Positions 1 to 64,000 of a stretch of 64,000 bases of DNA are shown piece by piece. The stretch spans positions 186,001-250,000 of the forward strand of contig JAJCXN010000046.1 of assembly GCA_029263415.1 (NCBI GenBank), read 5' to 3'. This DNA is from Acidobacteriota bacterium (lineage in GTDB: Bacteria; Acidobacteriota; Thermoanaerobaculia; Multivoradales; Multivoraceae). Both the position numbers and the translations under genes were made by a program. Each line of letters starts with the position of its first letter. Position 1 is the first letter of the stretch. Below the pieces are notes generated by a model. That model was not told where the DNA came from, made no database searches, and saw nothing but the letters and a program-made list of their open reading frames with translations.

Positions 1-87
1 CTCGACACCGCGACGCAGCATCTCATCCGGTTCGAAACGCTCGCGCTGGAACGGAACTCGTGGATACTCGGTCACTGGATTGCTCAT
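1..87 (-). CDS. 5' end of a CDS running off the window (MSNPVTEYPRVPFQRERFEPDEMLRRGVE...), possibly nitroreductase family
   Basis: ATG at 87 on the minus strand overlaps the upstream decarboxylase stop as ATGA; open to the window edge. Family guess from a short N-terminus only. Confidence 0.45.
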   Translation of the reverse strand, partial: MSNPVTEYPRVPFQRERFEPDEMLRRGVE

Positions 88-1523
88 AGTTCTGCCCCAA
101 TGCTGATCACCGTATTGATCAAAGCGTCGATGTGATGCGGCGTCGTACGCAGATTGCCGATGGCCACGCGCACCACGGTCTGACCGCCTAGTGAGGTGTG
201 CGAGAGAAACGCCTTGCCGGTGGCGTTGACGCGCCGAATCAGTTCGACGTTAGCTGCGTCGCCACCCGTGTGTACAAAACAGACCGTCGACAGTGGAACG
301 GGAGCCACGATCTCAAACTTGTCATGAGAATCAAGCCGCTCTGCTACCAACCTCGCATACGCGCAGTGGGCGCGAATGCGTCGCTTAAGACCATCCAAAC
401 CGAACGCACGGATGACCATCCACAGCTTGAGCGCTCGAAATCGACGACCCAACTGCGGCCCAAGATCCATCGGGTTGACCACATCCTCATCGGTTTCGAG
501 GTACTCCGCGACCAACGAGAACGCTTCGCGCAGGCCATCGTAGCCGCGGGTCAAGAGCACCGAGCAGTCGACCTGCACAAACAGCCACTTGTGCGGGTTC
601 AGCACGATCGAATCTGCTCGTTCTAGACCACCCATCAGCTGCCGGATCTCAGGGCAGATCGCAGCCGAGCCAGCATACGCAGCATCGACGTGCAGCCAAA
701 GCAACTCTCTCTCACAGATGTCCGCGACCGCATTGATCGGGTCGATGCTGGTGGTCGAGGTAGTACCCGCCGTCGCCACCACCGCAAAGGGATGGTTGCC
801 GGCCGCACGATCCACTGCGATCGCCCGCGCCAGCGCGCCCGCATCCATCCGAAACTCCGCATCACACTCGATCTTGCGCACCTGTTCGGTGCCCAGACCG
901 AGGGTCAGCGCCGACTTGTCAATCGAAGAGTGCACATGCTCGCTCGCATAGATCACCGGTAGGCCTTGAAGCTCGCGAGCCAAGCCGACCCAGCCCAGCT
1001 GTCTCACACCAGGGAAGGCGCGGTGCCTGGCGGCAGCCAGGGCCACCAGTGTCGAAGACGACGCGGTGTCGTTGATGTGGCCTACAAACTCTGACGGCAG
1101 GTCGATCATCTGCCTGAGCCAGTCGCAGACTCTCGCTTCGAGTTCGACCGCCGCGGGCGACGTGCGCCACAACATCGCATTGACGTTGGTCGAGGCGGCC
1201 AGGGTCTCGGCCACCAGCCCGGGACCTGATCCGGTGATCGCGAAGTACGAGAAGAAGCTCGGGTGGTTCCAGTGACTCAGATTCGGTTCGATGATGCGCT
1301 GATAGTCGTCAAGGATGATCTCCATCGACACTGGATACGCTGGGGGCGACACCCCCAGTTGACGACTCACGTCGCCCGGCTCAATCTGCGGCAACACATC
1401 GCGCTCGCCAACATCGCGCAGGTAGTCAGCCGCAATCGCGGTGGCACGGTCGAGTGCGCGCCGTAGCTCTTCATCGGCTAGATCGCCGGTGTCATCCGGC
1501 AAAGATGGATCTCGAGACGTCAT
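84..1523 (-). CDS. Pyridoxal-dependent (aromatic-L-amino-acid type) decarboxylase
   Basis: 479 aa; PLP-decarboxylase motifs HVDAAYAGSAAICPE and the PLP-lysine context SIVLNPHKWLFVQVDCS. Confidence 0.93.
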   Translation of the reverse strand: MTSRDPSLPDDTGDLADEELRRALDRATAIAADYLRDVGERDVLPQIEPGDVSRQLGVSPPAYPVSMEIILDDYQRIIEPNLSHWNHPSFFSYFAITGSGPGLVAETLAASTNVNAMLWRTSPAAVELEARVCDWLRQMIDLPSEFVGHINDTASSSTLVALAAARHRAFPGVRQLGWVGLARELQGLPVIYASEHVHSSIDKSALTLGLGTEQVRKIECDAEFRMDAGALARAIAVDRAAGNHPFAVVATAGTTSTTSIDPINAVADICERELLWLHVDAAYAGSAAICPEIRQLMGGLERADSIVLNPHKWLFVQVDCSVLLTRGYDGLREAFSLVAEYLETDEDVVNPMDLGPQLGRRFRALKLWMVIRAFGLDGLKRRIRAHCAYARLVAERLDSHDKFEIVAPVPLSTVCFVHTGGDAANVELIRRVNATGKAFLSHTSLGGQTVVRVAIGNLRTTPHHIDALINTVISIGAEL

Positions 1524-1645
1524 ATGCAGTACCGACTTCGATCAGAAGGAGTGATCCCAAAATGACTGTGGCTCTGGCGGCCGCTAGACGTTCACCCGAA
1601 CGCAGCAACCACTCAGAGCACACTCTCAGAAGCGCTTAGGACCGC

Positions 1646-2716
1646 CTAGCGGTCGGTCAACTCCAGCTCTTCCTCAATGACTTCCGACATGCCTGCGACG
1701 GTTCGAGCACCGCTGTAGGGACGTCCATTGATGAACAAGGCCGGGGTACCAGTGACGCCGGCAAGTGCCCCTGCCTTGAGGTCTGCTTGGACCTGGGCAG
1801 CGTACTGTCCGCTATCGAGGCAGGCATTGAACTCGCCCGCGTCAAGGCCGAGTCGCTCCGCCTTCTCCTTGAGGTTGTCGAGAGCCAGTTGGCGTTGCTC
1901 TTCGAACATCAGGTCGTGCATCTCCCAGAACTTGCCCTGATCAGACGCACACAACGCAGCCTCTGATGCTTTGAAGGCTTCAGGGTGAATCGAGGTCAGC
2001 GGGAACTGACGGAAGACCAACTTCACCTTGTCACCGTACTTCTCGACTACGCTGTCGAGAGCAGGGGTGACCTGCTTGCAGTAAGGGCACTGGAAGTCCG
2101 AAAACTCGACGATCTCGACGGTGGCTTTGTCACCACCCTTGGTCACGCCCTTGCCAGCATCCACTGCAACTCGGTAAGGCTCTAGCGAGCGATCCACGTC
2201 GAACTTCTTTTCTAAGTCGGCGTACAGAGCGTTCTCTGCTAGGTAGGCACGGACCTGAGGAGCGATCTGCTCCCGCGGTGTGCGCGCGAGACGTTGGTTG
2301 CCGGCGATGAATTGATCGATTGCGGATTCGGTGACTGCGGACCGACGGGTTTCACCTTGCTGCAAAAGGTACGCTGCCTTGTCGACTCCAGCTTCCTCGG
2401 CACCGAGCTCGGCCAGCCGTTCTCGCACCAACCGCTCGAGGTTAAAGGAGAGCACGTCATAGCGCTTCTTCTCGGCGTTGGACTCACACTGGAGCTTCTC
2501 CATCGCCACACCCTCAAGCTGCGGCTCAGCAGCCTTGAGCAGATCAGCATGATCCACGGTGAGTGAGCCTACCGAGGCAACAGTGCCTTCGGCTTTCTGC
2601 TGGGACGCCGCCCGGGCACCCTGGTTCTGTGCGCCCCAAGCGACGGCAACTAGGGCCAGGGCCGCCGCACCGAAGAGGGCAGTTCGGGATCGTCTGATTG
2701 CGCTGTTCTGCTTCAT
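1646..2716 (-). CDS. DsbA-family thioredoxin-fold protein
   Basis: Signal-like N-terminus; EFSDFQCPYCKQVTPALD (CPYC) and cis-Pro region GVTGTPALFINGRPYSGA. Confidence 0.92.
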   Translation of the reverse strand: MKQNSAIRRSRTALFGAAALALVAVAWGAQNQGARAASQQKAEGTVASVGSLTVDHADLLKAAEPQLEGVAMEKLQCESNAEKKRYDVLSFNLERLVRERLAELGAEEAGVDKAAYLLQQGETRRSAVTESAIDQFIAGNQRLARTPREQIAPQVRAYLAENALYADLEKKFDVDRSLEPYRVAVDAGKGVTKGGDKATVEIVEFSDFQCPYCKQVTPALDSVVEKYGDKVKLVFRQFPLTSIHPEAFKASEAALCASDQGKFWEMHDLMFEEQRQLALDNLKEKAERLGLDAGEFNACLDSGQYAAQVQADLKAGALAGVTGTPALFINGRPYSGARTVAGMSEVIEEELELTDR

Positions 2717-2896
2717 GGTTCTCTCCGAGAAATCACCGGCCGATCAGACTGATCTTTCCTGGCGACTCCTTTTGACTTGATCTAAGTTGAGCGGTTGTGC
2801 GGTGAAGCGCAGCTTGGCCCGGACCTTTGGCTACCGAGTCCCGTTCGCTGCGTCCCCTTCGGTACGGCCTGCGCGAGCGTGGCGGACTCCCGGCCG

Positions 2897-2926
2897 AGCT
2901 TCTAAAGGTCTAGCTTCTAAAGGTCT
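2897..2926. repeat. 15-bp perfect tandem duplication
   Basis: AGCTTCTAAAGGTCT x2. Confidence 0.9.
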
Positions 2927-3155
2927 GCGGTGCAGGAGGGCTGTGAGAGGCCGCGGTTCTTAAGTCGTCCGCGCGAGCGCTTCCGTCCAATTATACAACG
3001 CATCGAAGAAAACCGTCGTTCCAGACCAGGTCTCCGGTCGGCACTCCAAAGGACTTAGGAGCTGACTGAAAGGGTCCGTGGTGCTCGCTTCGTCAGCCAT
3101 TGGACGCCCCAGCTTGTACCAAACAAGCTCCGAGCATCGGCGCCAGAGCAAGCTG

Positions 3156-3989
3156 CTAGACCACCAGCGCCCTTGCGACCGTTGCTTCCAGTATTCGAGT
3201 CGGACCTATCGAGCGCATGCGGAGGTCCTTGGCGTCCATAATCGCATGTGCCAGATCCAACAGTGCACGACGACGCTTGGGGGTAGGCGCTCTTTTCGCC
3301 AGCTGCAAGAGGACTGAGGCTGCACCGACCAGGGGGGCACCCTTACGCGGGTCAGTCCAGCTAAAGGCCTGCACAAGCAGCTCGGCGATCGCGATCAGGT
3401 AGACACCAGCCCGGTTCTGCTCATACCGCTCGATCGCGACTTCGATGTCGTCCATCAGCTGTTCTTGATTGGCCAGGGACTCTGTCGCTACCGCCGCCCC
3501 CAAGTAGATCGAGAGACATCGGCTGCGGAGGGTCGGCAAGAGATCGGAAGGCGAGGGCGTCAACAGCAAGAAGTGCCGCGGAGCCGATAGTGACGGTTCT
3601 TCCAAGCTCTTGAGCAGGGCATTGGCCGCTGCTGGCGTCATCGAGTCCGCGCTACGAATTACAAAGACCTGACCACGGCCTTCAAATGGCGACACCTGAA
3701 CCGTGCGCAGCATGGTCTTGATCGCCTCGACTGAGGTTGAGGTGCGCAGATCGCGGTCGACCACCAGCACGTCGGGATGAAACCGACCATCGGCATCTTC
3801 GGGCGCGAGAACGCGAGAGCAATGCCGACACTCGCCGCACGGCCGGCGATCAGCAGGCTCCCCACACAGCAGGGCGCGCGCCAAATGAAAGGCGAGGTCT
3901 GAGCGCGCCCCTTCTGAACCACCGTGGAGAATCACGCCAGGATAGAGACGTTCCTGGCGAACCAGTTCGAGCACATGTTCGGGATTCAC
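3156..3989 (-). CDS. holB: DNA polymerase III subunit delta'
   Basis: CGECRHCSRV zinc-binding region, sensor region TPAAANALLKSLEEP, LPTLRSRC. GTG at 3989 (VNPEHVLELV) overlaps the tmk stop as GTGA; the longer ORF to 4070 is likely over-extended. Confidence 0.88.
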   Translation of the reverse strand: MNPEHVLELVRQERLYPGVILHGGSEGARSDLAFHLARALLCGEPADRRPCGECRHCSRVLAPEDADGRFHPDVLVVDRDLRTSTSVEAIKTMLRTVQVSPFEGRGQVFVIRSADSMTPAAANALLKSLEEPSLSAPRHFLLLTPSPSDLLPTLRSRCLSIYLGAAVATESLANQEQLMDDIEVAIERYEQNRAGVYLIAIAELLVQAFSWTDPRKGAPLVGAASVLLQLAKRAPTPKRRRALLDLAHAIMDAKDLRMRSIGPTRILEATVARALVV

Positions 3990-4693
3990 GCCGACTCCCT
4001 CCCCAACTGGCCTTGTGACGGGCGTTGTGACTGGCCCAGCGCGAAGACATCGAATAGGTCGGCCAAGCACTCCGCGACCTGAAGCTGCGTCTCTCCAATC
4101 GAGCCTGACGAATCAACCACTCGGAAGCGGTCAGCGTCGGCTTCCGCCACACTCAAGAAGCCCTTCCTGACCCGTTCATAAAAGCCCACGCCTTCGCCGT
4201 CGATGCGATCAACACCGCCCTCCTCGTAACGCAGGCGGCGGCGCTCCTTCGACTGACCTCGACCCCACGCGACATCGGCTGGCAAGTCAAACAGCAAGGT
4301 TCGGTGGGGGCGCCTGCTCCCGGTCGCCAGTGCGTCGACCGCGGCGATCTGATCGAGATCAACACCTCGCCCATGGCCTTGATACGCGTAGGTCGAGTCG
4401 GTGAAGCGGTCGCAGAGGACTACCTGGCCGCGTTCGAGCGCTGGTTCCACGCACTCGATCAAGTGCTGACGCCGACTGGCGAAGACTAAGAGCAGTTCGA
4501 CCGTACCTTCTACGTTGTCCCACCGCGGATCCAAGAACACCGACCGGATCGCGTCGGCGAGCGGTGTACCACCGGGCTCTTTGGTCACGATGTGATCAAC
4601 TCCTGCAAGCGCAAGCGCCTCGGAAACGGTGCGCAAGTGGGACGATTTGCCGCTGCCGTCGAGGCCCTCGAACGTGATAAACAAAGGATCCAT
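3986..4693 (-). CDS. tmk: Thymidylate kinase
   Basis: MDPLFITFEGLDGSGKSSHLRTV P-loop, TKEPGGTPLADAIRS, DRFTDSTYAYQGHGRG. Start set at ATG 4693; the upstream extension of the ORF is antisense to another gene. Confidence 0.93.
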   Translation of the reverse strand: MDPLFITFEGLDGSGKSSHLRTVSEALALAGVDHIVTKEPGGTPLADAIRSVFLDPRWDNVEGTVELLLVFASRRQHLIECVEPALERGQVVLCDRFTDSTYAYQGHGRGVDLDQIAAVDALATGSRRPHRTLLFDLPADVAWGRGQSKERRRLRYEEGGVDRIDGEGVGFYERVRKGFLSVAEADADRFRVVDSSGSIGETQLQVAECLADLFDVFALGQSQRPSQGQLGRESA

Positions 4694-4741
4694 GAGAGGG
4701 TCACGATACCACTGGCACCGAGCTGCTCCGCCATCGTTCCA

Positions 4742-5179
4742 ATGACCAATATCTTGTTTTATGACGGCGATTGCGGGCTGTGCCACGCGACAGTCCAGTT
4801 CGCCCTCAAGCGCGATCCCGATGGCCGTTTCAGCTATGCACCCCTGCAAGGCGAAACCTGGGCCAAGCTCGCGGCCGCACAAAGCAAACCGGGCGCGCAG
4901 TCCATTCGATCTCATGGGGTCAACTGGCTCGACCCGCCCGACTCGGTGCTCCTGCTCACTGACAGTGAGTTGCTGGTTCGCTCGGCCGCAGTCGAGCGCA
5001 TGCTGCTTCGGCTTAACAAACCGTGGCCTACGATCGGCCGCCTGCTGAGCCTCTTCCCGCGAGTGTTGTCTGATCTCGGCTACCGCATCACAGCTCGCGC
5101 GCGACGCCTTGTCTTTCGTCAACCAGAAGGGCTTTGTCCGCTGGTACCGACCGAGTACCGCCCGCGATTCTTGAACTGA
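4742..5179 (+). CDS. DCC-family thiol-disulfide oxidoreductase (DUF393)
   Basis: MTNILFYDGDCGLCHATVQFALKRDPDGRFSYAPLQG: YDGDCGLC signature. Confidence 0.92.
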   Translation: MTNILFYDGDCGLCHATVQFALKRDPDGRFSYAPLQGETWAKLAAAQSKPGAQSIRSHGVNWLDPPDSVLLLTDSELLVRSAAVERMLLRLNKPWPTIGRLLSLFPRVLSDLGYRITARARRLVFRQPEGLCPLVPTEYRPRFLN

Positions 5180-5206
5180 CCCGCTGGCCGCCGGGCTGCT
5201 GAGCCG

Positions 5207-6745
5207 TTACTGACCCCACGCCTGACCCAACAGCAACGGCAACCTCGAGCGAGCTGTCTCGCGATCGAGCCCCAGCAGGTGAGCCTTGTCGACTACGGTT
5301 TCAAGGTCCACCGCGTACCACGGGTGGCTGGCCGGGTTGGCCAGCCCAGCCACATTGCGCGGGGCGACTAGGCCCGGCATCTTGCGCGCAAGCAATCCCG
5401 GACTGCCTTCGCTCGCGAAGCCGTGCGCGGCCCGAACGATGTCGCACAACTGATCGTCATCTGCACCGAGCAGCGCACGCCAATGCCAGCCGTCGGCTGG
5501 CGCAGGCAACATCCGCTGTTGAGTCTCGGTAAAACTCGCCGCAGCGAAGTACGCCTGGGCATACCAACCGAGGTCCTCAACGTTGTCCATCACAGAATAG
5601 GCGCCTGCGATCAGCAGCTCAATGTGGTCTGCCTCACGCGCCAGCAACGAACCGTAGCGTTGGAGCTCCACTAGATCAGGTCCGGAGCGACTGTCGCCCA
5701 ACATCTCGCCCAAGCGTTCGACCGCGAGCAGACTCCACGCGATACCAACCGAGAACATCGGGTCATAGAACGCATAGGCCTGAGGCATGAGCGCGAACCG
5801 CTCCCCAACAGCGCCCTCGAGACGCCACTGCATAGACCCGCGCAGTTCGATCGGGCGTGTAAGTTGCGCCTCTGCAAAGCGTTGCTGCAACCGCGGCGAC
5901 CGCCTCAGTAGCAACTCGTGGAGTTCTTCCGGATCAGACCCAGCTAGTTCTACACCGAGCCGCTCGCACCGCTCATGCTCAAGCACCCAGCCACAACTGG
6001 TGAGCGACGGCTGAGCGTGGCGATCATCAAATCGCAGCTCGTAGAGCCATCCCGTATCTACCGAGTGATGCACGGCCGAATGAGCAGGCTTGTAGGGCAT
6101 GCCGTCCATCAACGGTCTCGGCTCCGCTAGACCTTCAAAGTGGCCGAACAGCAAGCTCGAGGCAAATGGCAACCGCGAGCGTTGCGGAAGATCGAGCTGG
6201 GTGGCCAACAACCCGCCCGGACCACTGCCATCGACTACAAAACCCGCCGAAATCTCAACAGCCTCACTGCTCGCATCAACCGCGTGCGCGCTCACGCGGG
6301 TGGCCTCGATCTGGATCGACACGAGATTGGTCCGCTCGAGCAACACCGCTCCGGCCGCCACAGCAGCACGCGCTAGATACTCATCCACGTCGGCGCGCAG
6401 CCACTGCGTATCTGCAACCACATCATTCGGTGAAGCAGCGACCATCACCTCTGTGCTCGCGTGCGCTCCTAAGAATGTGAAGCCGCGTTTCTTGCCGCAG
6501 CGCAGCTCAGGGTGGTGCTCAGTCAATCGGCCCCAGGTCGCTAGGTTCCACACATCCCGCCATCCGTAGCGGCGGGCGATGCGCTCAAGCGCTAGGTTGC
6601 CCAGCGGGGTCGTCGATTCGCCAAGCGAAAATCGCGGGTGAGCGGAGCGCTCCACGATGATCACGCCGAGGCCGTTCTCCACCAACGCTCGAGCAAGCAA
6701 CGAGCTGGCGAAGCCCGAACCGACGATCAGGACATCGGTTCGCAC
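5207..6745 (-). CDS. FAD-dependent oxidoreductase, flavin-dependent-halogenase-like
   Basis: VLIVGSGFASSLLARAL dinucleotide-binding motif, GESTTP, and FYDPMFSVGIAWSLL resembling halogenase DPLFSxGV. The canonical WxWxIP is replaced by GWLYELRF. Confidence 0.82.
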   Translation of the reverse strand: MRTDVLIVGSGFASSLLARALVENGLGVIIVERSAHPRFSLGESTTPLGNLALERIARRYGWRDVWNLATWGRLTEHHPELRCGKKRGFTFLGAHASTEVMVAASPNDVVADTQWLRADVDEYLARAAVAAGAVLLERTNLVSIQIEATRVSAHAVDASSEAVEISAGFVVDGSGPGGLLATQLDLPQRSRLPFASSLLFGHFEGLAEPRPLMDGMPYKPAHSAVHHSVDTGWLYELRFDDRHAQPSLTSCGWVLEHERCERLGVELAGSDPEELHELLLRRSPRLQQRFAEAQLTRPIELRGSMQWRLEGAVGERFALMPQAYAFYDPMFSVGIAWSLLAVERLGEMLGDSRSGPDLVELQRYGSLLAREADHIELLIAGAYSVMDNVEDLGWYAQAYFAAASFTETQQRMLPAPADGWHWRALLGADDDQLCDIVRAAHGFASEGSPGLLARKMPGLVAPRNVAGLANPASHPWYAVDLETVVDKAHLLGLDRETARSRLPLLLGQAWGQ

Positions 6746-7860
6746 GGTGCACCTTGCTGGTCCACTACATCCTCCGCACCTGAGTATTCCTCAGCCCCCA
6801 GCGAACTCATCCGCCGCAGTCGCTCGATCGTCCGATCCGCCTCGCCTTCGCTCAAACAGCCTCGTTCTACCGCCTCGAGATCCCAGGTGTCCAGATGAAC
6901 GTCGAACCGTGGAGCCTGACGTTCGAGTGCCAGCGCTTGCTTGAAAGTCATCTCGAGCTGAGCAAGCGTCGGGGCTTGCCACTCGCCATTCGCCGCCAAG
7001 ATCTCCATTGCGCCGTTACCGGGCCTCACCGGGATCACAGAAGCACAACTGGCGCCGTGATCGCGAGCCCAGCGCAGCGTCTCAAGGCTCCACTGGCGTT
7101 GTTGATCACTAGGCTCAAGACCCGCACCAGCTCCAATCGGCACTCCGAATAAAACAAAAGCCCGCACCGAGGCACCGGCCGAGATCACCAGCTCAAAGGC
7201 GCAAGAAAACTCCTCGAGAGTCGCTCCCTTCATCAGAGCCTCCATAGCCCCAGGGGCGGTGCTTTCAAGGCCCAATGCGACCTCGAGGCGCAGTTCACTC
7301 GCGTAGATCTCCAAGCGGCGGCGACCGGAGGTGCTCAGCAAGATCTTGGGATGACACTCGACCACCACTAGTACATCGTCCGGCAACGGCAGTGACCGAA
7401 CGGCTTCGATCACGGCCGCGTCATCGGCTTCTGGAACGGCACGTTCATCGAAGAAGTTGCTTGCGTTGTAGAGCTTCAAGACCGCGATCGGCGGCGACGG
7501 CTGAGCGGACGACCGAGCCCACTCCCCGAGCTCATCCGTAGCGGCCGCGATCTGCTGCGGAATCGCGCCAAGCGGAGTGCGGGTGAGGATCGTGTGTTGC
7601 CACAAGTCACAAAACAAGCAGGTGAAGGGGCACTCTGCGCCGGTGAGCAACAAGGTCGCCGCGCCAACTTCGTGCCCGCCGGCCCGCTCGGTATCGAAGG
7701 ACACCGCGAGTGGCCGATCAACACGCAACTGTTGCCGTCGCGAGCGCTCCGCATCGCGAGAGCGCAGCCGCCGCACGCTAGACCGACTGCGCTCGACCTT
7801 GGAACTGCTCTCGCCTAAGCCATTGTTGCCGGCCGCGGTCAGATGGAGTCCCAACGGCAC
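6727..7860 (-). CDS. Radical SAM protein
   Basis: LLLTGAECPFTCLFCDLWQ: CxxxCxxC cluster motif. Overlaps the FAD gene start by 19 nt. Confidence 0.88.
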   Translation of the reverse strand: MPLGLHLTAAGNNGLGESSSKVERSRSSVRRLRSRDAERSRRQQLRVDRPLAVSFDTERAGGHEVGAATLLLTGAECPFTCLFCDLWQHTILTRTPLGAIPQQIAAATDELGEWARSSAQPSPPIAVLKLYNASNFFDERAVPEADDAAVIEAVRSLPLPDDVLVVVECHPKILLSTSGRRRLEIYASELRLEVALGLESTAPGAMEALMKGATLEEFSCAFELVISAGASVRAFVLFGVPIGAGAGLEPSDQQRQWSLETLRWARDHGASCASVIPVRPGNGAMEILAANGEWQAPTLAQLEMTFKQALALERQAPRFDVHLDTWDLEAVERGCLSEGEADRTIERLRRMSSLGAEEYSGAEDVVDQQGAPCEPMS

Positions 7861-7915
7861 CGGCAGACGGTGGAAAAGAAGGACATCACGGCGCCCGCTC
7901 CCTGGTCACAGCCCA

Positions 7916-9322
7916 CTAGCGATGCAGCGCGACATAGTGATCGCGGTAGACCTCGGGATCAACCTCGAACAGCTCGGCAAAGCCGCTCTCGCTAACCGCG
8001 CCTTCTTGAAAACGGCGTTTCTCAAATACCGGAAAGTCCACGCCCAACAGCTTCTTCATGCCTCGCCTGACGACTTCACCCTTCAACGCATAGAGCGCAG
8101 CATGCGAGCCGTTGGTCAAGGCGCGAAACGGGATCGCCTCGGCCACACCGACCACGCTTGGCCGGGTGAACGGACTGAACCCAGCGAACCCAAGCGACCG
8201 AGCGGGAGCGAGCGTGCGCACGTACCCACGCGACAGGCCCCCCGAGTAGGTCAGCGAGTGCTTAATCGAATCCACACCCCAGCCCTCTTGATAGAGCATC
8301 AAGTTGTTGACCACGGAGCGAATCGTCAACTCGCTGTTCTCCTCGATCGGGTAATCCTTGAGATTCTCGTCACCGCCGTCGCCGTCCGCCAACAGCCGCC
8401 ACTCGGGGTAGCGCCGGCGCACCGCTTCGAGCAAAGCTAGCCCTACGGTGGCGCACTCCACATCGCGCTGCTTGTAGTCCTCGATCAACTCGACGGCGCG
8501 CATTGGATCCAGAGCGCTGAGGGGCACTGAGATCTCCTCTCCCAGCATCTCAAGACCCGTGGCAGCCAAGAACTCGCGCGCCTGAGAAGCGTCTTCGCCA
8601 CCCTCACCGACACTGAGCGTGAACGCCTTGAGTCTTGCTGGCGACTGCCCGCGCCTTAGCAGCGCGGCATTGAGCGCAACCAGGACCGCACCGGAGTCGA
8701 TCCCACCAGAAAAGCACACGCCGATCGGTTCGCGCGCACCCGCGATTGGCTGTGCGCCATCAACGCCATCCAGCCACAGGTCGATCTCGTTGATCAAAGC
8801 ACCAACATAGCGCTCACCAATCACATCGAGATCGTTGGGCAGCGCTTCTTGCGGTGGATCGAAAAAACGATCGTAGACCGGGTTGGGATCCGGACAACCA
8901 ACCAGGCGCAGGGTAGTCACGTAGTGCGCGGGGACCATGCGTGTGTAGCTCGGATGGAATTGGTCGGCGTAGCCCAGCTGTTCGAGTTGCGCTTCAATCT
9001 CGTCGATCCGCTCAGCGATGATCAACAGAGGACCAGCCTCTTGCTTGGCTAGGAAGTAGCGCAACGGTCGATCCAGACTACGCGCCAAAAGAACCCGCTC
9101 TTCCCTGCGCGCAACCAAGGCGAACGACCCACTGATTTGAGATACCGCGATCGGCGTAGAGCTGGCGAGTAAGGCCTCGGCCTCGGCCGGCGACATATTC
9201 AGGATGTTCTGCGACTCGGCTGGCACCAGATTCATCACAGAGGCGACCGGCTTGTAGCCAAAATCGAAGTCACCAGTCTTTGCCGGAGCGGTCCCTTTGT
9301 CGTTGGCGGTATCTTTGATCAT
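7916..9322 (-). CDS. Asparagine-synthetase-like protein with reduced N-terminal Ntn region
   Basis: PP-loop PIGVCFSGGIDSGAVLVAL; GSFALVARREERVLLARSLDRPLRYF resembles the AsnB N-terminal domain, but no N-terminal nucleophilic Cys2. Confidence 0.85.
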   Translation of the reverse strand: MIKDTANDKGTAPAKTGDFDFGYKPVASVMNLVPAESQNILNMSPAEAEALLASSTPIAVSQISGSFALVARREERVLLARSLDRPLRYFLAKQEAGPLLIIAERIDEIEAQLEQLGYADQFHPSYTRMVPAHYVTTLRLVGCPDPNPVYDRFFDPPQEALPNDLDVIGERYVGALINEIDLWLDGVDGAQPIAGAREPIGVCFSGGIDSGAVLVALNAALLRRGQSPARLKAFTLSVGEGGEDASQAREFLAATGLEMLGEEISVPLSALDPMRAVELIEDYKQRDVECATVGLALLEAVRRRYPEWRLLADGDGGDENLKDYPIEENSELTIRSVVNNLMLYQEGWGVDSIKHSLTYSGGLSRGYVRTLAPARSLGFAGFSPFTRPSVVGVAEAIPFRALTNGSHAALYALKGEVVRRGMKKLLGVDFPVFEKRRFQEGAVSESGFAELFEVDPEVYRDHYVALHR

Positions 9323-9521
9323 TGTTACTCAACTGCTCCGTTTCGTCGCACTCACCGGTTCTACTGGGAACACCCGCCTTCGCGGGTGCCTCGACTGTCG
9401 GCATGATAGCCAATCTCAAGCCAACCAGAGCGTGCGACGCGTGACTCCATCAGCGCAGAGTCTGCAACGATTCGCTGGCATACTCGCCCTGCTTCAACCC
9501 GTGCCAACGATCCGAGGTCGC

Positions 9522-10124
9522 CCAATGATTTCCGCAGCAGCAAAAGAATCCTCACCGCTCCGGCCGATGACTCTCGCCCTGGTCCTCACAGGCCTTCTTT
9601 CGATCACTGCCTGTGGCGGCACAGTCGAACAAGAGATGACCGCTCCAGCACCGAGCAACCCCGACCTCAACCTCACCTTCTCAGCGATTCCGTCGGGATT
9701 TGAGGTTGCACAGAACGATGCCGAGGCAATGCGCCTAGCACCAACGGATCCTGAAGACGCAGCGTCACTCTGGGTCGAAGTGGGCGCAGCGAGCGACTTC
9801 GGCATCTCCATCACCCAGATCGTTAGTGCCCAAAAGGAACTCTTCGAAGCACTCCCTGGTGGAGACTTCGGAGGCAACAACGAACTCAGGACGCTTCACG
9901 GACGCGCCTTCTACTCCCGAGGTCGCTACACACATGACGGTGCTCTAGTCGAAGAGACGCGCGCCTTCCAATTGCATCCAACAGAGAACCGCCTGATCAC
10001 CTTCCATTACCGCTATCCTGCCGCAGAGGATTCGGCTGAACGTGTGCAGCAGCTCCTGTTCTGGCTCGGCGAACTCGAAGGCCCGGCCGCTTCCGAAGCT
10101 GTCGCGACCGAGCCAAGTGACTGA
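9522..10124 (+). CDS. Putative lipoprotein of unknown function
   Basis: LALVLTGLLSITACGG lipobox; start uncertain (ATG 9522 or 9567), the ORF to 9297 is probably over-extended. Confidence 0.7.
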   Translation, partial: PMISAAAKESSPLRPMTLALVLTGLLSITACGGTVEQEMTAPAPSNPDLNLTFSAIPSGFEVAQNDAEAMRLAPTDPEDAASLWVEVGAASDFGISITQIVSAQKELFEALPGGDFGGNNELRTLHGRAFYSRGRYTHDGALVEETRAFQLHPTENRLITFHYRYPAAEDSAERVQQLLFWLGELEGPAASEAVATEPSD

Positions 10125-10302
10125 CCTGTCTCGACTTAACTGTCACAGCTCACATCGAGTAGCGCCCCATACCTATTGACTGATATGCATAGAACTGGAA
10201 CACTGGCTGATGATTTCCAAAGCCCTGCGGTCGCCCAAGCACCTCGTGCTTAGGCGACTGGAGATGGTCCTCGATCCTAAGTCTTAGCAACGGAGGCGGC
10301 GT

Positions 10303-11427
10303 ATGCCCCCGAGTCTGAATTCGCTGCTCAAACACACGGTGGAACAAGGAGGTTCTGACCTCCACATCACCATCAACTCGCCACCGCAGGTGCGAGTCGA
10401 TGGGATCTTGCGTCCGATGAACCTGCCACCACTGTCTCCCACGGAGACCAAGCAGGTGGCTTACTCGATCATGACCGACAACCAGAAGCACCGACTCGAG
10501 GAGAACCTCGAAGTCGACTTCTCGTTCGGTATCAAGGGACTCTCGCGCTTTCGCGCCAACGTGTTCCATCAACGCGGTGCGGTTGCAGCTGTGTTCCGCC
10601 AGATCCCCTACAAGATCATGGGCTTTCGTGAACTGGGCCTCCCAGCAATCGTCGAAAAACTGTGTGACAAACCGCGCGGTTTGGTGCTGGTCACGGGACC
10701 GACGGGGTCAGGCAAGTCCACCACGCTCGCCGCAATGATCGACAAGGTCAATCGCGAGCGTCACGAGCACATCGTGACCATTGAGGATCCGGTTGAGTAT
10801 CTGCACGAGCACAAGAACTGCCTGGTCAATCAACGCGAACTGCTAGCGGACACGCACAGTTTCACTAACTCGCTCAAGTCGGTGCTGCGCCAAGATCCGG
10901 ACGTCGTACTGATCGGTGAGATGCGCGACCATGAAACGGTGGAAGCCGCCTTGCGGATCGCTGAAACCGGCCATCTGACGTTCGCCACCCTGCACACCAA
11001 CTCTGCTGCTCAAACCATCAACCGCATCATCGACATCTTCCCAGCGCATCAGCAGTCGCAGATCCGCGCGCAGCTGTCCTTTGTGCTTGAGGGCATTCTC
11101 TGCCAGACCCTCCTGCCGCGTGCATCGGGTAAGGGTCGCGCGATGGCGATGGAAGTGCTGGTCCCAACCTCTGCGATTCGCAACCTGATCCGTGAAGACA
11201 AGGTTCATCAAATCTACGGAATGATGCAAGCTGGCCAAGCCAGGCACGGCATGATGACCTTCAATCAATCGCTAGCAGCGCTCTACTTCCGTCGCAACAT
11301 CACCATGCAAACTGCGCTGGCGCGGTCCTCACACGTGGACGAGCTGCAAGACATCATCGCGCGCGGCCCCTCAGCGGTTGGCCTTGCCAGTCAAGGCAAA
11401 GAAATGCCGAAAGCCGCCTCACGCTAG
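10303..11427 (+). CDS. pilT: Type IV pilus retraction ATPase PilT
   Basis: LVTGPTGSGKSTTLAAMID Walker A, EDPVEYLHEHK Asp box, GHLTFATLHTNSA His box, LIGEMRDHETVEAAL. Confidence 0.96.
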   Translation: MPPSLNSLLKHTVEQGGSDLHITINSPPQVRVDGILRPMNLPPLSPTETKQVAYSIMTDNQKHRLEENLEVDFSFGIKGLSRFRANVFHQRGAVAAVFRQIPYKIMGFRELGLPAIVEKLCDKPRGLVLVTGPTGSGKSTTLAAMIDKVNRERHEHIVTIEDPVEYLHEHKNCLVNQRELLADTHSFTNSLKSVLRQDPDVVLIGEMRDHETVEAALRIAETGHLTFATLHTNSAAQTINRIIDIFPAHQQSQIRAQLSFVLEGILCQTLLPRASGKGRAMAMEVLVPTSAIRNLIREDKVHQIYGMMQAGQARHGMMTFNQSLAALYFRRNITMQTALARSSHVDELQDIIARGPSAVGLASQGKEMPKAASR

Positions 11428-11483
11428 GGCAAGAACCCTGAACCAAATCATGAATCTGAGTCCAACACTTCGCGGAGCATCCC

Positions 11484-12689
11484 ATGCCTAGCTTTACCTG
11501 GAAGGGCAAGACCAAGACCGGCCAAAAACAAGAAGGCGTGCTGGTCGCCGACTCGCGCAGTGCTGCCACGGCAACTCTGCGCAGGCAACAGATTCAGGTC
11601 ACGTCCATGCGTAAGAAGGGTGGCCAGATCCCTCTTCTGCCAAAGCTGCCGATGGGCATCGAGAAGAAGCGGATCGCCATCTTCACGCGGCAGTTTTCGG
11701 TGATGCTGGACGCCGGTCTACCACTGGTTCAGTGCCTAGAGATCCTGGGCGACCAAGAAGAGAGCAAGCTGTTTCGCGAAATCATCGGCCAGGTCCGAAA
11801 CGATGTCGAATCTGGCGCTTCGCTCGCTGAAGCGATGAAGAAGCACCCCAAGGCGTTCGACAACCTTTACGTCTCGATGATCGCGGCGGGCGAAGCTGGC
11901 GGTATCTTGGACCTCATCCTGCAGCGTCTGTCGACCTACATCGAGAAATCGGTACGACTCCGCCAACAGGTACGCTCGGCAATGATGTACCCGGTCGCGG
12001 TCATCACCATCGCGGTGGGCGTTGTCTACATCATTTTGTGGAAGGTCATCCCGATCTTCGCGCAGATGTTCTCGGGGCTTGGCGCGGAACTGCCATATCT
12101 CACGCGGGTGATCGTCATGCTCAGTAACTGGGTGGGACGCTATTCGCCCATTATCTTCATCGGGCTCATTGCGACGTCAATCGCGCTCAGCCGCTTTCAC
12201 AAGACCTACCGGGGCCGTCGTGTGATCGACGGCTTCCTCTTGAAGACGCCGATTCTCGGCGGCCTTCTGCTCAAGATCGCTGTCGCCCGCTTTTGCCGCA
12301 CCCTGTCAACACTAACCTCATCCGGTGTGCCGATCCTGGATGGTCTAGAGATCACGGCCCGCACCTCGGGCAATGCGATTGTCGAGGATTCGGTCATGGC
12401 TGTTCGCAAGTCGGTCGAAGAAGGCCGTAGCATCAGCGAGCCTCTGTCGGAGACCAAGGTCTTCCCGCCCATGGTGTGTCAGATGGTCAACGTTGGTGAA
12501 CAGACCGGTGCACTCGATCAGATGCTGGCCAAGATCGCAGACTTCTACGAGGATGAAGTCGACACCGCAGTAGATGGCCTGATGAAGTTGCTCGAACCGG
12601 TCATGATCGTGTTCCTCGGCGCCATCATCGGCACCATTGTCACCGCAATGTATCTGCCGATGTACTCGATCATTCAACAGATTAACTAA
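11484..12689 (+). CDS. pilC: Type II secretion F family protein / pilus inner-membrane platform PilC
   Basis: FTRQFSVMLDAGLPLVQCLEIL, MIAAGEAGGILDLIL, VGEQTGALDQML; two T2SSF domains. Confidence 0.95.
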   Translation: MPSFTWKGKTKTGQKQEGVLVADSRSAATATLRRQQIQVTSMRKKGGQIPLLPKLPMGIEKKRIAIFTRQFSVMLDAGLPLVQCLEILGDQEESKLFREIIGQVRNDVESGASLAEAMKKHPKAFDNLYVSMIAAGEAGGILDLILQRLSTYIEKSVRLRQQVRSAMMYPVAVITIAVGVVYIILWKVIPIFAQMFSGLGAELPYLTRVIVMLSNWVGRYSPIIFIGLIATSIALSRFHKTYRGRRVIDGFLLKTPILGGLLLKIAVARFCRTLSTLTSSGVPILDGLEITARTSGNAIVEDSVMAVRKSVEEGRSISEPLSETKVFPPMVCQMVNVGEQTGALDQMLAKIADFYEDEVDTAVDGLMKLLEPVMIVFLGAIIGTIVTAMYLPMYSIIQQIN

Positions 12690-12775
12690 CACGAGTCAAG
12701 CGCAACTGCCGGAGCCACCCTGAGTGGTAGACCCTGCGTTCTCGCGCCAGCTCAAGCACCGCCTGCCAGATTCGA

Positions 12776-14575
12776 ATGGCTCAAAGCGACACGCCTGCTC
12801 CGTCGCGCAACGCGCCGGAATCACACCAAGAAGCTGGCGGCAGTTCAGCTGACCACTGGTATCGCAACGGCGTGCCGCTGCGACGCTTAAAGGGCCGGCC
12901 CCTCGACGGGCTCGCTCGTCAGCTCCGATGGCTGCTGATCGCGCGCAGCATTCTACTGGCCTGTACTGCCGTTCTCGCGCTGCTCGTGCTGCTGTCAAAC
13001 CGCGATGGCCCATCGCCCTCCGCGATCGTGTCGTTGCTGCAAGTGGCCGTCGCAGGACTTGTAGCGAGCGGTGTCTACCTCGCGATCGGAGCGAGCGGCC
13101 GCGTGTCTCTTGCCATTCAAGCGTACCTTCACTTGGCCGGCGACCTGCTGCTGGTCACTGCGCTGGTCTACTCAACCGGTGGCGCCCTCAGCTCCTTCTC
13201 GATGCTCTACCTCTTGGTCATCGCTGCCGCGGCCACAATCCTCAAGCGGCGTGCCGGGATCACCATCGCCGAGGTTGCGTGGTTGCTGTATGCCGCGACC
13301 GTCTTGTCGCTGTACTTCGGATGGCCCGCATCGCCGACCGGCGATGAGGGCGTGGCCTTCGTCTCGGTAGGCCGGCTGGCGTATGAGCTGTTCATCCACC
13401 TCGTCGGCTTTTACGGGGTCGCCTACCTCACATCTTTGCTGAGCAATCAAGCGGCGAGAGCGCAGCAGGAGCTCGCGGTGGCAACCGACGATCTGGAGAA
13501 TCTCGAGATCTTCCACAGCGATGTTGTGCAGTCCATGAGCAGCGGCTTGCTGCTCTTGGACCTCGAAGACAACGTGGTCAACATCAACCGCAGCGGCAGA
13601 GCTATCCTGGCGCTCGAGGGCGAGGTCGCTGGGCTACAACTCAACGAGCTTGGGTTCCTCGACGAGGACCACTGGCAGCAACTCCTAGTTGAGGCTGAAG
13701 GCGGGCGAATCCGCGACGAAGTGGTGCTCGACACTGCGGGTGATCCTCGAACGGTGGGCTTCTCGGTTGGCCTAATCCACGACGCCGACGATCGGCTCAA
13801 GGGGCGATCGGTCGTTTTTCAGGACCTGACTGACTGGCGGCGTTTGCAAACGGAACTCGACGTCAAGGAACGGATGGCCGCTGTCGGCGAGCTCGCGGCC
13901 GGCCTCGCGCATGAGATCGGCAATCCACTTGCGGCGATCTCTGGTTCAGTTCAGATGCTGCAGAGCTCGGACGACACCGACTCGGCTGACAGTAAACTGC
14001 TGACCATCGTGCTCAAAGAAAGCCAGCGTCTCGATCGAACCATCAAGGGCTTCTTGCAGTTCGCCAAGCCCCACGAAAAGCGCGTACGCCAATTCGATAT
14101 TTGCTTACTCATCAACGAGCATCTCGAGCTTCTCGCGAATAGTGAAGAAGTGCAACAGGCGCACAAACTCAGCGCCGAGCTCGAACACGACAGCTTCGAT
14201 TTGGTCGCCGATCGCGACCAAATCTCCCAGGTGCTTTGGAACCTGGCCCGCAACGCACTCAGAGCAATGCCCGAAGGGGGCCTTCTTAAGATCAGCGGAT
14301 TCGTCAAAGCAAACGATGCCGTCAACGACACAGTCCGACGAGCCGTCGAGGATCCAACGCCCGAACGCTGGTACTGCCTACAATTCAGCGACAACGGGAT
14401 CGGCATGTCCGAAACTCAACGTCACGGTCTGTTTCATCCGTTTCGGTCGCATCAAGGCGGCACCGGGATCGGAATGGCGATCGTGTATCGCATCATCCAA
14501 GCTCACTCCGGCAGGATCGAGATCGAAAGCGAAGAGGGTGTGGGCACTACAATCGAGATCCGACTACCTGCTTAG
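12776..14575 (+). CDS. pilS: Sensor histidine kinase, PilS-like (TM domain, PAS, HisKA, HATPase)
   Basis: GLAHEIGNPLAAISGSVQML H-box, QVLWNLARNALRAMPEGG N-box, FSDNGIGMS; located between pilC and an NtrC-type regulator. Confidence 0.9.
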   Translation: MAQSDTPAPSRNAPESHQEAGGSSADHWYRNGVPLRRLKGRPLDGLARQLRWLLIARSILLACTAVLALLVLLSNRDGPSPSAIVSLLQVAVAGLVASGVYLAIGASGRVSLAIQAYLHLAGDLLLVTALVYSTGGALSSFSMLYLLVIAAAATILKRRAGITIAEVAWLLYAATVLSLYFGWPASPTGDEGVAFVSVGRLAYELFIHLVGFYGVAYLTSLLSNQAARAQQELAVATDDLENLEIFHSDVVQSMSSGLLLLDLEDNVVNINRSGRAILALEGEVAGLQLNELGFLDEDHWQQLLVEAEGGRIRDEVVLDTAGDPRTVGFSVGLIHDADDRLKGRSVVFQDLTDWRRLQTELDVKERMAAVGELAAGLAHEIGNPLAAISGSVQMLQSSDDTDSADSKLLTIVLKESQRLDRTIKGFLQFAKPHEKRVRQFDICLLINEHLELLANSEEVQQAHKLSAELEHDSFDLVADRDQISQVLWNLARNALRAMPEGGLLKISGFVKANDAVNDTVRRAVEDPTPERWYCLQFSDNGIGMSETQRHGLFHPFRSHQGGTGIGMAIVYRIIQAHSGRIEIESEEGVGTTIEIRLPA

Positions 14576-14592
14576 AAGGGCCCCCAACCACG

Positions 14593-16032
14593 ATGACCTC
14601 CCGCCTCCTAATCGTCGACGACGAACAAAGCCTGCTTGAGTTTTTGGTCCTGTTGCTCTCCAAAGAGGGCTACGAGATCGAGACCGCGCCTAACGTGACA
14701 GAGGCAAAAGAGAAGATCGCGCAGAACCGCTACGACCTCTTGCTGTGCGACATCACCATGCCCGACGGGAACGGCCTCGAGGTCCTCGAAACCATCAAGC
14801 TGCAGCAGCAGGATCCCTCTGCGGTGATCATGATGACCGCCCACACCTCGACCGAGACCGCAGTCGAAGCGATGAAACTGGGCGCCTACGACTACATCTG
14901 CAAGCCATTCGACGTTGAGGAGCTCAAGATTCTAGTCAAGAAGGCACTGGAGAAGATCCAGCTCTATGACGAGAACGCCTATCTGCGCAAGGAGCTCGAA
15001 AACCGGTACACCTTCAGCAACATCATCGGTCGCAGTGCGCGCATGCTGAAGATCTTCGCCACAGTCGAGAAGATTGCACGCACCGCATCCACCGTGTTGG
15101 TCCAAGGAGAGTCCGGTACCGGCAAGGAGTTGATCGCGCGTGCGATCCACTACAACAGTCCGCGAAGCACGAAGCGGTTCTTGTCGGTCAACTGTGGCGC
15201 CTTGCCTGACAACTTGCTCGAAAGCGAACTCTTCGGCCACGAGCGAGGGGCGTTCACCGGAGCGGTCAAACAGAAGCAAGGCCTCTTCTCAGAGGCTCAC
15301 GAGGGCACCTTGTTTCTCGACGAGATCGGCGAGATGACGCCGGTGATGCAAGTCAAGCTGCTGCGGACCTTACAGGAGCGTACGGTCCGTAAAGTAGGTG
15401 GCACCCGTGAAGAGGACATCGACGTTCGGGTCATCGCGGCAACCAATCGAGACCTTGAGGAACAGATTGGGGAGGGCGAGTTTCGCGAGGATCTGTTCTA
15501 TCGAATCAACGTAATCCCCATTATGTTGCCACCGCTGCGGCAGCGCCGAGAAGACATTCCGCTTCTGGTCGAACACTTCGCAAGCAAGGTCGGCAGGACG
15601 CTGGGCCTCGAGAAAGTCCCGTTCTCTCGTGAAGCGATGCGGCTCTTAGAGCAGTACGACTGGCCAGGCAATGTGCGCGAGCTCGAGAATGTGGTCGAGC
15701 GAACGCTGGCACTATGGTCCGGCGAAACCATCAGTGCTGAGGACCTGCCTCGCGCCGTCGGGAGAGCAACGCCGACCACCGAGGGCATCGTCTTGCCAGA
15801 AGACGGAATCGACTTGGAAGTGTACCTCGACGACATCCGTCGACAGCTCATGGAGCAGGCGCTCGAGCGCACCGGTTGGGTACAGACCAAGGCCGCCGAG
15901 ACCCTGGGTATGACATTTCGCTCGTTTCGCTACTACGCGAAGAAGGCTGGTTTCAAAGGGCGAGCGTCCGCAGCCGAAGCTCGCCGGCCAGACACGGCGG
16001 CCCGGAGTACAGAAGGACAGGCCGACTCTTGA
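14593..16032 (+). CDS. pilR: Sigma-54-dependent response regulator, PilR-like
   Basis: Receiver LLCDITMPDGNG; GESGTGKELIARAIH; ESELFGHERGAFTGA (GAFTGA); C-terminal HTH. Confidence 0.94.
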   Translation: MTSRLLIVDDEQSLLEFLVLLLSKEGYEIETAPNVTEAKEKIAQNRYDLLLCDITMPDGNGLEVLETIKLQQQDPSAVIMMTAHTSTETAVEAMKLGAYDYICKPFDVEELKILVKKALEKIQLYDENAYLRKELENRYTFSNIIGRSARMLKIFATVEKIARTASTVLVQGESGTGKELIARAIHYNSPRSTKRFLSVNCGALPDNLLESELFGHERGAFTGAVKQKQGLFSEAHEGTLFLDEIGEMTPVMQVKLLRTLQERTVRKVGGTREEDIDVRVIAATNRDLEEQIGEGEFREDLFYRINVIPIMLPPLRQRREDIPLLVEHFASKVGRTLGLEKVPFSREAMRLLEQYDWPGNVRELENVVERTLALWSGETISAEDLPRAVGRATPTTEGIVLPEDGIDLEVYLDDIRRQLMEQALERTGWVQTKAAETLGMTFRSFRYYAKKAGFKGRASAAEARRPDTAARSTEGQADS

Positions 16033-16036
16033 CGCC

Positions 16037-18481
16037 TCAGGGCCTCGGCCGGACCAGCCAACCGAATAGCGCCAGCCCGAGTAGCGTAGCAACAAGACCG
16101 GCGCGCAAATAGGGCGGCGAGAACCGCAACTGCAAGCGCGCAGCGTCACCAGGGATCCAGGCGCCCAGGAAGGCACCGTGGACCTGCGTTCTCTTTATCT
16201 CGAGGCGACGGCCGTCATCGCTGCGCGCTACAACACTCCAACCAGAAGGGCCCGCGAGAGATGTCGCGAGAAGGAATCCCTGCTGCGATCTAGGCGTCGC
16301 CCAGTCAACTCGAAGATCGACGGCTCCAGCGCGAACGACCACCGTCTCAAGAATCGGCTCAACCGAATTCTCCAAAGCACGCACTGACTCGAACCCCTCG
16401 CCAACGACACCCGACACGAAGGCGTGCTGAGCCGAGCCCAGCTGGGGCAGCCGCTGTGCCAAGTCTTGCTCCGAGACAAGCTCCCAGGTGGTCGCGACAA
16501 ACCAGCGATCGAGGGCGCCAAGATTGCGGTAAACCTGATGAGAGCCGCTGTCACTCATCAGTTCCAAGCCACCTCGCCCCGACCCTGATGCGCTCTGCGC
16601 TGGGCCCCACACCTTGACGTTGCCAGTCGAAGAGAAGAGCAGCCCGCCCACACCAAGTGCATCCAGCCATGGCTTGCTCAAGGATGTCACCGGCGCGAAG
16701 TAGTTGGCTGCATCAGGCGAGAATCCAAAGGCAGCCCGGTTGACCCTCAACCACCCAGCCGGCGCCATCGGATTGTGCGATCGAGTTTGATGGAAACCAT
16801 ACACCGTCAGCAAGGAGGGGTAGCCAAGGTACTCGGTGCCCAAAACGCGCTTGGGGAGAACCGCAGGAACAGAATCGGTCGCCTTCGCCAGATCGATGAA
16901 CGTCTCACTGGCCGGATAAAAGCCGGCCGGATCTGCAGTCGGTATCAAACGCCACGCCCAGGGCAATTGAGCAAGCAAGATTACCGCCATCGCGAGCAAG
17001 CACCAACGTTGTCGGTCAGCCGGAGCCGGTTCGCCCACGACCAAGGCGACCCCGATCAAAGCCCAAACAACGATCGATAGCGCTGCGTTCTCAGCACCGC
17101 CTGCAGCAATACTCAAGATGCATAGTGTTGCCACTGCAATCCAGGCCAGGAGGCTCGGCGCCCTGCGTCTCGTCGCATCAAAGCCCAAGCCTGCCGCAAC
17201 GCAAAGAGCGACGGAACCAACCAAGGCAGCGCGCGGGTAGGCCATCGACGAAACAAGCGGCAACGATCTAGCGACCCACAATGCCGGTATGAATCCCGCG
17301 GCCAACAGCCCCGTGACAGCAGCGAAGCCAACCAGAACCAACGAGCGCCTGAGCCACAGACCGCAGACCAGCGCCGAACCAGCTACTGCCCAAAGCCCTG
17401 CGTACACCGAACTCGTTTCCAGCCAGTTGAGTGCGCCGGCGAACGGATCGATAAAGGGCCTGCCAGCCGCGTTTGGGTGGAGTGCCATTGCCAGCCAGCG
17501 ATGGCCGCCATCAACAAACCAACTGCGCGGCGCAAGCTCCATCTGCGACAACGACGGGACCAGCACATCTTCCAGCTCACCGGAACGCTGCGACCCTGCA
17601 ACAGCGCCCAAGAACGGCAGCACGGCGGGAGCCGCCAACAGGAAACCGAGGGCAGCCGCCGAAACCATCGCAAGCACGCAGCGCGACCAGCCGACGCGTT
17701 TCGACCGAAGCGAGGCGGCCGCCAGAACGCCCAAACAACCTCCAGCAAACGCCACTTCGGGATGCCCTGCAAGCAGCAGAAGACAGATCGTCACAGCTGA
17801 CCACCCAACTCGAGCGGGTGTTGGCGCCCGAGCCAAGACGACCAGCGCGAGAGTCGTCCACGGAATCCACGCCACCGCAGCGGTGTGTGTATACAGCGCC
17901 CACGGCATCATCGCGCCGCTCAGAGCTGCCGCAACTCCGGCCAGCGCACCGGAGTGCCAACCACCGCCCAGTCGTCGCACCAACACTGCCACGCCAAGGC
18001 AGCAGATCAACAGATTGAGGGCAATCTTGACCAAGAAGAAGTGCTCGATACTGAATGCCCGCGCGATCCAAGCTACGGGTGAAAGCACACTCGCCTGGGG
18101 ATTGGTCCACAGCGATGACCCGCCCTCGAGTGCATCACTCCAAAGTCCGAACGAGCCACTCTCAATCAGTCGCCGGAACTCCATCTCCCAGGGCAAGAAC
18201 TGGAGAATGGCATCGTTGAGCAGTTCGTAACGTGTGGGATCGTCCAGTGCTTTCGCCCCAGGTACCAGCTGATGGCTCAAGAAGTCGGTCGGAGCGAGTA
18301 GTTGATCGGGCCCCAGCCACGGCAGCAACACGGCCAGCGGCAGGACCACTGACCCAACGATCAGGCGCATCGGGATACGCACTCCAAGCTTGCGTGCAAG
18401 AAACACCAACGTCCAAGCCACGCCAGCCAGCGCAAGAATCAATCCCGCAAGAAGTGTGGCCGTCTGCAGAGCCGCGCTCAC
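16037..18481 (-). CDS. Large multi-pass membrane protein, YfhO-like
   Basis: 814 aa, many hydrophobic segments, GTEYLGYPSLLTVYGFHQTRSHNP region and extracytoplasmic C-terminus; GTG start. Confidence 0.7.
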   Translation of the reverse strand: MSAALQTATLLAGLILALAGVAWTLVFLARKLGVRIPMRLIVGSVVLPLAVLLPWLGPDQLLAPTDFLSHQLVPGAKALDDPTRYELLNDAILQFLPWEMEFRRLIESGSFGLWSDALEGGSSLWTNPQASVLSPVAWIARAFSIEHFFLVKIALNLLICCLGVAVLVRRLGGGWHSGALAGVAAALSGAMMPWALYTHTAAVAWIPWTTLALVVLARAPTPARVGWSAVTICLLLLAGHPEVAFAGGCLGVLAAASLRSKRVGWSRCVLAMVSAAALGFLLAAPAVLPFLGAVAGSQRSGELEDVLVPSLSQMELAPRSWFVDGGHRWLAMALHPNAAGRPFIDPFAGALNWLETSSVYAGLWAVAGSALVCGLWLRRSLVLVGFAAVTGLLAAGFIPALWVARSLPLVSSMAYPRAALVGSVALCVAAGLGFDATRRRAPSLLAWIAVATLCILSIAAGGAENAALSIVVWALIGVALVVGEPAPADRQRWCLLAMAVILLAQLPWAWRLIPTADPAGFYPASETFIDLAKATDSVPAVLPKRVLGTEYLGYPSLLTVYGFHQTRSHNPMAPAGWLRVNRAAFGFSPDAANYFAPVTSLSKPWLDALGVGGLLFSSTGNVKVWGPAQSASGSGRGGLELMSDSGSHQVYRNLGALDRWFVATTWELVSEQDLAQRLPQLGSAQHAFVSGVVGEGFESVRALENSVEPILETVVVRAGAVDLRVDWATPRSQQGFLLATSLAGPSGWSVVARSDDGRRLEIKRTQVHGAFLGAWIPGDAARLQLRFSPPYLRAGLVATLLGLALFGWLVRPRP

Positions 18482-18486
18482 AGCGG

Positions 18487-18789
18487 CCTAGGAGCTTGCT
18501 GAAGAAATCGCGCGATGCTCGCGCGGGGATCTGCGGCTTCTGGTAAGGCGTCGCCGACGCAGGCAATGCCGTAGCATTGTCGAGGAGGCGCAACGACATC
18601 CAGGAGCCGCAAACCCCCGTGCCCGACGGGTTTCGCCGCCCTTGCCGCCCTTTCGCGCGTCGCTCGGTCAACGATGGCAGTGCGCCAGCCTCCCGTGGGG
18701 CCGCATCGCCTCCCTCGAGATAGCCACGCGAAATGGCATCCAAGGGCGGCGAAACGAGCACCACGGGACTCCTTCAGCAAGCTCCTAGG
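18487..18789. mobile_element. MITE-like element, 303 bp with 18-bp perfect terminal inverted repeats
   Basis: CCTAGGAGCTTGCTGAAG (18487-18504) and its exact reverse complement CTTCAGCAAGCTCCTAGG (18772-18789); an internal 15-bp inverted repeat GTTTCGCCGCCCTTG (18630-18644) / CAAGGGCGGCGAAAC (18741-18755); no transposase. Confidence 0.7.
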
Positions 18790-19171
18790 AGCTTTTTGGC
18801 TTCGAGCTACTGGAATCCTTCGACGATGACTTGCTGCTCGAGTCCTTCGCCTTGGGCTTGGTACTCGATGAGCTATCCCCAGAGGTCTTCTCACTCTTCG
18901 CCGGCTTGCTTTCGCTGGACTGCTTGGAGTCTCCGTCAGCGGAGCCGTTGTCGCTCTTGGATTCGGGCTGCTCCTTTTTCTTGTCCGCATAGTCGGTGAC
19001 GTACCAACCCTCGCCCTTGAACTGGAAGGCGGGTGCCGAGAGGAGTTTCTTGACCGGTCGCACAACACCGCAGTCGTCGCACTCTGTATTCTTAAGAGCG
19101 CGAGCGCCAACGCGCTGGATAACCTCGATCTTGGCGTCACATTCCTGGCATTGGTATTCGAAGAGTGGCAT
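18785..19171 (-). CDS. FmdB-family zinc-ribbon protein with low-complexity Ser/Lys tail
   Basis: MPLFEYQCQECDAKIEVIQ...CDDCG; tail rich in S/K/D; start set at ATG 19171. Confidence 0.9.
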   Translation of the reverse strand: MPLFEYQCQECDAKIEVIQRVGARALKNTECDDCGVVRPVKKLLSAPAFQFKGEGWYVTDYADKKKEQPESKSDNGSADGDSKQSSESKPAKSEKTSGDSSSSTKPKAKDSSSKSSSKDSSSSKPKSS

Positions 19172-19262
19172 CTGGAGACCTTGTGATGAAATCACGGGGT
19201 CTCCATACCACCTACTTGCTCCAAGCGCATTCGGCGCGTCGCAATGGGAGTGGCGGGACCCT

Positions 19263-19299
19263 GTGGTGTTGGGAAAGTGGTGTTGGGAAAGTGGTGTTG
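19263..19299. repeat. 14-bp tandem repeat, ~2.6 copies
   Basis: GTGGTGTTGGGAAA GTGGTGTTGGGAAA GTGGTGTTG. Confidence 0.85.
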
Positions 19300-19512
19300 A
19301 GAAGCGCGGTCTTGAGATGAGCCCAGTTGAGAAGATCCGTGCGGGAAGAATGGTGTAAGAGGAATCGCGTGGGAAGAAGCTGGTCGGAATGTTAGGCGAT
19401 TGACGCAGCTGCGCGCGCTCCGCGACTGCTAGCTGCAACATGCCCTGGTCCCAATCATCAACACGCTCTCTCAGAATGAATTTTACTTGTCTTGGCCAGA
19501 GTGCTCGCCAGA

Positions 19513-20322
19513 TCAGTTGTTGGTTGCACCGCTCTTGTCGTGGCGAGTTTCTAAGCGAATCTTGATCGAACCGGAGGCGCTCGGCGAGGGTCGACCTTTG
19601 AGGAGGCGAAGGACCCAGTAGGCGTAGAGTAGGCGACCGTTGGTGAGAGTGTCGAAGGGGCCGTCGGCACAAATATCGAGCAAGGTTCGGTCTCCATCGA
19701 CCAGAGTGAGTAGGTCGTACTCTTCTCGATCGAGAGCGACCTCGACCAGGTCTTCAAACTCGAAGCTTGGCTTGAGGATTGTCTTCTTGCCGCCAACCCT
19801 TCCGAGTAGACCACGCGAATCTTCGCTGCGGCGAACGCCAATCTTCACCACCTGGCGAAGCGGGATCTGAATCGCGGTGGGAGCGGGGTCGGAGTAGTCG
19901 CCAACACTAAAGGTGACCTGCGCGGTTTCCCAGCGGAACAGACCCCACAGAATCTCGGCGGTCTGACGGCGGACTGCGCGGTACAAGTCGGCGGGTGCCA
20001 GCAGGTTCTGATCGACCAGAATCTGACCGTAGCGTTTCTTGGAGCCACGGCGTTCGCGCATGGTGCGCCGGAAATCATCGCGCGACAACATACCGGTTTC
20101 GAGCAGATAGCTACCGAGCGAGTCCTTGAGTTCAGACGATGTGGCGTAGACCACGAAACCACGGCGCACATAGATGCGCTTGACCACTTCTTCGTGGGTC
20201 AACTCGATCACTCCAGGCACTCGGTACTGATAGATCTTCATCAGCATCTCTGCCAGCGGCTGTTCGCTCAGGTCTCCGCGAAACTGATACTTCTTCTGCA
20301 CAGATCTCACTCTTGATGGCAA
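19513..20322 (-). CDS. DUF4388 (PATAN-like) domain protein
   Basis: FRGDLSEQPLAEMLMKIYQYRVPGVIELTHEEVVKRIYVRRGFVVYATS. Confidence 0.85.
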   Translation of the reverse strand: MPSRVRSVQKKYQFRGDLSEQPLAEMLMKIYQYRVPGVIELTHEEVVKRIYVRRGFVVYATSSELKDSLGSYLLETGMLSRDDFRRTMRERRGSKKRYGQILVDQNLLAPADLYRAVRRQTAEILWGLFRWETAQVTFSVGDYSDPAPTAIQIPLRQVVKIGVRRSEDSRGLLGRVGGKKTILKPSFEFEDLVEVALDREEYDLLTLVDGDRTLLDICADGPFDTLTNGRLLYAYWVLRLLKGRPSPSASGSIKIRLETRHDKSGATNN

Positions 20323-20530
20323 TCATTGAGCGGCGCTTCGATGCCAATCCTCATGCTCTCGAGGAGAGACAGCTTGACCAAGGAGACGGGTTTTACTCGC
20401 CCTTTACGCTATCCCGCAATCCGCTGATCAGCTAAACAGCTGTCGATGATACCGCTTTCTCAAGGAACAAACCGCAGCTCTCAGCAGCAATCCATCAAGA
20501 AACAGTAGTCAAACCGAATACCATTCGGCG

Positions 20531-21760
20531 ATGTTTACCGTCAACGAAGCTTGGGCCGCACTAGAGCCTCACCTGATGCCGCTCGCAACGACACTTGTTT
20601 CGAGAAGTCAGTCCTGCGGACGCGTATTGAGCGACGATCTCAACGCCACGCTCGACGTGCCGCCCAGTGATGTTTCGGCAATGGACGGCTTTGCCATTCC
20701 GCAAGGCCTCATACTCAACGGTGACCTCAACGCCGCGATCGGCCCGACGATCGCGGCGGGGCAGGCACCCGGTCTCGCTCTCAGCAATCTCGTCGCCGAC
20801 TCGGGCCCGCCGGTGATCCCGAGGATCATGACCGGCGCTCCAGTGCCCGCGGACTGCGATCGCGTGGTTCCGGTCGAACTTGCGAACGTCAATGTGAGCC
20901 GCGATCGGGTGACCTTCCCACAGGCTAGCAGCACCACCAGCGGGCAGCACATCAGACGCCAAGGCGAAGTCAGCAGAATCGGCAGCCCGCTGATGCGCTC
21001 GGGCCAGCAGGTGACCTCGGCCACCACTAGTCTGCTAGCAACCCATGGCCTCGATCGAATCCCCGTCCATCGGAATCCGAGCGTCGCCTACGCCACCACC
21101 GGTTCAGAGATCGTGGGTCCTGAGGCAACACCCGCACCAGGCCAGATCCGCGACTCGCATTCGACCTTCTTCCACGCAGCACTAACCGGCCTTGGTCTTC
21201 AAGCGACCGGTCTTGGCATCGTAGAGGACGATCGAGACGCACTCCGTCGAGTAGTCCAAGAGGGGCTCAAGTCAGATGTCCTGCTGCTCTCAGGCGGAGT
21301 ATCGATGGGTGAGTTCGACCTGGTCGAAGACATGCTCAAAGATCAAGGCTGTGAACTCTTGTTCGACAGTGTTGCCATCCAACCTGGGAAACCTGTGGTT
21401 GCCGCAGTGCACAAAGAAGGCCTAGTCTTTGGTCTGCCCGGCAATCCAGCGTCGGCACAAATCACCTTCTGGCTGTTCGTCGAACCCGCTCTTCGTAAGC
21501 TGCGGGGCGAAACCGCAGCTCCTTGGTCAAACGGCTTGACCGCTATCCTCGAAGCGCCGCTTCCCGGTGCTCATGGGCGAGACCGCTTTCTGCCGTGTGC
21601 TCTGCGCGTCGATAGCGGCCAACTTCGCGCCACACCCAAGCCACCCCGTGGATCGCACGACGTCCTGGCCTATGGTGTGGCCAATGGACTGGTTCGCATT
21701 CCGCAACACCAAGAACCCAAACACGCCGGCGCCACTTGCTCGGTGCGCTTCATCAACTAG
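20531..21760 (+). CDS. moeA: Molybdopterin molybdotransferase MoeA
   Basis: SDVSAMDGFA, IMTGAPVPADCDRVVPVE, LLSGGVSMGEFDLVED, GLPGNPASA. Confidence 0.95.
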   Translation: MFTVNEAWAALEPHLMPLATTLVSRSQSCGRVLSDDLNATLDVPPSDVSAMDGFAIPQGLILNGDLNAAIGPTIAAGQAPGLALSNLVADSGPPVIPRIMTGAPVPADCDRVVPVELANVNVSRDRVTFPQASSTTSGQHIRRQGEVSRIGSPLMRSGQQVTSATTSLLATHGLDRIPVHRNPSVAYATTGSEIVGPEATPAPGQIRDSHSTFFHAALTGLGLQATGLGIVEDDRDALRRVVQEGLKSDVLLLSGGVSMGEFDLVEDMLKDQGCELLFDSVAIQPGKPVVAAVHKEGLVFGLPGNPASAQITFWLFVEPALRKLRGETAAPWSNGLTAILEAPLPGAHGRDRFLPCALRVDSGQLRATPKPPRGSHDVLAYGVANGLVRIPQHQEPKHAGATCSVRFIN

Positions 21761-21791
21761 AACCTAAGACTTCATTCTCGGAGCTTCAACA

Positions 21792-22394
21792 ATGCACACT
21801 CTCCCTCGTCTTCAATTCACCATCCTCGGCGTCGCCACCCTTGTCGCACTTCTGATCGGATGCGGCTCGGAGCCCGCAGGCGAAACAACTACCAGTGAAC
21901 CAACCCTCAGCGACACCACGGTCCCAACACCCGAAGGTATTCAGACCATCAACGCGGCTGGTCTGAACTTCAGCCTGCCTGCAGGCTGGGACCGCGAGCA
22001 ACCGTCCTCCAGCATGCGCGCGGCACAAGCAGCGATCAATGGTTCGGGCGGCGCCGGCCAACTGACGGTGTTCTTCTTCGGCCCCGGTGGCGGCGGCAGC
22101 GTCGAAGACAATCTGAGCCGCTGGGTCGGACAGATGCAAGACGCGGCGGCTGTCCCTACTCGAGACCAGTTCGGAACAGGGGACTTCCTGGTCACCACCA
22201 TCCGTCAAGCTGGCACTCTTAAGGCCAGTACCATGGGCACCTTTCCGAACAGCGACCAGCCCAACTACGTGCTCTTAGGAGCCGTGGTTGAAGGCCCCGG
22301 AGGCCCCTGGTTCTTCAAGGCAGTCGGGCCACAGGCGACGATGGACGAACAGGCCGAAGCCTTCAGGAAAATGCTTGAAGACGTGACCGGCTAG
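21792..22394 (+). CDS. Putative lipoprotein
   Basis: Signal peptide with lipobox-like VALLIGCGSE; no recognised domain. Confidence 0.75.
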   Translation: MHTLPRLQFTILGVATLVALLIGCGSEPAGETTTSEPTLSDTTVPTPEGIQTINAAGLNFSLPAGWDREQPSSSMRAAQAAINGSGGAGQLTVFFFGPGGGGSVEDNLSRWVGQMQDAAAVPTRDQFGTGDFLVTTIRQAGTLKASTMGTFPNSDQPNYVLLGAVVEGPGGPWFFKAVGPQATMDEQAEAFRKMLEDVTG

Positions 22395-22400
22395 CGACTC

Positions 22401-22426
22401 GTTTGGCCGCGGCCTCGCGGCCAAAC
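22401..22426 (+). terminator. Stem-loop just after a CDS stop; candidate terminator
   Basis: Perfect 10-bp stem GTTTGGCCGC-ggcctc-GCGGCCAAAC seven bases after the stop at 22394; no clear T-tract. Confidence 0.5.
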
Positions 22427-22531
22427 GGCTAAGAAGGCTTGCTGAGGAAATCCGGGGACTCGCGCTAATCTGCGCCCTCGAGGAGGCGTCGCCGCACCTC
22501 GCGTGCCCTTCTTGGGCACTCCTCGGAGCCT

Positions 22532-23008
22532 TCACATTCCGGCTAGAGCCAGTGCCTGTTTCGACACGCGACGCGCGCCACGTTGAGGCAGACTCACTCG
22601 TACTCGCGCATCTGGGGTATCCACCTCTACTTTGAGGTGGCCCCGCGCAGAGCGAATCACCACCAAGTCCTCACCGTTACGCACGCGAACCAGCTCGCCA
22701 GAAGGCAGGCTGCCCAGTTCGTCAACCAGCTGGTCGATCATCGGCTGCATCTCTTTAAGGTGTTCGCGCGTTTCGGCATCCAACTCGCGCTCGATGTCGA
22801 AGTCAGGCACCACGAAACGCGCGACCCCTATACCAACATCCAGCAACCGCAGAGGCACCGGAATGAACAGATCGACATCCGCCGTCTCCACATCCACTGC
22901 AGCGATACCGCCACTATAGAGATAGACCGCAGTACCCAAGGTGCCGATGCCGCAGGCGCCCGCCGAAGCAACGGCGACGACCAAAAACAGTTTTGCCAGA
23001 GTGATCAT
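22532..23008 (-). CDS. Hypothetical protein, probable membrane anchor plus basic C-terminal domain
   Basis: 158 aa; hydrophobic N-terminus; similar architecture to the next gene (EDLVVIRSARGHLKVEVD vs DMVTIRDEGTSVRIWID). Confidence 0.65.
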   Translation of the reverse strand: MITLAKLFLVVAVASAGACGIGTLGTAVYLYSGGIAAVDVETADVDLFIPVPLRLLDVGIGVARFVVPDFDIERELDAETREHLKEMQPMIDQLVDELGSLPSGELVRVRNGEDLVVIRSARGHLKVEVDTPDARVRVSLPQRGARRVSKQALALAGM

Positions 23009-23116
23009 GTTTGTGACTCGCGTTTCAGTTCAGGACTCAGGGGACTCTGCCAAAGAAGCCCCGCTGTTCATAGGGGACCTCTCAGCAAGCTTTCATTGGG
23101 CGGATTGAGCCCTCGA

Positions 23117-23719
23117 CTAGCTATCGTTGGATGAATCGATCCAGATGCGAACGCTCGTACCCTCATCGCGGATAGTGACCATGTCGCCATCGCTGTAGTC
23201 AGCGAGTGCTCGTACAGCCGCTGCAAAGTCGAGAGAGTCCGAAGGACCCGAGAACAACGCATCGATGACTGGCGCAGGAAAGCGCACATTGACTTGGGTG
23301 TCCGAGCCGCCAACGGTCTCAGCGATGAAAAAGTCGCCCACTTTGCGTACCGCAATCGTGGTGTCTTCGTCTTCTACCGTGAGGAAGGTCGCGTCCTCAC
23401 CGTCGCGTAGCTCAACCCATAGGCTGCGCAGATCATCGACGTTGAATCCGGCGTCATTCAGCTCGACTCGAACCTCGTCCGTGATCTCAGTTGTAACGTC
23501 GTCAGGGACCAGATTGAGCGCCATTTCGATCAGGCTCAAGGGCAGGTTGAGATTGACCTTGGAACCGTTGTCTTCATCGACTTTGACGTGCAACCAACGG
23601 TCGGAGGCAGCCGCTGCTGGGCCGGCAACCATGAACAGTACGGCCAAAACAGCCAGGCACGCGGCCAGACGCTTCTTCAGTGGACGATGAGTCGCAAAGT
23701 TGTGCATTGAATCAATCAT
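23117..23719 (-). CDS. Hypothetical secreted protein
   Basis: 200 aa with signal-like N-terminus (AACLAVLAVLFMVAGPAAAA). Confidence 0.7.
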   Translation of the reverse strand: MIDSMHNFATHRPLKKRLAACLAVLAVLFMVAGPAAAASDRWLHVKVDEDNGSKVNLNLPLSLIEMALNLVPDDVTTEITDEVRVELNDAGFNVDDLRSLWVELRDGEDATFLTVEDEDTTIAVRKVGDFFIAETVGGSDTQVNVRFPAPVIDALFSGPSDSLDFAAAVRALADYSDGDMVTIRDEGTSVRIWIDSSNDS

Positions 23720-23915
23720 TGGTGAGAACCTCCGTGGGATAAGTGGAGGGCAAGAACTGCATCATTCATCGCCCGTCGTTAAGAAAGACGACCGGCCAAT
23801 GCCCCAGGTTTCAAAACAGTTGCGGTCCTTTCAGGAAACACCTAGACCCATCGAGCCCATTACTAGGCGAACTGAAGCCTCATTTTCTGTTCTCTTGCCA
23901 GTGCTGAGGCCAAGG

Positions 23916-23936
23916 GGCGTTCTCAGCAAGAACGCC
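23916..23936 (-). terminator. Stem-loop downstream of the YihY/BrkB gene
   Basis: Perfect 7-bp stem GGCGTTC-tcagcaa-GAACGCC. Confidence 0.4.
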
Positions 23937-23978
23937 TACACATCAACCCAAATCGCTCGACCCGGCAACTCAGCCTGC

Positions 23979-24827
23979 TCAGCCGACGTGCTCGGTCGCT
24001 GACTCCCGCATCCGTGACCACCCCTGGGCCAACTCGTGCCCAATCAACAAGAGATTGAACACCACAAACAACCACAACAAAGTCACCACCAACGACCCAG
24101 CCGCGCCATACGACGTCCCCCAAGGGACATGTGCGAGATAGAGCGAAAGCAGAGTCTTAGTTAAGACAAACACCACCGCTACCCCGAGCGCTGCTCCAAC
24201 TGCAACACGAGCCAGCGGCCTTCGTTTCGGGATGAATCGATAGAGCGCAAAGAAACTCAGCCAAGCGATCAACAGCGTCGTCACGCTGTCAGCGAGCCCT
24301 AAAGCAAACCCGCCGATCTCTAGACCCGCGTCAACGGCCCGGAGCGCACCACTCAGCACCGCCGTAGCCAAGCTCAAGAAAATCAATCCAGCGACCGCAG
24401 CAATCACCAAACCGACCGCCACCATCCGGTTGACCAGCACACCCAACACCACCGCGCGCTTGCTCGAGCGATCCACCAAGTTCGCCCCCTCAAGCGACCG
24501 TCGCAGCTGACGCATGAACGCCCCCGCGCCTACCAACAGCAACAACCCCTGCACCGTCCACACTGAACCCAACGAGAACCCGCTCTCCGCATCCAGCAAC
24601 GACACCAAGGCCCTCGCCGCTTCAGGGTTCACAAACGTCAGCAAGAACGCCTCAAGATCATCTCGCGCCCGCGCATCACCCAAAACATCCGCGGCAACCG
24701 CAAGGCTCACCGTCAACACCGGCCCAATCGCAAACAGTGAAAAGAACGTCAACGCCGCGGCCTGTGAAGTCCCACCCCGTTGATGCCAACGAGAGAAAGC
24801 TGCACGGATTTGGATAACAGTTTTCAT
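23979..24827 (-). CDS. YihY/BrkB-family membrane protein
   Basis: QAAALTFFSLFAIGPVL, PWGTSYGAAGSLVVTLLWLFVVFNLLLIGHELAQ. Confidence 0.92.
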   Translation of the reverse strand: MKTVIQIRAAFSRWHQRGGTSQAAALTFFSLFAIGPVLTVSLAVAADVLGDARARDDLEAFLLTFVNPEAARALVSLLDAESGFSLGSVWTVQGLLLLVGAGAFMRQLRRSLEGANLVDRSSKRAVVLGVLVNRMVAVGLVIAAVAGLIFLSLATAVLSGALRAVDAGLEIGGFALGLADSVTTLLIAWLSFFALYRFIPKRRPLARVAVGAALGVAVVFVLTKTLLSLYLAHVPWGTSYGAAGSLVVTLLWLFVVFNLLLIGHELAQGWSRMRESATEHVG

Positions 24828-25196
24828 AGGCGAGTAATCTCGATCCAGTCTGGAGGAGCGTTGCTCAAACTCGCACTCGCCATCGCGCTAGATCCCTTCA
24901 AGTGCATCGACAGAACTATTGGTACGCCTTCGTCGAAGCACGGGATCTAGCTTCACACTCAGATCGTCACTTCGACAAGCGGCGCGCTCTGGATTGGTAC
25001 AGATCTCGGCCTTGAATCGGAGAACGCAAGGTTGGGTGCGCAAGCTCGTAAAGCAGCCCACCGTACAACACCGCGACCACTCATTTCGCTCTGGCCTTGC
25101 TCCTGAGATCAGGGTAGCGTCGCTCAAATCACTTGCGGGAAGGGACGCGTCAGATCCTCGAACGAGACCAGCACTGGACACACGACACGTCGTGCA

Positions 25197-25297
25197 TCGC
25201 TCGAAGAACCAAACAACCTCCCTCCGCTCTCTCCCCAAGATCAACAACGTCGCAGAGTTGGATCGAAACAAGCGCCGGCGGCCAAAGGCCGACGTCG
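25197..25297. repeat. Copy 1 of a 101-bp direct repeat
   Basis: TCGCTCGAAGAACCAAACAACC...GGCCGACGTCG; only two mismatches to copy 2 by eye. Confidence 0.9.
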
Positions 25298-25377
25298 ACG
25301 GGCTAGAACCCGTGCCGAAACGCACGGAACCAAAGCCATCCCATCCCAACTCGCTCCAAGCACGACAAAGTCGAGCG

Positions 25378-25478
25378 TCGCTCGAAGAACCAAACAACCT
25401 CCCTCCGCTCTCTCCCCAAGATCAACAACGTCGCAATGTTGGATCGAAACAAGCGCCGGCGGCCAAAGGCCGACGTCG
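25378..25478. repeat. Copy 2 of a 101-bp direct repeat
   Basis: Same sequence 181 bp away, immediately 3' of tRNA-Ala. Confidence 0.9.
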
Positions 25479-25527
25479 CTTCTACCGCGACCGATCGGCG
25501 ATGCCTGCGACAAGCGCAGCACGGAGC

Positions 25528-25603
25528 TGGTGGAGCCGATCGGGATCGAACCGACGACCTCCTGAATGCCATTCAGGCGCTCTCCCAACTGAGCTACGGC
25601 CCC
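25528..25603 (-). tRNA. tRNA-Ala (anticodon GGC), CCA encoded
   Basis: GGGGCCGTAGCTCAGTTGGGAGAGCGCCTGAATGGCATTCAGGAGGTCGTCGGTTCGATCCCGATCGGCTCCACCA folds as a full cloverleaf with anticodon loop ATGGCAT. Confidence 0.95.
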
Positions 25604-25691
25604 ACAATCTCTGCAACAGAGCGCTGGAGTCTAGCTATGCCGAACAACGCAAGTCAACGGATGCGCAGCTCAGACTTAGCGAACGTTTCGC

Positions 25692-26387
25692 TCAGAAGTG
25701 GTAGGCGATGCCTACGTGCAGGAAACCAAGGAACGAGACCTGGTCAAGGTCAGCGTAGTGAAACGAGAGCTCCGCGAACAGCGAGACGCTCTCTAGGATC
25801 GAGAAATCCGCTGTCACACCAAGCGCAATGCCTAGAGTGGACTCCTCTTCCGTGCCCAGAGCCGCAATGCCCGCAAGGGCGGTGCTGCCGGTGTTGCCAG
25901 TGTTGGTGGTGTTGGTGGTGTTGGCCAACGGCAGTCCTTCTAGGCGATAGAGGCCGAGACCAATGTAGAAGCCTGAGGTGTAGTACGGCTCGCGAAACGT
26001 GTACTCGCCACCCACGTTGAGATAGCTGATTTCGGGGTCAGCGAAAGTGCCAATGGTCTCGCCTTCCAAATCCATCTTGGCAATGCGAGCGACGACTTTG
26101 GTCTGCGGCTGGGTGCGCCAAGCGAAGTGCGCCGAGAATCCGCTGTTGTCCAAGCCGGGATCTGGCCCGGTTGAATCGGCGTCAAAGGGTCCACCAACCA
26201 GACCGCTCAGGCCGATCGAGAAGTTCTTGTTCTCGTTTGCCGTCGCTGGGACGGTGAACAGCAGAGCCAGCAACAGCGCGCTGAGCACCGTGGGACCGAA
26301 AGATCGACTCGCTCTTGCCGTTGGGGTGCAATCCAACCGGGAACCAGTGAATTCAATGTTTTTGGGCGTCTTCTTCGGCAACGTCAT
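25692..26387 (-). CDS. Outer-membrane beta-barrel protein
   Basis: Signal peptide, alternating beta pattern, terminal aromatic (GIAYHF). Confidence 0.75.
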   Translation of the reverse strand: MTLPKKTPKNIEFTGSRLDCTPTARASRSFGPTVLSALLLALLFTVPATANENKNFSIGLSGLVGGPFDADSTGPDPGLDNSGFSAHFAWRTQPQTKVVARIAKMDLEGETIGTFADPEISYLNVGGEYTFREPYYTSGFYIGLGLYRLEGLPLANTTNTTNTGNTGSTALAGIAALGTEEESTLGIALGVTADFSILESVSLFAELSFHYADLDQVSFLGFLHVGIAYHF

Positions 26388-26509
26388 CTCCCAGCAGGCA
26401 TTCGCGATGCCCGTTCTTCTAAGTCTCTAAGGCTTCTGTGGCTCTAAGGTTTTGGTGCCCTAAGTGCGGTTCGTGAGTATAGCGACCCACCTGACTCCAC
26501 GCCGTCTAC

Positions 26510-27397
26510 GTGCAAGCGCCCAACTACGTCCAAGGACGGTTCACAACATCAACGAGCAGAACCCAGCTGTTCAGCGCGTCTATAGAGGAGGGAGAGACCA
26601 TTGCAACCCATGCCCGTATACCGAACATGCACACCAAGAGAATCCACCACCAAACGGAACCTCGCGAGGCACGCGGTGCCTCACTGCTCGCAAGAACCGT
26701 TCTGGACCTTGCCGTGCCGACCCGATGCTTGAGCTGTGCGACCTGGGCCGAGGTCGACCACCTCGGCCTTTGCCGAGTTTGCCGTAGCGGCCTGGAGAGA
26801 CTATCCGGCGCTCGCTGCGTTCAGTGTCTCAGCACCCGACTCGGATCCGGCTCACACCACTGCCTCAGGTGCATCGTGGACCCGCCGAGTTATCAACGCC
26901 TCTTCGCGCTGTATGACTACCGACCGCCGTTCGATGGAGTGATTCAGGCGCTCAAGTTCCGTCGCTTGGCCTACCTCGCCGAGACGCTAGGCCGCCTCGC
27001 TTGGGACAAGTACGCAGAGGAACTCTGTCGAGTCGACATCCTGGTCCCCATACCTCTGCCTTGGCTTCGCCGTCTCAAACGCGGCTTCAACCAAGCAGAA
27101 GCGATGGCGAGCACGGTCGGCAAACTGTTGCAGCGCCCGATAGTTCAACCGCTTACCCGCCGCGGCCTCCAAGAGCAGTCATCGCTCGACAGCGGGATCG
27201 ACCGTCGACGCAATGCCCGCAAAACAATGCATCTGAAGCCAACAGCTAGCGCCTCGGTGCGGAGGGTACGCAAGAAACACGTCCTCATTGTCGACGATCT
27301 GGTCACCTCGGGCGCAACTGCAAACCGCGCCACTGAGCTCCTCTTGCACGCGGGTGCGGCCCGGGTTTGGGTACTAGCAGCCGGCCACCGGCAGTAG
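26510..27397 (+). CDS. ComF-family phosphoribosyltransferase
   Basis: Zinc-ribbon cysteines; IPLPWLRRLKRGFNQAEAMA; PRPP loop HVLIVDDLVTSGATANRAT. Start may be internal. Confidence 0.9.
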   Translation: MQAPNYVQGRFTTSTSRTQLFSASIEEGETIATHARIPNMHTKRIHHQTEPREARGASLLARTVLDLAVPTRCLSCATWAEVDHLGLCRVCRSGLERLSGARCVQCLSTRLGSGSHHCLRCIVDPPSYQRLFALYDYRPPFDGVIQALKFRRLAYLAETLGRLAWDKYAEELCRVDILVPIPLPWLRRLKRGFNQAEAMASTVGKLLQRPIVQPLTRRGLQEQSSLDSGIDRRRNARKTMHLKPTASASVRRVRKKHVLIVDDLVTSGATANRATELLLHAGAARVWVLAAGHRQ

Positions 27398-27596
27398 CCT
27401 TTTGGCGCCTGCAACTCCGCCCCGCTCTAAGGGTTTGAACCGCACCAGAGGCGCATCCGGAATACCGCACGACGAATAGGCGGTTCTCTTTCCGACGACC
27501 CTACGTGCTACTCCTCGTTGGAGCGCTGGCAGCCATGTCAGCTCCAGCACCTGCAGCTATACTAATGAGTCAGGTTCCTGCCAGGGAGACCACCAG

Positions 27597-29654
27597 TTGC
27601 AACCTCAGCCAGGCCTTGCTCACCCCAAGATGTCGCAATCGCACCCCACCCCGAGAGCCCTCGCGACCACGTCGCGGTTTCGGCACCCTATGCCGGATCT
27701 GCCAGGTCTTGCCCAAGGCGCTCGCGCGATTGCCATGCTCCTCCTTGCATCGCTCACCGCAGCGGCATCCTCGGCGGCACCGGTCAACAAATCGGCCAAC
27801 AGGGGCCTAAGCCCGGCAACCGATCGAGCAGCTCGGCCTGCGCAAGCGATTGCTGGCCTGGTGGGTACAGTCAGCGCCGGATACCGCGGGCACGGTTCGG
27901 TGCCTCTGCCCGACGCTGGGGTCTACGCATACCAAGTCACCGACCTCACCATCCACAAGGCGCAAACCGACCTCGGTGGTGGATTCTCCTTTGCCGCGCT
28001 GCCCGCCGGGGTCTACAAGCTCATCGTGCACAAGACTGGCTTCCTGCCCGCAGTGGTCTTGGTCACCCGCACAACGGCGAGCGCTTTTCAAGAACTCCAG
28101 TTCGAGCTGTTCCCCGACACCTCAAAACTTCGGCTGGACGAAAACGACACAGCAAGTGACTTTTGGCAAATCCGCAAGCGGATTCCCGCCGATGTTCTAA
28201 GAGAAATCAGAATCGCGCATGCGGCACCCATGCGCGATCAGGAGATGCCGCGTCTGCTCACGCCCAACACGGGAACCTTCGTCGCCAACATGCACGCGCT
28301 CAGCGGCTCCGGTGACTTCGCGCGCACACCCAACGCCAATGTGATCGGTGGCCACGTGAGTATCTCAGGCCAGGTTGGCGACCTTGACGTCGACCTTGTC
28401 GGCAACTTTCGCACGCTCAAGACGCAGCACGCTGACACCGTCGGCCGAGCCCAATCGATGGCCTTCAACCTGCATCATGAGAGCTCGGGCGACTTCAAAG
28501 TATCCACCCGGACAGGCTCCTTGCAGGATGGCATCAACCCCATCGACCTGGAGCGCTACGGCGTTGGTTGGGAAGGATCCGTGGGCGCCGGTCGCACCGC
28601 CATCTCCGCCAACTACACTTCTGAAACCAACTACTACCGAGACGCGAGGGCCGACCTATTCGCGGTGCCAGACTCGTCGAGGACCTTCGATATCGAGGGC
28701 ACCTACAACCAGCGCATATCGCGACGAACCAACGTTGAGACCGGCGTCAGGTACCGCGAGCGCGGACCACTCTCCTTGAGCCAGCAGCGGGCGACAGCCG
28801 TGGCTCCCAGCCGCCCGATCACTGAGCGCGTCGACCTATTCGGATTGGGAGCGCTCGACGTCAAGCGGTCCTTGTCCTTGCAATACGGGCTGTTCACGAC
28901 GTTGTGGGAAGGCGCAGTCGCCTTCACTCCTCACGCCGGCATAGTCCTCAACTTGCCCAACCAATGGACCGCAGAGGGTTCGGTTCGACAGCGGCTGCAC
29001 GAAAACGCCGATGACTGGACCGCCGATTTCTTGCCTGCGCACCACCGTCAGCAGTTCGAATGCACAGCGGCCGAGGAAGGTTGCTACCGTCTCAAGTTGA
29101 CCCGCGAACTGGGCGACGGCGACGCGGTGGAGTTCGGTGCGCTGTACCGCCACTTCGCCGACACCATCCGCCTCTATTTCAGTGACGACCTCTTTAACGA
29201 GCTCGACAGCGTCTTCTTGGTCGACGGCGACCGCCTGCCGGAAGTGCACTTCGCCGTCTCACACCGGCTGACACCTCAGATCATGACGCGGTTTGCCTCC
29301 AACATTGCTCGAGGCGGCGGCGGCGCGGTCGGCACCGAACTCGAGAACGAAGTCAGCTATATGGTGACCTCCTTCGAAGGGCAGTTCGAGGCCACCGAAA
29401 CCGGCGTGGTGCTGTCATTCCACTCTGTTGAGCAACACCTCAAGAACCGCGATGGCATCGCGGCACAGGACCCCATCGCAAAGGACCGCGTGCAATTGCA
29501 GATCACTCAGGGGCTCTCGCGATTGATGGGCTTTTCCCAGAACCTCAACCTGATCCTCGACATGCAGGTCAGCCGGGGGGAAGAGCAGCGCCTAGCGCAG
29601 GCAAACGACGAACTCTCGCGCAGGATCCTAGGCGGCATCGCACTCCGGTTTTAG
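27597..29654 (+). CDS. Outer-membrane receptor-like protein with carboxypeptidase-regulatory-like N-terminal domain
   Basis: VYAYQVTDLTIHKAQTDLGGGFSFAALPAGVYKLIVHKTGF (CarboxypepD_reg-like) followed by a beta-barrel-like region ending in GGIALRF. Confidence 0.7.
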   Translation: MQPQPGLAHPKMSQSHPTPRALATTSRFRHPMPDLPGLAQGARAIAMLLLASLTAAASSAAPVNKSANRGLSPATDRAARPAQAIAGLVGTVSAGYRGHGSVPLPDAGVYAYQVTDLTIHKAQTDLGGGFSFAALPAGVYKLIVHKTGFLPAVVLVTRTTASAFQELQFELFPDTSKLRLDENDTASDFWQIRKRIPADVLREIRIAHAAPMRDQEMPRLLTPNTGTFVANMHALSGSGDFARTPNANVIGGHVSISGQVGDLDVDLVGNFRTLKTQHADTVGRAQSMAFNLHHESSGDFKVSTRTGSLQDGINPIDLERYGVGWEGSVGAGRTAISANYTSETNYYRDARADLFAVPDSSRTFDIEGTYNQRISRRTNVETGVRYRERGPLSLSQQRATAVAPSRPITERVDLFGLGALDVKRSLSLQYGLFTTLWEGAVAFTPHAGIVLNLPNQWTAEGSVRQRLHENADDWTADFLPAHHRQQFECTAAEEGCYRLKLTRELGDGDAVEFGALYRHFADTIRLYFSDDLFNELDSVFLVDGDRLPEVHFAVSHRLTPQIMTRFASNIARGGGGAVGTELENEVSYMVTSFEGQFEATETGVVLSFHSVEQHLKNRDGIAAQDPIAKDRVQLQITQGLSRLMGFSQNLNLILDMQVSRGEEQRLAQANDELSRRILGGIALRF

Positions 29655-29880
29655 GTGTCAGATACAGAGACCGTCCTGGTCGATTCTTCAGTTGACCAAA
29701 GGCGTTGCATGGCCGCACTGCCTGAGCAGAGCCCGACGTCCCGGAAGCCCCCGGTGGCGACATGCTGACCACATCCAAGCAATCGGAGCCAAATCAAAAA
29801 ACTGAACGGCCACCCCCAAATTGTTTTCTTCACAGGGCCTTGAGCCGACCTTGCTGGTCTCTTGGTGGCATGATGAGGAG

Positions 29881-29896
29881 TGGCACAGTTCGTGCT
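29881..29896 (+). promoter_or_regulatory. Candidate sigma-54 (-24/-12) promoter
   Basis: TGGCACAGTTCGTGCT: GG-N10-GC spacing, one mismatch to TGGCAC-N5-TTGCW; 78 bp upstream of the kinase CDS. Confidence 0.5.
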
Positions 29897-29973
29897 TTCA
29901 ACAGTTTGAACCTTGAGACATCCGGTCTCTTTGGCACCAATCCTACGCTTCGTCGAGCAAACCACCCTCTCCT

Positions 29974-32970
29974 GTGAACACCTCCAACGGGCCAACACCA
30001 GCGGTCGGTGAACCGACTCACCTAGAGTCGACCTCTGGCGGTAGTCCGCCAGATGGAGGAGGCCTCGAACCGCGAGCCCTGCAGCCCAAGTCTGCTGGGT
30101 CGCGAGTCAGCACGTTGGCCCTGCTTGCCATGCTAGCGATCGCAGTTCTGCTCTCTGTGCTCTCGTTCAACCGAAAGGTCAACGGGTTCCAGTCCTCCGG
30201 GGTCGAGCTGAGTTCGACAACCGCAGGTTGGTTAGTGGAGCGCGCCACCAACGCCAGTGAGCTGCAAGCAGGCGACATCCTGATCCTCGTCGAGGGGCAG
30301 TTCCCGACCACGCGCAAGGAAGTCGAACAACTTCTGACCAGCGCACACACCAGCCAGGTCGCGTTCACTCGCAACGGCGAACTGCAAGAAGGAGCTCATC
30401 GAAGACCACCGCTGCGGATTGACTTCGCCTACCTGGTGTTGGCCTTGATCGGCGTCACCTACCTGTTCATTGGCTTGTATACCCTGCTGCGAGGGTTGAG
30501 CGGCCAGGTCGCGCTCTTCGTCGTCTGGTGCACGTGTTCGGCCCTGCTCTACTTGATCAGTCCGAGCCTGCCGCCGCCGGACCAGCTGGGCATGCTGTTC
30601 TACTTCCTAGACTTGTTCTGTCGGGCGCTGCTATCACCGCTGACCTTGCACTTCTTCCTGATATTTCCGCGACCGCTGCGGCTTGCAGGCAAGCCTGGGC
30701 ATATCTCAAAGCGAGTGCTCGCCCTCCTCTACGCTCCGGCAGCCGTTCTTCTTGCGGTGCAACTCGACATGGCGTTGGGGGTCAAGCGGCTGGTACCGCG
30801 GCCAACAGATGCCCTCGTTTTTCTTTTGGATCGGTCCGGCCTCCTGATGATGGCGGGCTTCTCCTTGATGGCGCTGGTCGCCCTCATTGCTCAAAGTCGC
30901 CACAGCGCTGGCTGGGAGGAGCGGCGCCAGATCCTGTGGATTGCAGCCGGTATGGCCGCGGGCTACATCCCGTTTCTCGCTCTTTACATCGCACCGGTGT
31001 CGCTCGGCCTGCCCACGCCCGAACTGCTGCAGGTGGTCGCAGTCTTGCCGCTAGGGCTGGTGCCGCTTGGCTTCGCCTGGGCGCTGCTGCGCTACCGACT
31101 GTGGGATGTCGCGATCATCCTGCGCAACGCCACCACTTACGCAATGACCCTGATGCTCGGCGGGCTCGGCTTTTCGCTCTTGAATCTCCTGATTCGCAAT
31201 CAGATCCCGTCCAACCTGGAGTGGACCCGCAACCTCTCGACCATCGCAGGCGGACTCCTGGTCGCCGGACTCTTGGTGCCGACCAAGCAGAGCATCGGCG
31301 CGACCCTCGAACGCTTTCAATACCGCGGAGGACTCGCTCGGCGCCGGTCGCTGGCGGACCTCGGCGAAGAACTCCTGCACGAACGCGACCTCGAACCGCT
31401 GTGCGCCAATCTCACTCGTCAACTCGAAGAAACCATGAACTTGGAACGCTGCAACCTGTTCCTGCTCATTGGCGATGAGTTTCATCCGGTGACGCCCGAG
31501 TCGTTGACCGACACCTTCTTCTTGCCACAGGAGGCGATCGGCGAGCGCTTCTGGGAACTCGACTGGATCCGCATCGAACAGCAGAGCCTGCCAACCCTCG
31601 ATCCAGATATTGAAGACGAGCTGTTCGGCTACGGCTACCGAACCGCGTTTCCACTGCGTGTTCGAGATCGACCGGTCGGCGTGCTCGCTACCGGCTACAA
31701 GTCTGGCCACAGCCCGCTCAACAGTGCGGACTCTCACTTGATTCGGCAGATCCTCAACCAAGCAGCGTTGGCGATCGAGAACGCACAGCTGCTCGAACAG
31801 ATGCAGCAGCGACTACAGCAGGTGTCTGAACTGCAACAGTTCAACGAGGAGATTATCGAGTCGTCGCCTGCTGGCATCGCCGTCCTCGACGATCGGGATC
31901 GCATCATGCACTCAAATCTCGCCTTCTCCGATCTGGTCAAGCGCGGTCGCGAGGCGATGCGTCACCTACCGATCGGCGAGGTGCTACCGATCCAGTTGCC
32001 TGAGCCTGAAAGCGGCATCCTTGAGACGACCCTCTCGAGGGCCAGCGATAGTGATGCGCTCCTTGAAAGCGGAAGTCACAGCACTTCGACCACTGATGAC
32101 CTTCACGACAGCAAGAAGGTTCGCCACGTCCAAGTCAGCCTCGCCAGTCTGCACCGCGCTACCGACAACGGCACCCGCGTGTTGGTGGTCAACGATGTGA
32201 CAGAGCTGACCAAGATGGAGCGTGCTCTTCAAGAGAAGGAGCGACTAGCGGCACTCGGTGTCATGGCGGCTGGAGTTGCGCACGAGGTCAACACACCGCT
32301 TACCGGCATTTCGAGCTACGCTCAGATGCTGCTCCAAGATACACCCGAGACCGACCCACGCTTCGAGATTCTCAAGAAGATGGAGCGTCAGACCTTCCGA
32401 GCATCGCGCATTGTCGGAAATCTGTTGGAGCTATCGCGTGCGTCCGGTCCGCAACTCGAATTGGTCCGCCTACGACCGCTGTTCGAGGAAAGCATTGACT
32501 TGCTGCGCCCTCGCTTGGCCGCAGCCCATGTGGCTGTCAAGTTCATAGGCGAATGGCCCGAGGATCTTGCCATTTCGGGCGACGAAGGCGAGCTGCTGCA
32601 GGTCGTCAACAACCTGTTGCTCAACGCGGCTGAAGCGACCGTCGAGCGGCCGGCAGCGAAGCGAGAAGAACTCGCGACAATCGAAGTCGAAGCAACGGAT
32701 CGTGGAGATCAAGTAGAAGTGACGGTCCTTGATCGCGGACCCGGCATTAGGGCCCACGACCTGCCCAAGATCTTTCGCCCCTTCTTCTCCACCAAACTCG
32801 ACCGCGGTGGCACCGGGCTCGGCCTTTCCATCTCCTACGAAATCATCCGCCGCCACGGTGGTGAGCTACGAGCGGAGAATCGTTCCAGCGGCGGTTGCCG
32901 TTTGTCGATCATTCTGCCCAAATGTGGCCCGTTCTCAGGCGACGCAAATTCCAGCCCGCAAGCCAACTGA
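29974..32970 (+). CDS. Membrane sensor histidine kinase (PDZ-like N-term, multi-TM, GAF, PAS, HisKA, HATPase)
   Basis: 998 aa; GVAHEVNTPLTGISSYAQML H-box, NNLLLNAAEATVE N-box, DRGGTGLGLSISYEI; VERATNASELQAGDILILVEGQ PDZ-like. Confidence 0.88.
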   Translation: MNTSNGPTPAVGEPTHLESTSGGSPPDGGGLEPRALQPKSAGSRVSTLALLAMLAIAVLLSVLSFNRKVNGFQSSGVELSSTTAGWLVERATNASELQAGDILILVEGQFPTTRKEVEQLLTSAHTSQVAFTRNGELQEGAHRRPPLRIDFAYLVLALIGVTYLFIGLYTLLRGLSGQVALFVVWCTCSALLYLISPSLPPPDQLGMLFYFLDLFCRALLSPLTLHFFLIFPRPLRLAGKPGHISKRVLALLYAPAAVLLAVQLDMALGVKRLVPRPTDALVFLLDRSGLLMMAGFSLMALVALIAQSRHSAGWEERRQILWIAAGMAAGYIPFLALYIAPVSLGLPTPELLQVVAVLPLGLVPLGFAWALLRYRLWDVAIILRNATTYAMTLMLGGLGFSLLNLLIRNQIPSNLEWTRNLSTIAGGLLVAGLLVPTKQSIGATLERFQYRGGLARRRSLADLGEELLHERDLEPLCANLTRQLEETMNLERCNLFLLIGDEFHPVTPESLTDTFFLPQEAIGERFWELDWIRIEQQSLPTLDPDIEDELFGYGYRTAFPLRVRDRPVGVLATGYKSGHSPLNSADSHLIRQILNQAALAIENAQLLEQMQQRLQQVSELQQFNEEIIESSPAGIAVLDDRDRIMHSNLAFSDLVKRGREAMRHLPIGEVLPIQLPEPESGILETTLSRASDSDALLESGSHSTSTTDDLHDSKKVRHVQVSLASLHRATDNGTRVLVVNDVTELTKMERALQEKERLAALGVMAAGVAHEVNTPLTGISSYAQMLLQDTPETDPRFEILKKMERQTFRASRIVGNLLELSRASGPQLELVRLRPLFEESIDLLRPRLAAAHVAVKFIGEWPEDLAISGDEGELLQVVNNLLLNAAEATVERPAAKREELATIEVEATDRGDQVEVTVLDRGPGIRAHDLPKIFRPFFSTKLDRGGTGLGLSISYEIIRRHGGELRAENRSSGGCRLSIILPKCGPFSGDANSSPQAN

Positions 32971-33024
32971 ACAGCGCGCTCGCATGCATCTACTCTCCCA
33001 CTCGATCCGCAATAGGAAATCCCG

Positions 33025-34404
33025 TTGAACATTCTGATCATTGACGACGAAGAGGTCCTTCAAGACATCCTGACAACCCTGATCCGCAAGGAGGGCCACC
33101 ATCCGATCGCCTGCCGCACCGGCACCGAGGGTTTGGACGTCTTGGAGAAAGAGGACATCGACCTCGTCCTGCTTGACCTCATGCTGCCCGACATGCGCGG
33201 CCAGGAAGTCCTGCGCCGAATCCGCGAGCGCGATCCCGACCAGGTAGTGATCGTGATTACTGCCTACTCTTCGATCGAAGGCGCGATCGAAGCAATGCGC
33301 GATGGCGCGTTCCACTACCTACCTAAACCTTTTAAGAACGAGGAAGTGCGGATCACGCTGCGCAAGGGGCTGGAACGCCGGCATCTCACCACGGAGAACC
33401 GCCGGCTGCGCCAACGTCTCGACCACCGCTTCGGGTTCGACAGCATCATCGGCAAGAGCAAGCCGATCCAAGAGGTGTTCGAGCTGATTCGTCTCGCCGC
33501 GCCGTCGAAGAGCAACATCCTCATCCTCGGTGAAAGCGGCACCGGCAAGGAGTTGGTCGCCAAGTCGATCCACGGCAACTCCAAGCGCAAGGACGGGCCC
33601 TTCGTCACCGTCAATTCGGGTTCGATGCCCTCGGATCTCCTGGAGAGCAATCTGTTCGGTCACGTCAAAGGAGCGTTCACCGGTGCCATCTCGAACAAGA
33701 AGGGCCTTTTTGAAGTCGCCGACAGCGGCACCATCTTCTTCGACGAGATCGGCAACATCAACGTCGACACCCAGTCCAAGCTTCTGCGCGTCATCCAAGA
33801 GAAGGAGTTCATGCGCTTGGGTGGCGTTGAGACCTTGAAAGCGGACGTGCGCATCGTTGCAGCGACCAACGCCAACCTAGACGAGATGGTCGAAGCCGGC
33901 ACCTTCCGCGAGGACCTCTTCTACCGGCTCAACGTCATCACCATCAACCTCCCGCCGCTGCGCAAAAGAATCGAGGACATCCCGCCGATCGCCCAACACT
34001 TCTTGAGGATCTACTGCAAAGAGAACGAAAAGGAAATCGACAGCATCGACTCGAAGGCGATGGAGGCCATGCTCGATTACCACTGGCCGGGCAATGTGCG
34101 CGAACTAGAAAACGCCATCGAGCGAGCGACAGTGCTCTCAACCGGCAACACTCTCGACACCAACCTGTTGCCTCACTCCATGCGTGAGAGCGAGCCCGGC
34201 TCCGTCAGCAGCCCATCCTTGCCTTCGGGGGGCATCTCACTCAAAGAAGCGGTCTCTGACTACGAACGCCAACTGATCATCAAGGCCCTGCAAACCACTG
34301 GCGGGGTGCAAAAGCACGCGGCTCAGCTTCTGAACGTGAAGCCGACCACCCTTCACGAAATGATGAAGCGGCTCAACGTCTCGGCTGAGAGCCTCGCTGG
34401 GTAA
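33025..34404 (+). CDS. Sigma-54-dependent response regulator (NtrC family)
   Basis: Receiver DLVLLDLMLPDMRG; GESGTGKELVAKSIH; ESNLFGHVKGAFTGA; C-terminal HTH. TTG start. Confidence 0.94.
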   Translation: MNILIIDDEEVLQDILTTLIRKEGHHPIACRTGTEGLDVLEKEDIDLVLLDLMLPDMRGQEVLRRIRERDPDQVVIVITAYSSIEGAIEAMRDGAFHYLPKPFKNEEVRITLRKGLERRHLTTENRRLRQRLDHRFGFDSIIGKSKPIQEVFELIRLAAPSKSNILILGESGTGKELVAKSIHGNSKRKDGPFVTVNSGSMPSDLLESNLFGHVKGAFTGAISNKKGLFEVADSGTIFFDEIGNINVDTQSKLLRVIQEKEFMRLGGVETLKADVRIVAATNANLDEMVEAGTFREDLFYRLNVITINLPPLRKRIEDIPPIAQHFLRIYCKENEKEIDSIDSKAMEAMLDYHWPGNVRELENAIERATVLSTGNTLDTNLLPHSMRESEPGSVSSPSLPSGGISLKEAVSDYERQLIIKALQTTGGVQKHAAQLLNVKPTTLHEMMKRLNVSAESLAG

Positions 34405-34589
34405 GGTCGGCATGAGGCGCTGAGCACCGGGATCTGGCCTTGATTGGCCGTTGAGGTTTCGCGCGCCAGCTCCCTACGGCAGCCGAGATTCGCTTAGGCT
34501 TGGCGCACAAGAGAGCGCCACCTCAGATGGCCTGGCACCAGCACCTGGTGCGCTCTCATTTCTTGAGACCTTATCTCCCCCACCCACCT

Positions 34590-35675
34590 ATGCTCGACAA
34601 ACTCCAAGCCCTCGAACGCACGTACGACGAGCTCACCACTCGTATGGGCGACCCGGAGGTCATCGCCGACCCGAATGCCTACCGCGACACCAACAAAGCG
34701 ATGGCTGAGATCGCGCCCTTAGTGGAGCTGTATCGTTCCTACCGCAGCGTGCAAGAAGAGCTAGATCAAACCACTGAGATGCTCGAAGAGCTCGACAAAG
34801 GCGACGAGCTGTTCACCATCGCGGAACAAGAGAAGGCCGAACTCACCAACAAGATCGACCAGCTCAAGACCGACCTACAGCGCGAGCTGATCCCTAAGGA
34901 TCCGAACGACAAGCGCAATGTGGTGCTTGAGATCCGAGCTGGGACCGGCGGCGACGAAGCGTCGCTGTTCGCGGGTGAGCTATTTCGGATGTACAGCCGC
35001 TACGCCGAGACCAAGAACTGGAAGGTCAACATCATCGACCTTTCGGAGTCGGACGTCGGCGGCATCAAGGACGTGTCAGCTATCGTCGAAGGGCGCGGGG
35101 CGTTTAGCCAACTCAAGTTCGAAGCCGGTGTTCACCGCGTTCAGCGGGTGCCCGCTACCGAGGGTCAGGGGCGCATCCACACGTCGGCGTGCACAGTAGT
35201 GGTCATGCCCGAAGCCGACGACATCGAGATCGAAGTGGCAGAAAAGGATCTGCGCGTCGACCGCTTTTGTTCCTCAGGACCTGGGGGCCAAGGAGTCAAT
35301 ACCACCTACTCTGCGGTCCGGCTCACGCACTTGCCCACTGGCATCGTGGTGCAGTGCCAAGACGAGCGGAGCCAGATCAAGAATCGAGCGAAGGCACTGC
35401 GTGTACTCAAGAGTCGACTGCTCGATGTGGAGCGACAGAAGGCGGAATCGGAGCTGTCTGAAGAGCGCAAGAAAATGGTCGGCAGCGGCGACCGTTCAGA
35501 GAAGATTCGCACCTACAACTTCCCGCAGAACCGAGTCACCGACCATCGCATCGGACTCACACTGCACAAGTTGCCAGCCATCGTCGCAGGCGACCTTGAC
35601 CCGTTGATCGAGCCGATCACCAATCACTTCAAAGCCGAAGAGATGCAATCGGCGGCTGATCGCGACCTGTCATAA
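34590..35675 (+). CDS. prfA: Peptide chain release factor 1
   Basis: EIRAGTGGDEASLFAGELFRMY, GVHRVQRVPATEGQGRIHTS, CSSGPGGQGVNTTYSAVRLTHLPTG (GGQ). Start set at ATG 34590. Confidence 0.95.
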   Translation: MLDKLQALERTYDELTTRMGDPEVIADPNAYRDTNKAMAEIAPLVELYRSYRSVQEELDQTTEMLEELDKGDELFTIAEQEKAELTNKIDQLKTDLQRELIPKDPNDKRNVVLEIRAGTGGDEASLFAGELFRMYSRYAETKNWKVNIIDLSESDVGGIKDVSAIVEGRGAFSQLKFEAGVHRVQRVPATEGQGRIHTSACTVVVMPEADDIEIEVAEKDLRVDRFCSSGPGGQGVNTTYSAVRLTHLPTGIVVQCQDERSQIKNRAKALRVLKSRLLDVERQKAESELSEERKKMVGSGDRSEKIRTYNFPQNRVTDHRIGLTLHKLPAIVAGDLDPLIEPITNHFKAEEMQSAADRDLS

Positions 35676-35689
35676 GGGCCGCTAAGGAA

Positions 35690-36619
35690 TTGGCCACCGG
35701 CCCGCGCCTCGACCCCCAAGCCGCACAAATCGCTTTGAGCGATCGGCCGGCACTGACCGATCAGGCACAGCCCGATCAAGCGACTGTCGATGAACTGCGG
35801 CGTTGGGGAAGAGAACAACTCAGGACATGCGGCCATCTGATCGAGCCGCGCGAAGCGGGGCTTCTGATCGGGCACGCCTTGGGCCTAAGTGAAGCTCAGA
35901 TCTTCGCTCACGGCGACCGACCGTGTGACGCCGAACAAACGGGTCGTATCCGTGCGCTCATTCTCCGACGTGCCAACGGTGTCCCGTTCGCCTACCTCGC
36001 TAGCCATCGCGAGTTCTACGGCCGAGTTTTCACAGTCGATCATCGTGTCTTGATCCCGCGTCCCGAAACCGAGCACTTGATCGATGTGGTCAAGGCGCTC
36101 AAGCCACCCCCTCGACGGATCCTGGACCTCGGCACCGGGTCCGGATGCATCGCGACTACCCTCGCGCTGGAACACCCTCAAAGCACAATCGTGGCAGCGG
36201 ACATTTCGATCGCTGCACTGGCCGTCGCACAAGTGAACACCCTCGCACACGGGCTTCGAGCCCCGCGCGTTCAACTTGTGGCAGCCGACCTCTACCAGGG
36301 GCTCAACGTCGCCGACTTCGACACCGTCGTCTCCAATCCGCCGTACATCTCCACCGACGATGACCTGCCCGCGACAGTCGCCGATTTCGAGCCGCACCAG
36401 GCACTATTCGCAGGTGGCGATGGCCTCGCCTTCTATCGCCGCCTGCTCGGGCCTGAAACGCCATTCTTGCGCGACCAGCGGGTGATCCTCGAACTCGGCG
36501 CAAATCAACGCGCCGCGGTCGAAGACATCGCGCAAGAGCGGTTCACAACCGATACCGTGACCAGCGACCTCGCCGGCTGGGATCGGGTCATCTCGGTTAA
36601 GCGAACTCTGAAGACTTAG
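35690..36619 (+). CDS. prmC: Release factor glutamine methyltransferase PrmC
   Basis: LIPRPETEHLID, ILDLGTGSGCIATTLA, VVSNPPYIS (NPPY). Confidence 0.94.
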   Translation: MATGPRLDPQAAQIALSDRPALTDQAQPDQATVDELRRWGREQLRTCGHLIEPREAGLLIGHALGLSEAQIFAHGDRPCDAEQTGRIRALILRRANGVPFAYLASHREFYGRVFTVDHRVLIPRPETEHLIDVVKALKPPPRRILDLGTGSGCIATTLALEHPQSTIVAADISIAALAVAQVNTLAHGLRAPRVQLVAADLYQGLNVADFDTVVSNPPYISTDDDLPATVADFEPHQALFAGGDGLAFYRRLLGPETPFLRDQRVILELGANQRAAVEDIAQERFTTDTVTSDLAGWDRVISVKRTLKT

Positions 36620-36718
36620 GCCCTACAACGGCGGACCGCAGCTGCTGCGTCTCTGAAACAATCACTCGCAAGCGGATGCGCTCCAAACGCTCGCAACTCG
36701 ACACGGTGACACGTTCCC

Positions 36719-37993
36719 ATGGATTCATTCCTCATCCAAGGCCCGGGCCAACTCAACGGCTCGATCGCAGCCAGCGGCGCCAAAAACGCCGCGCTGCCAG
36801 CGCTCGCAGCATGCTTGCTGACCGACGAAGACGTCGAACTCGAACGGTTACCGCAGGTGCGCGACGTGATCACCATGGGTCGCGTGCTTGAGCACCTCGG
36901 CGCAGAGGTCACGAGATCAACCGACGCCACGCCCACGAGGGTCCGCTGCCACGCCTTAGCAGCTGATCGAGAAGCTCCCTACGAGCTGGTCAAAACCATG
37001 CGAGCCTCGGTCCTCGTCCTCGGGCCTCTGGTGGCACGTCTGGGATACGCGCGAGTCTCACTGCCAGGCGGCTGCGCTATCGGCGCAAGGCCGATCGACC
37101 TACACCTCGCGGGGCTCGAAGCGATGGGTGCGGAGGTCGAACTCGACCACGGCTACGTCACCGTGCGTGCTCGAGGTGGCGGAGCTAAGCCTCTCGCCGG
37201 ATGTCGCTACCGATTCGCGATGCCTTCGGTCGGCGCGACCGAGAACCTGATGATGGCCGCCACCCTGGCACAGGGCACCACCGTGCTCGACAACTGCGCG
37301 CAAGAACCAGAGATTTCAGATCTCGCGACACTGCTACGGGCGATGGGTGCCCAGATCAGCGGCGCCGGATCAGCCACCATCACTATCGAAGGTGTGGATC
37401 GTTTGACCCGCGCGCGGCACGCTCTGCTTTGCGATCGCATCGAAGCTGGGACCTATCTGATTGGCGGAGTGATGACCAATGGTTCGGTCACCGTCACCGG
37501 CCTCGATGCCGTTCACCTCACTCCCCTGCTCGAAAAGCTGTCAGATTGCGGCGCCAACATCTCGGTCGCCGATCACTCGATCACAGCAAGCGGAGGCTCC
37601 GAACTCAAGGCCCGCGACATGATCACGGCGCCCCACCCCGGATTTCCAACCGACTTGCAAGCACAGTTCCTTGCCCTCATGACCCGCGCCGAGGGTACGT
37701 CGACCATTGTCGAGAGCGTCTTTGAGAACCGATTTCAGCACGTCCCCGAGCTACGTAGAATGGGTGCTGAGATTTCGATCGACGGCAATGCTGCTCGAGT
37801 CACGGGCTGCGCCAGCCTCACTGGCGCCACCGTTATGGCGACCGATCTACGCGCCTCAGCGTGCCTCGTGCTGGCCGGCCTCTGCGCGCAAGGAGACACC
37901 ACCGTCGATCGGATTTACCATCTCGACCGCGGCTACGAACGAATGGAATCAAAATTGCAGACCTTAGGAGTCCCAGTACAGCGCATCGAGTAA
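36719..37993 (+). CDS. murA: UDP-N-acetylglucosamine 1-carboxyvinyltransferase
   Basis: [58 protein letters not shown]. Confidence 0.96.
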
Positions 37994-38066
37994 CAAGGCC
38001 CTTGCCAGCGGTGTTGTAGAACTGCGATGCCAGGATGGCGCCTCCCTTGCCCCACCCCGATCCGTT

Positions 38067-40424
38067 GTGACGCTATCGATGACTCCAACCCCGCGTACAT
38101 CAGTCGCCCAAAAAGCTCTCAAAGAGAGCTCGGTGCTTTCAGTTTTTCCAGTAGCGCTGGCTCTGATCGCAACGGCTGCCGAGGCCAACACGAGCTACCT
38201 AGCGGAGTCGGACCCACGAGTCGAGCTGGTACGCCTGCAAGCCGCGGACCGGCTGGAAGAAGCGCTCGAGGCTGTCGATAACCGTCTCGATGCCGCCAAC
38301 GCCGGATTGGATCCGGTGGGCGCTCAGTATCTGCGAGGGCATCTGCTCAGTAGCATGCGCCGCAACCAAGAGGCCGCCGATTCGTTTGCTGCGGTGATCA
38401 GCAGTGATTCACTACTGAGCCAACATGCGAGCATTCGCCTTGCTGAGCTGCAAGAGAACCAAGGTTTCACTCCTGCGGCCGCTGCCCTCGCCACTGAGGT
38501 GCTGACTCAGTCCGCGCCGCGGTCGCTGGTCGCAAGAGCGCTAGCGATACTTGCCCGTACACTTGAAACCGGCGGCGACTGTCGCTTGCTCGGACGGCTC
38601 GCAAGCGTACGGCTACGCACAGCCGAACGCCGCCAACTGGATCTCATCCGGGCACGCTGCGGACTTCGTCAGCGAGACAAGACCGGCAGAAGTGCCGCGG
38701 CCGGCCGAGACACGCTAGTCCGACTGGTGACCGAGAGCTACCGAGACCTAGTCGGCCTCCTTGCTGCTGACCTGCTCTACGCAGAGCTCGACCACATCAG
38801 CGAGACCCAACGACCGACAGTGCTCAAAGCTCTCGCCCAAGCGTTTCATCAGCACCGCCGTTTTGACCGCGCAGTACCTTTGCTGGCCACGCAGATCCCC
38901 AATCCGATGCCGCCGGTACGCAACAATTCCACCTTTAGGACACACTTCCAACTCGGGCGTGGTCTGTTCTGGCAAGGCCAATTTCTCAACGCTGCGGACT
39001 CCTATGGGCAACTGGCAGAACGCAGCACTCGAACCAACGATCGCAGCGTCGCGCTCTACCACCGCTCGCGTGCTCTAGAACTAGCTGGTCGTTGGACCGA
39101 AGCAAAACCATCGTTCATCGCCACTCACGACGCCAACCCCGAAGGTGACTATGCGGGCGCTGGGTTGCTCGGCAGTTTTCGTTTGCGCTTGCGCAGCGGT
39201 GAAGAGGAGATCGCACTCAAGAACTACGCGGCGATGTCAGCGTCCACCAAGATGCGATCGGAGCGCAGCCTCGCCGCTCTGTTCTTGAGTAGTTCCCATC
39301 TTTCGCAGTCGCGCGTCAACAACGTCAGACAATGGCTCAACGACGCTGGGCTCGACGAACGAACCATCCCGACACTTTATTGGCGCGGCCGTCTCGCAGA
39401 GCTCGAAGCCGAGCCCACAGAGGCCGTCGAGCACTACGTCGAGGCACTCGAACGAGACTACTTCCACCCCCTCGCTCAACTCGGCCTCGCCCGTCTCGAT
39501 CACGGTGAGCTCCGGAGTGCCGCACTAAGCCTGGGCGAACGTCTAGCGGCCGAGGGCAAGCGACTCAACGCCGCCTGGATCCTGCTCGGCTCCCAGCACG
39601 AAGCCGGCATCTCGGCCCGTGATCAGCTGGAGGCGGACCTTTTGCGCCGCAACCGGCGCCGGCAGCTAGCGCCGACTTCCACAGTCCCCGTTGAAGACTG
39701 GCCACTGTTCAACCAACCCACTGCAACTGCAGAATCTTTGCTCTTGAGCCTTGGCGTTTGGTCTGAAGGCGGTAGTGCTGTGCAGCGCGCTTTTCCAGCG
39801 TCTCAACCCAACCTAGCTTTCACCGCCGCGCTCGAACTGCAGCGGGCAGGAAAGACCCAAGAAGGCCTGTTGATCGCAGAGTCCTTAGCCAAGTCGATTC
39901 CCCGTGGAACGCCACCCCGATTGGTACCCACCGCGTTCCGGCGAGCGCTCTACCCCTTCGCCTATCGGTTCTTGATTGAACAAGCGGCCCGTCACTTCAA
40001 GGTCGACCCACTGCTCCTAGCCGCGATCATTCGAGAAGAGAGTCGCTTCAAACCAACGGCCGCTTCGAGTGCTGCGGCTCGCGGCTTGACCCAGTTCATC
40101 ATCCCCACGGCAGAGAAGTACGCACCCAAAATCGGCTTCGAGGATTTGGGCCCCGATGACCTAGACAAGCCTGCAGTGTCGGTCGCTTTGGGTGCCGCAT
40201 ACCTCCAGGAACTCACCATCCGCTTCGATGGCAGGCCTGAGCGCATTCTCGCCGCCTACAACGCTGGCGAGGATCAAGCCGAGACCTGGGGTCGACACTG
40301 CTATACCCGCGACCCGGCTGAGTACATCACTAAGGTGGGCTTCTCCGAGACCCGCGAGTACGTGATCAAGGTCATGCGCAGCTACGCGCAGTATCGCGAC
40401 CTCTATCTAGAAGGCACTCTTTAG
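38067..40424 (+). CDS. Lytic murein transglycosylase (Slt-like)
   Basis: C-terminal AAIIREESRFKPTAASSAAARGLTQFIIPTAEKYA and ILAAYNAGEDQAETW. Confidence 0.92.
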   Translation: MTLSMTPTPRTSVAQKALKESSVLSVFPVALALIATAAEANTSYLAESDPRVELVRLQAADRLEEALEAVDNRLDAANAGLDPVGAQYLRGHLLSSMRRNQEAADSFAAVISSDSLLSQHASIRLAELQENQGFTPAAAALATEVLTQSAPRSLVARALAILARTLETGGDCRLLGRLASVRLRTAERRQLDLIRARCGLRQRDKTGRSAAAGRDTLVRLVTESYRDLVGLLAADLLYAELDHISETQRPTVLKALAQAFHQHRRFDRAVPLLATQIPNPMPPVRNNSTFRTHFQLGRGLFWQGQFLNAADSYGQLAERSTRTNDRSVALYHRSRALELAGRWTEAKPSFIATHDANPEGDYAGAGLLGSFRLRLRSGEEEIALKNYAAMSASTKMRSERSLAALFLSSSHLSQSRVNNVRQWLNDAGLDERTIPTLYWRGRLAELEAEPTEAVEHYVEALERDYFHPLAQLGLARLDHGELRSAALSLGERLAAEGKRLNAAWILLGSQHEAGISARDQLEADLLRRNRRRQLAPTSTVPVEDWPLFNQPTATAESLLLSLGVWSEGGSAVQRAFPASQPNLAFTAALELQRAGKTQEGLLIAESLAKSIPRGTPPRLVPTAFRRALYPFAYRFLIEQAARHFKVDPLLLAAIIREESRFKPTAASSAAARGLTQFIIPTAEKYAPKIGFEDLGPDDLDKPAVSVALGAAYLQELTIRFDGRPERILAAYNAGEDQAETWGRHCYTRDPAEYITKVGFSETREYVIKVMRSYAQYRDLYLEGTL

Positions 40425-41138
40425 TTGCCAACCTCAGACTCGAGCACGAATCCACGGCGCGGCCGCTTGTTGCTAGTTGCAACACCGATCGGCAATCTGA
40501 GCGACCTCTCCTCGCGCGCAAGGGACGCGCTCGCTACCGCTGATCTCATCGCCTGCGAGGACACGCGACGCACCGGCCGACTGCTGGCTCACCTCGAGCT
40601 GAAGCGACCGATGCTCTCAGTGCACGAACACAACGAGGCAGGGCGGGTCAGCCAAGTCATCGAGCGGCTGGATCGTGGAGAGACCGTGGCTTTGGTTTCA
40701 GACGCAGGCACGCCGCTGGTCTCAGACCCCGGCTACCGCCTAGTCAAGGCCACCATCGACCACCACCATGAGGTGCAAGCGCTGCCCGGCCCCGCAGCTT
40801 TCTTGACCGCTCTGGTGGTCTCCGGTCTTGCTCCACACCCCTTCACCTTTGCCGGGTTCCCGCCGCCCAAGACCGGAAAGCGGCGCAAGTTCCTCGCCGA
40901 GTATGCGCAGCTGCCGCACACCCTGATTCTCTACGAGTCACCTCACCGGATCTCGCGCACCCTTCAAGACGCCCTCGAGGTGCTAGGAGATCGGCCTGCT
41001 TCGCTCAGTCGCGAACTGACCAAGCTGCACGAGGAGACCCTCCGCGGGACTCTCGCTGCACTCGTTGCTGAAGACGGCAAGCGTGCCGGCTGGAAGGGGG
41101 AATTGGTGCTGACCATCGCCTCAGCAGCGACCTGCTAA
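40425..41138 (+). CDS. rsmI: 16S rRNA (cytidine(1402)-2'-O)-methyltransferase
   Basis: LLLVATPIGNLSDLSSRARDAL, CEDTRRTGRLLAHL, VSDAGTPLVSDPGYRLV, ALPGPAAFLTAL. TTG start abuts the slt stop. Confidence 0.95.
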   Translation: MPTSDSSTNPRRGRLLLVATPIGNLSDLSSRARDALATADLIACEDTRRTGRLLAHLELKRPMLSVHEHNEAGRVSQVIERLDRGETVALVSDAGTPLVSDPGYRLVKATIDHHHEVQALPGPAAFLTALVVSGLAPHPFTFAGFPPPKTGKRRKFLAEYAQLPHTLILYESPHRISRTLQDALEVLGDRPASLSRELTKLHEETLRGTLAALVAEDGKRAGWKGELVLTIASAATC

Positions 41139-41146
41139 GTAGTGAG

Positions 41147-41542
41147 TCAGCCCGCTCTCACCACATGACCAGCGGACCGTAACGCTCCAATCGCTAGGCC
41201 CATCTGAGCCTCGCGCACCAACAACACATCGGTATCAAAGGTCGAAACGGCGAACACTGAGACTTGCGCCTCTGCCAGGGCGGTGGTCAGTGCGGCCAGG
41301 ATCCCAACGAGTGAGAAGTCCAGAACACCTGCAACTGCCAGCGCCCCCCAACCGTCCTCAGAGGTGAACCCTTCCGGAACCTGGTCCTCTGAGCACACCA
41401 ACGAGACTTCGGTTGCGGTGATCGAAAGACTCCAAAACAAAGATCCCTCCGGAGGTGCCGGCGGCGCGGTGCCCGGATCTGCGCGGCAGACCGCGAAGCG
41501 CCCGCTCACAACCTCAAGCGCGAGCTCCGAGCGAGAGCTCAC
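41147..41542 (-). CDS. ACT-domain protein (CASTOR/POLLUX-like)
   Basis: GRFAVCRADPG, VPEGFTSEDGWGALAVAGVLDFSLVGILAALTTALAEAQVSVFAVSTFDTDVLLV. GTG start overlaps the TetR stop (GTGA). Confidence 0.82.
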   Translation of the reverse strand: MSSRSELALEVVSGRFAVCRADPGTAPPAPPEGSLFWSLSITATEVSLVCSEDQVPEGFTSEDGWGALAVAGVLDFSLVGILAALTTALAEAQVSVFAVSTFDTDVLLVREAQMGLAIGALRSAGHVVRAG

Positions 41543-42168
41543 TCGTCGCGGCTCCCACGCGCACCCACACCCGACGTCATGACTTGCACGATGGCACGCT
41601 GGTACGACTCGTCCCAATCTTCAATTGGGCCCTCGTAAAAAGTAGCGAACTCGGAGCGGGCGCGGAACCAGTGAGAGCACAGCGAGACCATCGCAGCAAT
41701 CAGGTGCGCAGGCTCAATGTCGTCGCGAATCCGACCGGCCTTCTGCTCAGCACGCACGCGTTCGATCCCGGAAAACACGAGATCCGGATACGCCTGGTCG
41801 GCAAGGCCGCGGTCTTTCTCCAGATCCATCCAGGAACTGAGCCGCACAAAACCCGGGTGATCGCGCAGAAAGCTGAACAGGGTCTCGAATGACTGCTGGA
41901 GCAGATCACGACCGTCAGTCTGAGTTTCCAGCAGCTCCATCTGAACCTCGGCATAATGTGCCAATAGGAACCGCTTGAGCTCGACCCAAAGGTCTTGCTT
42001 GCTGCCGAAGTGGTGATGAATCAGGCTCTTGGTGACTCCAGCGCGCTTGGCGATGTCGCTCATCGACGTAGCGGCAAACCCGCGGTCGACGAACAATTCC
42101 TCTGCGGCCTCCAAGATGGCCTTTCTGGTCGCAACTGGGTCGCGCCTCTTGCTAAGGGGATCGGTCAT
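41539..42168 (-). CDS. TetR/AcrR family transcriptional regulator
   Basis: ILEAAEELFVDRGFAATSMSDIAKRAGVTKSLIHHHFGSKQDLW. Confidence 0.95.
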   Translation of the reverse strand: MTDPLSKRRDPVATRKAILEAAEELFVDRGFAATSMSDIAKRAGVTKSLIHHHFGSKQDLWVELKRFLLAHYAEVQMELLETQTDGRDLLQQSFETLFSFLRDHPGFVRLSSWMDLEKDRGLADQAYPDLVFSGIERVRAEQKAGRIRDDIEPAHLIAAMVSLCSHWFRARSEFATFYEGPIEDWDESYQRAIVQVMTSGVGARGSRDE

Positions 42169-42171
42169 GAT

Positions 42172-43407
42172 TCAGGGTTCTCGGGAGCCAACTTCGCTCC
42201 GAAGCGGAGCCTCGACCCAGCAACCACCCAAGACTCTGGAACCCAGGTAGAAGACGGCAGCCTGCCCGGGCGTTACCGCGCTTTGTGGTGTGTCGAACTG
42301 GACTCTCACCCTACCGTCAGCCAGTGGGAAAATGCCAGCCATCACCCCCTCGTGCTGGGAACGAATCTGCACAGTGGCCCGGATCCCAGCGTCCTCCACC
42401 TCGGATTCCTCGTAATTGGGAGCGGAGCCGATCCAATGAAGGCGCTCGCCGATCAGACCTTCTGATTCCAAATCGGCCGCATCACCAACTTTCACCTTGT
42501 TCTCACTTGCGTCAACATCCAGAACGTAGAGTCGCCGATTAGATGCGATCCCTAGGCCCTTGCGCTGACCGACGGTGTAGCGGTAATAAGGGGCACCGAC
42601 GCCAAGCGCCTCGCCGCTCCCGTCGACCACTGCGGCTCCGCCGTCATTCATCGCTTTGCGCGCGGCCGGATAAGCCTCTGGTCGAGCGGCAACTTGGCCT
42701 TCGACGAACTGCTGCACGCCCTCCGTGACGAAACAGATATCCATGCTCTCGCTCTTCTCAGCAACCACCAAACCTGCCTCGCGCGCCATCGCCCGCACGG
42801 CCTCCTTGGTCATCTCGCCCAGCGGAAAGCGCGAGTAGCTAAGTTGTTCTTGGGTCAACTCGAACAAGAAGTAGGTCTGATCCTTGCTTAGGTCGACTGC
42901 TCGATGGAGTTCGAACTCGCCGGAGTCTTGGTTGAACAGAATGCGCGCGTAGTGGCCAGTGGCGACTGTGCTCGCGCCTAGGCCTATTGCCCTGTCGATC
43001 AACAAGTCGAACTTGATCCAGGTGTTGCAACGAACGCACGGACTCGGTGTCCGACCCTCGAGATAGTCGTTGACAAACGGATCGACCACGTGCTCCCGGA
43101 ACTCTTGATCCATCTGCAGCGTGTAGTGCGGAATGCCTGCCTGCTCGGCAACCCTCTTTGCATCAGCCAAGTCGAGAGCGCCGCAACACCGACCGTTACG
43201 GCGTTCGAGCGTGTGATCCCAAAGCAGCATGGAAAGGCCGATCGCGGGCTCGCCGCGCTGCGCCAATGCCCAGGCCACAACAGAAGAGTCCAGCCCGCCG
43301 CTCATGGCAACAGCAGCCGTGCCCTGCTTGAGAGGTTCGCTCAAGTCAGCGGGCGACGCCATCTCGGCACTTGGTGCACCTGACAAGTCGCTAGACGAGA
43401 CGCTCAC
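42172..43407 (-). CDS. mnmA: tRNA-specific 2-thiouridylase MnmA
   Basis: [17 protein letters not shown]-loop, [36 protein letters not shown] start at 43407 overlaps the cysteine desulfurase stop. Confidence 0.94.
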
Positions 43408-44633
43408 AGAACCGCCTCCAATGAAGCCTTCTCCGAGTGGGCCGCGCCGCGCGAGAAGCGACGCTTGGGCGCAGAGCGAAGCGTGTTCAACTGGCTCTTG
43501 AGTACTTCGAGGAAACCGGCCACCTGCTCTTCCGAGTTGTTCAACCCGAAGCTTACCCTCAAGGTTGAGAGCGCCTCTTCCGGGCTCAGCCTCAAGGCCA
43601 GAAGAGTGGGGCTCGGTTCGACTGACCCAGACGCACATGCCGAACCGGTCGAAACACAAAAGCCCTCCAGATCAAGACGGATCAACAGGTCTTGCGCCGA
43701 GAGACCTGCGAACCGAAGGTTGCTGGTATTCGGTAGCCGCTCGCTCGACGCGCAATGGATCAGAACCCCGGGCATCTGCGCCACACCTGCTTCAAACTGG
43801 TCACGCAACGACCGAAGGTGGGCACTCCGCTCGGCGCACTCCTCGGCGGCCAAAGCACAGGCCAAGCCCAAACCAGCGTTGGCGGGCACATTCTCGGTTC
43901 CAGCTCGTCGGCGCCGCTCTTGGGAGCCGCCGACCAACAACGGTTCCAGTTCCGCCCCCGGCCTCACCCATAGGGCAGCTGCACCAATTGGGCCACTGAA
44001 CTTATGAGCGGCGATGACCAGATAATCAACCCCGAGAACGCCAACGTTGACGGGCACCTTGCCGGCAGCCTGAACAGCGTCGCACAGCGTGCTGATGCCG
44101 CGGCTGCGGCACAAGGCGGCGACGTCGCCCACCGGTTGCAACGTGCCCAGTTCATTGTTCGCGAGCATCAGCGCGACCAGATGCGTGTCCGGACGCAGAG
44201 CTTCCTCGATCGCCTCCACAGTGACCACTCCGTGTTCATTCGGTGGCACCAGAGTCACCTCGATCCCGCGTCTCTCGAGTCGCTTGCAGCCAGCAATGAC
44301 CGATGGGTGTTCGAAACTGGCCGCCACCACATGTCTGTCACCTTGGTCAGACATCAACGTCTCGAGCACAGCGTTGTTCAACTCGGTACCCGAGGCCCCG
44401 AAAACGATCTCGCTCGCATGGTCCGCCCCAAGGAAGTCCGCGACCTGCTGGCGTCCATTCTCCAAGACCTCTCGCGCCGCTCGGCCGATAGCGTGCAGTG
44501 ACGAGGGATTGCCACCCTGCCTCCACCAAAGCCCCATCGCATCCGCAATCCGCTCATCGAGCGGAGTGGTCGCGTTGTGATCGAAGTAGACGCGTTCTGG
44601 CCTCTGATCGGTGGCAGACATTGGAATCTTCAA
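43404..44633 (-). CDS. Cysteine desulfurase (NifS/IscS family)
   Basis: [39 protein letters not shown] (PLP Lys), [17 protein letters not shown]. Confidence 0.95.
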
Positions 44634-44809
44634 GGTTTAGAGTGAGTTTCTTGGGTGTCGGCAGACGAGATTGCCGAATCGGCCATGCAGCCTCACAGGC
44701 CGAGAGCCGACCTTCAATGGTATCGGCCCAAGACCCCTGTTGTCGCTAGCTGCTCGACTGGCCTCCCTTTGAACACCGTTGTCGGCATGTCGAGAAATTT
44801 GGAAACCGC

Positions 44810-46324
44810 TTGAACACCCTTCATCGCATCACTCGCTACGCAACCATCCTGGCTCTTGCCGCGCTGGCCTTGCTAGCCGCGCTGACCTCGCTGCCACTGG
44901 CAACCGCGATGGCGACGCCCGTCGCCTCTCATAGACAAGGGCCGGTGCTGCGGCTGTCGGTGCCGAACTCGCCTCTACACCTCGGCACGGTTCGCTTTGA
45001 AGCCGTGGTCGAGCACAGCCCGACCGCTGACTTTTCGATTGCCCAAGTCAAGTTCTTGCTAGACGGCGAGGTCGTGGTGCAACGACGAACTGAGCCCTAC
45101 ACCGCCTCGATCTTCTTGGGTCGCCTACCGGAGCAACACGTGGTTGCGGCGATCGCACTCGACGCAGAAGATCGCGAGCTCGCTCGAGCCGAGCGAGTGC
45201 TCAATCGACAGCGCAACGTTTTTGAGGCCCGTTTCATCAAGCCATCAGCAACGGACGCAGAACCAGCCAGTTCGACGAAGAGCCCAGTGGCTGTCGGAGC
45301 TGTGGAGGTCGAGATCGACGTCAACCTGCCACCCGAAACTGAGCTTGACCACGTCGACCTGTTCTTGAACGAGACCAAGACTGAGACGTTCACCCAAGCG
45401 CCCTTCATCGCCACGGTTCAACTGCAAGAGCCTAAGCGCACCAACTACCTGCGCACGGTCGCTCACCTCAGCGACGGCAACACCACCGAAGCTATTGTCT
45501 TCGTTGACAGCAGCGTGCGCACTGAGAACTTAGACGTGCAATATGTGCAGCTCTATCTGAGCGTGCGTGAGCGGCGATCCAGCCAGCCGATCCTGGATCT
45601 CGAAGCCAGCGACTTCGCGATTCAAGAGGATCAGCGGCCTCAGCAGATCCGTCGGTTCGAACGGGTCTCGGACCTCCCTCTCAACCTCGCTGTGCTGCTC
45701 GATGTCTCAGCCTCAATGGCACCGCGCATGGAGCAAAGCGCGGCGGCGGCGCGCACCTTCTTTGCCTCCACCATGCGCCCCAAGGATCGAGCGACCCTCA
45801 TCACCTTCAACGATCGACCAACCCTGCAAGTCGATCTGACCGCAGACACTGATGAACTCTCGCAGGCGCTCCTTGGCACCAAAGCGCTCAAAGGCACGGC
45901 GCTCTACGACAGTCTGGTCTTCGCCTTGTACCAACTCAAAGGAATCAAGGGCCAACGCGCGGCCTTGGTGCTTTCAGACGGTAGCGACGAAACCTCCACC
46001 CTGCGTTATAGCGACGCGCTTGAGTACGTCCGGCGAGCTGGAGTCCCGCTTTATGCCGTGCGCATTGAGCAGGATCGTGGTCAGAAGCGCGCCCGCGCCG
46101 AACTCCAGGAGTTGACCGCCGCTAGTGGTGGCCGCGCATTCTTCATCAAGGACGCAAGCGAACTCGAAGCCGCTTACCGATCGATCGCTGAAGAACTCCG
46201 CTCCCGCTATCTCGCCACCTACCAGTCGAACCAGCAAACCACTAACCGCCGGTATCGCGAGATCGAGGTCAAGGTTGGCCGGAAAGGAGTCACCGTTTCA
46301 ACCCTTAGCGGCTACTACCCCTAG
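44810..46324 (+). CDS. VWA-domain protein (VWFA-related acidobacterial type)
   Basis: LAVLLDVSASMAPRM (MIDAS), ALVLSDGSDETS, C-terminal VSTLSGYYP. Confidence 0.9.
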   Translation: MNTLHRITRYATILALAALALLAALTSLPLATAMATPVASHRQGPVLRLSVPNSPLHLGTVRFEAVVEHSPTADFSIAQVKFLLDGEVVVQRRTEPYTASIFLGRLPEQHVVAAIALDAEDRELARAERVLNRQRNVFEARFIKPSATDAEPASSTKSPVAVGAVEVEIDVNLPPETELDHVDLFLNETKTETFTQAPFIATVQLQEPKRTNYLRTVAHLSDGNTTEAIVFVDSSVRTENLDVQYVQLYLSVRERRSSQPILDLEASDFAIQEDQRPQQIRRFERVSDLPLNLAVLLDVSASMAPRMEQSAAAARTFFASTMRPKDRATLITFNDRPTLQVDLTADTDELSQALLGTKALKGTALYDSLVFALYQLKGIKGQRAALVLSDGSDETSTLRYSDALEYVRRAGVPLYAVRIEQDRGQKRARAELQELTAASGGRAFFIKDASELEAAYRSIAEELRSRYLATYQSNQQTTNRRYREIEVKVGRKGVTVSTLSGYYP

Positions 46325-46339
46325 CGTGACATCTCAAAC

Positions 46340-46356
46340 CGGGCTCACTTAGCCCG
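46340..46356. terminator. Short hairpin between convergent genes
   Basis: CGGGCT-cactt-AGCCCG, overlapping the stop of the minus-strand gene. Confidence 0.35.
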
Positions 46357-47266
46357 AACAGCCCGTCGCCACGCCTTGTTCTGCGAGAGTTCTCTCGATA
46401 CTCGCGCGGGCTCGATCCAAGTATCGATCAAGCCCTGCTGGATCAACGAACGCCTCGGGGTCGTGCGACAGGCGGCTGGCTTTAGCCTGCATGCTGAAGA
46501 ACGAAGGGTGGGAGGCCAGGAACACCTCGGCTCCGAGCCGACGCAACGCGCGCACGCTGTTGCAGAAGTCCCGTGCGATGCCTTGATAGCTCGGGTTCTC
46601 GCCCGCCAAGTGGTAACCCTCGAGCACGCTCAGGCTGCACACTACGACCATCTTGCGGGACTTTCCCGCCACTTGAACGTAGGCACTCCAGGATGTACAC
46701 CCCTTGGTGTGTCCTGCGGTCAGGTTGGCTGTCAACTCGAGGCCACCGAGGCGAAGCACATCGCCCGGGGCCATGATCCGGTCTGACTCAACAGCGGCAT
46801 AGGGCGCGGTGTCACCCAAGAAGAAGTCTCCGCGTCCTCCGTTAGCGACCAGCGGCGCATCCAGGGCGCTCAAGACGATCCGGCCCCCGGTTGCTTCCTG
46901 CATCGACGCCAAACCACCGACATGGTCAAAATGGCCGTGACTAGCGATCAGATAGCGAATGTCTCCTGGATCAAACCCGAGCGTTCTGATCGAGGCCAGC
47001 ACCTTGTCGACGTTCTGCTGCATGGGTGCGTCGAGCAAAACCAGGCCAGCCGATGTAGCGAAGAGAAACGAGGACAACTGCTCGGTACCAACGTAGTAGA
47101 GATCGTCGGCTATTTGGAAAGGCTCCACCGGATTGGTCCACGACGCGGGCATCTGCCACTCGGACGGTTCATCGGCGGGGTCTTGGGCCAGCACGGGGCC
47201 GGCCAATGCGACCACTAGCGCCGTGCAACCTGCGATTGCTCTGGAGCGATTCCATCGTGGCATCGG
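46349..47266 (-). CDS. Subclass B3-like metallo-beta-lactamase
   Basis: IASHGHFDHVGGLASM, NLTAGHTKGCTSWSAYV, LASHPSFFSM: pattern of B3 zinc ligands; signal peptide. Start uncertain (47266 or 47287). Confidence 0.85.
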   Translation of the reverse strand, partial: PMPRWNRSRAIAGCTALVVALAGPVLAQDPADEPSEWQMPASWTNPVEPFQIADDLYYVGTEQLSSFLFATSAGLVLLDAPMQQNVDKVLASIRTLGFDPGDIRYLIASHGHFDHVGGLASMQEATGGRIVLSALDAPLVANGGRGDFFLGDTAPYAAVESDRIMAPGDVLRLGGLELTANLTAGHTKGCTSWSAYVQVAGKSRKMVVVCSLSVLEGYHLAGENPSYQGIARDFCNSVRALRRLGAEVFLASHPSFFSMQAKASRLSHDPEAFVDPAGLDRYLDRARASIERTLAEQGVATGCSG

Positions 47267-47274
47267 CAGCCTCC

Positions 47275-48204
47275 TCAGTAGTGCCATGGGAACTTGGAAA
47301 AGTCCCTTGGTCGCTTCTCCAAGAACGCCCTGCGTCCTTCTTCGGCCTCATCTGTGCCGTAGGCGAGACGAGTCGCCTCACCAGCAAACAGCTGCTGACC
47401 AACCAGCCCCTCGTCAGGAAGATTGAAGCCATACTTGAGCATGCGCATCGCCGTGGGACTCTTGGAGTTGATCTCGCGCGCCCACTCGAGTGCCTCCGTC
47501 TCAAGCTGCTGGTGGTCCACCACCGCGTTCGCCATGCCCATGTCGAAGGCCTCTTGAGCGGAATAGTTGCGGCCCAGGAAGAAGATCTCTCGCGCGCGCT
47601 TCTGCCCTACCTGTCGAGCGAGCAAGGCGGAACCGTAGCCTGAGTCAAAGCTCGCAACATCCGGATCGGTCTGCTTAAACACGGCGTGCTCTCGCGACGC
47701 CATGGTCAAATCGCACACCACGTGCAGGCTATGGCCGCCACCGACCGCCCACCCCGGCACCACCGCAACCACCACCTTGGGCGTGAACCGAATCAACCGC
47801 TGCACTTCGAGAATGTGTAGGCGGCCTAGCTGGCCCGGATCAACGCCACCATCCTCAGACTGGTACTGATACCCGTCACGTCCCCGAATCCGCTGATCGC
47901 CTCCTGAACAAAAAGCCCAGCCGCCATCCTTGGGTGAAGGCCCATTTCCGGTCAGGAGAACACAGCCGACGGATGTCCACCGTCGCGCATGTTCCAGCGC
48001 GGAGTAGAGCTGATCCACAGTCTTCGGCCTGAAGGCGTTGCGCACGTGCGGCCGGTTGAACGCGATGCGCACCGTCTGCTCATCCAAGCTCACGTGGTAC
48101 GTGATGTCGTCGAGATCTAACCCTTCGACGGGCCGCCACAAGCTGGGGTCAAAGATCTCGGAGACCTTGTCGGGCGCCTCTGTCTGATTGTCGTCGCTGC
48201 TCAT
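47275..48204 (-). CDS. menB: 1,4-dihydroxy-2-naphthoyl-CoA synthase
   Basis: FNRPHVRNAFRPKTVDQLY, GGWAFCSGGDQRIRGRDGYQY, SFDSGYGSALLARQVGQKRAREIFFLGR. Confidence 0.94.
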   Translation of the reverse strand: MSSDDNQTEAPDKVSEIFDPSLWRPVEGLDLDDITYHVSLDEQTVRIAFNRPHVRNAFRPKTVDQLYSALEHARRWTSVGCVLLTGNGPSPKDGGWAFCSGGDQRIRGRDGYQYQSEDGGVDPGQLGRLHILEVQRLIRFTPKVVVAVVPGWAVGGGHSLHVVCDLTMASREHAVFKQTDPDVASFDSGYGSALLARQVGQKRAREIFFLGRNYSAQEAFDMGMANAVVDHQQLETEALEWAREINSKSPTAMRMLKYGFNLPDEGLVGQQLFAGEATRLAYGTDEAEEGRRAFLEKRPRDFSKFPWHY

Positions 48205-48217
48205 GTGCTCAGCTCTC

Positions 48218-48721
48218 TTAGGCCTCGTCAGCCTCGGCCGTGCGCGCGCCAAGCTTGTCGTTGAGGTAAAGCAGTGCGGCGACTTCGGAACCGGCACGTT
48301 TGACCAGAGACACTACTTCGCCTACCAGCGACTCTTCTTCGACCTGCTCGTCGACGAACCACTGCAAGTGGCTCACGGTCGCCTGGTCGTTCAATGAAGA
48401 TGCAAGATCATAAAGATCGTTGATCGAGCGCGTGTTCTGCTCTTCTTGTTCCAGCGAGGCCTCGAACACCGCCAGCGGCGACTCATAGTCACACCTAGGG
48501 CTCGGGATCGCTGCAAGCTCTACCTTGCCGCCGCGATCGAGCAGGTAGTCAAACAGCCTCTTGGCGTGCATCTGCTCTTCTTCATGCTGCAGGCGACACC
48601 AGTGAGCAAACCCGGTCAGGCTCTCCATCTCAAAGTACGCAGTCATCCCCAAGTAGGTATAAGAAGCGGTGAGTTCTTGGTTGATCTGCTGGTTGATGCC
48701 GGTTGCGATCTGAGGGTTCAT
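48218..48721 (-). CDS. Ferritin
   Basis: INQELTASYTYLGMTAYFE, HWCRLQHEEEQMHAKRLFDYLLDRGG, LQWFVDEQVEEESL. Confidence 0.93.
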   Translation of the reverse strand: MNPQIATGINQQINQELTASYTYLGMTAYFEMESLTGFAHWCRLQHEEEQMHAKRLFDYLLDRGGKVELAAIPSPRCDYESPLAVFEASLEQEEQNTRSINDLYDLASSLNDQATVSHLQWFVDEQVEEESLVGEVVSLVKRAGSEVAALLYLNDKLGARTAEADEA

Positions 48722-48909
48722 TTGAGACTCCTAGTTGCGGTTCTACACGAACACGGATCATACCTTCGCAGCCTAAGCGCCAAGCGACCCAGCTGCGACT
48801 CTTCGCATCTCTTTCACCAGGCACGAGCAGGTGACTCAGCGCAAGTGTTCGCTCCGAATAGACTGCCGGCCCCCTTTCCCCTTCAATCTCAAAAGTCTTG
48901 AGGAGCGCC

Positions 48910-49545
48910 ATGACCATCACCCTTTACGACTGCGCCACCGCACCGAGCCCGCGCCGCACCCGCATCCTGCTTGCAGAAAAGCAGATCGAACACGAGGTGA
49001 TCCAGATCGACCTCGCGAGCAAAGAACAACTCGGCGACCACTTCCGCGCCATCAACCCGCGCTGCACGGTCCCCGCTCTACGGACCGAAGAAGGCACTGT
49101 GTTGGCAGAAAACACTGCGATCGCGCTCTATCTCGAACGTCTCAAAGCCCAACCACCCCTGTTCGGCGGTGACTCTCTCGACGAAGCGCTCGTGATCGAA
49201 TGGAACGCGCGGGTCGAGAGCGAGGGCCTTCACGCAGTCGCTGATGTTCTACGGAACTCCTCGCCACGCATGAAGGATCGGGCGCTTACCGGTCCGCTCG
49301 ACATCGAGCAGATCCCAGAGTTGGCCGCGCGCGGTCGCAAACGCCTGCTGCACTTCTTTCAGGTCCTCGACGACCGCTTGCACGATCGAGAGTTCCTAGC
49401 AGTCGACAGCTTCTCGTTCGCTGACATCACAGCATTCGTTGTTGTCGACTTCGCACGATGGGTCAAAATGAAGCCGTCGCCTGAGCAGACCGACCTCTTG
49501 CGCTGGTTCAGCGCCGTGAACGGCCGCCCCAGCACGAACGCTTGA
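48910..49545 (+). CDS. Glutathione S-transferase family protein
   Basis: ITLYDCATAPSPRRTRILLAEKQIEHEVIQIDL, INPRCTVPALRTEEGTVLAENTAIALYLE. Confidence 0.92.
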   Translation: MTITLYDCATAPSPRRTRILLAEKQIEHEVIQIDLASKEQLGDHFRAINPRCTVPALRTEEGTVLAENTAIALYLERLKAQPPLFGGDSLDEALVIEWNARVESEGLHAVADVLRNSSPRMKDRALTGPLDIEQIPELAARGRKRLLHFFQVLDDRLHDREFLAVDSFSFADITAFVVVDFARWVKMKPSPEQTDLLRWFSAVNGRPSTNA

Positions 49546-49549
49546 GCAA

Positions 49550-52039
49550 CTACTCGTCGCGCAACGCAATCATCGGATCAATCCGGGCTGCTCTCATCGC
49601 TGGCACCAGGCCCGCAGTGATCGCGACCGTAACCAACACAACGGCGGCGAGGCCGAACACGGCGGGATCGTCACCCCGCAGCTCATAGAGCAACGAGCTG
49701 GCGGCACGACCCAGACCATAAGCGGCACCCAAACCGATCACGGTTCCTACCAACGTCATCCTACCGACCTGACCGAGGATCATACGCCTCACTCGTTGAC
49801 CGTCGGCACCAAGGGCCATGCGCAGTCCGATCTCTCCTGACCGTTGAGCGACTGAGTAAGCCAAGGTTCCGTATAGCCCAATCGCAGCCAGCAGTGTCGC
49901 AAGCAAAGCAAAGATCACCGACAGCTTGGTCAACAGGGAATCAACAAATAGCGAGTCTTCAACCTGAACCGCGAAGGTGCGCAGTTCCCCGATCGGCAAA
50001 GCTGGGTCCAATCTACTCACCGTGCCACGGAGCGAGTCCAGAAGGGAAGACGGATCGCCTTGCGCGCGTACATAGAAGTTCATCGAGCCCAGCGACTCAT
50101 TCTGTCTGTAGGGCAGGTAGAACGTTGGCGGGATCTCGTCTTTGACGCTTGAGTACTTGGCGTCTTCGACCAGGCCGACGATTTCGATAGGGAACACATC
50201 GTCGCCGGAACCGATTTGCATGCGCCGACCGATTGCGTCTCTACCCAGTTCAAAGCGACGTGCGAAGGTCTGGTTGACGATCGCGACTTGTGGCGATTCT
50301 TGCTCATCGGTCAAAAGGAACTCTCGGCCAGCGATCAACGGGGTTCCCAGGGTGCTGAAGTACTCAGGTCCGATCTCGTTAAAACGAACGCTGGTGTCCT
50401 CATCCTCAGTCGCTTCGTAGCCCTCTACCTCGACGTTACTCCCCCAACTGCTGCCGCCAATCAGGGGAACCATCGACGCTGTGATCGCTGAAACGCCGGG
50501 CAGAACCGCCACTTCTTGCTCGACTCGAGCAAAGAAGTTCTTCGATTCCGGCGGGGAGTATCCGTTGAGTTCGGGTGCTACAGCGAACATTGCAAGTTGC
50601 TCGCTGTCGATCCCGAGGTCCACCCTACTCACATTGACCAGACTCTTGACAAACAATCCAGACGACACCAGCAGCGCCATCGACATGCTGATCTGCAAGA
50701 CGGCCAGCCCAGTGCGGAACCGAATCACAGAGCGCGTGCCCGAGGCTTTGCTCGACTGAGCTTTCATCGCCGCAGCGAGATCCGGACGGGTCGCTTTGAG
50801 CGCAGGAACCAGGCCCACCAGGGACGTAACCAGGGTCAGTACACCCATGAACGCAAAGGTCACCCCGCTGATCTCAAACTCGAAGGGAATCTGTTCGCTC
50901 GCCGGCAGCATCCGAGTCAGACCGATCAACGTGAGCCGCGCAACCAAGAACCCAACCAGGCCGCCAAGCGCAGAGAGCACCAGAGATTCCGCCAGAAGCT
51001 GTGCAATGACTTGCAACCGGCGCGCCCCCAAGGACATGCGTAGTGCGATCTCTCCGCTGCGGTTCACTGCCTTAGTCAACAGCAGGTTGGCCACGTTGGC
51101 GCAAGCAATAAGGAGCACCAACCCCGTCACCCCCAATAGCAAAAGTAGCGGCGTCTTGCTTTCCGCGATCATCCCGCTTTGGCCCCTGCTGCCAACCTCC
51201 AACTCCAAGGTCTTCTCTGCAAACCGTTCGAGGAAACTCTCGCTCGAAGTGCTTTGCAATGGCAGTTCGACATCTTGGATGACCTGCCGATAGTGCTGGT
51301 TAGCGACAACCTCTGCTTGCTCTAGCGATAGACCGTCTGCAAGCCGAGCGAACGAGTAGACCCAGTAGCTTCGGCGATTCTCGAGGCCTTCCCATTCAGG
51401 GACAATCGCTTCGCGCATGCTCAGTGGCACGTAGACCTCAGGCTCCTCTCCGAGGGTGGTGCTCTTGAAGCCGGGGCCTGCAACGCCGATGATTGTCAGG
51501 GGCTGTCCGTTGACGATCAACTTGTCGTTGAGTACAGACCGATCCTGCGCAAACCGGTCGGTCCAGTAACGGTGAGACAAAACTACGACCTGGTGAGCTC
51601 CCGGATCGACATCGTCTTGTGGATCAAACAGTCGCCCGAGAGCCGGCTGCACCCGAAGCACGGGAAAGTAACTGCCTGACACTGTTAGTCCCCCTCCTGA
51701 CAACGTGTCGCCACGATAGGCCAGGTTCGCCCCAAAGGCACGGTAACCGGCTACTCCGGTAAAGACGTCGTCCACCTTCTGCATGTCCCGAAGCATCGGG
51801 TAGCTGAACACGCAACTCCCGGGGTTTCCTTGCGAAACCGACCCTGAGATCGGGCCGGTGGAGCACAGATTCGCCAACCGCCCAGGTTCTTGCACTGGCA
51901 GCGTGCGCAACAAAATGTTCTCCATCACCGAGAAAATCGCCGAGTTCGCGCCAATGCCGAGAGCTAGCGACAGGATTGCGATCGCCGAGATCAGCGGAGT
52001 GTTGAGCAAGGACCGAACAGCAAATTTCAGCGATGACAT
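49550..52039 (-). CDS. ABC transporter permease of MacB/FtsX type (ADOP-like, duplicated)
   Basis: NTPLISAIAILSLALGIGANSAIFSVMENILLRTLP; two FtsX-like membrane blocks, TLLAAIGLYGTLAYSVAQRSGEIGLRMALGA. Confidence 0.92.
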   Translation of the reverse strand: MSSLKFAVRSLLNTPLISAIAILSLALGIGANSAIFSVMENILLRTLPVQEPGRLANLCSTGPISGSVSQGNPGSCVFSYPMLRDMQKVDDVFTGVAGYRAFGANLAYRGDTLSGGGLTVSGSYFPVLRVQPALGRLFDPQDDVDPGAHQVVVLSHRYWTDRFAQDRSVLNDKLIVNGQPLTIIGVAGPGFKSTTLGEEPEVYVPLSMREAIVPEWEGLENRRSYWVYSFARLADGLSLEQAEVVANQHYRQVIQDVELPLQSTSSESFLERFAEKTLELEVGSRGQSGMIAESKTPLLLLLGVTGLVLLIACANVANLLLTKAVNRSGEIALRMSLGARRLQVIAQLLAESLVLSALGGLVGFLVARLTLIGLTRMLPASEQIPFEFEISGVTFAFMGVLTLVTSLVGLVPALKATRPDLAAAMKAQSSKASGTRSVIRFRTGLAVLQISMSMALLVSSGLFVKSLVNVSRVDLGIDSEQLAMFAVAPELNGYSPPESKNFFARVEQEVAVLPGVSAITASMVPLIGGSSWGSNVEVEGYEATEDEDTSVRFNEIGPEYFSTLGTPLIAGREFLLTDEQESPQVAIVNQTFARRFELGRDAIGRRMQIGSGDDVFPIEIVGLVEDAKYSSVKDEIPPTFYLPYRQNESLGSMNFYVRAQGDPSSLLDSLRGTVSRLDPALPIGELRTFAVQVEDSLFVDSLLTKLSVIFALLATLLAAIGLYGTLAYSVAQRSGEIGLRMALGADGQRVRRMILGQVGRMTLVGTVIGLGAAYGLGRAASSLLYELRGDDPAVFGLAAVVLVTVAITAGLVPAMRAARIDPMIALRDE

Positions 52040-52217
52040 AGCAGCTCCACAGTTCTCTTAAGCGAAGCAACCTAGAGGCTCCGCGCTCAAAACACCTAAC
52101 GCCGAAGCGTGGGATTAGACTTCAACATCTACGAGACCTCGGCCGAGATGTTGCTCCTGAGCGCACATCACACCCCACCCTCACTCGCACAACCGTCCTA
52201 CCCACAGGAGCCGCGTT

Positions 52218-52631
52218 TTGGCAACCCCGAAGACCACACCTAACAAAGTCAAAGTTACTGATTTCCTAGCCACCCTCGACCCAGATCGCCGCAAGGACTG
52301 CAAAGCCCTAGCCAAGATCATGCGCACGGCAACTGGATCCAACGCCAAGATGTGGGGCGTCGCCATTGTCGGCTTCGGCAACTACCACTACAAATACGCA
52401 AGCGGCCGTGCCGGGGAATTCTTCTTGGCGGGGTTTTCGCCGAGGAAACAGAACCTGACCGTCTACGTGATGGACGGGTTTGACTCGTATGGGCCGTTGA
52501 TGAAGAAGTTGGGGCCCCATAAGACGGGGAAATCTTGTCTTTACCTGAAGCGGTTGAGTGACGTTGACTTGGCGACGTTGGAGACGTTAATCAACAGGTC
52601 GGTGGTGGCGATGAGAAAGAGGCATCCCTAG
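52218..52631 (+). CDS. DUF1801-domain protein
   Basis: DFLATLDPDRRKDCKALAKIMRTATGSNAKMWGVAIVGFGNYHYKYASGR. Confidence 0.85.
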   Translation: MATPKTTPNKVKVTDFLATLDPDRRKDCKALAKIMRTATGSNAKMWGVAIVGFGNYHYKYASGRAGEFFLAGFSPRKQNLTVYVMDGFDSYGPLMKKLGPHKTGKSCLYLKRLSDVDLATLETLINRSVVAMRKRHP

Positions 52632-52641
52632 GGACTAGTTG

Positions 52642-52683
52642 GATGGCGATGGCGATGGCGATGGCGATGGCGATGGCGATGGC
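52642..52683. repeat. Hexanucleotide microsatellite (GATGGC)x7
   Basis: Seven uninterrupted GATGGC units counted directly. Confidence 0.97.
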
Positions 52684-53650
52684 GAGCAATACATTGGCGG
52701 AGTGCGTGGGCGAGTGGCGGCTCCGCTCCTTTCGGCGGTGAGGGGATCCCCTCTGGGGGCACCGGCTGCGACCTTGTCCTGAGCGGGTAAGCGGGGTCTT
52801 GCCTGCCACTCGGTCGCCCGCAATGTGCTCGGCTTCTCGAGCGGTGCTTTTGAAGGGCTCCCTCCCGAGCTGCCCCCGTCGGGGACGCCCCTCACCGCCT
52901 TCGTCGCTAGTGAACTTGGATCGCCCGGCGTTAGCGATGTTCGCATCTAGGAATGTTGAGGCGAAGAGGGAACAGGAGTGGCCGAGAGCTGAAAGAGGGA
53001 GGCCTGGGCTGCGTGAACGAAACCCTCAAGGGGGTGAGGGCTTCGTCCACGCAGCCCAGACCAATGGTTCCTGATCCTTCTCGCCGCTTCGCGTCTCGGC
53101 CGAGGTATTGAGCGGTGCTGTGGGCCAGCGTTCGCTGCTTGATGGGAGCCCACGAACTCCACGTGCCGACGTGCTACGACACGAGTTTGGCGCAGCCAAG
53201 CGAGCCGACCTTCCGGAACACTTGGTCTGGGCTGCGTGGACGGGGTCTCACACTTTATGGCGCCGTTCACGCAGCCCAGGCCTCCCGCGCCCAATCCCAC
53301 GTGGTCACCTCTCCCTCTACGCCACCAGGTCCCAAGATGCCCTCGTCGCAAACACTATCGCGATCCAACTTCACTAGCGACGAAGGCGGTGAGGGCGTCC
53401 CCCGAGGCGGCAGCTCGTCCCACGGGAGGCTGCGCACCGAGGAGCCCTTCACAAACGCGCCTCGTGAAGCCCACCGCGCTGAGGGCGACGAGTGCGCAGG
53501 CAAGGCCACGCCTACCCGCTCAAGACAAGGCCGCAGCCGGTGCCAACGAGGGGGATCCCGATCCGCCGAAAGGAGCGATGACGCGCCCTGCCCATGCGGT
53601 ACTCGCGATCACCATCACCCTCAGAATCGCCATCGCCATCGCCACCGCCA
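52642..53650. repeat. ~1-kb nested imperfect palindrome (two inverted ~420-bp copies)
   Basis: Perfect arm pairs: 52889-52914/53370-53395 (26 bp), 52997-53019/53264-53286 (23 bp), 53044-53064/53222-53242 (21 bp), with further similarity between them. Provided ORFs translated from opposite arms share SLATKAVR and ARPRLPAQDK. Confidence 0.9.
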
Positions 53651-53706
53651 CCGGCAGCAATCCACTCCGGGCACCGACACCAATGCCAATGCCCGGAACC
53701 CAGTCG

Positions 53707-55149
53707 CTAAGAAGCCCCGAATACCGCCTTGACCTCAAGAAACTCCTCGAACCCAAAATCCCCCCACTCACGCCCATTCCCAGACTGCTTATACCCACCA
53801 AACGGCGCCGAAAAATCCGCCCCCGCCCCATTGATATGCACGTTCCCGGTCCTCATCAACGAAGCCACCCGGCGGGCTCTACCAAGGTCTCCCGATTGCA
53901 CGTACCCGGACAATCCGTACACCGTGTCATTGGCGATGTCGATCGCCTGCGCTTCGGTTTCATACGGCAAGATCGCCAGCACCGGACCGAACACTTCTTC
54001 GCGCGCGATGCTCATGTCGTTGTTGACGCCACCAAAAACCGTCGGTTTGACGTAGTAGCCAGTCTCTAGTCCTTCGGGTTTGCCAACACCACCCGCAACC
54101 ACTTCGGCACCTTCGTCAATGCCAGCCTGGATCAGGCCTTGGATCTTGTTGTAATGGAGCTCACTCACCACCGGACCGATGGTGATCCCTTCAGCACCGG
54201 GCGCTCCGACCGTGGTCGCTTCTGCAGCTGCCTTAGCGATCTCGAGTGCCTTGGCGTGATGCTCTTGCGGCACCAACATCCGGGTGGGTGCGTTGCAAGA
54301 CTGGCCGCTGTTCATGAAGCACGCCTGCACGCCACTCGCGACCGCCTTCTCTAGGTCAGCATCGTCGAGCACAATGTTGGCCGATTTGCCGCCCAGCTCT
54401 TGGGTGACTCGCTTGATCGACTCAGCACCAGCCTTCGCGACCTCACGGCCGGCACGGGTGGAGCCTGTGAACGAGACCATGTCGATGTCAGGGTGAGCCG
54501 AAATCGCCGCACCAACCGACGGGCCATCGCCATTAACCAGATTGAAGACGCCCTTGGGCACACCTGCATCGTGGAGGATTTCCGCTAAGAGAATGGCGTT
54601 CAACGGTGCAACCTCCGACGGCTTGAGCACCATGGTGCAGCCTGCGGCAAGAGCCGGGGCAACCTTGCAAGCAATCTGGTTGATCGGCCAGTTCCAAGGT
54701 GTGATGAAACCACAGACACCGACCGGCTCCTTAGCGATCACTGTACCGCCGCGATCTTCCTCAAACTCGTAGTCGGCGAGTACCGCCATCGCCTGGCCGA
54801 AGTGCGCCATGCCGGACGGCGCTTGTGCAGCCTTCGCAAGCCAAGCTGGAGCCCCCATCTCAGCGGAGATGGTGTCGGCGATCTCACCGATACGCGCCTT
54901 GTAGCCCTCGACGATCTTGCCAAGCAGAGCCATGCGCTGTTCCTTGGTGGTTTGGGAGAACGCCGGAAAAGCCGCCTTAGCAGCCGCGACCGCTGCATCC
55001 AAGTCAGCGCTTGAACCCATGCTGATCCTGCCGATCACTTGCTCCGTCGCCGGATTGATCACATCGTGCGTCTTCGGTTCTTGGGGGTCAACCCATTCGC
55101 CGTTGATGTAGAACTGGAGTGCTTCTTTCATGGTGTCTCTCCTAAGCAT
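53707..55149 (-). CDS. Aldehyde dehydrogenase family protein
   Basis: VCGFITPWNWPINQIACKVAPALAAGCTMVLKPSE, VTQELGGKSANIVLDDAD, FMNSGQSCNAPTRMLVP. Confidence 0.95.
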   Translation of the reverse strand: MLRRDTMKEALQFYINGEWVDPQEPKTHDVINPATEQVIGRISMGSSADLDAAVAAAKAAFPAFSQTTKEQRMALLGKIVEGYKARIGEIADTISAEMGAPAWLAKAAQAPSGMAHFGQAMAVLADYEFEEDRGGTVIAKEPVGVCGFITPWNWPINQIACKVAPALAAGCTMVLKPSEVAPLNAILLAEILHDAGVPKGVFNLVNGDGPSVGAAISAHPDIDMVSFTGSTRAGREVAKAGAESIKRVTQELGGKSANIVLDDADLEKAVASGVQACFMNSGQSCNAPTRMLVPQEHHAKALEIAKAAAEATTVGAPGAEGITIGPVVSELHYNKIQGLIQAGIDEGAEVVAGGVGKPEGLETGYYVKPTVFGGVNNDMSIAREEVFGPVLAILPYETEAQAIDIANDTVYGLSGYVQSGDLGRARRVASLMRTGNVHINGAGADFSAPFGGYKQSGNGREWGDFGFEEFLEVKAVFGAS

Positions 55150-55426
55150 TTCGAATGGACTGAGGTGCCGTCGGCAGACCGATCGGCGGTCAGAGCTCGT
55201 GGCGCGATTTTTGGGGGCCTAGGATAGCCGAACAAAGACGGTTCAAGCCAAGGCCATTCTGCATCCGATCCAAAGGTGGACCTGTAGAAGACCCCCAGAG
55301 CTCCCCGTTGACCGGTTCTCCTACGTTCGGATACTGACTCGTGGACAGGTCACGGCGACTGCAGACACCTCTCGTCTGGCGGGCGCCACCACGATCTCGC
55401 TACAACGCGTCGTGATTGGTCGCCGG

Positions 55427-57214
55427 CTACGGCGAACTCAAAGACCACTGCGTAGTGTCGCCCGATTCGAAACCGTCCGCAAACAAGACGCCGACGATCT
55501 CGAGAAACACGGCAGTCGCGACGCCCTTTTGCCCAGATGCATCTTCGGCAACCAGATAGACCAAGTGAGTGCCGGGCGCAAGACCAGTGGTATCGATCGA
55601 TCCATCAAAAGGGTCTACGACCTCGTCGTTGAACGCGCCGTCGGTCGGATCCAAGCTGCTGAGCAGCCCAACCGTCCACGGTGGCTCGTCGATGCTGTAG
55701 TAAACAGCAACAATGTTCTCGGTGGGTTCCACCGCAGCGTCACCTTGCTCGGAGAACACCGTGTCATCTGCGACACCAGAGATCGCAACGCTGGTGCCCG
55801 CTGTCACCGGCCCGCCACCGAACACAACGTCTCTCACCTGAGGACCCTTGGGTTCTTGGTACGGACGACGTGCAGCCTTCGCAGAAAACTGGAGCGCGGC
55901 TGAGGCTTGCGGCCAAATGTCGTCCTCGAAGTTGGTCGAACCAGAACTGCAAGACTGGTGGAAAGTAGTACCCAGCTCCAATGTGTAGGCCGCCACTCCA
56001 TAGCGACCATAGGCTTCGTCCACGTTTGTGCCGGAGGCGGAGCCCAGGCAGTCCTGGCATGCGTCGTAGCCGGGGAGATGATGGCCCATCCTCCGGCCTA
56101 GCGACCGCAGGTCATCGTGGTTCGGCGGATTGGTGAACCGATGTTCCCAGGGATAGAGAATCAAACGTCCATAACTGTGCAGCGAGATAAAGAGACCCTG
56201 GGCATCGGCGGGAGCTGCATCCCCTAGCTCGGTGCCACGCTGGTCGGTGAAAGCGCCCTGCATGAGGTCGTCAATCGCAACGGTTTCGGGCTCGGATGCA
56301 TGCGATGGCCCGCTGTACGTTTCGCTACATGGGTTGGTTGAGAAACCGCCATTGCTGTCCTGCCAGAACAAGCCTCCACTGTTGCGATTGAGATCCACGC
56401 CAACGTCGTCGTCGGCGCAGCTGCCATTGGTGCTGTTGGTGTTTTTGCGCCAGAACGTCGTCGGAGTAACCTCCGCCTTCTTGCGCCCATCCGGGTTGTG
56501 TATTGGGACGATATGGATCTCGGTGGTGTTCAGGATGGCAGTGATCTCCGCATCCGCACCGAAACCGTTGACCAGCATCTCGGCAAATCGAGTTGCCGTT
56601 TCTGCGGTGGTGTACTCCCGAGCGTGAGTAGCAGCAATCAAGATGAAGGGCGCCTTGTCATAGGAACTGGCCGAGTTGGTCACCCGCAAAGCGCGAACCT
56701 CGCGAGTGCCCTCCCAACTATCGGCAAGGTCGACCCAGGTCGCGAGCTTCGGATTCGCGGTCGCCAGCGCCATCAAGTCGGCGTATGTTTCTTCAACCGT
56801 CCTGTAACAAGAGAAACCAGCAATGCCTCCGCCGCGCCGGCTGGCGACGGATGCAGCGACGTCGGCCAGCGCATTGGTGGGCTGTTTGCTCCGCCAGAGA
56901 GTCGTCGCCTCGTCGTCCTCAAACGCTCGCAAACCAAGGGAGACCGCGCGATCGAGATCACGCTCGTTGAGCACCACATAGGCTGCTCGCATCCCGCGAT
57001 CGTGCACACCATCGCTACTGACCACGTCGTGGTTCAGGCCGAGGCGATCGAGTTGTGTCTGTGTCCCGAGCACACGATAGACCCGCTCCAGCGAGCGCTC
57101 CTCCACGGCCACAGCGGCGACAACAGAATCGCTCTCCTGTGCAAGTGACGCTTGAACCGAGACGACCATGACCGACAAAGCCAACCACACACTAACCACG
57201 GAACGAGAATGCAT
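55427..57214 (-). CDS. M14-family zinc carboxypeptidase, secreted
   Basis: IAATHAREYTTAE (HxxE), PIHNPDGRKKAE, DLNRNSGGLFW; C-terminal LFADGFESGDTTQWS. Confidence 0.93.
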   Translation of the reverse strand: MHSRSVVSVWLALSVMVVSVQASLAQESDSVVAAVAVEERSLERVYRVLGTQTQLDRLGLNHDVVSSDGVHDRGMRAAYVVLNERDLDRAVSLGLRAFEDDEATTLWRSKQPTNALADVAASVASRRGGGIAGFSCYRTVEETYADLMALATANPKLATWVDLADSWEGTREVRALRVTNSASSYDKAPFILIAATHAREYTTAETATRFAEMLVNGFGADAEITAILNTTEIHIVPIHNPDGRKKAEVTPTTFWRKNTNSTNGSCADDDVGVDLNRNSGGLFWQDSNGGFSTNPCSETYSGPSHASEPETVAIDDLMQGAFTDQRGTELGDAAPADAQGLFISLHSYGRLILYPWEHRFTNPPNHDDLRSLGRRMGHHLPGYDACQDCLGSASGTNVDEAYGRYGVAAYTLELGTTFHQSCSSGSTNFEDDIWPQASAALQFSAKAARRPYQEPKGPQVRDVVFGGGPVTAGTSVAISGVADDTVFSEQGDAAVEPTENIVAVYYSIDEPPWTVGLLSSLDPTDGAFNDEVVDPFDGSIDTTGLAPGTHLVYLVAEDASGQKGVATAVFLEIVGVLFADGFESGDTTQWSLSSP

Positions 57215-57389
57215 GAACTGAGTGCCTCAAGAAAATCGCCGAGTCCGTCACCAACGGCTCCGGGATCTCAAAGCCTGTCAGGGCGCACCTCGCAAGGCAA
57301 CCGCGACTGAGGTAGCCGCTGCTACCATCACCAGTCCTCCTCCGCGGCACCTCCTTTGCCGTCTTGCTCGGAAGGACCGACCCGACCCA

Positions 57390-59972
57390 ATGCCAAACTC
57401 TCGCTCCGGATTGCGACCGCCCAACAAGCCTCTTGTGCTCGCCGCCTTGGCAGTGGTGGCCTGGCTGCTCGCCCTCAGTGTTTCTGCCACCGCGCCGGCC
57501 CAAGGACCGGCCCAAGAACCAGATGAGACCGCCGGAGGCACCCCATCCCTCTCGGCAAAGCACAGCGACTTCCTGGAGTTAGTTGCGCCGCTCATGCATG
57601 AGACCGAGCGCAAGGTCTTTCTCGCTCTGGACAAAGACTACCGACGCGATGTCTTCATGCAACGGTTCTGGCGACTGCGCGACCCTTATCCCCAGACACC
57701 GCGCAACGAACTTCAAGAGCGCCTAGACGAGAACTTTCTCGCGCTACGCGACGAGATCAGCGAAGCGGAACCCGACGAAGCCACCGTGCTACTGCTCCAC
57801 GGCAAGCCGACCCGCCGGTTCCGCGACGCATGTGATCTGTTGATGCCCGTCAATGTTTGGTACTACCGACGCAGTGGCCTCATCGCCGACGAATTTCACG
57901 CGGTGTTTTATCGCAACGGAGACACCTGGAGTCTCTGGAAACCCAGCCAAGGTTTCGAGGTGTTGCTGATGCGGATGGGGTCGTTCGACCGGGAAGCGTC
58001 GCTGGCACGAGTCCAACAAGAATGCAGCCGTGGTGAGGAACTGCTCACCGCTCTCAGCCAGTCGCTCGATTGGGATGCTGTCCACGCGCGCGTTCTCAAG
58101 GCCCCAAACCCTGAATGGGCGCAAGCACTACTCGAAAGTTCAGCTCAAGTTGGAGCAGATTCTGAGGCACGCAGCATCCAAGCGACATCGCAGTTCGTCG
58201 GTAGACGACAGAGTCGGGTGGTTGTTCAAACGAGCCTTATGCTTGCAACCGGCGCCCAGCCAACCAGCGCCGAGCCAGCTGGGGCGGATACGCAACCGAG
58301 CGACGCGACAAGGCTCCTGGTTGATGGTGAGGTGATCCGCAATGATCAACTGTTCGATTCCTTCCGCTACCGATTCGAACTCCCTGCTGGCAGCGGGCCC
58401 GGCGCGGGCCACGGCCTAATGATCGAGCGCTATCTGCGACCCGGCACCTACCGGCTGGTCCTGCAAGCGAGCGAGCCAGCGACCGGCCGCAATTGGGTGA
58501 TGGACGAGGAGTTGACGGTTCCCGGACTCGCAGAGGTTACGGCGCCTGATCAAACGCTGGTCACCGCACAGATCGAAGAACCGTCCTTGGTGGCAACCGA
58601 ACCGAACGGCGTCGATGGCGCGTCCACCGGAATAGCAGCATCGCTGCGCTTGTCGGTGCCCAAGCGTGAACTCCTCATCGGGCCGTTCCGAGCCGAGGCC
58701 ATCACTGAAGGTGTTTCCATCCGCCGCGTTGCCTTTGAGCTCGACGGCGTGCGCGTCCTGAGCAAAGCCAGGCCTCCTTACAGTGTCGAACTAGACGCTG
58801 GGCGCGTGCCGCGAACACATGAATTGGTGGCGCTCGCCTACGACAACAACGGCGTCGAGATCGCACGCGATCAAGTCACCGTCAACGCCGGCCCGAGGCG
58901 CTTTAGTGTCCGCCTGCTCGAACCACGACGCGGAGTGAACTACGAGAACAGCGTGCGTGCGGTCGCAGAGGTCGACGTACCACCGCTCGAGAAACTCGAT
59001 AGCGTCGAGTTCTTCCTCAACGAGCAACGTGTGGCGACGCTCTACCAACAGCCATTCGCACTGCCCATCAAGATTCCGAGCGACGAGCCGCTGGCGTTTG
59101 TTCGCGTCACCGCCAAGCTGGCGGGAGGCCAACAGACCGAAGACCTGGTGTTCGTCAACTCACCGCACGAGGTCGAGTACGTCGATGTTGATCTGGTCGA
59201 AGTCTTTGCAACAGTGACCAACCGGCGCGGACATCCGGTCGACGGGATCGGCGAGGAGCTATTCGAGGTCTATGAGGACGACGAACTCCAACGCATCGAG
59301 GAGTTCCGGCAAGTAACCGATCTGCCGATCAATGCTTGCGTGTTGTTCGACACATCGACTTCCATGATCGAAAGGCTCAAGGAGGCCAAAGGGGCCGCTG
59401 AGTACTTCTTTGACCTAGTGCTTGAAGAACGTGACCGCGCATGCTTGATGACGTTCAACGACGTGCACGAACTGGTGGTCGACTTCACTCACAGCCCGGA
59501 GGTCCTGGCGGGCGGCTTGTCTCAAGTGACGGCCGAAGGGGAAACCGCTCTTTACGACAGCTTGATCCACACGCTCTATCTGTTCAACGGCCTGCGGGGC
59601 AAACGAGCGATCATCTTGCTCTCTGATGGCGCAGACTCGAAGAGCACTTACCGGTTCAGCGAAGTCTTGGAGTTCGCACGCCGATCAGAGGTCACTATTC
59701 ACGTGATCGGCGTGGATATTGGATCGCGCGAAATGGAAGCCCGCATGCGGCTATCGCAGCTGGCAAAAGACACCGGCGGGCGCACCTTCTTCATTGACGA
59801 AGTGAGTGAGCTGCGCCGGGTCTATGACTTGATCGAAAGGGATCTGCGATCGCAGTACCTGCTGGCGTATCAGTCCACCAATGCCGGGGGTCGAGAGCAG
59901 TTCCGCGAGGTCAAGGTAGTGGTCAAAGAAAGAGGCCTGAAGGCAAGAGCCTTGTCTGGGTACTACCCGTGA
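57390..59972 (+). CDS. GWxTD-domain plus VWFA-domain protein
   Basis: YRRDVFMQRFWRLRDPYPQTPRNELQERLDENF (GWxTD-type); NACVLFDTSTSMIERL (VWA), ending ALSGYYP. Start set at ATG 57390. Confidence 0.88.
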   Translation: MPNSRSGLRPPNKPLVLAALAVVAWLLALSVSATAPAQGPAQEPDETAGGTPSLSAKHSDFLELVAPLMHETERKVFLALDKDYRRDVFMQRFWRLRDPYPQTPRNELQERLDENFLALRDEISEAEPDEATVLLLHGKPTRRFRDACDLLMPVNVWYYRRSGLIADEFHAVFYRNGDTWSLWKPSQGFEVLLMRMGSFDREASLARVQQECSRGEELLTALSQSLDWDAVHARVLKAPNPEWAQALLESSAQVGADSEARSIQATSQFVGRRQSRVVVQTSLMLATGAQPTSAEPAGADTQPSDATRLLVDGEVIRNDQLFDSFRYRFELPAGSGPGAGHGLMIERYLRPGTYRLVLQASEPATGRNWVMDEELTVPGLAEVTAPDQTLVTAQIEEPSLVATEPNGVDGASTGIAASLRLSVPKRELLIGPFRAEAITEGVSIRRVAFELDGVRVLSKARPPYSVELDAGRVPRTHELVALAYDNNGVEIARDQVTVNAGPRRFSVRLLEPRRGVNYENSVRAVAEVDVPPLEKLDSVEFFLNEQRVATLYQQPFALPIKIPSDEPLAFVRVTAKLAGGQQTEDLVFVNSPHEVEYVDVDLVEVFATVTNRRGHPVDGIGEELFEVYEDDELQRIEEFRQVTDLPINACVLFDTSTSMIERLKEAKGAAEYFFDLVLEERDRACLMTFNDVHELVVDFTHSPEVLAGGLSQVTAEGETALYDSLIHTLYLFNGLRGKRAIILLSDGADSKSTYRFSEVLEFARRSEVTIHVIGVDIGSREMEARMRLSQLAKDTGGRTFFIDEVSELRRVYDLIERDLRSQYLLAYQSTNAGGREQFREVKVVVKERGLKARALSGYYP

Positions 59973-60003
59973 CGGGGGCGAGCACGAGCAGGAGACGGCG
60001 CAA

Positions 60004-60591
60004 ATGAGAATCATCCTGGGATCGGGCTCGCCGCGACGTCGGGAGTTGTTGGCGGGATTGGGATTGGAGTTCGAGGTCCGAGTCGCCGACATCGACGAAA
60101 GCGTTCGGAGCGGCGAGCAGGGTCTCGCCTACGTAGAGCGCCTTGCCCTTGAGAAGGGTCGGGCGGTGGCAAAGGGAGTTGACGACGCGAATTTGATCGT
60201 CGCCGCAGACACCATCGTTGAACTGGATGGGGAGTTGCTGGGCAAACCCAGAGACGAGATCGAAGCGAAGGCGATGTTGAATCGATTGAGCGGCGCCCTG
60301 CACCGGGTCCACACTGGAGTCGCGGTGTTGGCGAAGAGCCGTGAGGAAGCAGCCGTCGCCACGACTGGGGTTCAGTTCCACTCGATGAGTGAGGCCGAGA
60401 TCGACTGGTACGTCGCCACTGGTGAACCTTTGGACAAGGCCGGCGCCTATGGCATTCAGGCGCACGGGGCTTTGTTTGTGGCCGGCCTCGAGGGCGGGTA
60501 CTTCAACGTGGTAGGACTGCCGCTCGATCTTCTCTATCGCTTGGTCGGCCGCCTCGACATCGACTGGACCGGGTTGCCGCGGCGGCGCTAG
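60004..60591 (+). CDS. maf: Maf-family nucleotide pyrophosphatase
   Basis: IILGSGSPRRRELLAGLGLEFEV, VAADTIVELDGELLGKP, GAYGIQAHGALFVAGLEGGYFNVVGLPL. Confidence 0.95.
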   Translation: MRIILGSGSPRRRELLAGLGLEFEVRVADIDESVRSGEQGLAYVERLALEKGRAVAKGVDDANLIVAADTIVELDGELLGKPRDEIEAKAMLNRLSGALHRVHTGVAVLAKSREEAAVATTGVQFHSMSEAEIDWYVATGEPLDKAGAYGIQAHGALFVAGLEGGYFNVVGLPLDLLYRLVGRLDIDWTGLPRRR

Positions 60592-60766
60592 CGGGCCCAC
60601 TTTTCGCAAGCGCCGATGACTGCCCGTGCGCGACGTGGCTGGTATGCTCGCCGACCGCTTTGTGCTCTGCTCTACAGGGCCGCTCTGAGAACTCAAGAGG
60701 GCGCCTGGCCATGACTGCCAACCGCTCCCCCTCACTGCACCGCATGGTGCCCGGACCTCTTCCTTT

Positions 60767-61402
60767 ATGACGCAATCGCTCAGACAACGCGCTCGCGCCG
60801 CTGTTAAACGCTCCCCGATTTTTGCGGTTGTGCGCACCGACGACGTTGCCGAAGCCAAGCGACAAGCCCAGGTCTTCATTCGCGGCGGTCTTGAGATGAT
60901 CGAGGTCACCTTCAGCGTGCCCAACGCCACCGAACTGGTGCAAGAGCTGCTCGCTGAACGGCCCAGTGGGGCAAGCTACCTGGTCGGTATGGGCACCGTT
61001 ACCACCGAAGACCGTGCGCACCAAGCCATCGCAGCGGGCTCGGAGTTCCTGGTCTCGCCCAACACTTCTGTGAGCGTTGCCAAGGTCGCCAACGATGCCG
61101 ACACCTACCTCTTGCTAGGCGCACTGACGCCCACCGAAATCGTTACCGCCACCGAGCTCGGCGCCGATCTGGTGAAGGTCTATCCGCTGCCTCCAGTAGG
61201 TGGACCTGCGTACCTGAGCATCGTCAGGCAACCGCTAGGCGACATCCCTATGCTCGCAGGCGGAGGCTTCGCTGTGAGCGACATCCCTGACTACGTTGCT
61301 GCTGGCGCTGCTGCCTTCGGCATCGGTAGCCCGATGCTTGGCGCCAGCGACGATGAAAGTCTAGAACTCATAGCCCAAGCCTTGAGTCACGCGCGAGCAT
61401 GA
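60767..61402 (+). CDS. eda: 2-dehydro-3-deoxy-phosphogluconate aldolase family
   Basis: GGLEMIEVTFSVPNA, VGMGTVTTEDRAHQAIAAGSEFLVSP, ADLVKVYPL (Schiff-base Lys), PMLAGGGFAVSDIPDYVAAGAAAFGIGS. Confidence 0.92.
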   Translation: MTQSLRQRARAAVKRSPIFAVVRTDDVAEAKRQAQVFIRGGLEMIEVTFSVPNATELVQELLAERPSGASYLVGMGTVTTEDRAHQAIAAGSEFLVSPNTSVSVAKVANDADTYLLLGALTPTEIVTATELGADLVKVYPLPPVGGPAYLSIVRQPLGDIPMLAGGGFAVSDIPDYVAAGAAAFGIGSPMLGASDDESLELIAQALSHARA

Positions 61403-61845
61403 GCGCTCCCATCGTGACCCAGGGCCCCCACAAGCCCCTCTTGCAGCGCGAGGCGCACTACGATCCGGCGCCCGAGATTTTTGCCGCAGATAACCGTGGC
61501 TTCTTCTCGTTCCCGTTGGCCCAAGGTAGCCAGACCTATCAAGAGCTCACCGGGCTCGACGAGATTCGGCTCACGCTCTCGCTCTGGCACCCCTCTGAAA
61601 AGCAGGTCATCGACTACGACAAGGCGTACGTTGAAATCCGCGCTTCACTCAACCCGGACGACGAGCATTGGACGCGGATCGCAGAAGTCGAACCCGTGGT
61701 GCCGCCGTACAACACTGGCCAAAGATTCGACGGCTGGATCGTCTTGCCGGTGCTGAGCTTGAACATGGCGCTTCAGGTCTACGGTGGCGGGTTCCAACCG
61801 CGCTCGAGAATCCAGATCCGATCGAGCGCATTCTTCGTCGGCTAG
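61399..61845 (+). CDS. Conserved-looking hypothetical, 148 aa
   Basis: ATGA overlap with eda; no recognised motif. Confidence 0.75.
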   Translation: MSAPIVTQGPHKPLLQREAHYDPAPEIFAADNRGFFSFPLAQGSQTYQELTGLDEIRLTLSLWHPSEKQVIDYDKAYVEIRASLNPDDEHWTRIAEVEPVVPPYNTGQRFDGWIVLPVLSLNMALQVYGGGFQPRSRIQIRSSAFFVG

Positions 61846-61879
61846 AGCGCCTTCTTCGTCGCAAAAAGGGAATTCACTG

Positions 61880-63115
61880 GTGAATCGACTCGATCTGCTT
61901 CGGCAACAAGCACAAACGACCGAATCGAAAATCGTTCTATTGATCCTCGACGGCGTCGGCGACATCCGCACCATCGAGCAACCGCAGACGGCCCTCGAAG
62001 CAGCCCGCACGCCTCATCTCGATCAGCTATGTGAGAGCTCCTGCTTGGGTCGGCTGATTCCCGCGACCACCGGCATCACGCCCGGCAGCGGTCCCGGCCA
62101 CTTGGCACTCTTCGGCTACGACCCCACGATCGGCAAACACGACATCGGCCGTGGGGTTCTCGAAGCGCTCGGGTTAGGCCTTGATCTCGCACCCTCCACC
62201 CTTGCCGCTCGCTGCAACTTCGCCACCGTTGACGATCAAGGCAACATCACCGATCGGCGAGCTGGTCGTATCTCGAGCGAAGAAGGACACTGCATCTGCG
62301 ACCGACTCGCTCACGCACTCGAGACCATCGACACTGGCAGTATCTCGGTACGAGTAGCTCCTGGTGAGGGCTATCGCTTCGTCCTGCTATTCGACAGCTT
62401 GACCAGCACGCCTCTCAACACCAACCTCGCTGACACCGATCCGCAGCGCATCGGAGTGCCGTTGCTCCCACTCGCAGGCGAAACTGAAGCGGCGAGCGCA
62501 ACTGTACAACGGATCACCCCCGTGCTCGATCAGCTCCGCGCCACGCTCAAGAACGAGCCCAAAGCCAACGCCTTCTCCATGCGCGGTTTTTCCTCGTTGC
62601 CTGACCTACCGAGCTTCCAAGACCTCTACCAGCTTAGAGCTGGGGCGTTTGCTGGCTACCCGCTCTACCGCGGCGTCGCAAAAGCGTGCGGCATGGAGGT
62701 GGTTGAGTGCGGCAAGCGCATCGCAGACTTGACCGACACCATGACCGAACGGTGGGATGACTTCGACTTCTTCTTCGCCCACGTCAAACACACCGACCAA
62801 GCGGGAGAAGACGGGGACATTGTGACTAAGACCGCAGTGATCGAAGAAGTCGATCAAGAACTCCCTCGCCTTCTAGCACTCGGCCCAGATGTCTTAGCGA
62901 TCACCGGCGACCACTCCACTCCCGCTCCCATGAAGGCCCACTCCTGGCACCCCGTCCCGTTGTTCCTTCACGCCCAGTTCTGCGGCATCGACGACACCGT
63001 CCGCTTCACCGAACTTGAAGCAGCCGCTAAGGCAGGCATCGGCCGCCTGCCGGCTTCGGACCTGATGGGCTTGCTGCTCGCCAACGCTGGCAAATTGGCC
63101 AAGTTCGGAGCGTAG
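61880..63115 (+). CDS. apgM: 2,3-bisphosphoglycerate-independent phosphoglycerate mutase, archaeal type
   Basis: KIVLLILDGVGDIRTIEQPQTALEAARTPHLDQLCESSCLGRLIPATTGITPGSGPGHLALFGYDP; ITGDHSTPAPMKAHSWHPVPL. GTG 61880 start. Confidence 0.93.
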   Translation: MNRLDLLRQQAQTTESKIVLLILDGVGDIRTIEQPQTALEAARTPHLDQLCESSCLGRLIPATTGITPGSGPGHLALFGYDPTIGKHDIGRGVLEALGLGLDLAPSTLAARCNFATVDDQGNITDRRAGRISSEEGHCICDRLAHALETIDTGSISVRVAPGEGYRFVLLFDSLTSTPLNTNLADTDPQRIGVPLLPLAGETEAASATVQRITPVLDQLRATLKNEPKANAFSMRGFSSLPDLPSFQDLYQLRAGAFAGYPLYRGVAKACGMEVVECGKRIADLTDTMTERWDDFDFFFAHVKHTDQAGEDGDIVTKTAVIEEVDQELPRLLALGPDVLAITGDHSTPAPMKAHSWHPVPLFLHAQFCGIDDTVRFTELEAAAKAGIGRLPASDLMGLLLANAGKLAKFGA

Positions 63116-63174
63116 ACGGCCGGAGCGCGCGGTTGTGCGCTGGCTCGATTCGAAACAGGAGTTGCGAGCAGGTC

Positions 63175-64000
63175 CTAACCCAAAGCCTCGACCATCGCTT
63201 CAACCTCGTCGCCATCAACTTGGACAACCGTTCCCACCTCCGCCGCTCGCCGCTGAATCATCGCCAGCCCGACACCTGCTCCATCGGCCTCGCTGCACGC
63301 GGTGGTTACGGTTCCAGCCGCTCGCCCCTCAAACAACACCTCTGCGCCGGTCTGGACGCGGCTACCGGCATTCCAACGTATTCGCCTTACCACCTTGGGC
63401 GCTTGCCCTCGATAGTGCAGTCGAGCGATCACTTCCTGCCCCAAGTAGCAGCCCTTGGTGAAGTCGATCGCCTCGATCCCTGACTCTTGAGCCAAGTTGG
63501 CTTCGCCGTAGTCGATATCAAAGGCGGGTAATCCATGCTCCACCCGCAGCGGCTCTAGCGCCCCGGCGCCCACCAGCTCAAGGTCAAGCCGCTTCACCCA
63601 CTCTTCGACCACAGGTTCAACGATCGAGCTCGACACCCAAGCGATCAATGCGGGCGCGCCTAACCGTTCGTGGCGCGACACGGGAAGTTGAGTCCCAAAG
63701 AGCTCCACCACACCACCACCCCACGGGGTTTCAGGCCAAACACCCGCAGGCAGGCGATCCGCGATCGCTTCTCCTAACAACGCCAGAGGCACGAGGTCTT
63801 GCAGCGGCAGGACCTCCACTCGATCGGCGACGATGTACTTGGTCAGGTGCTCTCGCACTACTCGCGAACGACCCGGCGGCAGCAACAAGAAGAGGCGGTC
63901 TTCGAAGGCACTGACGACGGCGTCCGCCAGCACCTTGCCCTTGATCGTGGTGACAAAGCCATACACCCCTTGCTCCGGTTCGAGGTCCGCGACCGCCGAG
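63175..64000 (-). CDS. YgfZ/GcvT-like folate-binding protein, 5' end outside window
   Basis: FTKGCYLGQEVIARLHYRGQAPKVVRRI (KGCYxGQE). Frame stays open through 64000 (…SAVADLEPEQGVYGFVTTIKGKVLAD). Confidence 0.9.
   Translation of the reverse strand, partial: SAVADLEPEQGVYGFVTTIKGKVLADAVVSAFEDRLFLLLPPGRSRVVREHLTKYIVADRVEVLPLQDLVPLALLGEAIADRLPAGVWPETPWGGGVVELFGTQLPVSRHERLGAPALIAWVSSSIVEPVVEEWVKRLDLELVGAGALEPLRVEHGLPAFDIDYGEANLAQESGIEAIDFTKGCYLGQEVIARLHYRGQAPKVVRRIRWNAGSRVQTGAEVLFEGRAAGTVTTACSEADGAGVGLAMIQRRAAEVGTVVQVDGDEVEAMVEALG

Follow-up and report, generated by a model that had tools for sequence, protein, structure and literature searches.

The three minus-strand genes at positions 5207–9322 of the window (the whole 64,000-nucleotide stretch of acidobacterial DNA analysed here) are one intact operon with conserved order and conserved catalytic motifs, encoding an AsnB-like amide synthetase (ASNB), a radical SAM enzyme (RSAM) and a halogenase-like flavoenzyme (FDH). 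There is, in our judgement, about an even chance that the trio works in the cytoplasm to make a small metabolite that contains an amide and is used with an exported protein of the TPR/FG-GAP/UnbV-ASPIC type (TPR/UnbV protein). The features discussed below are as follows.

7916–9322, minus strand: ASNB, 468 aa, the operon's first gene; beta-lactam-synthetase/AsnB-like ATP-dependent amide synthetase
6727–7860, minus strand: RSAM, 377 aa, GTG start; radical SAM enzyme of a RaSEA-like group
5207–6745, minus strand: FDH, 512 aa, GTG start; PltM-like flavin-dependent halogenase/monooxygenase-type flavoenzyme
8693–8710, minus strand: PP-loop SGGIDS of ASNB (residues 205–210), ATP pyrophosphatase motif
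7609–7632, minus strand: CxxxCxxC of RSAM (C77, C81, C84), predicted 4Fe-4S binding motif
6488–6490, minus strand: FDH residue K86 (KRGF motif), which aligns with PltM's halogenase lysine
9323–9521, no strand assigned: divergent intergenic sequence separating ASNB from the lipoprotein gene next to it

The first-pass annotation had described three co-directional genes with a 55-nt gap (ASNB–RSAM) and a 19-nt overlap (RSAM–FDH), and its coordinates and open reading frames, all of them intact, were confirmed. In the 71 loci whose three genes all share a strand, the gap has a median of 7 nt for ASNB–RSAM and of −4 nt for RSAM–FDH, with frequent 4-nt overlaps that leave no intergenic room. The ASNB-RSAM-FDH order recurs in Acidobacteriota, Gemmatimonadota, Planctomycetota and Bacteroidota, with gaps usually near 0 nt and ASNB identity across phyla of at least 54%, and the three genes co-diverge (distance correlations of 0.83–0.86 over 72 loci). 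Among 99 related genomes, ASNB and RSAM occur in one and the same set of ~54, the trio being patchy and lacking from about half of the relatives, whereas among 79 loci RSAM is absent from 8 and FDH, present in 61, is absent from 18; since some of the family lacks FDH, ASNB and RSAM are taken to be the core. Chance adjacency was rejected on the grounds of co-occurrence, conserved order and tight spacing in at least four phyla, and the neighbourhood check that the earlier annotation had proposed, naming a failure of the genes to co-occur as evidence against itself, found them co-occurring with their order kept across phyla. Its reading of an uncharacterised biosynthetic or modification pathway thus stands as far as co-occurrence, co-divergence and kept order go, but needs qualifying for the flavoenzyme, which is a “halogenase” by mere resemblance, has an altered WxWxIP motif and is not found in all of the loci.

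As to what surrounds the trio, DsbA, HolB, Tmk, PilT, PilC and the lipoprotein were rejected as partners, being conserved beside it in Acidobacteriota relatives only, a linkage therefore treated as shared ancestry. The absence of an adjoining carrier or precursor gene, remarked upon in the first reading, was borne out: no carrier protein or NRPS/PKS assembly-line enzyme was recognised among the trio's conserved neighbours, and no conserved small ORF, and hence no precursor peptide, was found upstream of, between or downstream of the trio genes in ~70 loci. The small-ORF families that do recur nearby look like antisense shadows of RSAM, TPR/UnbV, lipoprotein or pilC genes, for which reason a RiPP precursor beside the trio was rejected. 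The divergent region at 9323–9521 showed neither a sigma-70-type match nor a conserved small ORF, and ASNB had no match in the plasmids searched.

The family labels given to the three enzymes at the outset are backed by Pfam, NCBIfam and PDB sequence searches. ASNB, whose family homology begins near residue 24 and whose relatives share 60–69% identity with it, matches Pfam PF00733 (Asn_synthase) at 1.1e-8, as do 48/48 family members; residues S205, G206, G207, D209 and S210 of its PP-loop are invariant in A1, A2 and A5, and DGDGGDE (313–319, the acidic Mg/ATP motif) and K414 are likewise conserved. Its AF2 model (pLDDT 86.8) has a two-domain fold, for which the top five PDB matches by Foldseek are all beta-lactam synthetase (1mbz, the best, at E 8e-12 and 18% identity; 1mc1 alongside it), carbapenam synthetase 1q19 being among the next. 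Beta-lactam and carbapenam synthetases are AsnB-type amide synthetases without a working glutaminase, and ASNB shares with the former the two-domain fold, the SGGxDS PP-loop and the lack of a conserved N-terminal cysteine: unlike glutamine-hydrolysing asparagine synthetase with its N-terminal catalytic cysteine, the family alignment shows no conserved cysteine for glutamine hydrolysis in the N-terminal region, the sole invariant one being the internal C143. The likeness has its bounds, as identity to beta-lactam and carbapenam synthetases is only 12–19% and both the partner enzymes and the genomic context are different.

RSAM matches Pfam Radical_SAM at 0.0016, under the Pfam cut-off, and RaSEA, the radical SAM enzyme of archaeosine biosynthesis, at 2e-8. 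Among the RSAM members, 33/35 match Radical_SAM and 35/35 match TIGR01210 (RaSEA), the commonest NCBIfam match (best 1.7e-31), which is followed by the tRNA enzyme MnmL/YtqA; the window protein itself scores 33.6 bits, far below the curated TIGR01210 cut-off of 212.15 bits. The CxxxCxxC motif, shared with RaSEA, is invariant in 35 sequences and at least 95% conserved in 86, whereas the 4-Cys tail is lost, and a SPASM-family match occurs in just one of the 35 members, weakly. RaSEA works together with ArcS on preQ0-Lys tRNA. It acts after ArcS has transferred lysine (PMC11298593). RSAM differs in being bacterial and in having an AsnB-type ligase and a flavoenzyme for partners, and neither ArcS nor ArcTGT was recognised among the neighbours of the trio.

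FDH is most similar to phenol-type halogenases (phmmer to PltM 2e-34, to tetracycline 7-halogenase 5e-27; Pfam Trp_halogenase 7e-10), with NCBIfam matches to QhpG (7e-11) and LodB (1e-8), and resembles PltM more than either of the latter. Besides these best matches, the likeness comprises the flavin-binding GxG (within GxGxxG, G9 and G11 are kept in 76/76 members and G14 in 71/76, the window protein having a serine at position 14) and K86, invariant in 76/76 family members and aligned with a PltM lysine that would be K87 provided that a tag of 20 residues is included in the PDB chain. It differs from both halogenases in having no PKS/NRPS cluster around it and in not keeping WxWxIP, which reads GWLYELRF in the window and W-x-[YW]-x-L-[R/P]-F across the family, and because of this alteration the enzyme might instead be a monooxygenase or a dehydrogenase. 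Its halogenase identity is, accordingly, a matter of sequence resemblance and unproven.

What ties the trio to something beyond itself is a TPR/UnbV protein of ~1200 residues, encoded by every trio genome examined. Co-occurrence was assessed by Fisher tests that ignore the relatedness of genomes: in three phyla the protein is encoded by 54/54, 18/18 and 10/10 of the genomes with the trio, and by 19/45, 11/279 and 72/236 of the remaining ones. In Gemmatimonadota and Bacteroidota, as well as in a single acidobacterium, the TPR/UnbV gene directly adjoins the trio, often together with UnbV and UnbU-like genes. In those two phyla the two units are convergent with gaps of 8–60 bp, and a UnbU-UnbV-TPR/UnbV block lies beside the trio in several further loci. 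The enediyne PKS cassette includes UnbU and UnbV. The trio loci are reminiscent of it in that UnbV-domain and UnbU-like (NQR2/RnfD family) genes adjoin biosynthetic genes in several of them. The cassette is described as E3/E4/E5/E/E10 (PMC5181780). Inspection of ORFs by eye recognised no enediyne PKS (PKSE) in the roughly 10 kb around the trio, whose UnbV partner differs in being TPR-fused and ~1200 aa long. The TPR/UnbV protein looks exported, and its C-terminal region has an invariant cysteine in a GSC motif; the model of this region (pLDDT 72) gave no PDB fold match below 1e-3. UnbU as a universal partner was rejected, occurring in only 23/99 relatives. The partner subtype is a sharper predictor of the trio in one phylum only: similarity of the TPR/UnbV protein to L099 separates trio genomes in Planctomycetota (rank test 8e-7) but fails to do so in Bacteroidota and Acidobacteriota.

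The metabolite pathway, inferred as regards its small-molecule substrate, the order of steps, the radical reaction, the halogenation and the part played by the TPR/UnbV protein, might run as follows. ASNB would activate a carboxylate with ATP and join it to an amine without glutamine-derived ammonia, as beta-lactam synthetase does, and RSAM would then perform radical chemistry on the joined product, possibly, by analogy with ArcS and RaSEA, breaking the attached amino acid's C-N bond so that a primary amide or amidine-like group is left, or else bringing about another radical rearrangement. FDH would halogenate or oxidise the compound; as with PltM, the probable site is an aromatic or enolic ring. 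The product would be used with the exported TPR/UnbV protein, which might serve as its carrier, receptor or site of use. Weighing against this pathway are the altered WxWxIP of FDH, the loci without FDH (18 of 79) or RSAM (8 of 79), the low RaSEA score of the window's RSAM with its lost 4-Cys tail, the lack of linkage between trio and TPR/UnbV genes in the window genome, co-occurrence tests that ignore phylogeny, and a partner similarity to L099 that tells trio genomes apart in Planctomycetota alone.

Other explanations of the same observations deserve weighing, one of them being that the three enzymes (FDH in the manner of the flavoproteins LodB, GoxB and QhpG) modify side chains of the TPR/UnbV protein, or another UnbV protein, before export. 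The QhpG and LodB matches of FDH, the invariant GSC cysteine and the strictness of the TPR/UnbV protein as genomic partner and convergent neighbour speak for it, as does a precedent, a flavoprotein essential for cysteine tryptophylquinone formation, which reportedly dihydroxylates a peptidyl residue (PMC7876137). We nevertheless deem it unlikely, given that GSC is just as conserved in TPR/UnbV proteins of the trio-less genomes L168, L169, L171 and L172, that PltM is nearer to FDH, that the known routes of quinone-cofactor maturation offer an amide synthetase no obvious role and that modification of a protein that looks exported would have to precede export. Even less credence is given to a RiPP-type peptide-modifying cluster whose precursor is encoded elsewhere in the genome: RiPP clusters are known to contain enzymes of each of the three types (AsnB-like, radical SAM, halogenase-type), but the small-ORF searches in ~70 loci, the overlaps between the trio genes and the near-absence of SPASM matches all argue against it.

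It is similarly improbable that the trio, like archaeal ArcS and RaSEA, modifies a nucleobase, e.g., a 7-deazaguanine in tRNA, even though RaSEA and MnmL/YtqA lead the RSAM matches, a queuosine-mannosyltransferase homologue (Pfam QTMAN_N) adjoins the trio in L096 and, in L189, the trio has a BLAST homologue of that gene some 6 kb away. These are only 2/112 loci searched, the trio is patchy, FDH has no precedent in the 7-deazaguanine pathway, and the UnbV link would be left unexplained. That link might itself reflect nothing but ecology or lineage (large-genome, free-living bacteria), the trio making an unrelated metabolite, a reading favoured by the Fisher tests being blind to kinship, by the abundance of UnbV genes (25 matches in the window genome) and by the lack of predictive value of L099 similarity in Acidobacteriota and Bacteroidota. 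We hold it to be quite unlikely in the face of the direct convergent adjacency in two phyla, the UnbU-UnbV-TPR/UnbV block in several more loci, the complete co-occurrence in three phyla and the adjoining TPR/UnbV proteins of L126 and L130, which fall on separate tree branches.

A bolder form of the metabolite reading, which we advance tentatively and consider rather doubtful, is that the trio makes a new compound or covalent cofactor for exported TPR/FG-GAP/UnbV-ASPIC (CRTAC1-like) proteins; if true, this large bacterial protein family would gain its first dedicated biosynthetic partner that we know of, conserved across several phyla, and the strict link to one UnbV/ASPIC type offers a handle on the function of an exported family. 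No description of the trio was found in the literature searched, the coverage of which excludes most subscription journals, and for a set so conserved and widespread this suggests a compound overlooked because PKS, NRPS and precursor peptide are all absent from its cluster. The trio is present in the cultured isolates Mucilaginibacter segetis, Parafilimonas terrae DSM 28286, Roseithermus sacchariphilus and Planctomycetes bacterium CA13, and the question is therefore directly testable. The window genome has its TPR/UnbV genes on contigs other than that of the trio, unlinked to it, so that the main clue to its function is invisible from the window itself.

The first-pass annotation had described three co-directional minus-strand genes, separated by 55 nt at one junction and overlapping by 19 nt at the next. 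The window (G000:C46:186001-250000, in the 6.9-Mb genome designated G000) does contain three such genes, all intact, and the coordinates agree exactly, the gap lying between the first two listed and the overlap between the last two:

7916-9322, minus strand, intact ORF: AsnB-like/beta-lactam-synthetase-like amide synthetase (ASNB)
6727-7860, minus strand, intact ORF: RaSEA-like radical SAM enzyme (RSAM)
5207-6745, minus strand, intact ORF: PltM-like flavoenzyme (FDH)

The enzymes of this trio are from known families: in family searches, the window ASNB matches Asn_synthase (1e-8), RSAM matches RaSEA-type radical SAM (2e-8; Pfam Radical_SAM at 0.0016, under its cut-off) and FDH matches Trp_halogenase (7e-10) and PltM (2e-34). 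In near relatives that share this gene order, titles are mostly Acidobacteriota/Thermoanaerobaculia. A small lipoprotein gene (9522-10124, plus strand; signal ending LLSITAC|G) is divergent from ASNB and keeps this trio-flanking place in near relatives (family f1), not in other phyla. An 814-aa ORF (16037-18481, minus strand) is without a Pfam match at 1e-5.

RSAM is present in 54 of 99 relatives; ASNB is found in those genomes, with one fragment in addition, and the ASNB-RSAM-FDH order is preserved in most of them (family f3 is mostly without FDH beside the ASNB-RSAM pair). The genes thus do co-occur in other genomes, contrary to the refuting case named in the first-pass annotation. When 84,980 species genomes were scanned with ASNB and the best 80 loci of a longer list examined, these showed 54-69% identity to the window ASNB and titles of Acidobacteriota, Gemmatimonadota, Planctomycetota, Verrucomicrobiota and Bacteroidota (including Roseithermus), along with MAGs labelled Gammaproteobacteria; since isolates (Mucilaginibacter segetis, Parafilimonas terrae DSM 28286, Roseithermus sacchariphilus and Planctomycetes bacterium CA13) are among them, binning error as the source of this spread is ruled out. 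These five phyla describe the range of ASNB; the full trio was seen in four named phyla, because the Verrucomicrobiota locus L130 has RSAM and no FDH. Among 79 ASNB loci with 3 kb of downstream sequence, RSAM is found in 71 and FDH in 61, with no case of FDH without RSAM; median gaps are 7 nt and -4 nt across 71 loci, and pairwise distance correlations between the three proteins reach 0.83-0.86 (72 loci), to which shared descent contributes. That ASNB, RSAM and FDH form one functional module is, as a general claim, very likely.

In ASNB, the PP-loop SGGxDS, DGDGGDE and K414 are all kept, and C143 is the only conserved cysteine of the N-terminal domain. The structure prediction that had been suggested as a check was run on ASNB (pLDDT 86.8), and the model is closest to beta-lactam synthetase (8e-12), yet at only 18% identity, followed by asparagine and carbapenam synthetases; judged from motifs and model, these features fit an ATP-dependent amide synthetase without glutamine hydrolysis. 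FDH keeps the lysine aligned to that of PltM in 76/76 members, and differs from halogenases in that WxWxIP is replaced by W-x-[YW]-x-L-[R/P]-F, so halogenation is only plausible and the "halogenase-like" label marks a resemblance. In RSAM, CxxxCxxC is invariant and RaSEA is matched by 35/35 scanned members (best 1.7e-31), the window copy scoring 33.6 bits, under the curated cut-off; a four-cysteine C-terminal motif found in most members is absent from the window RSAM (lost at the 3' end, 6727-6880) and several others. Archaeosine is formed by RaSEA from the lysine adduct that ArcS makes (PMC11298593), and the trio, which pairs an amide synthetase with a RaSEA-like enzyme, offers a proposed parallel: purely by analogy, ASNB would transfer an amine from an amino acid and RSAM would then perform a radical cleavage, although such chemistry in the trio is speculative and rather improbable.

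Clustering of the genes neighbouring trio loci revealed a possible partner, a TPR/FG-GAP/UnbV-ASPIC gene (about 1200 aa). It lies on the opposite strand after the trio in Gemmatimonadota, in Bacteroidota and in a single acidobacterium, L126, and is often accompanied by UnbV and UnbU-like (NQR2/RnfD family) genes; its distance from FDH is 8-60 bp at seven loci (L070, L085, L088, L099, L116, L118, L122). Lipoprotein-type signals were seen by eye in the three Bacteroidota members inspected (L099, L116 and the second L122 copy). The C-terminal region (447 residues, matching no Pfam or NCBIfam family) served as the co-occurrence probe and, with relatedness not corrected for in any of the Fisher tests, was found in 54/54 RSAM genomes vs 19/45 others among the 99 relatives (5e-12), in 18/18 ASNB genomes vs 11/279 others among 297 genomes of the Mucilaginibacter phylum, Bacteroidota (1e-21), and in 10/10 vs 72/236 among 246 genomes of the CA13 phylum, Planctomycetota (1e-5). 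The partner copies most like that of L099 occur in trio genomes in the CA13 phylum (rank test 8e-7), a tendency absent in the 99 relatives and the Mucilaginibacter phylum. In trees of this region, trio-adjacent copies of Gemmatimonadota and most Bacteroidota group together, and those of L126 and L130 sit on other branches, so one chance event passed on by descent is unlikely to explain the adjacency. In G000 itself the two TPR/UnbV genes are not linked to the trio, lying on contigs C39 and C44; UnbV_ASPIC (PF07593) matches number 25 in G000 (several clustering at G000:C39:283000-330000) and 3 to 47 in trio-carrying relatives, with none in many trio-less ones. A link between the trio and the TPR/UnbV protein is likely.

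The best-supported reading is a cytoplasmic pathway in which the trio would make a small molecule that would serve with the predicted exported TPR/UnbV protein; ranked below it are a role in protein maturation, nucleobase modification, a RiPP with an unlinked precursor and a purely ecological association of the two. The small ORFs recurring near the trio resemble antisense shadows of known genes, and none of its conserved neighbours was recognised as a carrier protein or an assembly-line enzyme, in agreement with the first-pass claim that no obvious carrier or precursor gene is there. No description of the trio was found in the open-access library that was searched, and its biological role is possibly new.

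A tRNA-queuosine alpha-mannosyltransferase homologue adjoins the trio in L096 (13821-14927; QTMAN_N match, tested for this copy only) and lies ~6 kb from it in L189 (18369-19286). In two marine Planctomycetaceae loci without FDH (L098, L105), fabZ-like and fabI-like co-directional genes directly follow RSAM, which may point to an acyl substrate.
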